From Chloroflexota bacterium (GTDB lineage: Bacteria > Chloroflexota > Dehalococcoidia > UBA2979), in the NCBI GenBank assembly GCA_009839925.1, contig VXOS01000006.1:1-43187 (forward strand): a stretch of 43,187 nt of DNA. The letters run 5' to 3'. Under the pieces are notes generated by a model, which was not told where the DNA came from, did not search any database, and saw nothing but the letters and a program-made list of their open reading frames with translations. Of the stretch, positions 1 to 43,187 are shown one piece after another (the first letter of the stretch is position 1; the number at the start of each line of letters is the position of its first letter). The translations under genes were made by a program, and so were the position numbers.

Positions 1-232
1 GCTGGTGGTTTTCCCCTGCGGGCTGGGGTGGGGTCGCGGGCTGGGCGCCCCTCTCCCTTAACACCGCCGCCTGCTCCTCGGGAGACTGGACGCGGGCTGA
101 GCCCTGACCTTCCTCTATCCGGGCGCGCGCGGCCGCGCGCAGCCACGCGCTGAGCGTCAAGCCTTCGCGGCGCGCTTGATGGACGAAACGGTCGCGGTCT
201 TCGTCCGGGATGACCAGCTGCACTCTCGCCAT
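1..232 (-). CDS. Ribbon-helix-helix-like antitoxin/DNA-binding protein, C-terminus truncated by window edge
   Basis: Reverse-strand ATG at 232-230 opens MARVQLVIPDEDRDRFVHQARREGLTLSAWLRAAARARIEEGQGSARVQSPEEQAAVLR..., open to base 1. RHH-like pattern (short beta strand, then helix ending LTLSAWLRAAARARIEE). Absent from the ORF track because it has no stop inside the window. Confidence 0.6.
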   Translation of the reverse strand, partial: MARVQLVIPDEDRDRFVHQARREGLTLSAWLRAAARARIEEGQGSARVQSPEEQAAVLRERGAQPATPPQPAGENHQ

Positions 233-254
233 GATGAGCGCCTCACTCGCTATG

Positions 255-280
255 TGTATGTGTATGCATCATACATACGC
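255..280. promoter_or_regulatory. Operator-like palindrome upstream of the RHH gene
   Basis: Perfect inverted repeat TGTATG-CAT-CATACA at 261-275 within AT-rich tatgtgtatgtgtatgcatcatacatacg, about 25-30 nt upstream of the ATG at 232. Confidence 0.45.
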
Positions 281-303
281 CACGGCGCTCCCGCGAGCGG
301 TGC

Positions 304-1467
304 TCACGCCCCCTCGAGGTAGCTCCCGAACGTGAGCGCGAAGATCGCGAAGTTGTCGGAGTTCGATGCGAGCTTCAGCTCGTGCTCGCCCCACTCCGGC
401 AGCTCGACGATCGCGTAGTGGCGCGGCTCGTCGACCTCGATCAGGCTGCGCCCCTCCGCGTCGAAGACCACGTCGGCGCCGGCCTCCTCCGGCCGCAGCG
501 GCCGGCCGTCGATCTCGATGTAGACCTCGAACGGCTCGTCGCGAGGCGGGTTGAGCACCACGTTGACGCTGCGCGCGCGGAAGACGAACGCGAAGTAGTC
601 CTCCAGCTGCTCCGTCTCGCGCGCGTGGACGATCGCCTCCCGCTCGTTGCGCCAGAGGCCGTGGACGTACCAGCGATGGTGCATCCGCGGCTCCTCGGAC
701 GTGTCGATGTCCGTGTAGATCCGCTCCTCGTCGGGGGCGTCGTAGTACTGGACCTGGGCGGCGTAGAGGCCCACGCGGGTGTAGTTGCGGGCGTAGCCGC
801 CGTAGAGCTCGCGGGTCTGGTCGCTCGCCTCGGGGTCGCGCTCCGGCGCCGGCTCCGGCAGGCCGGGGGTGATGTCGTTCACGTCGTGGCCGGCCGCGAC
901 CAGGGCGGCGCGGATGATGCGCTCGGTCTCCTCGTACGCCCCCTCGCCGAAGTGGCGGTAGACGATCTCGCCGCGCGGACCGAACAGGTACTTGGCCGGC
1001 CAGTAGCGGTTCTCGAACTCGCGCCACGTCGCGAAGGCGTTGTCCTGCGCCACCGGCCAGGCCACGCCGAGCCGCTCGATCGCCTCGGCGACGTTTTCCG
1101 CGTCGTACTCGAAGTCGAACTCCGGGGTGTGCACACCGAGGATCACGAGTCCCCGCTCGGCGTACTTCTCGTGCCAGTCGCGCAGGTAGGGCAGCGTGCG
1201 CACGCAGTTGATGCAGGTGTAGGTCCAGAAGTCGACGAGGACGATGTTGCCGGCCTCGAGCTGCTCCGCGATCGTGAACGGCTCCGAGTTGAACCATGTG
1301 CCGAGGCCCGTGAGTTCGTGGTCCGGAACGACGGTCGGCCGCGGTGTGGACTGAGCGGCAGCGCCTGCGTCGCCCGCGTCGCCGGAGCCGGCGCACGCCG
1401 CCGCGACGAGCAGCAGCACGAGCAGCGCAAGACCGGCGAGTGGGCGGCTGCGCGGAGCGAAGCGCAC
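304..1467 (-). CDS. Thioredoxin-fold (redoxin/TlpA-like) lipoprotein
   Basis: 387 aa; lipobox-like signal LLVAAAC; thioredoxin region VDFWTYTCINCVRTLPYLRDWHEKY with CxxC; C-terminal region as in DipZ-type proteins. Confidence 0.85.
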   Translation of the reverse strand: MRFAPRSRPLAGLALLVLLLVAAACAGSGDAGDAGAAAQSTPRPTVVPDHELTGLGTWFNSEPFTIAEQLEAGNIVLVDFWTYTCINCVRTLPYLRDWHEKYAERGLVILGVHTPEFDFEYDAENVAEAIERLGVAWPVAQDNAFATWREFENRYWPAKYLFGPRGEIVYRHFGEGAYEETERIIRAALVAAGHDVNDITPGLPEPAPERDPEASDQTRELYGGYARNYTRVGLYAAQVQYYDAPDEERIYTDIDTSEEPRMHHRWYVHGLWRNEREAIVHARETEQLEDYFAFVFRARSVNVVLNPPRDEPFEVYIEIDGRPLRPEEAGADVVFDAEGRSLIEVDEPRHYAIVELPEWGEHELKLASNSDNFAIFALTFGSYLEGA

Positions 1468-1482
1468 GACGCCCTCGCGGCG

Positions 1483-1692
1483 CTAGCGGGCGATGGGGCG
1501 GCGGTCGCGGACCTGGTAGGGCAGGAACTCGGCGTGGCAGCGGTGGCAGACGAAGCCCATCGCCTTCGAGTCGTCGTCCATCACTTCGGGGCCGCGCCAG
1601 CGGGGGGTGAGGTTCTCGCAAGCGCAGTCCGCCGGGTCGGGCACGTTGCCGGACGGCTCGGGTGTCGTGAACAGCCTGCCGAGGCCTGCCAT
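1483..1692 (-). CDS. Small hypothetical protein with possible zinc-binding Cys pairs
   Basis: 69 aa from internal ATG (MAGLGRLFTT...CAC...FVCHRCHAEFLPYQ); CxC and CxxC motifs; the upstream extension in the ORF track is probably not coding. Confidence 0.5.
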   Translation of the reverse strand: MAGLGRLFTTPEPSGNVPDPADCACENLTPRWRGPEVMDDDSKAMGFVCHRCHAEFLPYQVRDRRPIAR

Positions 1693-1761
1693 TGCCTGCT
1701 CCTCCCGCTCGTCCGTCCAGCCTAGCCCGCGCGTCCGCTGGACGCGACCGGAGGGCGACAC

Positions 1762-1785
1762 AGCATATAGCAAGTATGCTACAAT
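1762..1785 (+). promoter_or_regulatory. Promoter -10 (TACAAT) overlapped by inverted repeat AGCATA-N7-TATGCT
   Basis: AGCATA 1762-1767 and TATGCT 1775-1780; TACAAT 1780-1785 lies 6 nt before the GTG start at 1792. Confidence 0.5.
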
Positions 1786-1791
1786 ACGCCC

Positions 1792-2136
1792 GTGCCTGAC
1801 GTCCTCAACTACGAAGACCGGCGCGGCCGGGAGCCGGTTGACGAATACGTCGTTGGGCTGCTGAGAACCGGACAACGCACCGCGGCGGCGACGCTTGCCC
1901 GGCACGTGGCGCTGTTGGAGGAGCATGGAGCGAATCTCGGTATGCCTCACGCGAGGCTAATCGATCGCAGATCGAGACTCTGGGAGCTGCGTCCGGGAAG
2001 CCATCGCGTGGCCTACGCCGAGCACGGAGACCACATCGTCTTGCTACACGCTTGGCGCAAGCGCTCGCAGAAGCTCGACACGCGGGAGTTGCAACAGGCG
2101 CGCAGCCGACTCGCGGATTGGATGGAGCGGCACTGA
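1792..2136 (+). CDS. HigB/RelE-superfamily toxin (phage-derived Gp49-like)
   Basis: 114 aa MPDVLNYEDRRGREPVDEYV...LWELRPGSHRVAYAEHGDHIVLLHAWRKRSQK; typical LWELR...R..Y....I.LLH.F.K pattern; followed by an overlapping HTH gene. Confidence 0.85.
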   Translation: MPDVLNYEDRRGREPVDEYVVGLLRTGQRTAAATLARHVALLEEHGANLGMPHARLIDRRSRLWELRPGSHRVAYAEHGDHIVLLHAWRKRSQKLDTRELQQARSRLADWMERH

Positions 2137-2429
2137 TGGCCAGATTCATGGAGCGCTTCGAGGAGCACATGGAGGCCGATCCCGAGTTGCGGGCGGAATA
2201 CGAGAGCCTGGAGCCACGCTTCCGGGCAATCAGCGCCTTGATCAAGGCGCGCGGCGATGTCTCGCAGAGCGAACTCGCCCGGCGGATGCAAGTCAGTCCC
2301 GGTGTGATCAGCAGACTCGAGTCCGCCCAACACGATCCGCGACTGGGAACGCTGGCCGGAGCTGCCCGCGCGCTTGGCTACGACCTGGAGATCAACTTCC
2401 GACGACGCGACCAGTCCGCCTCCACCTAG
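2136..2429 (+). CDS. HigA-like XRE-family HTH antitoxin
   Basis: 97 aa starting MARFMERFEEHMEADPELRAEYESL...SQSELARRMQVSPGVISRLESAQHDPRLGTLAGAARALGYDLEI; TGATG overlap with upstream toxin. Confidence 0.85.
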   Translation: MARFMERFEEHMEADPELRAEYESLEPRFRAISALIKARGDVSQSELARRMQVSPGVISRLESAQHDPRLGTLAGAARALGYDLEINFRRRDQSAST

Positions 2430-3712
2430 CCCCCGCCCTGCCCCGCCAGCCCCGCCTCGATGCGCCGCTCCGGACGCCCGAGCAGCACCGTGGCGATCGA
2501 GAGCAGCGGCAGCGCGGCCATCACCAGCACGCCCACGTCGTAGCTGCCCGTCAGGTCGCGGAACAGCGCGAGCGGCAGCGGGCCGCCCGCCGCGCCGGTG
2601 ATGCCCGCCATCATCGCGGCGCCCTGTACCCGGCCCAGCCCGAAGCGCCCGTAGTAGTGCGCCCAGATCACGCCCTGCACGATCCGCTGCGATCCGCCGG
2701 TGACGCCCATCGCGGCCACGTACAGCACCGCCATCCAGACCGAGGTCACCACCAGCGCCAGCAGACAGACCGTGAACAGCGCGCACATCGAGAACACGAA
2801 CAGCCGCAGCGGGCCCGTTCGCTCCACCACGAACCCGACCACCAGCGAGGTCGCGGCGGAAGAAACCGCGAAGACCACGAACACCGCCGCCGCGAGCGTC
2901 GCGCTCAGCCCGTGCTGCTCGAAGATCGAGGTCTGGTGGAAGACCAGCGCCGTCACCACCAGCCCCGGCGTGGCCAGCGGGGCGGCCAGCATCCAGAACG
3001 CCAGCGAGCGCATGACCGGCCTCGATGCAGCCGCGGCCGGACTGAACGCGGGGGTCTGCTCGATCAGCGGCGGGTGGTCCGCGCCGTCCGGGAACAGGCC
3101 GACGTCCTCGGGCCGGTTGCGGATCAGGAAGACGGCGGCGGGAATGATCAGCAGGAGCACCAGCACCCCGAGCAGCGCGTAGGCCTCGCGCCAGCCGTAG
3201 GCGTCGATCAGGAAGCGGCTGAGCGGAGGCAGCACGGCGTTGGAGAGCGGGAAGCCCAGGCCCATCAGCGCGATCGCCCGGCCCCGGCGCGTCACGAACC
3301 ACTGGTTGACGAGCAGCGTCGCGTTGATCGAGAGCGAGCCCTGGCCCAGCGCCCGCAGCCCGGCGAACGAGAGGTAGAACGCCACGAGGCCGACCGAGAA
3401 CGCCATCCCGAAGCAGGCCGCGCCGAACGCGACGCCCACCATGATCAGGTTCAGGCGGGCGCCCCAGCGGTCCGCCAGCCGGCTCACCAGCACCACCATC
3501 AGCGCGCTCAGCCCGGTGCTGACCGCGTACAGCGCGGAGATGGTCGAGCGCGAGAACCCCGTGTCCTCGATCATCGAATCGACGAAGATCGAGAAGACGA
3601 ACGACTGGCCCGGACCGGTGCTGAACACGACCATCGCGCTGGTAACGACGATCACCCAGCCGTAGAAGAAGCGGCGGGGCCCGATGACCTGTGGCGTCGC
3701 GTCTGGCGGCAC
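2426..3712 (-). CDS. MFS transporter
   Basis: 428 aa, about 12 hydrophobic segments; FFYGWVIVVTSAMVVFSTGPGQSFVFSIFVDSMIEDTGFSRSTIS start typical of the oxalate/monocarboxylate MFS group. Confidence 0.85.
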   Translation of the reverse strand: MPPDATPQVIGPRRFFYGWVIVVTSAMVVFSTGPGQSFVFSIFVDSMIEDTGFSRSTISALYAVSTGLSALMVVLVSRLADRWGARLNLIMVGVAFGAACFGMAFSVGLVAFYLSFAGLRALGQGSLSINATLLVNQWFVTRRGRAIALMGLGFPLSNAVLPPLSRFLIDAYGWREAYALLGVLVLLLIIPAAVFLIRNRPEDVGLFPDGADHPPLIEQTPAFSPAAAASRPVMRSLAFWMLAAPLATPGLVVTALVFHQTSIFEQHGLSATLAAAVFVVFAVSSAATSLVVGFVVERTGPLRLFVFSMCALFTVCLLALVVTSVWMAVLYVAAMGVTGGSQRIVQGVIWAHYYGRFGLGRVQGAAMMAGITGAAGGPLPLALFRDLTGSYDVGVLVMAALPLLSIATVLLGRPERRIEAGLAGQGGG

Positions 3713-3846
3713 GCGGCTTCATTCCCGTTGCTGCTCCCGAGGAAGCGCCGAGCCTAGCCGCGCCCGCGATGGCGCGCGAACCGATCGGCGGCGGCGCACG
3801 GCCGCTACAAGACATAGGGAGCCTCGCCTTCACGCGCACGTGGGCG

Positions 3847-3852
3847 TAGACT
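3847..3852 (+). promoter_or_regulatory. Putative -10 box TAGACT for a leaderless ABC exporter transcript
   Basis: TAGACT ends 7 nt before the GTG start at 3860. Confidence 0.35.
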
Positions 3853-3859
3853 CGCGCTG

Positions 3860-5766
<1,907 letters not shown>

Positions 5767-5767
<1 letters not shown>

Positions 5768-7692
5768 TGGCGTACTGGGGCGGCGGACAGGCAGGCGGCT
5801 GGAGCGGCGACATGCGCGGCATCCGGCAGGGCCGCGCCGTCGACGGCTGGGACTACGAGGAGCTGGGCCGCGTCTACGACCCCATCCTGGTTCGACGCAT
5901 CGTCCCGATGCTCGGTCCCTACAAGCTGCAGGCCATCATCGCAGTCATCGCGATGGCGGTCTTCGCGATCGCCTCCTACGCACAGCCCTACGTGATGGCG
6001 GCCGCCACCACGTCGATCGTCGACAAGCTGCGCTCCGGCGATGCGGCCTCGCTGGCGGCGGTGGACTCGGAGATCGTCGAGTTCGGCCTGCTGCTCGTCG
6101 GACTCGCCCTCGTCTCGTTCGTCTCCGCCGCGGTGCAGCGGCTGATGACGGGCTACGTCGGGCACCGCATCCTGCGCGACATGCGCAGCAACATGTTCGC
6201 GCACCTCAACCGCCTCTCGCTCAGCTTCTACGACCGCGAGGAGGTCGGGCGGATCATGTCGCGCGTCACCTCGGACGTGGTGACGCTGCAGGAGCTGATC
6301 ACCACCGGGTTCCTGAACATCCTCGCGGACGCGGTCGGGCTGGCGCTGATCGTCGGCTTCCTGTTCTGGCTGGACCCGCTGCTGGCCGTGGTGGCGCTGT
6401 CCGTGATCCCGCTGCTGCTGATCTTCATGGCCTGGTGGCAGACGCCCGCCGCCCGCGCCTTCATCCGCGTGCGACAGGCGATCTCGATCGTCAACGGGGC
6501 GATCAACGAGAACGTCTCCGGCGTCCGCATCGTGCAGTCGCTCAACCGCGAGGAAGAGAACCTCAAGCGCTTCGAGCTGCTCAACCGCCGTCACCGCGAC
6601 TCCAACATGCAGGCCGTGAGGCTGCAGGCGAGCGTCATCCCCACCGTCGAAGTGCTCGCCACGATGGCCACCGGCATGGTGCTGATCGTGATCGGCATCC
6701 GCGTCTTCAACGGCAACCTCGGGGCCGGCGAGGCGCTCGGCTTCACCGTCGGCTTCCTGCTCTACATCCAGCGCTTCTTCAATCCCGTCCGCGACATCGT
6801 CCTGCAGTACACGATGCTGCAGCGCGCCATGGCCGGCGCGCACCGCATCTTCGAGGTGCTCGACACCGAGCCCGAGATCGTCGACCCGCCGGACGCCGTC
6901 TCGCTTCCCGACGTCGAGGGCCGCATCGACTTCAACAAGGTCGACTTCAGCTACGTCGAGGGCGTTCCGGTGCTGCGCGGCTTCGACCTGCAGATCGCCG
7001 CGGGCGAGACCGTCGCCTTCGTCGGCCACACCGGGGCGGGCAAGACGACGGTGACCGCCCTGGTCAACCGCTCCTATGACATCCAGGACGGCGAGATCCT
7101 GATTGACGGGCACGACCTGCGGACGATCGAGCGCGCCTCGCTGACGCGGCGCATGAGCGTGGTGCTGCAGGAGCCCTACCTCTTCTCCGGCACGATCGCA
7201 GACAACATTCGCTACGGCCGCCTCGACGCGACCGATGGGGATATCGAGGAAGCCGCACGCGCGGTCGGCGCCAGCGAGTTCATCGAGCGACTGCCGGAGC
7301 GCTACGACACCGAGCTGCACGAGCGCGGGCTCAACCTCTCGGTGGGGCAGCGCCAGCTGATCGCGTTCGCGCGCGCAGTCGTGGCCGAGCCGCGCATCCT
7401 GATCCTCGACGAGGCGACGGCGAACATCGACACACACTCGGAGCGGTTGATTCAGCAGGCGCTGCGCACGATCCTGCGCGACCGCACCTCGCTGGTGATT
7501 GCCCACCGGCTCTCGACGATCCGCAGCGCCGACCGCATCGTCGTGATGCGCGACGGCGAGATCGTGGAGATCGGCCCGCACGAGGAACTGATGGCCCTCG
7601 ACGGCGTGTACGCGGACCTCTACCGCATGACCTACCAGCGCTCCGCGGATGGCGACGCGCCCGTTGGGGAGGCGGCCGGGACCGAGGCCTAG
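5767..7692 (+). CDS. ABC exporter half-transporter, canonical NBD
   Basis: 641 aa; Walker A GHTGAGKT, variant signature LSVGQRQ, Walker B ILILDEATANID, switch IAHRLST; TAATG overlap with preceding gene. Confidence 0.93.
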
Positions 7693-7699
7693 CCTTTTT
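7685..7699 (+). terminator. Weak intrinsic terminator
   Basis: AGGC-CTA-GCCT followed by TTTTT at 7695-7699, overlapping the stop codon of the ABC exporter gene; T-runs are rare in this GC-rich window. Confidence 0.35.
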
Positions 7700-7756
7700 A
7701 CCTCCCGCCAACTATTGTGAGACCCCGTACCGTTCGCTCCGCGCGCAGAGGGCGGC

Positions 7757-7762
7757 TACAAT
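7757..7762 (+). promoter_or_regulatory. Putative -10 box TACAAT for first ispH
   Basis: GGCTACAATG upstream of ispH with a good SD (AGGAGG at 7793-7798). Confidence 0.4.
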
Positions 7763-7805
7763 GCCGCCGCAGCCGGACCGAGCGCGGATCGCAGGAGGCT
7801 AGCGC

Positions 7806-8723
7806 ATGCCGCACACGCTGCTGCTCGCCGAGCCGCGAGGCTTCTGTGCGGGCGTGGTGCGCGCGATCGATGTCCTCGACGCGGTGCTCGACCGCGAGCC
7901 GCCGCCGGTCTACGTCTTCCACGAGATCGTGCACAACCGCCACGTCGTCGACGGCTTCCGCGCCCGTGGCGCCATCTTCGTCGACGACGTCGCCGAGGTG
8001 CCCGAGGGCTCGCGCATCGTCTTCAGCGCGCACGGCGTCTCGCCCGCCGTCGTCGAGGAGGCCGAGCGCCGGCGCCTGCGCGTGATCGACACCACCTGCC
8101 CGCTGGTGACCAAGGTGCACCTCGAAACGAAGAACGCAGTCAAGCTGGGCTACGACGTACTGCTGGTCGGCCACCGCGGCCACGACGAGACCGTCGGCAC
8201 CTACGGCGAGGCGCCGGAACGCACGCAGATCGTGGAGGACGCCGGCGAGGTCGCCGACATCGAGGTCGAGCGCCCCGTTTTCGTCGTCACGCAGACCACC
8301 CTCTCCGTGAACGACACTGCGGATGTCATCGACGAGATCCGCGACCGCTACCCTGACGCCGAGGTGCGCAACGACATCTGCTACGCCACCACCAACCGCC
8401 AGTTCGCGGTGCGCAAGGTTGCCGAGCGAGCCGACCTCCTGCTCGTCGTCGGCTCCCGGAACTCAAGCAACTCCGTGCGCCTGCGCGAGGTCGCCGAGGA
8501 CGCCGGCGTGACCGCGTACCGCGTGGACGGCGTCGACGAGATCGACCCCGCCTGGTACGAGGGCGTCGACGTCGTCGGCCTCACCTCGGGCGCCTCCGTG
8601 CCCGACGAGCTGCTCGAGCCGATCATCGAGGACCTCAAGGCGCGCGGCGTGACGCGCGTCGAGCCCGTCGTCGTCGCCGAGGAGAACGTCGAGTTCCGCC
8701 TGCCGCAGGGGCTGGAAGAGTAG
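7806..8723 (+). CDS. ispH: 4-hydroxy-3-methylbut-2-enyl diphosphate reductase (copy 1)
   Basis: 305 aa; RGFCAGVVRAID, TTCPLVTKVH, NDICYATTNRQ (three Fe-S cysteines), TQTTLSVNDT, SRNSSNS. Confidence 0.95.
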   Translation: MPHTLLLAEPRGFCAGVVRAIDVLDAVLDREPPPVYVFHEIVHNRHVVDGFRARGAIFVDDVAEVPEGSRIVFSAHGVSPAVVEEAERRRLRVIDTTCPLVTKVHLETKNAVKLGYDVLLVGHRGHDETVGTYGEAPERTQIVEDAGEVADIEVERPVFVVTQTTLSVNDTADVIDEIRDRYPDAEVRNDICYATTNRQFAVRKVAERADLLLVVGSRNSSNSVRLREVAEDAGVTAYRVDGVDEIDPAWYEGVDVVGLTSGASVPDELLEPIIEDLKARGVTRVEPVVVAEENVEFRLPQGLEE

Positions 8724-8726
8724 CGG

Positions 8727-8800
8727 CCCTCACGCGAGAACGAGTTCGTCTCACGAGCTGGGAGCCGGACCGCGGGTGGTCCCTAACCGGACCGTGAGGG
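8727..8800 (+). terminator. Structured intergenic element between ispH copies, possible terminator
   Basis: CCCTCACG 8727-8734 pairs with CGTGAGGG 8793-8800; inner stem GGACC 8767-8771 / GGTCC 8778-8782. Confidence 0.3.
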
Positions 8801-8860
8801 GTCATCTCGCCCGACACTTGTCGCCCCTCGCGCAGCCGCGGTCGGCTGAGCCGCCCGTGC

Positions 8861-8866
8861 TACGAT
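8861..8866 (+). promoter_or_regulatory. Putative -10 box TACGAT for second ispH
   Basis: GTGCTACGATGG, similar in sequence and position to GGCTACAATG before copy 1. Confidence 0.35.
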
Positions 8867-8917
8867 GGCAGTGTGACCGGGCTTCATCCGCGACCGGTCC
8901 AGGGAGGGCTCAGCCCG

Positions 8918-9838
8918 ATGCCGCACACCCTCCTGCTCGCCGAGCCGCGCGGCTTCTGCGCCGGCGTCGTGCGCGCGATCGACGTCCTCGACTCCGTGCT
9001 CGACCGCGAGCCGCCGCCCGTCTACGCCTTCCACGAGATCGTGCACAACCGCCACGTCGTCGACGGCTTCCGCGCACGCGGCGCCATCTTCGTCGACGAT
9101 GTCACCGAGGTGCCCGAGGGCTCGCGCATCGTGTTCAGCGCCCACGGCGTCTCGCCCGCCGTGGTCGACGAGGCGAAGCGCCGTCGCCTGCGCATCATCG
9201 ACGCCACCTGCCCCCTGGTGACCCGTGTTCACCTCGAGACACGCAAGGCTGTCAATGACGGCTACGACGTCCTCCTCGTCGGCCATCGCGGCCACGACGA
9301 GACCGCCGGCACGCTCGGCCAGGCGCCCGATCGCATGCGGATCGTCGAGGACGCCGACGAGGTCGCCAGGATCGATCCCATCGAACGCCCGGTGTTCGTC
9401 GTCACCCAGACCACGCTGTCAATGGACGACACGGCGAGCGCCATCGACGGGATCAGGGAGATCTACCCCGACGCCGAGGTGCGCAACGACATCTGCTACG
9501 CCACCACCAACCGCCAGCTCGCAGTGCGCACGATCGCCGAGCGGGTCGACCTCCTGCTCGTCGTCGGCTCGGCGAACTCGAGCAACTCCGTGCGGCTGCG
9601 CGAGGTCGCCGAGGCGGCCGGCGTGACCGCCTACCGCATCGACGGGATCGACGAGATCGACCCCGCCTGGTACGAGGGTGTCGACATCGTGGGCCTCACC
9701 GCCGGGGCCTCCGTTCCCGACGAGCTCCTCGACCCGATCATCGAGGACCTCAAGGCCCGCGGCGTCACCTCGATCGAACCGATCGTTGTGGCCGAGGAGA
9801 CCGTGGAGTTCCGGCTGCCGGACGAGCTGGAGGTCTAG
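8918..9838 (+). CDS. ispH: 4-hydroxy-3-methylbut-2-enyl diphosphate reductase (copy 2)
   Basis: Begins MPHTLLLAEPRGFCAGVVRAID; same three cysteines and TQTTLS, NSSNS motifs; clearly a paralog of copy 1. SD-like GGGAGG precedes the ATG. Confidence 0.95.
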   Translation: MPHTLLLAEPRGFCAGVVRAIDVLDSVLDREPPPVYAFHEIVHNRHVVDGFRARGAIFVDDVTEVPEGSRIVFSAHGVSPAVVDEAKRRRLRIIDATCPLVTRVHLETRKAVNDGYDVLLVGHRGHDETAGTLGQAPDRMRIVEDADEVARIDPIERPVFVVTQTTLSMDDTASAIDGIREIYPDAEVRNDICYATTNRQLAVRTIAERVDLLLVVGSANSSNSVRLREVAEAAGVTAYRIDGIDEIDPAWYEGVDIVGLTAGASVPDELLDPIIEDLKARGVTSIEPIVVAEETVEFRLPDELEV

Positions 9839-9842
9839 CGAC

Positions 9843-10067
9843 ATGAACTGGGAGATTTGCAGCGCAGTCGAACGCCACGCTGACACTATGGGCGGGGCAT
9901 GGGTGTTCCGCGGTACCCGCGTGCCAGTCTCCACACTCTTCGAGAACCTCAAGGATGGCGCCTCGACGGAAGAGTTCCTGGAGTGGTTCCCCGGCGTCGC
10001 TCGAAGCCACGTGGAGGCCGTCCTCGACCACGAAGTTAAAGGCCTGATTGCCCCGACTCGCTTGTGA
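9843..10067 (+). CDS. DUF433 family antitoxin
   Basis: 74 aa MNWEICSAVERHADTMGGAWVFRGTRVPVSTLFENLKDGASTEEFLEWFPGVARSHVEAVLDH; characteristic GxxVFRGTRVPVxxLxxxLxxGxxxxEFLxxFPxV pattern. Confidence 0.88.
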   Translation: MNWEICSAVERHADTMGGAWVFRGTRVPVSTLFENLKDGASTEEFLEWFPGVARSHVEAVLDHEVKGLIAPTRL

Positions 10068-10114
10068 GGATCCTGTTCGACCAGGGTGTACCCGCACCGG
10101 GGCAGTCACGATGA
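10064..10114 (+). pseudogene. Truncated DUF5615-like (PIN-like) toxin remnant
   Basis: GTG at 10064 overlaps the DUF433 stop; ORF MRILFDQGVPAPGQSR*, whose first 12 residues resemble the DUF5615 start (M+(I/V)LFDQGxPxP); stop TGA 10112-10114 overlaps the next ATG at 10111. Confidence 0.65.
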
Positions 10115-11172
10115 GATCACGAGCCGCGATCTTCACCGGCACCGAAGAACCCATCCTCGTCGAGGAGGTGGAACTCGGAGAGCCGGCGCCGGGCGACGTG
10201 CTCGTGCAGATGACGGCGACCGGCGTCTGCCACTCCGACCTGCACTACCTGCGCGGCTATCGCCAGATCACAAGGCCGACGCTGATGGGCCACGAGGGCA
10301 CGGGCGAGGTGATCGCCGTCGGCGAGGGCGTCTCGCACGTCGCGCCGGGCGATCGCGTCATCACCGCGCTGGTACGGCGCGATGGCGACCCCAGCGGCGA
10401 TCACCGGCCGTCGTCGGCCAGCTCGGTGAGCTGGCGCGGCGAGGAGCTCGACGGCCACCAGACCAGCATCTACACCTGGGCCGAGCACGCGCTGCTCAAC
10501 GCCGACTACGTGGTGAAAGTCCCGGCGGAGACGCCCACGGACGTGGCCGCGCCGCTCGGTTGCGGCGCACTCACCGGAGCCGGGACGGTGCTCAACGCGC
10601 TGGACGCGCAGCCGGGCCGTTCGAGCGCCGTGTTCGGCGCCGGCGGCGTCGGCCTCTCGGCGATCGCCGCGCTGCGGGTGCGCGAGAGCGATCCGATCAT
10701 CGCCGTCGACCTCTCGGACGAGAAGCTCGAGTTCGCGCGCCGCTTCGGGGCGACCGAGGTGGTCAACGCGAGCGACGGAGACCCTGTCGAGCAGATTCGC
10801 GAGATCAGTGGCGGCGGCGTGGACTACGCGATCGACGCGATCGGCGCGCGAGGGACCACACAGCAGATCGTGCAGGCGCTGAAGGCGCGCGGCGGAGCGA
10901 ATCGCGGAGGCGTCGCCGCGATGCTCGCCACCGGCAACATGGTGCGCGTGCCGACCGGCGAGATGGTGATGGGCCAGAAGACGCTGATCGGCGTCCTGAT
11001 CGGCTCGGCCGTGCCGGAGCGCGACGTGCCCGAGCTGCTGCGCTGGCACCGCGAGGGCATGTTCGACCTCGACGCGCTCGTGACGGAGCGCTACGCGCTC
11101 GACGAGATCAACGAGGCGACAAGCCGCCTCGATCGCGGCGAGGTCTTCGGGCGCGGGATCGTCGTCTTCTAG
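10111..11172 (+). CDS. Zinc-type MDR alcohol dehydrogenase lacking the structural-zinc cysteines
   Basis: GVCHSDLHY, GHEGTGEVIAVGEGV, GCGALTGAGT, GAGGVGLSAI Rossmann motif; the lobe usually carrying four Cys is RRDGDPSGDHRPSSASSVSWRGEELDG. Confidence 0.88.
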   Translation: MRSRAAIFTGTEEPILVEEVELGEPAPGDVLVQMTATGVCHSDLHYLRGYRQITRPTLMGHEGTGEVIAVGEGVSHVAPGDRVITALVRRDGDPSGDHRPSSASSVSWRGEELDGHQTSIYTWAEHALLNADYVVKVPAETPTDVAAPLGCGALTGAGTVLNALDAQPGRSSAVFGAGGVGLSAIAALRVRESDPIIAVDLSDEKLEFARRFGATEVVNASDGDPVEQIREISGGGVDYAIDAIGARGTTQQIVQALKARGGANRGGVAAMLATGNMVRVPTGEMVMGQKTLIGVLIGSAVPERDVPELLRWHREGMFDLDALVTERYALDEINEATSRLDRGEVFGRGIVVF

Positions 11173-11570
11173 CCACCCGGCGGCGGCGCGACGCGCACCG
11201 AGGCGCGGCTCACCTCGGCCCCGTTGATCACGAGGTGGAAGGAGTGATCGCCGTAAGCGGGGAAGTTCACGCCGACGAGGTTCACGAGCACGCGCGCGGT
11301 GCCGCTCGTGCCGCCGCTCACCGGCGGCAGCGGCATCTCGCCCTCGATGCGGTCGATGATCTGCTGGCCGTCGGCGTCGTAGCCGCCGACCTCGAGGCGG
11401 TGCGTGCCCGCCTCGGCGACCGAGTAGCGGATCTGCGCGACCATCGTGAGCAGCGGGTGGCGCGTCGGCACCTCGGCGGCGTGGATCGTGTCGACGCCGA
11501 TGCCGAGCGCGTGCAGCTTCCCGCCGGACTCCTCGGCGAAGTCACTGAGGAACGCGAACTCCAGGTCCAT
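11169..11570 (-). CDS. DUF6941-like small protein
   Basis: 133 aa MDLEFAFLSDFAEESGGKLHALGIGVDTIHAAEVPTRHPLLTMVAQIRYS...; sits 5 nt after lpd on the same strand. Confidence 0.6.
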   Translation of the reverse strand: MDLEFAFLSDFAEESGGKLHALGIGVDTIHAAEVPTRHPLLTMVAQIRYSVAEAGTHRLEVGGYDADGQQIIDRIEGEMPLPPVSGGTSGTARVLVNLVGVNFPAYGDHSFHLVINGAEVSRASVRVAPPPGG

Positions 11571-11575
11571 CGCCG

Positions 11576-13012
11576 TCAGCTCCTCTCGTGGCCGCGCCGC
11601 CGCCCGATGTAGTCCGGGCTGCGGCCGTAGAAGGCCGCGGCCGCGTTCATCAGCGTCTCGCCGAGCGTCGGATGCGGGTGAATTGTCAGCTCGAGGTCCT
11701 GCACCACCGCCCCCATCTCGATCGCCAGCGCCGCCTCCGAGATCAGGTCGCCCGCACCGACGCCGACGATGCCGACGCCGAGCACGCGATCGGTGTGCGG
11801 CTCGACCACCAGCTTCGTCGCGCCGTCGGTGCGGCCGAGCGTCGTCGCGCGACCGGAGGCGGCCCACGGCAGCGTCGAGGTCTGCACCTCGATGCGCTGG
11901 TCCGCGGCCTCCGTCTCCGTCAGGCCGACCCAGGCGATCTCCGGGTCCGTGTAGACCACCGCCGGGATCGCGCGCGCGTCCCAGGCCAGCGGCTTCCCGG
12001 CGATCGCCTCGACGGCAATGCTCGCCTCGTGCGTGGCCTTGTGCGCGAGCATCGGTTCCCCGGCCACGTCGCCGATCGCGAAGATCGCCGGGTCCGCGCT
12101 GCGGCGCTGCGCGTCGACCTCGACGAAGCCGCGCGCGTCCAGCTGCACGCCCGTCTGCTCCAGGCCGAGGCCGGCGCTGTTCGGGCGGCGTCCCACAGCG
12201 ACCAGCACCTGCTCGAACAGCTCCTCCGAGGGCTCGCCGTCCGCCCCGCCGAGGCGGGCCAGCACGCCGCCCTCGGCCTCCTCCATCGAGAGCACGGTCG
12301 TCTCCAGGCGGATCGCCTCGAAGTTGCGGCGCAAGCGGCGCTGCAGCGTGCGCACGAGGTCGCGATCGACGCCCGGCAGCAGCCCGTTCGTCATCTCGAC
12401 GACGGTCACGCGCGAGCCGAGCGCGGCGTAGACGCTGCCCAACTCGAGCCCGATGTAGCCGCCGCCGATGACGAGCAGCGTCTCCGGTACGCGCTCCAGC
12501 TCCAGCGCCGAGGTGGAATCCAGCACCAGCGGCGAGTCCAGCGCGAGCGAGGGGATCGTCGCCGGAACGGATCCGGTCGCGACGATCGAGTACTCGAAGC
12601 CGATCGTGCGCGACTCGCCCTCGGCCGGGGTCACCTCGACGGAGCCCGGGCCGTTGAAGCGGGCGCGCCCGCTCACGAACTCGACACCGTGCTGCTTCGT
12701 CAGCTGGCCGAGCCCGCCGGTCAGGCGGTTGACCACGCCCTGCTTCCACTGGCGCAGCTTGTCGAGGTCGATCGAGGGGTCGCCGTAGCTGACGCCCCAG
12801 TCCTCGGCATGCTTCGCCTCCTCGAGCTGCGCGGCCACGTGCAGCAGCGCCTTGGAGGGGATGCAGCCGCGGTAGAGGCAGACGCCGCCGGGGTTCGGCG
12901 CGTCGTCGATCAGCGTGACCTTCATGCCCATGTCGGCGGCGAGGAAGGCCGCCGGATAGCCGCCCGGCCCGCCGCCGATCACCACCAGATCGCTGCCGCC
13001 GTCGGTCACCAT
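11576..13012 (-). CDS. lpdA: Dihydrolipoyl dehydrogenase (E3)
   Basis: 478 aa; GGGPGGYPAAFLAADMG, redox-active GGVCLYRGCIPSKALLH, AIGDVAGEPMLAHKATHE, IHPHPTLGET. Confidence 0.95.
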   Translation of the reverse strand: MVTDGGSDLVVIGGGPGGYPAAFLAADMGMKVTLIDDAPNPGGVCLYRGCIPSKALLHVAAQLEEAKHAEDWGVSYGDPSIDLDKLRQWKQGVVNRLTGGLGQLTKQHGVEFVSGRARFNGPGSVEVTPAEGESRTIGFEYSIVATGSVPATIPSLALDSPLVLDSTSALELERVPETLLVIGGGYIGLELGSVYAALGSRVTVVEMTNGLLPGVDRDLVRTLQRRLRRNFEAIRLETTVLSMEEAEGGVLARLGGADGEPSEELFEQVLVAVGRRPNSAGLGLEQTGVQLDARGFVEVDAQRRSADPAIFAIGDVAGEPMLAHKATHEASIAVEAIAGKPLAWDARAIPAVVYTDPEIAWVGLTETEAADQRIEVQTSTLPWAASGRATTLGRTDGATKLVVEPHTDRVLGVGIVGVGAGDLISEAALAIEMGAVVQDLELTIHPHPTLGETLMNAAAAFYGRSPDYIGRRRGHERS

Positions 13013-14379
13013 CAGTCCTCCGCTCCTGTCTCGCTCTCCGGGAACTCCTCGAGCATGTAGGGCTGCGGCTGCTCCAGCGTCTCGCAGATCCAGGCGAGGG
13101 CGCGCGCGCCGTCGGCGCCGTCGATCAGCCGGTGGTCGAAGTTGATCGCCAGCGGCATCCGCAGCCGCGGCTCGAACTCGCTGCCGGTCCAGACCGGCTC
13201 CTGCTCCGCCCGCCCGACGGCGAGGATCCCGACCTGCGGCGGCAGCAGCACGGCGTTGAAGAAGCCGATCCCCATCCCCCCGAGGTTCGAGATCGTGAAG
13301 GTGCCGCCGCGCAGATCCTCGAGCGTGCTCTTGCGATCGCGCGCCCGGCCGACCAGCTCGCCGATCTCGATCGAGAGCTGGGTGATGCTCTTCTCGTCGG
13401 CGTTGCGCACGACGGGGACGATCAGGCCGTGGTCGGTGTCGGTGGCGACGCCGACGTGCACGTAGCGGCGGTAGACGATCTCCTCGCTCGCCACGTCGAT
13501 CGAGGCGTTGAGGCGCGGGAACTCGCGCAGCGCCCCGGCGACGACCTTCAGCAGGATCGGCATCATCGTCAGCTGGCCGCCGGCCGCGGCGACGCGCTCG
13601 CGGTTGGCGCGGCGGATCGCCTCAAGCTCGGTGACGTCGGCCTTGCGCTGCAGCATCACGTGCGGGCTCTGCGCCCAGGACTGGCTGAGCGTGCGCGCGG
13701 TGGTGCGGCGCACGCCGCTCATCCGCTCGCGCTCCACCTCGCCGAATTGCGAGAGGTCGGGCAGCGCGGACGGCGCGGGCGCGGCGCCCCGTCGAGGCGC
13801 CTCGGGGGCCTCGGCTGGCGCTGCGGCGCTGCGCATCAGCCGCGCGTGCGCCTTCACATCGTCGATCGAGACGCGCCCGCCGGGCCCCGTGCCCGCCACC
13901 TCGCCGAGCGCCACGCCGATCTCGCGCGCGAACATCCGCACCGAGGGCGAGGCGGGCACCAGGCCGCCGTCGGAAGGCAGCACGGGCGTGGCCGCGCCCG
14001 GCGGCCTCGCGGCGGCGGCCGGCGGCGGAGCCGGGGCAGCGGCGGGAGGCGCGGGCGGCGCTGCGTCCGGCTCGATGGCGGGCGGCGCGCTCGCGGCGGG
14101 CGGCGTCATGGAGACGGCCGGGGAGGAGGGCTTCACGCCCTCCTCGGCCTCGATCGCGACGATCGCCTGGCCCGGCCGGATCGTGTCGCCGACGCTGACG
14201 TGGACGGCGGTGATCGCGCCCGCGTAGGGCGCGGGTACGTCGAGGTTCGCCTTCTCCGTCTCCACCTCGATCACGGCTTGGTCACGCTCGACGCGGTCGC
14301 CCGCGTGGACGTGCACCGCGATCACCTCGGCCTCTTCGATGTCCTCGCCGAGGTCGGGGAGCAGGTAGTCCGTTGCCAT
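13012..14379 (-). CDS. Dihydrolipoamide acyltransferase (E2), single lipoyl domain
   Basis: 455 aa; lipoyl site VETEKANLDV, Ala/Pro linkers, E3-binding segment, catalytic FDHRLIDGADGA. Confidence 0.93.
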   Translation of the reverse strand: MATDYLLPDLGEDIEEAEVIAVHVHAGDRVERDQAVIEVETEKANLDVPAPYAGAITAVHVSVGDTIRPGQAIVAIEAEEGVKPSSPAVSMTPPAASAPPAIEPDAAPPAPPAAAPAPPPAAAARPPGAATPVLPSDGGLVPASPSVRMFAREIGVALGEVAGTGPGGRVSIDDVKAHARLMRSAAAPAEAPEAPRRGAAPAPSALPDLSQFGEVERERMSGVRRTTARTLSQSWAQSPHVMLQRKADVTELEAIRRANRERVAAAGGQLTMMPILLKVVAGALREFPRLNASIDVASEEIVYRRYVHVGVATDTDHGLIVPVVRNADEKSITQLSIEIGELVGRARDRKSTLEDLRGGTFTISNLGGMGIGFFNAVLLPPQVGILAVGRAEQEPVWTGSEFEPRLRMPLAINFDHRLIDGADGARALAWICETLEQPQPYMLEEFPESETGAED

Positions 14380-14413
14380 GCGTCCTCCTGCTGCCCGTCG
14401 GGCGGCGCGTCGC

Positions 14414-17155
14414 TCAGACGAGCCGCGGGTTGACCTTCTCCGGGTCGATGTCGAGTTCCTCGATCGCCTGCTTCGCCACGCCGGCGGGAATCACGCCGTC
14501 GAGGGCGAGCGCGTGCAGCGCGGCCAGCGCGATGTGCTTCGCGTCCACTTCGAAGAAGTCACGCAGCACCTCGCGCGTCTCGCTGCGCCCGAAGCCGTCC
14601 GTCCCGAGCGAGACGAGGCGGCCGGGCAGCCACTTGGCGACGGCGTCCGGCAGCGACTTGAGGTAGTCCGTGGCAGCGACGAATGGGCCCTCCGCGTCCG
14701 CGGTCACCTCGGAGAGGTAGGAGCGGCGGGGTGGCTCGCCGGGATGCAGCATGTTCCAGCGATCGGCGTCCATCGCGTCGCGGCGCAGCTCGCTGTAGCT
14801 GGTCACGGACCAGACGTCGGCCGCGACGCCGTAGCGCTCGCCGAGCAGCTCCTGCGCGGCCACGACCTCGTTGAGGATCGCGCCGCTCCCGAACAGCTGC
14901 ACGCGCGGGCCGCGTCCCTCGGAGCGGCTCAGCCGGTAGATGCCGCGGAGCACGCCCTCGGCGGCATCCTCCGGCAGCGGAGGCTGCGGGTAGGCCTCGT
15001 TGGTGACGGTCAGGTAGTAGAAGACCGGGTCTTGCTGCTCGTGCATGCGGCGGATGCCCTCGCGCACGATCAGCGCCAGCTCGTAGGCATAGGCCGGGTC
15101 GTAGCTGAGCAGGTTCGGGACCACCGAGGACAGCACGTGGCTGTGCCCGTCCTGGTGCTGGAGACCCTCGCCCTGCAGCGTCGTGCGGCCGGCGGTCGCG
15201 CCCACGAGGAAGCCGCGCGTGCGTGAGTCGGCGGCCGCCCAGATCAGATCGCCGACACGCTGAAAACCGAACATCGAGTAGAAGATGAAGAACGGCAGCG
15301 TGCACGCGCCGTGCACCGCCGAGGCCGTCCCGGCGGCGATGAACGAGGCCAGCGACCCCGCCTCGGTGATGCCTTCCTCGAGGATCTGACCGTCGGTCGT
15401 CTCCTTGTAGTAGATCAGGCTGTCGGCATCGACGGGCTCGTAGAGCTGGCCGACGTGCGAGTAGATGCCGGCCTCGCGGAACAGCGTCTCCATGCCGAAC
15501 GTGCGCGCCTCGTCGGGGACGATCGGCACGATCAGGTCGCCCATCGTCTCGTCGCGCAGCAGCCGCGAGAGCAGCCGCACGAAGGCGAGCGTCGTCGAGA
15601 CGTCGCGGCCGCCCGAGCCGCCGATGAACTCCTCGAAGACCGACTCCGCCGGCGACACCCCGGCGCAGGAGATGGTGCGCCGCAGCGGCAGGAAGCCGCC
15701 GAGGGCCTGGCGGCGCTGCTGCAGATAGCGCGCCTCCGGGCTGTCCTCGTCCGGGCGGTAGAGCGGCGCGTGCACGACCTCCTCGTCGCTCAGCGGGATC
15801 GCGAAGCGGTCGCGGAAGTGCATCAGCTCGTCTTCGTTGAGCTTCTTCTGCTGGTGGGTGATGTTCTTGCCCTCGCCGGCCTCGCCCAGGCCGTAGCCCT
15901 TGATCGTGCGCGCGAGGATGACGGTCGGTCCGCCCTCGTGCCGCACCGCGGCGTGGTAGGCGGCGTGGACCTTGGCCGGGTCGTGGCCGCCGAGGCGCAT
16001 CGACCACAGCTCGTCGTCGCTCATGTGCTGCACCATGCGCAGTAGGCGCGGGTCCACGCCGTAGAAGTGCTCGCGGATGTAGGCGCCGCCGGCGACCGTG
16101 TACTTCTGGTACTCGCCGTCGACGACCTCGCCCATGCGCTTGGCCAGCAGGCCATCGTGGTCGCGGGCCAGCAGCTCGTCCCACTCGGCGCCCCACAGCA
16201 CCTTGATCACGTTCCAGCCGGCGCCGCGGAAGACGGCCTCCAGCTCCTGGATGATCTGGCCGTTGCCGCGCACCGGGCCGTCGAGGCGTTGCAGGTTGCA
16301 GTTGATCACGAAGATCAGGTTGTCGAGCTGCTCGCGCGCCGCCAGCGAGATCGCGCCCAGCGCCTCCGGCTCGTCCGTCTCGCCGTCGCCGAGGAAGACC
16401 CAGACCTTCGCGTCCGTCGGCTCCTTCAGCCCGCGATCTACGAGGTAGCGCATGAACCGCGCCTGGTAGATCCCCATCAGCGGCGCGAGGCCCATCGAGA
16501 CGGTCGGGAACTTCCAGAAGTCCTCCATCAGCCAGGGGTGCGGGTACGAGGGCAGCCCGCCGCCCTCGGCCAGCTCGCGGCGGAAGTTGCGCATCAGCTC
16601 CTCGCTGATCCGCCCCTCCAGGTAGGCGCGCCCGTAGATGCCGGGCGAGGCGTGGCCCTGGATGTAGACCAGGTCCCCGCCGCTCGGGTCGTTCGCGCCG
16701 CGGAAGAAGTGGTGGAAGCCCACCTCGTAGAGCGTGGCCGCCGAGGCGTAGGTGGAGATGTGACCGCCGATGCCGTCCGCCTTGTTGTTGGCGTCGACGA
16801 CCATCGCCATCGCGTTCCAGCGTACGAAGCTCTTGATGCGCTGCTCGAGGCGCCGGTTGCCGGGGTAGGCCGGCTCGCGCTCGACCGGGATCGTGTTGAC
16901 GTAGGGCGTGCGCGAGGTGACCGGCAGCGGCGCCATCTCCTTCTGCGCCTCCAGCTGCAGATCCTGCAGCAGCTCGGCGACGCGCTCCGGCCCGCGCCGG
17001 AAGAAGACCTCGTGCAGCGACTGCCGCCACTCCTCGGTCTCGATCGCGTCGAGTTCGGCGTTGAGCTCGGCGCGCGCGGCCTCGAGGTCCGCGCCGTTGC
17101 CGTCGGCCGGGAGCTGGCCGTCGGCCTGGGCGGACGGCATGGCTTCGATGGTCAT
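14414..17155 (-). CDS. aceE: Pyruvate dehydrogenase E1, homodimeric type
   Basis: Start MTIEAMPSAQADGQ; GDGETDEPEALGAISLAAREQLDNLIFVINCNLQRLDGPVRGNGQIIQELE ThDP region and full-length AceE architecture. Confidence 0.95.
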   Translation of the reverse strand: MTIEAMPSAQADGQLPADGNGADLEAARAELNAELDAIETEEWRQSLHEVFFRRGPERVAELLQDLQLEAQKEMAPLPVTSRTPYVNTIPVEREPAYPGNRRLEQRIKSFVRWNAMAMVVDANNKADGIGGHISTYASAATLYEVGFHHFFRGANDPSGGDLVYIQGHASPGIYGRAYLEGRISEELMRNFRRELAEGGGLPSYPHPWLMEDFWKFPTVSMGLAPLMGIYQARFMRYLVDRGLKEPTDAKVWVFLGDGETDEPEALGAISLAAREQLDNLIFVINCNLQRLDGPVRGNGQIIQELEAVFRGAGWNVIKVLWGAEWDELLARDHDGLLAKRMGEVVDGEYQKYTVAGGAYIREHFYGVDPRLLRMVQHMSDDELWSMRLGGHDPAKVHAAYHAAVRHEGGPTVILARTIKGYGLGEAGEGKNITHQQKKLNEDELMHFRDRFAIPLSDEEVVHAPLYRPDEDSPEARYLQQRRQALGGFLPLRRTISCAGVSPAESVFEEFIGGSGGRDVSTTLAFVRLLSRLLRDETMGDLIVPIVPDEARTFGMETLFREAGIYSHVGQLYEPVDADSLIYYKETTDGQILEEGITEAGSLASFIAAGTASAVHGACTLPFFIFYSMFGFQRVGDLIWAAADSRTRGFLVGATAGRTTLQGEGLQHQDGHSHVLSSVVPNLLSYDPAYAYELALIVREGIRRMHEQQDPVFYYLTVTNEAYPQPPLPEDAAEGVLRGIYRLSRSEGRGPRVQLFGSGAILNEVVAAQELLGERYGVAADVWSVTSYSELRRDAMDADRWNMLHPGEPPRRSYLSEVTADAEGPFVAATDYLKSLPDAVAKWLPGRLVSLGTDGFGRSETREVLRDFFEVDAKHIALAALHALALDGVIPAGVAKQAIEELDIDPEKVNPRLV

Positions 17156-18072
17156 GGCGTGCTTCCGTTCCCCGCCGGCGCGGCCTCGGAGGCCTGCTCG
17201 GCGGCGTGGTAGGAGCTGCGCACCAGCGGTCCGCACTCGGCGTGGCGGAAGCCGATCGCGTGCGCGTAGTCCGCGATCTCGGCGAACTCGTCGGGATGCC
17301 AAAAGCGATCGATCGGCAGGTGCTTCAGCGAGGGCCGCAGGTACTGCCCCACGGTCAGCAGGTCGCAACCGTGCGCGCGCAGGTCGTCGAGCACCTGCTT
17401 CACCTCGTCCAGCGTCTCCCCGAGGCCGACCATGATGCCGGACTTGGTCGTCATCTCCGGGTCGATCTCCTTGACGCGGCGGATCAGCTCCAGCGAGCGC
17501 CGGTAGCGCGCCTTCGGGCGCACCCGCCGGTAGAGCCGCGGGACCGTCTCCGTGTTGTGGTTGAGCACCACCGGCTGCGCTTCGATCACGGTTGCGAGGG
17601 CGTCCCAGTTGCCCTCGAAGTCCGGGATCAGCACCTCCACCTGCGTCTCCGGCAGGCGTCGCCGGATCGCGCGGATGCAGCCCGCGAAGATCTCCGCACC
17701 GCCGTCGGGCAGGTCGTCGCGGTTGACCGAGGTGATCACGACGTAGTCAAGGCCCAGCCGCTCGACGGCCTGTGCGAGGCGGAACGGCTCAAGCAGATCG
17801 AGCCCCTCCGGCCGGCCGGAGGTGACATCGCAGAAGCCGCAGGCCCGCGTGCAGACGTCGCCGAGAATCATGAAGGTGGCGGTGCCCGCGTTGAAGCACT
17901 CGCCGATGTTCGGGCAGCGCGCCTCCTCGCAGACGGAGTGCAGATCGTTCTCGCGCAGCAACGACTTGATCTCGGAGAAGCGCTCGCCCGCGGGGAAGCG
18001 CGCCTTCAGCCAGCGCGGCTTGCGCGGGAACGGCTTTTCCATCAGCGGCGCCACCACGCCGCGCGAGCTCAC
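17152..18072 (-). CDS. lipA: Lipoyl synthase
   Basis: Radical SAM CTRACGFC plus N-terminal CEEARCPNIGEC cluster; GTG start at 18072 overlaps the lipB stop (GTGA). Confidence 0.95.
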   Translation of the reverse strand: MSSRGVVAPLMEKPFPRKPRWLKARFPAGERFSEIKSLLRENDLHSVCEEARCPNIGECFNAGTATFMILGDVCTRACGFCDVTSGRPEGLDLLEPFRLAQAVERLGLDYVVITSVNRDDLPDGGAEIFAGCIRAIRRRLPETQVEVLIPDFEGNWDALATVIEAQPVVLNHNTETVPRLYRRVRPKARYRRSLELIRRVKEIDPEMTTKSGIMVGLGETLDEVKQVLDDLRAHGCDLLTVGQYLRPSLKHLPIDRFWHPDEFAEIADYAHAIGFRHAECGPLVRSSYHAAEQASEAAPAGNGSTP

Positions 18073-18827
18073 GACGCGGCTCCGGCCAGCGCCGCCGGCG
18101 CGGGCGCGTCCCACGACGCGGCGACCAGCGTGCAGCCGAACTCACGCGCGAAGGCCTCGGCAAGCGCGTCCTCGACCTCCTCCATCGCGGGCGCTTCGCC
18201 GAGCAGCCGCGCCAGCGAGGTCGCCTCGATGTCCGGGATGCCGCAGGGCACGATCCGCGCGAACCACTCGAGGTCGGTCGAGACGTTGAGGGCGAGGCCG
18301 TGGCGGCTGACGCCGCGGCTGACGCGCACGCCGACCGCGCCGAGCTTCGCGCCGTCGACCCAGACGCCGGGGCGCCCGCGCACGCGCTCGGCCTGCACGC
18401 CGAACCGCGCGACGGCCTCGAGCATCACGGCCTCGAGCATCCGCACGTAGCGGGCGGCCCCGATGCCGCGGCCGCGCAGGTCGAGAATCGGGTAGGCGAC
18501 GAGCTGGCCCGGTCCGTGGAAGGTCACGTCGCCGCCGCGGTCGGTGTGCACCACCTGCGCCCCGAAGGCGGCCAGCGCCCGTGGGGTGGCAAGCAGGTTC
18601 GAGTCGTTGCCGCGCGCGCCGAGCGTGTAGACGGGCGGATGCTCAAGCAGGACCAGCGCCTCGCCCTCGCTCCCCGCGTGCAGGCCCGCAGCCCGCGCGT
18701 GCTGCCACTCCAGCGCGCGCCCGTACTCGACGAGGCCGGGACGCCACAGCCGCACGACGCCCTCGGGGCATTCGTCGCTTGTCGTCCGGGCGTCTGCCTG
18801 GAGGGTCATGGGCTCCCCCGCGCTCAT
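18069..18827 (-). CDS. lipB: Octanoyltransferase
   Basis: VYTLGARGNDSNLL, TDRGGDVTFHGPGQLVAYPILDL, KLGAVGVRVSRGVSRHGLALNV, IVPCGIPD. Confidence 0.94.
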   Translation of the reverse strand: MSAGEPMTLQADARTTSDECPEGVVRLWRPGLVEYGRALEWQHARAAGLHAGSEGEALVLLEHPPVYTLGARGNDSNLLATPRALAAFGAQVVHTDRGGDVTFHGPGQLVAYPILDLRGRGIGAARYVRMLEAVMLEAVARFGVQAERVRGRPGVWVDGAKLGAVGVRVSRGVSRHGLALNVSTDLEWFARIVPCGIPDIEATSLARLLGEAPAMEEVEDALAEAFAREFGCTLVAASWDAPAPAALAGAAS

Positions 18828-18836
18828 TTCGCCCGC

Positions 18837-18857
18837 CCCGCGGCGGCGCGCCGCGGG
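18837..18857. repeat. Perfect 9-bp inverted repeat in the lipB leader
   Basis: CCCGCGGCG-GCG-CGCCGCGGG just upstream of the lipB start. Confidence 0.5.
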
Positions 18858-19015
18858 CCGCTCAGGCCAACGTATCCAGTATATGAAGCGACCGCTGCCG
18901 GTGGGGCCACATCGTGCAGCGGGATGCGCAGGCGGCGTCGGGCCGTCGCGCTGTCCGCTATGCTCCGGGCGGATCGCGGCCCCGACGGGCGCCCCGAACG
19001 TGAGGCGAGGAAGCG

Positions 19016-19999
19016 ATGCAGATCAGCCCATCCGTGCGCGCCGCCATGGTGCCGGACGAGAACGTGATGCACCCCGACTTCACCTCGATCTATCTCGTCG
19101 GCGCGCCGGGCGGCCAGTCGCTGACGATCGACTCCGGCGAGGCGATCGAGCGCTACCAGTGGTTCCTGCGGGGCTACCTGGCGGCGACCGAGCACGCCGA
19201 GATCGGCGTCGCCACGATCACCCACCACCACGCCGATCACTCAGGCAACCTCAAGTGGGCCAAGGAGTTCCTCGACGCCGAGATCTCGATCCCGGAAGGG
19301 GGGCGGCGTCTGCTCAAGGGCCGCATCCCCCGCAAGGTCAACCAGCTGGCCGACGGCGACGTGCTGGACATGGGCGGCGGCGTCCGCCTGCAGGTGCTGG
19401 CGACGCCCGGCCACAGCGTCGACTCGCTCTGCTACTACCTGGAGGACGAGGGCGTGCTGTTCACCGGCGACACGCTGCTCGGTTCCTCGACGACGACGGT
19501 CGGGAATCTCGGGGACTACCGGCGCAGCCTCGAGCGGCTGCTGGAGCTGCCGAACCTGCGGGTGATCTGCCCCGGCCACGGCAAGGTCGTGAACGACCCG
19601 CGCGAGCGCCTCCAGATGTACGTCGACCACCGCAACCTGCGCGAGCAGCAGATCCTCGCGGCGCTCAAGGGCGGGGAGCAGCTCAGCAGCTGGGAGATCA
19701 TGCTGCGCGTCTACGGCGACTCGATCGACACCCGCCTGCGCCGCGCCGCCGACGGGAACGTGCGCAGCCACCTCGATCAGCTCCGCGAGGAAGGCCGCAT
19801 CACCGAGTACGAGGGCAAACCGAAGCGCGCCCGCAGCAAGCGGGCAGTGGAGCGCGAGCACGAACACGAGCGCGAGCGAGACCGCATCCTCCGCGAGGCC
19901 AAACGCATCAGGGCAGCCCGCAGCCGCGAGGAGATTCGCCGCCAGGAGAACCCGCCGAGCGAGCAGTGGTCCAAGCCCCCGCTCTACGAACTCGCCTAG
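19016..19999 (+). CDS. MBL-fold metallohydrolase (LACTB2-like) with charged C-terminal extension
   Basis: TITHHHADHSGN, TPGHSVDSLCYY, FTGDTLLG, CPGHGKVV; C-terminus KREHEHERERDRILREAKRIRAARSREEIRRQE-type stretch. Confidence 0.88.
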   Translation: MQISPSVRAAMVPDENVMHPDFTSIYLVGAPGGQSLTIDSGEAIERYQWFLRGYLAATEHAEIGVATITHHHADHSGNLKWAKEFLDAEISIPEGGRRLLKGRIPRKVNQLADGDVLDMGGGVRLQVLATPGHSVDSLCYYLEDEGVLFTGDTLLGSSTTTVGNLGDYRRSLERLLELPNLRVICPGHGKVVNDPRERLQMYVDHRNLREQQILAALKGGEQLSSWEIMLRVYGDSIDTRLRRAADGNVRSHLDQLREEGRITEYEGKPKRARSKRAVEREHEHERERDRILREAKRIRAARSREEIRRQENPPSEQWSKPPLYELA

Positions 20000-20098
20000 C
20001 CGCGCGACGGGCTATCGAGGGCCTCCCGGCGTCGTGCACGAAACGCCCGGGGACTCGCGGGGGTCACGCCCTCTGATAGCCGTTCCCTGATCGCCGGC

Positions 20099-20152
20099 GG
20101 CACGTAGCGGAACGTGCCAGACGGTGCCCGTAACGTGCCTAATCCGTATCAT
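20099..20152 (+). promoter_or_regulatory. Operator-like array: three ACGTGCC/GGCACGT heptamers plus putative -10 TATCAT
   Basis: GGCACGT 20099-20105, ACGTGCC 20112-20118, ACGTGCC 20133-20139; TATCAT 20147-20152; lies between the MBL gene and the MMPL gene. Confidence 0.5.
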
Positions 20153-20238
20153 TCTGGAGTCCGCACGATCCTGCTGTTGAATGGCGCTACTCCCACCGGT
20201 GCAGACACTCGGCGCGGACCCCACGCGCGCGGACGAGG

Positions 20239-22611
20239 ATGGCAATGCTCGTACGAATCGCCCGCTGGTGCTTCCAGAACCCCCGCAAGACCGTCGCCGC
20301 CTGGATCGCGGTCGTCCTCGCCACATTCGCGGCGGCCGGCGTCATCGGCCCCTCGTTCTTCGCGCAGCTCGAGGCCCCCGAGTCGGACAGCCGCAACGGC
20401 TTCGAGGTGCTCGAGGAGCACTTCGGCGGTTTCGGGAGCGGCCTCAGCGGCTCGATCGTCTTCCGCTCCGAGTCCGGCATCGACGACCCGGCGGTGCGCG
20501 GGGCGATGGAGGCGATGTTCGAGCAGGTCGACGCGTTCGAGGGCGTGAGCGTCACCAGCCCGTACCTCGCGGCGATCCCGGTCCCGGACACCGGACAGCA
20601 GACCCGGAACCTGCCTCACGCGCCCGGCCGCCCCCAGGTCAGCACGGACGGGCTGGTCGCCTTCGCCAGCATCGACCTCGCGCCGGAGCTGGACTTCAAC
20701 GAGACGTCCGCACTGGGCGGGGAGTTCGCCGACCTCGTGCCCGAGCTGCCGGGGCTGACGGTCGAGATCGGAGGCGAGGCGCTCAGCGAGTTCGAGCCGC
20801 CGCAGTCGGAGTTCATCGGGCTGGCGTTCGCCGTCGTGGTGCTGATTCTCGCCTTCGGCTCCGTGATGGCGATGGGGCTGCCGCTCGCCATCGCGGCGGC
20901 CGGCGTCGGGTTCGGCCTCGGCGTGGCCGTGATCCTCTCCAACGTGCTGTCGATCCCCGAGTTCGCGACGACGATCGGCGCGATGATCGGCATCGGGGTG
21001 GGCATCGACTACGCGCTGTTCATCGTGACCCGCTACCGCGACGGGCTCGCCGAGGACGGCGCCGTCGAGCCCTCGATCTTCCTCGCCATGGACACCGCCG
21101 GGCGGGCGGTGATCTTCGCGGGGCTGACGGTGGTGATCTCGCTGCTCGGCATGCTCTTTATCGGCCTGCCGTTCATCAGCGGGCTCGCTGTGGCCGCGGC
21201 GATCCCGGTCGCCGCCACGATGATCGCCTCCGTCACGCTGCTGCCAGCGCTGCTCGCGTTCGTGCGCGACCGGATCGAGGTGACGCGCTGGCGCGGGCTG
21301 ATCGCCGCCGGGCTGGTCGCGCTGGCGCTGCTCGGCGTCGGCCTCGGGTTCCGGCCGCTGCTGCTCGGCGCCCCGCTCGCCCTCGTCGTGCTCCTCGCCG
21401 GGTTCGTGGCGCCTCCGCTGCGCGCGATCGTCCCGAGGCGCCCTCGCGCGCCCATGGAGCAGACCTTCGCGTGGCGCTGGAGCCGCCTGGTGCAGCGCCA
21501 CCCGTGGTTCGCGCTGGCCGCCGGCGTCGCGATGCTGCTCGCGATGGCGTCGCCGGCGCTCTCGCTGCAGCTCGGCTTCGCCGACGAGGGCAACTACCCG
21601 GAGGAGACCACGACGCGTCGCGCCTACGACCTCCTCGGCGAGGGCTTCGGGCCGGGCTTCAACGGGCCGCTCCTCGTCACAGCCGAACCGCGGACCGAGG
21701 GTGATCGCGCCGTCATCGAGCCGCTGGTCGCGACCCTCTCGGCCACCGACGGCATCGCCTCCGTGAACGGTCCGCTGCCCAGCGACTTCGCGAATCCCGC
21801 GAACGCAGCCGCGTACATCGTGCAGGTCTACCCGGAAACCGCTCCACAGGATCCGGCCACCGCCGATCTCGTCGACCGCCTGCGTTCCGAGGTGATTGCC
21901 GCCGCCATCGAGGGCAGCACGCTGGCGGTCAACGTCACCGGGTTCGTCCCGCTGGGCGTGGACTTCACCGACTACCTGGCCACGCGCACGCCGGTGTTCT
22001 TCGCGGCGGTCCTCGTGCTCTCGTTCCTGCTGCTGCTGATCGTCTTCCGCTCGATCCTGGTGCCGATCAAGGCCGTGATCATGAACCTGCTCTCGATCGC
22101 CGCCGCCTACGGAGTGGTAGCCGCCGTCTTCCAGCACGGCTGGATGGGCGCCCCGATCGGCGTCGCCGCGGGCCCGATCGAGCCGTTCATCCCGATGATG
22201 CTGTTCGCCATCGTCTTCGGACTCTCGATGGACTACGAGGTGTTCCTGCTCTCGCGGGTGCGCGAGGAGTACGACCGCACCGGCGACGCGGTTGCCTCGG
22301 TTGCGGACGGCCTCGCCTCGACGGCGCGGGTGATCACGGCCGCGGCGGCGATCATGGTCGTCGTCTTCGCCAGCTTCGTGTTCGAGGACAACCGCAGCAT
22401 CAAGATGTTCGGCCTCGGCCTCGCGGTCGCCGTCTTCCTCGACGCGACCGTGGTGCGGCTGCTGCTGGTGCCCGCGGCGATGGAGCTGCTGGGCGCGCGC
22501 AACTGGTGGGTGCCGGGCTGGCTCGACCGGCTGCTGCCACGGCTCACTATCGAGCACGGGGCGCAGCCCGATCCGGCCGCCGTGACGACCGGCGGAGACG
22601 CCAGCGACTGA
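20239..22611 (+). CDS. MMPL-family (RND superfamily) transporter
   Basis: 790 aa; GIGVGIDYALFIVTRYRDGL and FGLSMDYEVFLLSRVREEYDRTGD motifs, two 6-TM blocks. Confidence 0.93.
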   Translation: MAMLVRIARWCFQNPRKTVAAWIAVVLATFAAAGVIGPSFFAQLEAPESDSRNGFEVLEEHFGGFGSGLSGSIVFRSESGIDDPAVRGAMEAMFEQVDAFEGVSVTSPYLAAIPVPDTGQQTRNLPHAPGRPQVSTDGLVAFASIDLAPELDFNETSALGGEFADLVPELPGLTVEIGGEALSEFEPPQSEFIGLAFAVVVLILAFGSVMAMGLPLAIAAAGVGFGLGVAVILSNVLSIPEFATTIGAMIGIGVGIDYALFIVTRYRDGLAEDGAVEPSIFLAMDTAGRAVIFAGLTVVISLLGMLFIGLPFISGLAVAAAIPVAATMIASVTLLPALLAFVRDRIEVTRWRGLIAAGLVALALLGVGLGFRPLLLGAPLALVVLLAGFVAPPLRAIVPRRPRAPMEQTFAWRWSRLVQRHPWFALAAGVAMLLAMASPALSLQLGFADEGNYPEETTTRRAYDLLGEGFGPGFNGPLLVTAEPRTEGDRAVIEPLVATLSATDGIASVNGPLPSDFANPANAAAYIVQVYPETAPQDPATADLVDRLRSEVIAAAIEGSTLAVNVTGFVPLGVDFTDYLATRTPVFFAAVLVLSFLLLLIVFRSILVPIKAVIMNLLSIAAAYGVVAAVFQHGWMGAPIGVAAGPIEPFIPMMLFAIVFGLSMDYEVFLLSRVREEYDRTGDAVASVADGLASTARVITAAAAIMVVVFASFVFEDNRSIKMFGLGLAVAVFLDATVVRLLLVPAAMELLGARNWWVPGWLDRLLPRLTIEHGAQPDPAAVTTGGDASD

Positions 22612-22650
22612 GTGACAGCGGAGCGGCTCGCGCGCCTGCCTCGCCGCCCC

Positions 22651-23613
22651 TTACCCCAGCCGCCGCAGCTTCTTGATACTGCGCAGCTCCCGAGGCGGAT
22701 CGAGGTGCTGGCCGCGGATCGTGTAGGCCGCCTCGGCGACGTAGATGTCGCCCCGTGAATCGACCGCGATGCCGTGCGGGGCGATGAAGCGGCCCGCCTC
22801 CTCGCCCTCCTCCGGGTGGCCGAGGCGCGCGAGCAGCTCGCCCTCGCGGCTGAGGATGCTGACGCGATGGCCGACGCCGAGCGCGCCCTCCAGGCGCGCG
22901 AAGCCGTTCAGCTCGCCGATGTAGATCAGGCCGTCGCCGCCCATCGTCATGCCGCAGGGGCGGTGGATGTTGTTCCACATCGCCAGCGGATCGCCTTCGC
23001 GGTCGAAGACCTGCACGCGATGGCTCTCGCGGTCCGCGACGTACAGCCGGTCCTGCTCGTCGATCGCGAGGTTGTGCGGCACCATGAACTGCCCGACATC
23101 GATGCCCGCCTCGCCCCAGGACAGCTCGTACTCGCCCTCGGCGGAGTAGCGGTGGATGCGCGCGTTGCCGTAGCCGTCGCTGATGAAGATCGAGCCGTCG
23201 TGCGAGGAGACGGCGGCGTCGGTGGGGCGGTTGAAGGGATCGCCGCTGTAGGCCTCGGCGGAGACGCCCGGCTCGCCGATGGTCAGCACCAGCTCGCCCT
23301 CGCGGGTCCACTTCGTGATCGTGTGGGAGCCGTCGTCGGCGCAGTAGAGGAAGCCGTCCGGCCCAACGCTGATCGCGTGCGTGCGGTCCGTGAACACGCC
23401 CTCGCCGAAGGCGCGCACGAAGCCCCCATCCGGATCGAGGACGACGACGGGGTTCGCGGGCTGCCTCGTGAGCAGGTAGACCAGATCCTCGGCGTCGACG
23501 GCGACGCCGGCGCACTCGACGAGGTTCATGCCCGCGGGCAGTCGCTCCCACGCCGCGAGCGCCACGTAGCGGAACGCCCCGGTCCCGAGCTCGACCGAGT
23601 CTGTCGCGACCAT
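22651..23613 (-). CDS. NHL-repeat beta-propeller protein
   Basis: 320 aa; repeated GIAVDSRGDIYVAE, ISVGPDGFLYCADDGSHTITKWTREGE, AIDEQDRLYVADRESHRVQVFDREG. Confidence 0.85.
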   Translation of the reverse strand: MVATDSVELGTGAFRYVALAAWERLPAGMNLVECAGVAVDAEDLVYLLTRQPANPVVVLDPDGGFVRAFGEGVFTDRTHAISVGPDGFLYCADDGSHTITKWTREGELVLTIGEPGVSAEAYSGDPFNRPTDAAVSSHDGSIFISDGYGNARIHRYSAEGEYELSWGEAGIDVGQFMVPHNLAIDEQDRLYVADRESHRVQVFDREGDPLAMWNNIHRPCGMTMGGDGLIYIGELNGFARLEGALGVGHRVSILSREGELLARLGHPEEGEEAGRFIAPHGIAVDSRGDIYVAEAAYTIRGQHLDPPRELRSIKKLRRLG

Positions 23614-23686
23614 GGCGCACCCCCTCGCCTGCAGCGCGAGTATGGCACGCCGGCGAGGCGGGGCGCGGGCGCGCTGCCCTCGAGGC

Positions 23687-24109
23687 TCAGTCGCCGCTCA
23701 CGCTCCAGAGGTGGCGGCCGACGGCGAGGGCAACGACGACGAAGAGCGAGTCGACGAGCGGGAAGTAGATGACGTGCGAGGTCACCGCCTCGCCGGTCTC
23801 GCTGTCCGGGTTGAGCGTCCAGATCCAGCCCCAGAAGAACAGCGTCGTGAGCACGATCGAGCCGTAGAAGAGGACGCTGACCCCGACGGACTCGAGCGTT
23901 GCGGGCTCGCCGCTCCCGAGGTCGCGCCACCGTAGAGAGCTCACCACGAGCGCCACCAGCGTCGAGGCCGCCATGAACCAGTTGATCACCTCCCACACCG
24001 GGTAGTCCGGCGAGCCGTCGTGGTAGACGGGCGTGAGAATCAGGTTCACCGCCACGGCAACCGCCGTCGCCACGAGCAGCACCGCCAGCAGCCGCTTCAC
24101 CATGTCCAT
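23687..24109 (-). CDS. Hypothetical membrane protein
   Basis: From MDMVKRLLAVLLVATAVAVAVNLILTPVYHDGSPDYPVWEVINWFMA...; about four TM segments. Confidence 0.7.
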   Translation of the reverse strand: MDMVKRLLAVLLVATAVAVAVNLILTPVYHDGSPDYPVWEVINWFMAASTLVALVVSSLRWRDLGSGEPATLESVGVSVLFYGSIVLTTLFFWGWIWTLNPDSETGEAVTSHVIYFPLVDSLFVVVALAVGRHLWSVSGD

Positions 24110-24173
24110 CCTCGTGCCTTCCTTCCCCCGACTCAAGGATGGTAGCGCGCTTTCGCGAGTCCGGGCGCGGGCG

Positions 24174-24200
24174 TTGTCGCCTGCACGGGCGTGATACAAT
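24174..24200 (+). promoter_or_regulatory. Putative promoter TTGTCG - 15 nt - TACAAT with extended TGa
   Basis: TTGTCG 24174-24179, TG at 24192-24193, TACAAT 24195-24200; about 100 nt upstream of the fused permease ATG. Confidence 0.4.
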
Positions 24201-24300
24201 GCTGTCATCACGTTGCAGTGCCCAACGAGCGGAGGACTCCCAATTCGGGAATCCCGGCAGAGTCCTTGCTGCGAACGGCTGACAACGAGTGGTGTAGCCC

Positions 24301-25884
24301 ATGAACCGACTCCTCAGAGACTCTGGTGAAGGTCGCGCGCTGACATCGGCGCGTTTTCTGACTCCTGTGGTTGGGTTCATAGTAGGGCTGCTATTCGCGC
24401 TGATTCTGCTTCAAGTAACGATACCCAACCTGCCGTGGCTACAAGGGTTGCCGCCTGGTGATCGGGAAGTCGGCGGGGATTTGCCAGTCCTGTTCTGGCC
24501 TGTCTCATCGGAACTGGGGTCGGACCCTCTAGGCCGGCCGATCATGGATGAGGTGTGGTCCCACTTCTCGACTACGCTGGAGCGCACAATCTGGGGATGG
24601 GCCCTGGCGGTGCTCCTGGCCTGGGGGCTTGGCCTTCTGCGGCGGAGTCGACATCCGGGAATTCCCGCAGGGAGGCTCGTAGTGGCCGCCATGGGCGCGA
24701 TGCCACCGCTTGGGCTGCTAGTACATTACGCATGGGCGCCTCCGTCAGTGAACTCTGACCCACTCCTCTCTGTCTCGCTGGTGGTCGGGGTAACCGGCGG
24801 CCTCTGGACTGCGCTGGAGCTGCCGAGCCGGAACGACGTGTCCCCGCGGGTCGCGCTGGCACGTGCGGCTGGTCTGGTGCTGCGCCACGGGGGCATGTTG
24901 CTGGGCGGCGTAATCCTGTTGGAGGCACTCGTTGCTGGCTCTGGTCTGGGGACCATTTTCCCGAGTCGTGGGTCCGGGTATCCGGCACTCCTTGGGCCGT
25001 CAGCTGCTCTCTTCATCTGGCTGACCTTATGGTCTCGCTTCCTGGGGAATCTCGTGCTTGCAGCGGTGGGTGGGATCGCTCCAGCCAGGACTGCGACTCG
25101 CAGGGGAGCGGTACACGGCACTCACCTCGCGATCGGCGGAGGGGTTGCCCTCGTCCTAGTGGCCCTGCTGTTCGTGGCGCCCATCGCGGCCGCCCACGAT
25201 CCACTCGGCATCAACCTGCTGGAGCGGACCATTGGTCCAGGCGGCGCTTACTGGCTCGGCACCGATGCGCAAGGCCAAGATGTCTTTAGTCGTGTAGTTC
25301 ACGGAGGCCGTTCGGCTGCCGAGCTGTGCGTCCCGATGGTGTTGCTGGCGCTCATAGCGTGCATCCCGATGGCAGTCGCCCGGATCGTGCTCGACGGCGC
25401 CGGCATGCCGAAGCTCCTCCACGGAGTCGAGGGCGTACTGGAGGGATTGATAAGCGTCCCCTGGCTGATGTTGGGAATCCTGATCCAAGTGCACGTGCTG
25501 GGGGAATGGCCACTCTGGGCGGGGTTGGCTGTAGTGCTCGTACCTCGGGCTCTGCGCGTGGGATGGGCGCTCGGAGCAAACGAACGCCTGCAACGAGACC
25601 ACCTGGCCCTTGTGGCCCTGCAGGCCGGGACGCTCCTCCTTGCTGCGGCCCTGACTGCGGTCGTCGCGCTTGGTTTCCTGGGCCTCGTGTCCGGGCCCCC
25701 TGAGGCAGACCTGGGACTGATGCTCAGGGACTACCGATTGCTGGTGTGCGTAGCTCCGTGGACCATCATCTCTCCCGGTGCTCTTGTCGCCCTGGTCACC
25801 GCCGCCTGGCTGGTGGTGGCCACGCTGTTTTCTCAATCAGACTCGGAGTACCGACCCGCGGGTTGTGTCCACGCTCTGTCGTAG
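24301..25884 (+). CDS. Fused DppB-DppC-like ABC peptide-type permease, orphan
   Basis: 527 aa; N half GRPIMDEVWSHFSTTLERTIWGWALAVLLAWGLGLL and GGVILLEALVAGSGLGTIF (DppB-like); C half HDPLGINLLERTIGPGGAYWLGTDAQGQDVFSRVVHGGRSAAEL and VALGFLGLVSGPPEADLGLML (DppC-like). Confidence 0.75.
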   Translation: MNRLLRDSGEGRALTSARFLTPVVGFIVGLLFALILLQVTIPNLPWLQGLPPGDREVGGDLPVLFWPVSSELGSDPLGRPIMDEVWSHFSTTLERTIWGWALAVLLAWGLGLLRRSRHPGIPAGRLVVAAMGAMPPLGLLVHYAWAPPSVNSDPLLSVSLVVGVTGGLWTALELPSRNDVSPRVALARAAGLVLRHGGMLLGGVILLEALVAGSGLGTIFPSRGSGYPALLGPSAALFIWLTLWSRFLGNLVLAAVGGIAPARTATRRGAVHGTHLAIGGGVALVLVALLFVAPIAAAHDPLGINLLERTIGPGGAYWLGTDAQGQDVFSRVVHGGRSAAELCVPMVLLALIACIPMAVARIVLDGAGMPKLLHGVEGVLEGLISVPWLMLGILIQVHVLGEWPLWAGLAVVLVPRALRVGWALGANERLQRDHLALVALQAGTLLLAAALTAVVALGFLGLVSGPPEADLGLMLRDYRLLVCVAPWTIISPGALVALVTAAWLVVATLFSQSDSEYRPAGCVHALS

Positions 25885-25970
25885 TAGGACGATCTGGTCT
25901 GCGGACCCTGATGAGCGGCAGAGGGCACGCCGATTGCTCCGGCTCCGGGCGAGTCCTTAGGGCAAGCGAG

Positions 25971-25992
25971 GCGGGCGGGCGGGTCAGCCCGC
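25971..25992. terminator. GC hairpin between convergent genes
   Basis: GCGGG-TCAG-CCCGC within gcgggcgggcgggtcagcccgc, between the fused permease and the convergent oxidase gene. Confidence 0.3.
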
Positions 25993-26007
25993 AGACGGCC
26001 CCTCGCG

Positions 26008-27153
26008 TCAACCGCCCGTCTCGAAACGGTCGAGGCGGAAGAGGGAGATGTCGTGGTCGGTCTCGCCGCGCATGGCGAGGTCGGCCATGATCTCGCCGAC
26101 GACGCTGCAGAACTTGAAGCCGTGGCCGGAGAACCCCGCCGCCACGAAGACGTTCGGCATGCCGGGCAACGCGTCGATGATGAAGTGCTCGTCTGGCGTG
26201 TTCGTGAACATGCAGACCTTGAGCGACAGCGTCGGCCCGTTCGCGTCCGGGAAGTAGCGCGCCAGGCCCAACCGCAGCAACGCCTCGTCCTCCTCGTGGA
26301 ACTCGCGATCGAGGCCGTCGGCGGTCGTCGCCTCGCCGAGGTGGTGGTACCTGCCGATCTTGACCCCCGGAACGCCGAAGACAGGAAGCGCGTAGTACAG
26401 CCCTTCCTCGAACTCGCCGATCACCACCGGGCAGACCTCCGGCGCGTACAGCTCCGGGCGCAGTGGCTGGAACCAGGCGATGACCTGCCGCTCCGGTTGC
26501 AGCAAGCCGTCCAGCGGTGACGCCACCGGCCCCGCCCATGCGCCCGAGGTGATCACGAGCGCCCCAGCCTCGTACGCGCCTCGGGTGGTCTCGACGCGCA
26601 CGCGGTCGCCCGTACTCTCCCACTCCAGCACCGCCTCGCGGGCGCGCACCTCGCCGCCTCGCTCCTGCGCGGCGAAGACGTGGTTGACGATGCAGCGCTC
26701 GGACAGCAGGAAGCCGCCGTCGGGCTGATGGAGGCCCATCCAGCCCTCGGGCGCACGCAGGCCCGGGAAGCGCCGGGTCAGTTCGGCGCCTGTCAGCACC
26801 TCGTGCGGCAGATCGTGCTCCTCGCAGGATTGCAGCGAGCCGGGGAAGACTCGGCCGTCCTCGCTGCCGATGTCCAGCCCACCGGTGATGTGCAGCAGCT
26901 GCTCGCCGCTCGCCGCCTCCAGCTCGCGCCAGCGCTCGTAGGCGCGGCGCAGCAGCGGCACGTACGAGGGGTGCTCGAAGTAGGCGAGCCGGATGATGCG
27001 GCTCACCCCGTGCGACGAGCCCATTTCGTGCGGCACGTCGTAGCGCTCGATGCCGAGCACGCGCAGGCCGCGGCTCGCGAGCTCATGGACCGTCGCCGAG
27101 CCCATCCCCCCGACGCCGATCACGATCACGTCGTACGTGCCGTTCGCGCTCAT
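26008..27153 (-). CDS. Monomeric sarcosine oxidase / N-methyl amino acid oxidase-like flavoprotein
   Basis: VIGVGGMGSATVHELASRGLRVLGIERYDVPHEMGSSHGVSRIIRLAY; KVCMFTNTPDEHFIID carries the likely covalent-flavin Cys; GFSGHGFKF. Confidence 0.88.
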   Translation of the reverse strand: MSANGTYDVIVIGVGGMGSATVHELASRGLRVLGIERYDVPHEMGSSHGVSRIIRLAYFEHPSYVPLLRRAYERWRELEAASGEQLLHITGGLDIGSEDGRVFPGSLQSCEEHDLPHEVLTGAELTRRFPGLRAPEGWMGLHQPDGGFLLSERCIVNHVFAAQERGGEVRAREAVLEWESTGDRVRVETTRGAYEAGALVITSGAWAGPVASPLDGLLQPERQVIAWFQPLRPELYAPEVCPVVIGEFEEGLYYALPVFGVPGVKIGRYHHLGEATTADGLDREFHEEDEALLRLGLARYFPDANGPTLSLKVCMFTNTPDEHFIIDALPGMPNVFVAAGFSGHGFKFCSVVGEIMADLAMRGETDHDISLFRLDRFETGG

Positions 27154-27230
27154 GCGGCTCCGTCCTCGACCGTGGCCGGCCCCTGCTCCTCAACAATAGG
27201 CGCTCGCGCCAGGCGGCCCGAGGGGCAAAG

Positions 27231-29168
<1,938 letters not shown>

Positions 29169-29199
29169 ACAAGGTGAGACGCGCGAGGAGAGGCAGCCG

Positions 29200-29928
29200 G
29201 TGACGGAACGGGACAGCGTCCGCATCGGCGCTACGGTCATCGAGTACGAGATTCGCCGCAGCGAGCGGCGCAGGAAGACGGTGCAGATCAGGATCGATGG
29301 CGGCGCCGTGCGGGTCGCGGCGCCCTCGGCAACGCCCGACGGCGAGCTGCGCGCCATCGTCCGCAAGCGGGCGTCCTGGATCCTCAAACGCCTCGCCGAG
29401 GCAGCCCCGGAGGCTGCCGAGAAGCGATTCGTCAGCGGTGAGACGCTCCCGTACCTCGGCGAGCAGGTCTCGCTGGTCGTCGATTGCGGGGAGGCGCCCT
29501 CGCCGCAGATCCGGCTCGACCGGGGGCGCCTCCGGATCGTCGCGCCCGGAGACCTCGAGGACGGTGAGCGCGAGGAGCAGATTCGAGGCGCCGTTGTCGC
29601 ATGGTATAGGGCTCGGGCGGCGGAGCGCTTCCCGGCCGCCGTCGATCGCTGGTGGCCGCGGCTGGGTTGCGGCGAGCCGTCGCGAGTGCTGATCCGCGAC
29701 CAGCGCCGGCGCTGGGGAAGCTGCGCCTCGGACGGCACGCTGCGCTTCAGCTGGCGCGGCATGATGCTGGAGCCCGCGCTGATCGACTACATCGTCGTTC
29801 ACGAGCTGGCGCACCTCGCGCAGCAGAACCACTCGCCGGACTTCTGGGAGCTCGTCACCAACGCGCTGCCCGACGCGCGGGAACGGCGCACGCGGCTGCG
29901 GGAGGCCGGACGCACGCTCCCTCTCTGA
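29200..29928 (+). CDS. YgjP/DUF45 M48-like metallopeptidase
   Basis: GTG start; RRRWGSCASDGTLRFSWRGMMLEPALIDYIVVHELAHLAQQNHSPDFWELV (HExxH). Confidence 0.88.
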   Translation: MTERDSVRIGATVIEYEIRRSERRRKTVQIRIDGGAVRVAAPSATPDGELRAIVRKRASWILKRLAEAAPEAAEKRFVSGETLPYLGEQVSLVVDCGEAPSPQIRLDRGRLRIVAPGDLEDGEREEQIRGAVVAWYRARAAERFPAAVDRWWPRLGCGEPSRVLIRDQRRRWGSCASDGTLRFSWRGMMLEPALIDYIVVHELAHLAQQNHSPDFWELVTNALPDARERRTRLREAGRTLPL

Positions 29929-30006
29929 CGCCCGCCGCCGCGCGCGCGGCGCTAGACTGCGCGCGATGCGCCTCGTGCGGCGGGGCGCGAGCGAAGGGGG
30001 GCCACC

Positions 30007-31101
30007 GTGCAGGCCGTCGTGTTCCATGAGCTGGGCAAGCCACCGGCCATCGAGGAGGTCGATCTCGCACCGCCGAAGGCGCGCGAGGTGCGCGTGAAGG
30101 TGGTTGCCAGCGGGCTCTGCCACTCCGACATCCACCGTCTCCACGGCCACCTGCCCTCGGCGACCCCGATGGTGATGGGCCACGAGGGCTCCGGCGTCGT
30201 CGAGGAGATCGGCGAGGCCGTCAGCGACGTGGCGCCCGGCGATCACGTCGTGATCAGCTTCGGGCCCTACTGCGGCGGCTGCCGCTCGTGCAGCGACGGG
30301 CGCTTCAGCAACTGCGAGCGCAAGCTCGCCAACGCCCAGCGCGGCAACCTGCTGGACGGCACCAGCCGGCTCAGCCTGGACGGGCGGCGGATTAGCCACC
30401 AGTCCTCGGTCTCCTCGTTCGCGCAGGAGGCGGTCGTCCACGAGTCGAGCGCAGTCAAGGTGCGCGAGGACGCGCCGCTGGAGACGGTCGCGCTGCTGGG
30501 TTGCGGCGCCACCTCCGGCCTCGCGCCGGTCTTCAACGATGCGCAGGTCGAGGCCGGGAGCACCGTCGCCGTGATTGGCACCGGCGGGCTGGGGCTCAAC
30601 ACCGTGCAGGCCTCGGCGCTCTCGGGCGCGCTCACGATCATCGCCATTGACCTGCTCGACCATCGCCTTGACCAGGCGCGCGAGTTCGGCGCGACGCACG
30701 CGATCAACGCCTCGCAGCACGACCCGATCGCCGAGGTGCAGCGCATCAGCGGCGGAGGCGTGGACTACGCCTTCGAGGTGATCGGCTACCCGGAGACCGT
30801 GCTGCAGGCGATCCAGATGGTGCGCCCGGGCGGGGAGACGATCGTGATCGGCGCGCTCGCCGGCGACGCCGTGGTCTCGATCCCCTGGATGGGCATGCTG
30901 CGCGGTCCGCTGCGGCGCAGCGGCTTCGGCGCCTCGCGGCCGAACGTGGACATCCCGCGCTACGTGGACCTCTACATGGCCGGCAAGCTGCGCTTCGACG
31001 AGCTGGTGACGGGCCGCTACCCGCTGAGCGGCTTCCACGACGCCGTGGAGGTGATGGAACGCGGCGAGGGCGTGCGGAACATCATCCACCCCAACGGGTA
31101 G
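30007..31101 (+). CDS. Zinc-type MDR alcohol dehydrogenase with intact structural-zinc lobe
   Basis: GTG start; GLCHSDIHRL, GHEGSGVVEEIG, CGGCRSCSDGRFSNC, GTGGLGLNTV. Confidence 0.9.
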   Translation: MQAVVFHELGKPPAIEEVDLAPPKAREVRVKVVASGLCHSDIHRLHGHLPSATPMVMGHEGSGVVEEIGEAVSDVAPGDHVVISFGPYCGGCRSCSDGRFSNCERKLANAQRGNLLDGTSRLSLDGRRISHQSSVSSFAQEAVVHESSAVKVREDAPLETVALLGCGATSGLAPVFNDAQVEAGSTVAVIGTGGLGLNTVQASALSGALTIIAIDLLDHRLDQAREFGATHAINASQHDPIAEVQRISGGGVDYAFEVIGYPETVLQAIQMVRPGGETIVIGALAGDAVVSIPWMGMLRGPLRRSGFGASRPNVDIPRYVDLYMAGKLRFDELVTGRYPLSGFHDAVEVMERGEGVRNIIHPNG

Positions 31102-31125
31102 GGGTTGGCCCGCGACCGCCCAGGC

Positions 31126-31539
31126 TCACGGCTCCACGCGCTGTACCTCCACGAGCAGGTCGAAGTCCCTGTCGTAGCTCACGATTTCCGACACGCCTTG
31201 CCGCTCCATGTGTGCCACTACCAAGGCGTCCTCGAAGTCAAGGAACGGAGCTGAGGCGTAGAGGTCCAGCGCCCGGATGTAGACGCGCTTCTGAGGCAGC
31301 CTGAGACCCCGGAGCGTCAGAATCGGGACCAGCCGGGCCCGGATCTCCTCGTGGGTCAGCCTGTACGGGGCGCGCTGCGAGGACAGCACGTAGACAACCT
31401 CCGTGACGATGGCCTCGCAGGTGAGGAGTTCTTCCTCACCGCGTTGCACCTGCTGGAACAGTTCGTAGCAGGCCTCGGCCTTGGCCTCGTCATCCCGGGT
31501 GAGGTAGCGGAGGATGACATTCGTGTCGAGGAACCTCAC
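31126..31539 (-). CDS. PIN-domain toxin (VapC-like)
   Basis: 137 aa MRFLDTNVILRYLTRDDEAKAEACYELF...ICEAIVTEVVYVL-type region...DFEDALVVAHMERQGVSEIVSYDRDFD; conserved Asp residues. Confidence 0.88.
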   Translation of the reverse strand: MRFLDTNVILRYLTRDDEAKAEACYELFQQVQRGEEELLTCEAIVTEVVYVLSSQRAPYRLTHEEIRARLVPILTLRGLRLPQKRVYIRALDLYASAPFLDFEDALVVAHMERQGVSEIVSYDRDFDLLVEVQRVEP

Positions 31540-31805
31540 GCCTCAGCCAGTTCTCGCGCAGTCTGCTCGGCCTTGTCGTCCTTGGCGTCATGGACGGCCT
31601 GGTCAAGGTCTATGGAGTCCGCCACTGGCTTCACGGAGCCGTAAGCCGACTCCAGGCTGAACGAGGCCGCGGCAAGGCGGACCTCGCCGTCGTCTTCGAT
31701 CGTGAACGCGACCTTGTCCCTGGGCTTCAGGCCGAGGAGCCGCCGCACCTCGGCGGGGATGGTGACCTGGTTGCGCTGTGTGGTCGTCGCCGAGATCTCT
31801 CTCAC
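31536..31805 (-). CDS. AbrB/MazE-like (SpoVT-AbrB) antitoxin
   Basis: GTG start; MREISATTTQRNQVTIPAEVRRLLGLKPRDKVAFTIEDDGEVRL; ends overlapping the PIN gene. Confidence 0.88.
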   Translation of the reverse strand: MREISATTTQRNQVTIPAEVRRLLGLKPRDKVAFTIEDDGEVRLAAASFSLESAYGSVKPVADSIDLDQAVHDAKDDKAEQTARELAEA

Positions 31806-31831
31806 TTGGTCCCCAATGTTCCTGTGCCCTT

Positions 31832-31857
31832 ACAATGTAGCTGTACGTTGCCATTGT
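31832..31857. promoter_or_regulatory. Operator-like inverted repeat upstream of AbrB/PIN pair
   Basis: ACAATG 31832-31837 and CATTGT 31852-31857, 14-nt spacer, 27 nt upstream of the antitoxin start in an AT-rich patch. Confidence 0.4.
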
Positions 31858-32030
31858 TACACCACTATACCAAGGCTATTCCAGTTCCTCAACGGACGCC
31901 TCCGCCGCAAACGACCAGCGCCCCACCCCTCGCCTGCAACCGGCGCTCTGGTAGGCTGGCGTCCCGCGCCGCGGCCACCGAGGCCGGCGAGCGACACACC
32001 CGGCAACACGACAGACGGAGAGGGCAACAG

Positions 32031-33326
32031 ATGACGACCACCGAGCGGCGCTACCCGAAGATCACCGATGAGGGCGTCGCGGCGATGCGCGCGCGCGTCG
32101 GCATTCCCGCGAAGCGCGACGACCGCGGCAAGTACACCCAGATCAACGCCGACGCCGCTCGCGGCTACTCGATCGCCACCGGCGACCTCAACCCGCTCTA
32201 CGTCGACGCCGACCACGCCCGCGCAAGCCGCTGGGGCGACACCGTCGCGCCTCCCGGCATCCTGCTCGCCACCGGCGAGCCGGAGGGCCGCGACATCACT
32301 CCCGAGGAGCGCGAGGCCGGCCGTGGCGGCGCCCTGCCCGGCGTCCACGGCATGTTCGCCGGCCGCGACTTCGAGTGGTACGCGCCCATGCTCGCCGGCG
32401 ACACCATCCACAAGGTCACCTACGAAGCCGGCTTCTACGAGAAGGACGGCAAGTTCACCGGCAGCCGCCAGATCCTGCAGATGGTCGAGACGCTGTTCCG
32501 CAACCAGCGCCACGAGGTCGTCGCGAAGATGCTCGGCTGGCGCATGCGCACCGAGCGCGACGCCGCGCGCGAGCGCAAGTCCGTCTTCCGCGAGTCCCGC
32601 GTCTGGAGCGACGAGGAGCTGGCCGAGATCGACGAGGCCTACGCGCGCGAGACCTGGCGCGGACCGGAGCCCCGCTACTGGGAGGACGTGCAGATCGGCG
32701 ACAGCCTCGGCGAGATGGTGCGCGGCCCCTTCCGCGTCACCGACGGCGTCGCCTGGGAGATGGGCTGGGGCGGCCCCTACGCGCGCACCGGCAAGTCCGA
32801 TCACGCCTTCCGCATGCGCCACCCCGGCGCCTACACGCAGGACCCGCGAGGCGTCTGGGACGTCGTCGAGCGCGTCCACTGGGACGACGACTTCGCACGC
32901 GAGATCGGCGTGCCTGCCGCCTACGACTACGGTGCGCAGCGCGTCGGCTGGACCTGCAACTTCCTCACCAACTGGATGGGCGACGACGCCTGGCTGAAGC
33001 GCATGTGGGTCCAGATCCGCAAGTTCAACATCCTCGGCGACCTCCAGACCTTCACCGGCGAGGTGATCGACAAGCGCATCGAGGACGGCGAGTACCAGGT
33101 CGTCTGCGACTTCCAGGCGATCAACCAGCTCAACGAGATCACCACGCCGGGCCAGGCGATCATCCTGCTGCCCTCGCGCGAGACCGGGAACCCGCAGCTG
33201 CCGACCGGCAACCAGCCGCCCTACCCGACGTGGGAAGGCGACAAGAAGGTCGTGCCCGTCGGTCCCTCGCCGTTCCAGCCGGTTTCGTCGACGCATGGCT
33301 TCCGCATGGTCGGGCTGCAGGAGTAG
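32031..33326 (+). CDS. MaoC/FAS1-like dehydratase domain protein
   Basis: Start MTTTERRYPKITDEGVAAMRARVG with SD; YSIATGDLNPLYVDADHARASRWGDTVAPPGILLATGE is a hot-dog MaoC/FAS1_DH signature. Confidence 0.82.
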   Translation: MTTTERRYPKITDEGVAAMRARVGIPAKRDDRGKYTQINADAARGYSIATGDLNPLYVDADHARASRWGDTVAPPGILLATGEPEGRDITPEEREAGRGGALPGVHGMFAGRDFEWYAPMLAGDTIHKVTYEAGFYEKDGKFTGSRQILQMVETLFRNQRHEVVAKMLGWRMRTERDAARERKSVFRESRVWSDEELAEIDEAYARETWRGPEPRYWEDVQIGDSLGEMVRGPFRVTDGVAWEMGWGGPYARTGKSDHAFRMRHPGAYTQDPRGVWDVVERVHWDDDFAREIGVPAAYDYGAQRVGWTCNFLTNWMGDDAWLKRMWVQIRKFNILGDLQTFTGEVIDKRIEDGEYQVVCDFQAINQLNEITTPGQAIILLPSRETGNPQLPTGNQPPYPTWEGDKKVVPVGPSPFQPVSSTHGFRMVGLQE

Positions 33327-33336
33327 GAGCCGGGGC

Positions 33337-35817
33337 GTGAGCGAGCAGCTCGTCCCCGCGCCCGCCCTCCTCGAGGGCGTCACCGCCGTCGAGTACGGCG
33401 AGAGCGCCGCGATCGGCTTCGCCGGGCGGCTGCTTGCCGACCTCGGCGCGACGGTCACCAACATCGAGCCGCCCGGGGGCGATCGCACCCGCTTCGAGGG
33501 CTACAGCGCCCCGGGCGCGGAAGCTTCCGCGCTCTTCGCCTACGCCAACGCCGGCAAGCGCAGCGTCGTCGTCGACGAGACGACGGCGGAGGGGCGGGAC
33601 GAGCTGGCGCGGCTGCTGGCGAGCGCCGAGATCGTGATCGACGCGCACGCGGCGAGCCACTGGCGCGAGCTGGGGCTGGACTTCGACGCGCTGCCGGGCA
33701 GCGGGCGCTGCCGCCTCGCGGTCTCCGTGACGCCGTTCGGGCGCTTCGGCGAGCGCGCCGAGTGGGCGGCCACGCACCTCACCGCGCACCACACGGGCGG
33801 CGAGTCCTACGCCTTCCCCGGCGGCCTCAGCTGGCTGCGCTACCCGGACCGCGAGCCGGTGCGCGTGCCCGGCCGCGTCGCCGAGTTCGACGCGGGCACG
33901 GCGGCCGGCCTCACGATGCTCGGCTGGCTCGCCGGCGACCGCGAGCCGGCCGTGGTGGAGCTGAGCTGGCAGGAAGCGGCGATCGCGCTGAGCCGCCAGG
34001 ACATCGTGAAGTGGCCCAACGACGGCTTCATCGACAACCGCGCGACACGCCAGATCCCCGTGCTCGGCCTCGTCGAGTGCCGCGACGGCTGGGTGGAGAT
34101 CTACCCGTCCGAGCAGCACATGTGGGAGCGCCTCGTCCTCGCCGTCGGCGACCCGGAGTGGGCGCACACGCTCGGCGAGACCGCCGACGACCGCATCAAG
34201 CACACCGGCGAGCTCAACGACCTCTTCGCCGTCTGGCTCAAGGAGCGCACCAAGGCCGAGGTCTACGAGGCCCTGCGCAAGCACGGCGTGCCCGGCGGAC
34301 CGGTGCGCACGATGCAGGACATCTACGAGTCCGATCAGATGCGCTTCCGTGACTTCTTCCACGGCGTCGCCTACCCCGACGACGAGCCTCGGGACGTGCC
34401 CGGCCACCCCTACATCGTGCGCGAGGCGCACGGCGGGGCCGACGACCGCGCCTGGCGGCCGGGTCCGCGTGGCGCGGCGGCGCCCCGGCTCGGCGCGGAC
34501 ACCGCCGAGACGCTTGCGGCCCTCGACGGCGAACGCGCTCCGGCGGTCCGCTCCGGCGTACCCGCGCCCGAGCAGACCGAAACCCCGGCGCGGCCGATCG
34601 ACTGGCTCAAGGGCAAGCGCATCGTCGACCTCACCTGGTACCAGGCGGGGCCCTACGGAAACATGATCCTCGCCTCGCTCGGCGCCGAGGTCGTGAAGGT
34701 CGAGAGCCTCGGCCGCACCGACCCGTTCCGCAAGGCGCGCCGCCTCAAGACCGTCATGCTCGACGAGTTGAAGCACGGCGACTGGGTCGACACCGGCTAC
34801 CGCTTCAACGAGGTCAACATGGGCAAGCAGAGCGTCCAGGTGGACCTCGCCCACGAGCGCGGGCGCGAGATCGTGCGCGAGCTGGTCGCCGGCGCGGACG
34901 TGATCATCGAGAGCTTCCGGCCGGGCGCGGTGACGCGCCTCGGCCTCGGCTTCGACCGGCTGATCGAGGTCAACCCGCGCATCGTCATGCTTTCGCTCTC
35001 GGCCAACGGCGAGACGGGGCCGGACGGGCACATGCCCGGCTACGCCGCCGTCTTCGGCGCGACCTCCGGCATGTCCGGCCTCAGCGGCTACGACGTGAGC
35101 ACCCCGAGCGAGTACCGCGGCCCGCTCGACCAGCGCGTCGGCACCTCGGTCGCCCTCGCGGCGATCGTCGGGCTGATGGCGCGCGACCACTCGGACAGCG
35201 CCGTGCTGATCGACTTCGCCGCCTCCGAGGTGGGGACGACGCTGGTCGGCGACCAGCTCATGGAGTGGCAGCTGCGGGGGACGGTCGACGAGCCGATGGG
35301 CAACCACCACCCGGTGCTCGCGCCGCACAACTCCTACGAGTGCGAGGACAGCGATCGGCCGGGCTGGGTGGTGCTCGCCGTCGAGCATGACGAGCAGTGG
35401 CGGCGGCTCGCCGCGCACATCGGCGACTGGCGGCTCGACGCCAGCTGGGACCAGCAGGCGCGCAAGGCGCAGGAGCCCGCGATCGACGCGGCGATCGCCG
35501 ACTGGGCGCGCGGCCGCAAGCGCGAGGAGCTGGTCGCCGAGCTGCAGTCGCTCGGCGTCGCGGCCTCGCCGAGCATGAACGTGCGCGACCTCTACGAAGA
35601 CGCGCACGTCCGCCAGCGCGGCATGTGGACCCGCGTCGACCACGCCCGCCTCGGCGACATCGAGGTGCTCTCGATGCCCTGGCTCGTCAACGGCGCGCGC
35701 CCGGTGATGCACCCGGCACCGGCGCTCGGCCAACACAACGACTACGTCTACCGCGAGATCCTCGGCCTCAGCGCGGAGGAGCAGGCCACCCTCGCCGCCT
35801 CCGGGGTGGCGTACTAG
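33337..35817 (+). CDS. Two-domain CaiB/BaiF family CoA-transferase
   Basis: GTG start; two repeats (GRLLADLGATVTNIEPPGGDRTRF and RIVDLTWYQAGPYGNMILASLGAEVVKVESLGRTDPFR), ADVIIESFRPGAVTRLGLGFDRL. Confidence 0.88.
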   Translation: MSEQLVPAPALLEGVTAVEYGESAAIGFAGRLLADLGATVTNIEPPGGDRTRFEGYSAPGAEASALFAYANAGKRSVVVDETTAEGRDELARLLASAEIVIDAHAASHWRELGLDFDALPGSGRCRLAVSVTPFGRFGERAEWAATHLTAHHTGGESYAFPGGLSWLRYPDREPVRVPGRVAEFDAGTAAGLTMLGWLAGDREPAVVELSWQEAAIALSRQDIVKWPNDGFIDNRATRQIPVLGLVECRDGWVEIYPSEQHMWERLVLAVGDPEWAHTLGETADDRIKHTGELNDLFAVWLKERTKAEVYEALRKHGVPGGPVRTMQDIYESDQMRFRDFFHGVAYPDDEPRDVPGHPYIVREAHGGADDRAWRPGPRGAAAPRLGADTAETLAALDGERAPAVRSGVPAPEQTETPARPIDWLKGKRIVDLTWYQAGPYGNMILASLGAEVVKVESLGRTDPFRKARRLKTVMLDELKHGDWVDTGYRFNEVNMGKQSVQVDLAHERGREIVRELVAGADVIIESFRPGAVTRLGLGFDRLIEVNPRIVMLSLSANGETGPDGHMPGYAAVFGATSGMSGLSGYDVSTPSEYRGPLDQRVGTSVALAAIVGLMARDHSDSAVLIDFAASEVGTTLVGDQLMEWQLRGTVDEPMGNHHPVLAPHNSYECEDSDRPGWVVLAVEHDEQWRRLAAHIGDWRLDASWDQQARKAQEPAIDAAIADWARGRKREELVAELQSLGVAASPSMNVRDLYEDAHVRQRGMWTRVDHARLGDIEVLSMPWLVNGARPVMHPAPALGQHNDYVYREILGLSAEEQATLAASGVAY

Positions 35818-35855
35818 GGGCTGACTGCATAGCCCCGCTGGACTATGGCCGGGGC
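35817..35855 (+). terminator. Two mutually exclusive short hairpins after the CoA-transferase stop
   Basis: GGGGCT 35817-35822 pairs with AGCCCC 35831-35836; GCCCCG 35832-35837 alternatively pairs with CGGGGC 35850-35855. Confidence 0.3.
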
Positions 35856-35873
35856 CGCCTATACCTTGGACCG

Positions 35874-35966
35874 CGCTCGGCACGAGCAAGTCACGGAAGC
35901 CGATTCTGAGCCGGGGGCCCGCGCGCCTCCCTGCGGCTCGACTTCCGTGTCCTCTCGTGCCGAGCG
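35874..35966. repeat. Long imperfect hairpin / inverted repeat
   Basis: Outer arms CGCTCGGCACGAG (35874-35886) and CTCGTGCCGAGCG (35954-35966), 13/13; inner arms CACGGAAG (35892-35899) and CTTCCGTG (35942-35949), 8/8. Confidence 0.7.
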
Positions 35967-35998
35967 GGCCAGCCGGTCTGCCGTAGGGGGGCATCAGC

Positions 35999-36436
35999 AT
36001 GCGGAAGTTTCTCAAGTGGATCGCGATCGGCTTCGGCGGGCTGGTTGTCCTCGCCATCGTCCTCGCCGCAGTCTCGCCGCCGCCTGAGGACTCGCCGCCC
36101 GCTCAGGGCGCGCAGCCCACTGTAGCGCCGACCTCGAAACCGACCCCGAGGCCAACGCCGCGTCGCACGCCAACGCCTACGGTCGAGGACTGCTTCAACG
36201 CGTGGGACGGCAACCTAGACGCGCTGGAGGATCTGGTGCGCCCGCTGCTCAACGACGAGGGCTCGATGCAGACGCACGAGACGCGCTTCAGCTCCGAGCC
36301 CGACGCGGCTGGCTATCACAGCGTGCGGATGGAGTACAGCGCGCACAACGCCTTCGGGGCGCGGATCAAGACCTACGCCTACGGGCGCGTCCACTGGCGG
36401 ACGTGCCACGTGGTCCTCGTCGATCCAGGCTTCTGA
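35999..36436 (+). CDS. Membrane-anchored hypothetical protein with Pro/Thr-rich linker
   Basis: N-terminal TM MRKFLKWIAIGFGGLVVLAIVLAAV, linker PTVAPTSKPTPRPTPRRTPTPT, C-terminal domain with two Cys. Confidence 0.72.
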   Translation: MRKFLKWIAIGFGGLVVLAIVLAAVSPPPEDSPPAQGAQPTVAPTSKPTPRPTPRRTPTPTVEDCFNAWDGNLDALEDLVRPLLNDEGSMQTHETRFSSEPDAAGYHSVRMEYSAHNAFGARIKTYAYGRVHWRTCHVVLVDPGF

Positions 36437-36488
36437 GCCACCGCAGGGGTCGTACGCCTTGTCCGCGATCAGCCCCTAGGCTCCTGGC

Positions 36489-36698
36489 ATGAGGAACACA
36501 CCGCGCGACGAGGACGGCTACCTGCGCGCCATCGCCGCGACGCTGACGGAGTGGAACTCGCCCGAGGACGAGGACGCCTGGGGCGATGAAGCGCTGGATG
36601 AGCAGCGCTCAGCATCGGAGCAGGAGCCTGCGCCGAGCGGGAACCTCGCGCCCCTCGGTGTCGATCCGGAGCTGCCGGGCCGCAGGCCGCCACAGTAG
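36489..36698 (+). CDS. Small acidic hypothetical protein
   Basis: 69 aa MRNTPRDEDGYLRAIAATLTEWNSPEDEDAWGDEALDEQ...; TAGGCT box ends 6 nt before the ATG. Confidence 0.45.
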   Translation: MRNTPRDEDGYLRAIAATLTEWNSPEDEDAWGDEALDEQRSASEQEPAPSGNLAPLGVDPELPGRRPPQ

Positions 36699-36729
36699 GC
36701 CCGCCTGCAAGACGCTCGCGCCCTCGCCA

Positions 36730-37362
36730 TCAATCCTTCGTTCGGGTGCCCTCCGGTTGCATCTCGTACGGACTGAACGTGTAGACGTGAACGTTATCGT
36801 CGCGCTCTTCCTGCATGTGGACCAAGAACATGTTCGGATTGTCGAGAACACGCACGGTGTGTGAGTTGAGCAGATTGATGATCTGGTCCATCCACTGATG
36901 CGCCATCGACATGTGCTCGTCGTAGTCGACCGGGCTCGCCAACGGATTGCTAGCGTGCAGTATCCCTCCCAAGCGACCGTACACCTCCCCAAAGGCGTCC
37001 TCTGTCAGGAAGTCGCCGGCGCGGTCCTTGATCTCCGACTTGACGATGCCTTCTCCGGGGATCTCGACAACTGGCCTCGGATAGAAGTCAGGGTTTATCC
37101 TTCCCAACTCCTTGAGTATGTCCCCGGCGTTCCAAGCGCTCCTCAAGGCACGCAGCGACTTCGACCAGCGATCTTTGTTCGCCACCAGAGAACCGAGGGC
37201 GACGAGTTCGAGAATCATGCGTATCTGCAAACACGCGGACTCAACCGCAGTCGGCTTGTAGAGTGCCCGCTGTGGCTCCCGCAGGAATAGCTGCGCCACG
37301 TCCGTGCGCCGCTTTACCTCCATCATCAGTTCCGTGTACTTGTCAATGTCTAGATCGGACAT
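36730..37362 (-). CDS. Hypothetical protein, lower-GC accessory gene
   Basis: 210 aa MSDLDIDKYTELMMEVKRRTDVAQLFLREPQRALYKPTAVESACLQIRMILELVALGSLVANKDR...; balanced composition and the only plausible ORF here. Confidence 0.72.
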   Translation of the reverse strand: MSDLDIDKYTELMMEVKRRTDVAQLFLREPQRALYKPTAVESACLQIRMILELVALGSLVANKDRWSKSLRALRSAWNAGDILKELGRINPDFYPRPVVEIPGEGIVKSEIKDRAGDFLTEDAFGEVYGRLGGILHASNPLASPVDYDEHMSMAHQWMDQIINLLNSHTVRVLDNPNMFLVHMQEERDDNVHVYTFSPYEMQPEGTRTKD

Positions 37363-37422
37363 CCTGGACTTCCCTCAACCATCGCTTCGAGACGACGCTG
37401 TCTCACGACCAACTGATCAAGT

Positions 37423-38385
37423 CTACCGCCCCGTCACGTCCGGCGCGCTGCGGATGCGCTCGATGTAGTCCGCCAGGCCGGTCTCGATGGTGTAGCGGGG
37501 GGCAAAGCCCAGCTCCTCGCGGATCAGGGTGTTGTCCATCAGCTGGCCGACGTGCGCCGGGCGCTCGCTGACCTCGATGCGGGCGTCCGGGAGGAGACGG
37601 CGCAGCTCGGCGGTGTAGTCGCCGATCGGGCGCTGCTCGGCGCGCATGTTGTAGGCGCGGTGCGGCGGGTTCACGGCCATGACAGCCAGCCACCACGCCT
37701 CTGCCGCGTCGGCGGCGTAGCACCAGTCCGCCAGCTGCGAGCCCGGCGGCATCGTGATCGGCTCGCCGCGCACCGCCAGCTCGGTCAGCGCCATGTAGTG
37801 CGGCAGATCGCGCACGTGCACCAGCCCCGAGGCGAACGATCCTCGCCAGGCCCGCCCCAGCCCGAACACGGAGCAGGGCCGCAGGCTCACGATCTCCATG
37901 CCGTGCTCGTCGTTGTACACGTCGGCCAGGTGCTCGCTCCACAGCTTGCAGGCCCCGTAGAGGCTGTCCGGCCGCTTCGGGTCGTCCTCGTGCAGCGAGG
38001 TGGACTCGTGCGGGCCGTAGACGGCGAGCGAGCTGGCGTTGACGACGCGCACGATGCCGTGCAGCCGCGCCGTCTCGAAGACGTTCGCCGTGCCCATCGT
38101 CTGCACCCGTGCGTAGGGCACGATCTTCTCGGGCTCCGGTCCGCCCACCCCGAAGGCGAGGTGCACCACCCGCTCGACGCGATGGCGGTCCAGCGCCGCC
38201 AGCAGCTCCTGCGGCTCCAGCACGTCGCCCTCGACAACGCTGACGCGGTCCTCGATGCCCTGCAGCTTGCGCGGGTCCGGGTAGCGGTCGAAGAGCACGA
38301 CGTCCTCGACGCCCTTCTCGAGCAGCAGGTGGCGCGCGAGGTAGGAGCCCAGGAAGCCGGTCCCGCCGGTGATCATGATCGACAT
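37423..38385 (-). CDS. NAD-dependent epimerase/dehydratase (extended SDR)
   Basis: ITGGTGFLGSYLARHLL, VVHLAFGVGG, NASSLAVYGPH...SLYGACKLWSE (YxxxK). Confidence 0.9.
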   Translation of the reverse strand: MSIMITGGTGFLGSYLARHLLLEKGVEDVVLFDRYPDPRKLQGIEDRVSVVEGDVLEPQELLAALDRHRVERVVHLAFGVGGPEPEKIVPYARVQTMGTANVFETARLHGIVRVVNASSLAVYGPHESTSLHEDDPKRPDSLYGACKLWSEHLADVYNDEHGMEIVSLRPCSVFGLGRAWRGSFASGLVHVRDLPHYMALTELAVRGEPITMPPGSQLADWCYAADAAEAWWLAVMAVNPPHRAYNMRAEQRPIGDYTAELRRLLPDARIEVSERPAHVGQLMDNTLIREELGFAPRYTIETGLADYIERIRSAPDVTGR

Positions 38386-38501
38386 CGCGCACCTCCGCTC
38401 CGGGCCGTCTCGTCACTAGCCTGCGAGGCGCTAAGATACCGGCGCGCCGCGCCACACGCCGCGCGGCGCCCTCGCTGCCCGACGCAACCGCTGGAGGAAC
38501 G

Positions 38502-39728
38502 ATGGACTGGGAAGACACGACCGAGCAGGCCGCGTTCCGCGCCGAGGTGCGCCAGCTGATCGACGAGCGCCTCCCCGAGTGGTACCGCGAGCGCACGCGC
38601 CTCGGCATCGAGCACGGCCCCGAGGGCGGCTGGGTCGCGGATCGCGCCTCCGGCGAGCCGGAGCGCGTGGCCGCGGCCACCGAGTGGACCGAGGCGCTCG
38701 CCGAGCGCGGCTGGTTCGCGCCGCACTGGCCGGAGGAGTACGGCGGCGGCGGCCTCAGCTCGATGGAGCAGTTCATCTTCAAGCAGGAGGTCGCCGAGGC
38801 GGCAGCGCCCGACGTCGGCGGGCAGGGCGTCAGCATGCTCGGCCCGACGATCATCGTGCACGGTTCCGAGGAGCAGAAGTCGGCCTACCTGCCCGGCATC
38901 CTCAGCGGCGAGTTCCTCTGGGCGCAGGGCTACTCCGAGCCGGGCGCCGGCTCCGACCTCGCCTCGCTCGCCACGCGCGCCGTGCGCGACGGCGACGAGT
39001 TCGTGATCAACGGGCAGAAGATCTGGACCTCCAACGCACACCACGCCGACGCGCTGTTCGCGCTCGTGCGCACCGACCCGGACGCGCCGAAGCACCGAGG
39101 CATCAGCTTCATGCTGATCGACGACATCCACACGCCGGGCCTCAGCGTGCGGCCGCTGATCAACATGGCCTGGGAGCACGGCTTCAACGAGACCTTCTTC
39201 GAGAACGTGCGCGTCCCCGCCAGCAACGTCCTCGGCGAGGAGAACCGCGGCTGGTACGTCGGCATGACGCTGCTGGACTTCGAGCGCTCGAACATCTCAG
39301 AGGCCGTGCGCATCCGCCGCTACATCCGCCGCCTGGTGCGCGACGCCACCTCGGGCCCGGCCAGCGCCTACGCGCGCCGCGTCGGCACGCTGCGCCACGA
39401 GGTCGCCGACCGCTTCATCGAGACGGAGGTCTGCCAGAACTTCTCGTTCCGCGTGATCTCGATCCAGAACGCGGGGATGATCCCGAACTACGAGGCCTCG
39501 ACCTCGCGCATGTTCATGGTCGAGCTGGACCAGCGCACGGCGCGCACCGGGGCGAAGGTGTTCGGGCTCTACTCGAACCTCTGGGATCCCGAGGACGAGC
39601 GAACGCCCTCGATGGGCCTGTTCACGCTGCGCTACGTGACGACGATCTCGCGCACGATCGCCGGCGGCTCGTCGGAGATCCAGCGCACGATCATCGCCAC
39701 GCGCGGCCTCGGCCTGCCGCGCAGCTAG
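38502..39728 (+). CDS. Acyl-CoA dehydrogenase
   Basis: WAQGYSEPGAGSDLASLATRAVRDGDEFVINGQKIWTSNAHHAD; C-terminal IAGGSSEIQRTIIATRGLGLPR. Confidence 0.93.
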   Translation: MDWEDTTEQAAFRAEVRQLIDERLPEWYRERTRLGIEHGPEGGWVADRASGEPERVAAATEWTEALAERGWFAPHWPEEYGGGGLSSMEQFIFKQEVAEAAAPDVGGQGVSMLGPTIIVHGSEEQKSAYLPGILSGEFLWAQGYSEPGAGSDLASLATRAVRDGDEFVINGQKIWTSNAHHADALFALVRTDPDAPKHRGISFMLIDDIHTPGLSVRPLINMAWEHGFNETFFENVRVPASNVLGEENRGWYVGMTLLDFERSNISEAVRIRRYIRRLVRDATSGPASAYARRVGTLRHEVADRFIETEVCQNFSFRVISIQNAGMIPNYEASTSRMFMVELDQRTARTGAKVFGLYSNLWDPEDERTPSMGLFTLRYVTTISRTIAGGSSEIQRTIIATRGLGLPRS

Positions 39729-39735
39729 GAGGCGC

Positions 39736-40596
39736 ATGCCGTTCGTCGAGCGCCCCGATGGCGCACGCATCCACTACCAGACCTGGGGGCCGGAGGACGG
39801 CGCCACGCCGCTGCTGCTGATCGCGCCGGGCGGGGTGCGCTCCGAGATCGGCTTCTGGCACCGCGGCGAGATCGACCCGACGCGTGAGTTCGCGGACGAG
39901 CGCATGGTGATCGGCATGGACCAGCGCCACGCCGGGGAGAGCTGGGACGCACCGCTCGAGTTCTCCTACGAGCTCGCACTCGGCGACCAGCTCGCCGTCC
40001 TCGACGCGCTCGGCGTCGAGCGCGCGCACGTGATGGGCGGCTGCATCGGCGTCGCCTACCTGCTGCGCATGGTCCGCGATGCGCCCGAGCGCGTCGCCTC
40101 GGGGATCGGGCAGAACCCGGTGGGCATCGACCACACGAACTCGCGCGAGACGTTCATGGACATGTTCCGCCCGACGGTCGCACTCGCGCGCGCCGAGGGC
40201 ATGGCGGCCGTGGTCGCGAGCGCCCTCGAGGATCCGCAGTTCGTCACCAACAACGACGGCGGGCCGTTCTCCCGCCGCATCGAGGCCGACCCCGGCTTCC
40301 GCGACGCGCTCACGGCGATGCCGCCCGAGGACTACGTCGCGACGGTCGAGCGGGTCGGCGACGCCTACTGGCCGGACGACCCGCCTTACTTCACGGTCCG
40401 CGAGGAGTGGCTGCGCGGCTGCCCGGCGCCGCTGCTGATCCTGCCCGGCAGCGACCCGTTCCACCCCACCTCGATCGCCGAGCGGATCTGCGACGAGGCC
40501 CCCCACGCCCATTGCCTCGCCGTCGACTGCCGCGCCCCGGCCAACCTCCCGGCCACCCTCGAGGAGATCCGCGCCTTCCTCCGCGCGCACTCGTAG
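39736..40596 (+). CDS. Alpha/beta hydrolase with Cys at nucleophile elbow
   Basis: MPFVERPDGARIHYQTWGPEDGATPLLLIAPGG...MDQRHAGESWDAP...HVMGGCIGVAYLLRM; C-terminal PLLILPGSDPFHPTSIAERICDEAPHAH. Confidence 0.85.
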   Translation: MPFVERPDGARIHYQTWGPEDGATPLLLIAPGGVRSEIGFWHRGEIDPTREFADERMVIGMDQRHAGESWDAPLEFSYELALGDQLAVLDALGVERAHVMGGCIGVAYLLRMVRDAPERVASGIGQNPVGIDHTNSRETFMDMFRPTVALARAEGMAAVVASALEDPQFVTNNDGGPFSRRIEADPGFRDALTAMPPEDYVATVERVGDAYWPDDPPYFTVREEWLRGCPAPLLILPGSDPFHPTSIAERICDEAPHAHCLAVDCRAPANLPATLEEIRAFLRAHS

Positions 40597-40617
40597 CGGC
40601 CGGCGGGCGCGCAGCGC

Positions 40618-41862
40618 ATGCGCCTCCTGACCGCTCCCGCCCGCCACCCGCTCGTCGCCAACACGCTCGAGTCGCTGCTCGCCTACCCGGACTTTCGGGC
40701 GCTGTGGTTGAGCACTCTCTTCGCCTGGAGCGCGTGGTGGGGGCAGAACGTCGTGCTGATCTGGCTGGCCTTCGACATCACGCGCTCGGAGTTCGCGGTT
40801 TCAGCGGCGGCGGCGGCCGGGTTGACGCCGATGCTGCTCGGTCCGGTCGGCGGCCTGCTCGCGGACCGCCTCCACCGTCCGCGCCTGCTCATCGGCGCGC
40901 AGTCGCTCGGGCTCGCCACCGGGGTGGTGATCGCCTCGCTCGTGACGCTGGATCGGGCGGAGTACTGGCACATCGTCGTGGCCACGGCGCTCCTCGGCCT
41001 GACCACGCAGCCGCTGATGCCGACACGGTTCACGCTCACGATCGACCTCGTGGGCGAGCGACGGGTCTCGAGCGCGAACGCGGTCACGACCGCGGGGATG
41101 CTGGGCAGCCGCATGGTCGTTCCCGCGGCGGCGGGTGCGCTGATCGCGACGTTCGGCGCGGATGTCGCGCTCTGGTTCTGCCTCGCCTGGTACCTGCCCG
41201 CATCGTGGCCCCTGCTCCGCGTGCAGGACGCTCGCCGCGGCCCTCGCTCCGCCGTGACCGCGGCGCCGGCCGAGATCGCGCACGGGTTCCGTTACGCCGT
41301 CACGAACCCCGCGCTGCGCGCCCTGCTGCTGGTCACGGTGCTGGCCAACATGCTCGGCTGGCCGGTAGTCCTCGGATTCCTGCCCGTCTTCGCGGAGGAG
41401 GTCTTCGACGTCGGCGCGGCGGGGCTGGGACTGATCGTCGGCGTCCACGGGCTGGGGGCGCTGACCGCCGCCCTCGCGATCGCCTCGTGGGGCGACTTCC
41501 ACTGGAAGGGCATGCTCTACCTGATGGCGACGGTGCTGTTCGGGCTGGGGCTCGCCGCGTTCGCGGTCAGTGGGGGGTTCGCACTCGCGCTGCTGCTGAT
41601 CTTCTTCGCCGGTCTGGGGGGTTCGGGATTCGGCGTGATGCAGAGCACGGTGACGATGCTGCTCTCGCCGCCCGAGGCGCGCGGGCGGCTGCTGGGCGTG
41701 CTCATGATTTCGATCGGCGTCCTGCCGGGCGCGACGCTCGTGCAGGGCGCCGCTGCCTCGTCGCTGGGCGTCGTGACGACCACGGCCATCTCGGGCCTGC
41801 TGCTCGCCGCCCTGACGATCGCCATCACCGCCGTCTCGCCCGAGCTGCGCCGAGCGCGCTGA
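40618..41862 (+). CDS. MFS transporter (EntS-like)
   Basis: 414 aa; FRALWLSTLFAWSAWWGQNVVLIWLAFDI, GPVGGLLADRLHRPRLLIGAQ, 10-12 TM. Confidence 0.88.
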   Translation: MRLLTAPARHPLVANTLESLLAYPDFRALWLSTLFAWSAWWGQNVVLIWLAFDITRSEFAVSAAAAAGLTPMLLGPVGGLLADRLHRPRLLIGAQSLGLATGVVIASLVTLDRAEYWHIVVATALLGLTTQPLMPTRFTLTIDLVGERRVSSANAVTTAGMLGSRMVVPAAAGALIATFGADVALWFCLAWYLPASWPLLRVQDARRGPRSAVTAAPAEIAHGFRYAVTNPALRALLLVTVLANMLGWPVVLGFLPVFAEEVFDVGAAGLGLIVGVHGLGALTAALAIASWGDFHWKGMLYLMATVLFGLGLAAFAVSGGFALALLLIFFAGLGGSGFGVMQSTVTMLLSPPEARGRLLGVLMISIGVLPGATLVQGAAASSLGVVTTTAISGLLLAALTIAITAVSPELRRAR

Positions 41863-41898
41863 GGGCTGACCGCGAGCGCTATCGCTGGCGGCCCCCCG

Positions 41899-42522
41899 CT
41901 ACCCGATCGAGTCGCCCCAGCGGTCGACCGAGGCGACCTCGGCGAGTGGCTTGCGCGTGACGGGGCCAAAGGCGCCCTTCGGGTAGCCGAGCGGCACGGC
42001 GTAGACGATCTGGGCCTCCCCGGGGATTCCGAGCAGCTCCTTCGCACGCTCATCAACCACGGCGTGCAGCGTCGTGATCGTGCCGCCGATGCCGAGCGCG
42101 CGGGCGGCGAGCAGCAGGTTCTGCGCCGAGGGAATCACCGACCCCATCGCGTTCGCTCCCTGCTCGGTCGCGCAGACCAGCACGACGACGGGCGCCTCGC
42201 CGAACTCGTCGGCGAGCCGCATCGCCGAGACCATGGTCCGGTTCGAGCGGTCGATGTCCTCGGGGCCGTGGATGCCCTGATCGGCGCGCTTCGCCCACCA
42301 CGCCTCGCGGTAGAGCTCCCCGAGGCGCGCGCGGGTGCCGGAGTCGCGCACGACGAGGAAGTGCCAGGGCTGGGCGTTGCCGCCGTTGGGCGCCTGTATC
42401 GCCGCAGTGAGGATGTCGCGCAGGTCGGCCTCGGGGATCGGATCGGGCCTGACGCGGCGGATCGCCCGCAGCGAGAAGATCGCCTCGCCGAGGCTGATCG
42501 GGAATCGTTCGCTCGCATCCAT
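41899..42522 (-). CDS. Nitroreductase family protein
   Basis: Start MDASERFPISLGEAIFSLRAIRRVRPDPIPEADLRDILTAAIQAPNGGNAQPWHFLVVRD; GIGGTITTLH; AVPLGYP. Confidence 0.92.
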   Translation of the reverse strand: MDASERFPISLGEAIFSLRAIRRVRPDPIPEADLRDILTAAIQAPNGGNAQPWHFLVVRDSGTRARLGELYREAWWAKRADQGIHGPEDIDRSNRTMVSAMRLADEFGEAPVVVLVCATEQGANAMGSVIPSAQNLLLAARALGIGGTITTLHAVVDERAKELLGIPGEAQIVYAVPLGYPKGAFGPVTRKPLAEVASVDRWGDSIG

Positions 42523-42548
42523 CTCCGGCCTCCTGCCTCGTCGCGATC

Positions 42549-43115
42549 TCACTCCGCGCCCAGCGCCGCCGCATCCAGCCCGGCGAACGCGGCAATCGAG
42601 GGCAGACGCACGTCCGGCGGCTCGCCCTCGGCGGCCTCGAGGGCGTACGGGCCCTGCTCCACCAGCACCGTCGTCACCGTGTCGCCGAGGGCGGACTTCA
42701 CCGCCGTGAGGATGCCGGGCTTGTCGTCGATCAGCGCGTAGCGGCGCGCGGGGTAGCGCGCGCGGATCGTCTCCAGCTCCTGCTCCTTGTGCTCGAAGAT
42801 CAGCACCCTGCCCTCGAACGCGGCCTCGAGGCCGGAGGTCTGGATCTTGTGGTGCTGGTAGCGCTCGTCGCCGTCCGAGGCGATCACCGGCAGGCCCAGG
42901 CCCCCCGCGTGCTCGACGGCCTCGAGCGCGCCGGGGAAGAGGCAGCCCGCGTAGTCCAGGCCCAGCACCGCGCCGGTCAGTACCGCGCCGAGCGAGGCTT
43001 CACCGGACTCGCGTGCGAGGCGCTCGATCGTCTCGGGCAGGTCGACGTAGCCGAGGTCGGCGCGGACGGCCTCGTACGCCTCCCAGAAGCGCCGCGCGCC
43101 GGCGGCGCCGGCCCC
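42549..43115 (-). CDS. HAD-like hydrolase, N-terminus lost in low-complexity contig end
   Basis: Coding clearly extends upstream of the listed ATG: RFWEAYEAVRADLGYVDLPETIERLARESGEASLGAVLTGAVLGLDYAGCLFPGALEAVEH...IASDGDERYQHHKI...YALIDDKPGIL; approximate 5' limit. Confidence 0.75.
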   Translation of the reverse strand, partial: GAGAAGARRFWEAYEAVRADLGYVDLPETIERLARESGEASLGAVLTGAVLGLDYAGCLFPGALEAVEHAGGLGLPVIASDGDERYQHHKIQTSGLEAAFEGRVLIFEHKEQELETIRARYPARRYALIDDKPGILTAVKSALGDTVTTVLVEQGPYALEAAEGEPPDVRLPSIAAFAGLDAAALGAE

Positions 43116-43187
43116 CGCGCCCGGCGCCCCGGCCCCCCCCGCCCACCCCCCCGCCCCGGGGGGCGGGGGGTGGTGGGGGTGGGAGAG

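Follow-up and report, generated by a model that had tools for sequence, protein, structure and literature searches.

A fused DppB-DppC-like permease with both EAA coupling loops truncated, a possible ATPase-uncoupled derivative in a Chloroflexota genome

In ABC importers of type I, the role of transmission is ascribed to the EAA coupling loop. In the Dpp system of E. coli, each contact between the membrane subunits and the ATPases is mediated by an EAA coupling helix located between TM4 and TM5 (PMC12136057). This leads to the question as to what a peptide permease-like protein may be when this element appears reduced in both of its halves. Such a protein is encoded in the window analysed here, a stretch of 43,187 nucleotides from contig VXOS01000006.1 of a Chloroflexota bacterium. 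An initial annotation, made from the sequence alone, described a single chain joining a DppB-like to a DppC-like half, with shortened coupling loops, a GC content below that of its flanks suggestive of acquisition, and an "orphan" position away from any substrate-binding protein (SBP) or ATPase gene of this family. The protein was proposed either to employ ATPases in trans or to have become independent of them.

The ORF begins with an ATG; a TAG lies in frame two codons before it, and a convergent gene follows the ORF. Mononucleotide shuffles of the ORF contained on average 12.4 in-frame stops, compared to the terminal stop only in the real frame; this single open frame, along with the DppC-like C half and the weaker DppB-like N half described below, led us to judge the ORF to be real. 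Its 1584 bases contain no stop and no frameshift error by which two genes might have been merged, all changes in length are in frame, and hydrophobic helices are present throughout. The GC content at the three codon positions (0.73/0.50/0.70) displays coding periodicity. The lower GC of this segment was borne out: the ORF has a GC of 0.646 and a GC3 of 0.703, where eight further genes in the window range from 0.855 to 0.961 in GC3. Along the full length of the ORF, GC3 stays low (0.61-0.76). The low GC3 is not a side effect of encoding a membrane protein, since 14 Dpp genes from other loci of this genome, among them permeases, have values of 0.88-0.96. A promoter scan upstream of the ORF returned no match. 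An extended -10-like element, TGATACAAT, was spotted by eye at 24193-24200, approximately 100 bases upstream of the ORF, and is absent from the promoter-scan list.

By profile and by predicted fold, the C half is a DppC homologue. It matches the NCBIfam Opp2C model with an E-value of 6e-19 (68.5 bits, far under the 300-bit cut-off of that model) and the DppC-type chain Rv1282c in the PDB with an E-value of 2e-8, while hhalign assigned a probability of 99.7 to DppC. Foldseek returned target TM-scores of up to 0.76 to the DppC/OppC proteins of E. coli and M. tuberculosis. Indeed, the C half resembles the DppC/OppC/NikC subunits (E. coli DppBCDF 8z1w, M. tuberculosis DppABCD, OppABCD) in both sequence and fold, and possesses their periplasmic GTDxxGxDVFSRV and LGFLGL..PP segments. 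It differs from them in an EAA loop that is 21 residues shorter, in a diverged cytoplasmic TM2-TM3 loop, and in the absence of the C-terminal GDxLRDxLDPR.

The N half can only weakly be recognised as what would be a much diverged DppB homologue. Using hhalign, it matched DppB with a probability of 77 (E-value 2e-5 over 179 columns), compared to 25 for DppC, and hmmsearch against DppB gave an E-value of 9e-5 in a database of seven sequences. The alignment places its landmarks (LGS, TLE, AWAPP, ARAAGL, GG-LLE, GLG, YP) in the DppB order and, like DppB/OppB subunits, it has six helices; however, it is only ~22% identical to these subunits, and its EAA loop and neighbouring segments are shorter by 21 or more residues. 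Pfam BPD_transp_1 did not reach an E-value of 1 with the fused protein, leaving Pfam silent on the N half. The profile searches suggested in the initial annotation hence upheld the C half clearly and the N half weakly, while BPD_transp_1 recovered neither, and the proposed composition of the single chain stands to that extent. The features of the locus are collected in Table 1.

Table 1. Positions of the fused gene, its parts, and the surrounding cassette in the window
Feature	Position	Strand	Basis
Fused DppB-like/DppC-like permease gene, 527 aa	24301..25884	+	Profile matches, model, frame
N half, residues 1-268, divergent DppB-like, six predicted helices	24301..25104	+	hhalign, alignment, low-confidence model
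N-half EAA coupling loop remnant, residues 174-200	24820..24900	+	G191-E208 spacing; segment z -6.0
C half, residues 269-527, DppC-like	25105..25881	+	Profile, PDB, Foldseek and hhalign matches
Periplasmic TM1-TM2 segment of C half with LGTDAQGQDVFSRVVHGGR, kept	25192..25314	+	Segment z -1.3; alignment
C-half EAA coupling loop remnant, residues 419-446	25555..25638	+	R419-G458 spacing; segment z -7.6
Cassette without counterpart in sister genome G037	24130..26011	.	Flank alignment; 1.9 kb

In order to compare the coupling loops, anchor distances were taken from MAFFT alignments with 90 DppB and 91 DppC sequences from the same genome, its phylum and other phyla, a set composed of near full-length hits in which short-loop relatives may be under-represented. 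The distance G191-E208 is 18 residues in the fused protein and 38-39 in all 90 DppB sequences, and R419-G458 measures 40 residues against 61 in each of the 91 DppC sequences. Across these 181 peptide permeases, loop length varies by no more than one residue, and the other permeases of the same genome carry the full EAA loop. The N-half loop retains ARAAGLVLRHG, with ~21 residues including the LP gone, and the C-half loop is missing 21 residues including the LPN. A further loss lies upstream of the EAA loop in the N half, where P147-E208 spans 62 residues compared to a DppB minimum of 88. The alignments thus confirmed what had been noted by eye, namely that both EAA loops are truncated, by ~21 residues each and in frame, and that the LPN/LP block is absent; neither loop is intact, and the fused protein, lying outside all 181 sequences, is devoid of the full-length TM4-TM5 coupling loop that characterises each half of Dpp/Opp-type permeases.

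Segments were scored against the family as leave-one-out z-scores, and their borders were placed according to the model and the six-helix topology known for this family. Within the C half, TM1 (z -1.2) and the periplasmic TM1-TM2 (z -1.3) and TM5-TM6 (z -2.4) segments scored close to the family, as opposed to two cytoplasmic segments, the TM2-TM3 loop (z -8.4) and the EAA loop (z -7.6). In the N half, low scores were obtained for the EAA loop (z -6.0), for TM5-TM6 on the periplasmic side (z -4.9) and, to a lesser degree, for the scoop region (z -3.1). Neither half has accordingly preserved its cytoplasmic side, and a clearly preserved periplasmic side is seen in the C half alone. Similarity to the family is lost in many segments, TM2 and TM6 among them. 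The AlphaFold model of the full protein contains approximately twelve long helices at a mean pLDDT of 68.9, without a coupling helix at residues 424-430. Of the two permease folds that this check was expected to reveal, the C half was modelled well and the N half poorly, with pLDDT values mostly of 45-70 in the full model and 60.6 when modelled alone, the latter model being too weak to make a fold search informative.

Fusion of the two subunits is in itself already known; it is the loss of both loops that is unusual. A pattern scan of GTDB contigs identified true fusions of DppB and DppC in Streptomyces and Nonomuraea. When one of these served as the query, the family was also located on hundreds of Klebsiella plasmids and one Streptomyces plasmid. 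These fusions share with the window protein the B-then-C order in one chain and an LPWxxG start motif; however, they retain both coupling loops with the LP and have an SBP gene upstream, and the window protein has neither. In S. clavifer (L148), the SBP, the fused permease and two ATPase genes follow each other in one operon. Two other Streptomyces/Nonomuraea loci (L144:2316-5720 and L086:2356-5690) encode an SBP and an intact-loop fusion with no ATPase directly after, unlike S. clavifer, and on Klebsiella pneumoniae IncFIB/IncHI1B-type plasmids (L147:3410-9815; matches in 493 plasmid records) the fusion has an SBP, an MFS transporter and an ABC ATPase upstream. Membership of the window protein in this fused family was not supported. 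Its C half scores 101 bits on the general DppC profile and 47 bits on the fused-family profile, and its N half has no significant match to the latter; the better fit of the C half to general DppC argues that this is probably an independent fusion.

No full-length relative was identified among 44 genomes of the family, 393 of the class and 400 of the phylum (overlapping samples that amount to roughly 700 distinct genomes), nor in the class of the best C-half hits, IMG/VR or plasmids. Peptide-pattern scans of GTDB contigs, whose reach is that of close relatives, likewise yielded no full-length relative among the matches listed. The best C-half hits in the phylum sample are ordinary DppC proteins with 33-39% identity. 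No relative with the same two deletions was found in the genome, IMG/VR and plasmid searches or among the GTDB-contig matches listed, and these searches furnished no full-length homologue, hence none residing beside SBP or ATPase genes that would speak against the annotated isolation of the gene. A literature search, which covers few subscription journals, returned no description of such a protein. The fused gene is a one-off oddity and not a new system. Long open frames of 635-720 aa at other DppC genes were ruled out as fusions, as the DppB lies in another frame.

The genomic context was compared with that of a sister genome, G037, in which the flanking sequence ending at 24129 and that beginning at 26012 are matched with 88-92% identity. 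Between these flanks, G037 carries DinB-, ribokinase- and GrpB-like genes (named by eye from their translations); since other genes fill the same interval, the permease lies in a variable cassette. This species-variable position, in combination with the atypical composition, supports the acquisition that had been proposed from the GC content. No tRNA, Rfam RNA or clear repeat was detected at the cassette ends, and no donor was found for the cassette. The ORF is neighboured by genes for MMPL-like (a label given by eye), NHL-repeat, 174-aa membrane and N-methyltryptophan-oxidase-like proteins, and neither an SBP nor an importer ATPase gene adjoins it, as annotated; in this genome, an SBP lies close to the majority of the other DppBC loci. 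The gene order at window 20239-23613 is not that of G037 (L063:8956-12491), where the NHL-repeat gene flanks the MMPL-like gene from the opposite side.

With respect to the ATPases, the "orphan" position proved not to be unusual. Against 18 SBP_bac_5 matches and about 12 pairs of DppBC genes, the genome shows no more than two oligo_HPY ATPases (a count from a draft genome, from which some may be missing). In the rest of the family, two to eight were counted per genome where any were found. The two, DppD and DppF, lie side by side on contig C66 with no permease nearby (L149:6275-8422 of genome G000; the further contigs listed for this set of permease, SBP and ATPase genes are C38, C47, C53, C67, C106, C115, C127, C140, C141, C147 and C157). 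The search for unlinked components thus succeeded, and ATPase subunits are available through this pair. Nine DppBC contigs screened for Walker A and signature motifs revealed no importer ATPase beside the permease genes, and homology to DppD detected none adjacent at further DppBC loci. The lack of an ATPase next to it is therefore no distinguishing mark of the fused gene, as the other DppBC loci examined also lack one, and one ATPase pair apparently serves many importers in trans.

As far as can be read from the sequence, the fused protein is probably no longer an ordinary pump, and we would give an even chance to its being a Dpp/Opp permease derivative that was acquired horizontally and is uncoupled from ATPases. 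DppB-like and DppC-like halves are fused into one 12-helix chain from which both cytoplasmic loops that hold the ATPases have been removed, with the membrane core and the C-half periplasmic face retained, and the gene would have been acquired horizontally. The protein would be made and kept in the membrane where, with no usual docking of DppD/DppF, it would be uncoupled from ATP hydrolysis; contact with peptide-type SBPs or an ATP-free passage of solutes would, speculatively, be its likeliest remaining activity. A point against such uncoupling is that the similarity of the N half is also lost outside the cytoplasm, in its TM5-TM6 and scoop regions. The similarity lost over many segments, the atypical composition, the lack of a promoter-scan match, and the occurrence of the gene in only one of the genomes searched speak for the main rival, in which an acquired or duplicated Dpp pair became fused, lost its loops under relaxed selection, and is now a functionless, decaying remnant. 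We consider this rather unlikely, as such a history sits poorly with 1584 bases free of stops and frameshifts, where ~12 stops are expected in random sequence of like composition, and with length changes that are all in frame and hydrophobic helices that are preserved.

Of the two alternatives initially offered, loss of ATPase coupling fits better than ATPase recruitment in trans, given that both halves lack the docking segment. A working importer subunit that recruits the unlinked DppD/DppF through a shortened or different loop would accord with a genome whose importers seem as a rule to be served in trans, and the case of FhuC shows that a shared ATPase can be bound even by permeases devoid of a classical EAA motif (PMC10147376). 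Here, however, it is the length of the loop itself that is missing in both halves, in contrast to its near-constancy in the other peptide permeases compared and its full presence in those of the same genome, and we regard such recruitment as improbable. Very improbable, in our estimation, is an assembly or binning artefact in which a foreign fragment was joined into the contig. The draft genome comprises 214 contigs and has 3.4% contamination, and the gene occurs in no other genome searched, but host-like flanks lie on both sides within one 46-kb contig, sister homology stops at the gene boundaries, and the frame is unbroken. Furthermore, the low GC3 over the whole ORF argues against a host/foreign join inside the gene.

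Returning to an ATPase-uncoupled derivative, it is a tentative thought, somewhat short of an even chance, that the membrane domain of an ABC importer has here been cut free of its ATPases to act as an ATP-independent gate, an SBP receptor or an SBP-binding competitor; the helix bundle and the side that meets the SBP, in at least one half, would have been kept, and both motor-docking loops lost. A natural protein without the EAA loop in both halves would provide a direct test of the use of the membrane domain without an ATPase, although a single gene without relatives is as yet too little to carry that significance.

A separate observation concerns two DppB-DppC pairs arranged in tandem (L038:1987-3868 and L038:4042-5923). 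These have identical profile scores and lie 2055 bases apart, which points either to a repeat in the assembly or to a duplication of recent date.
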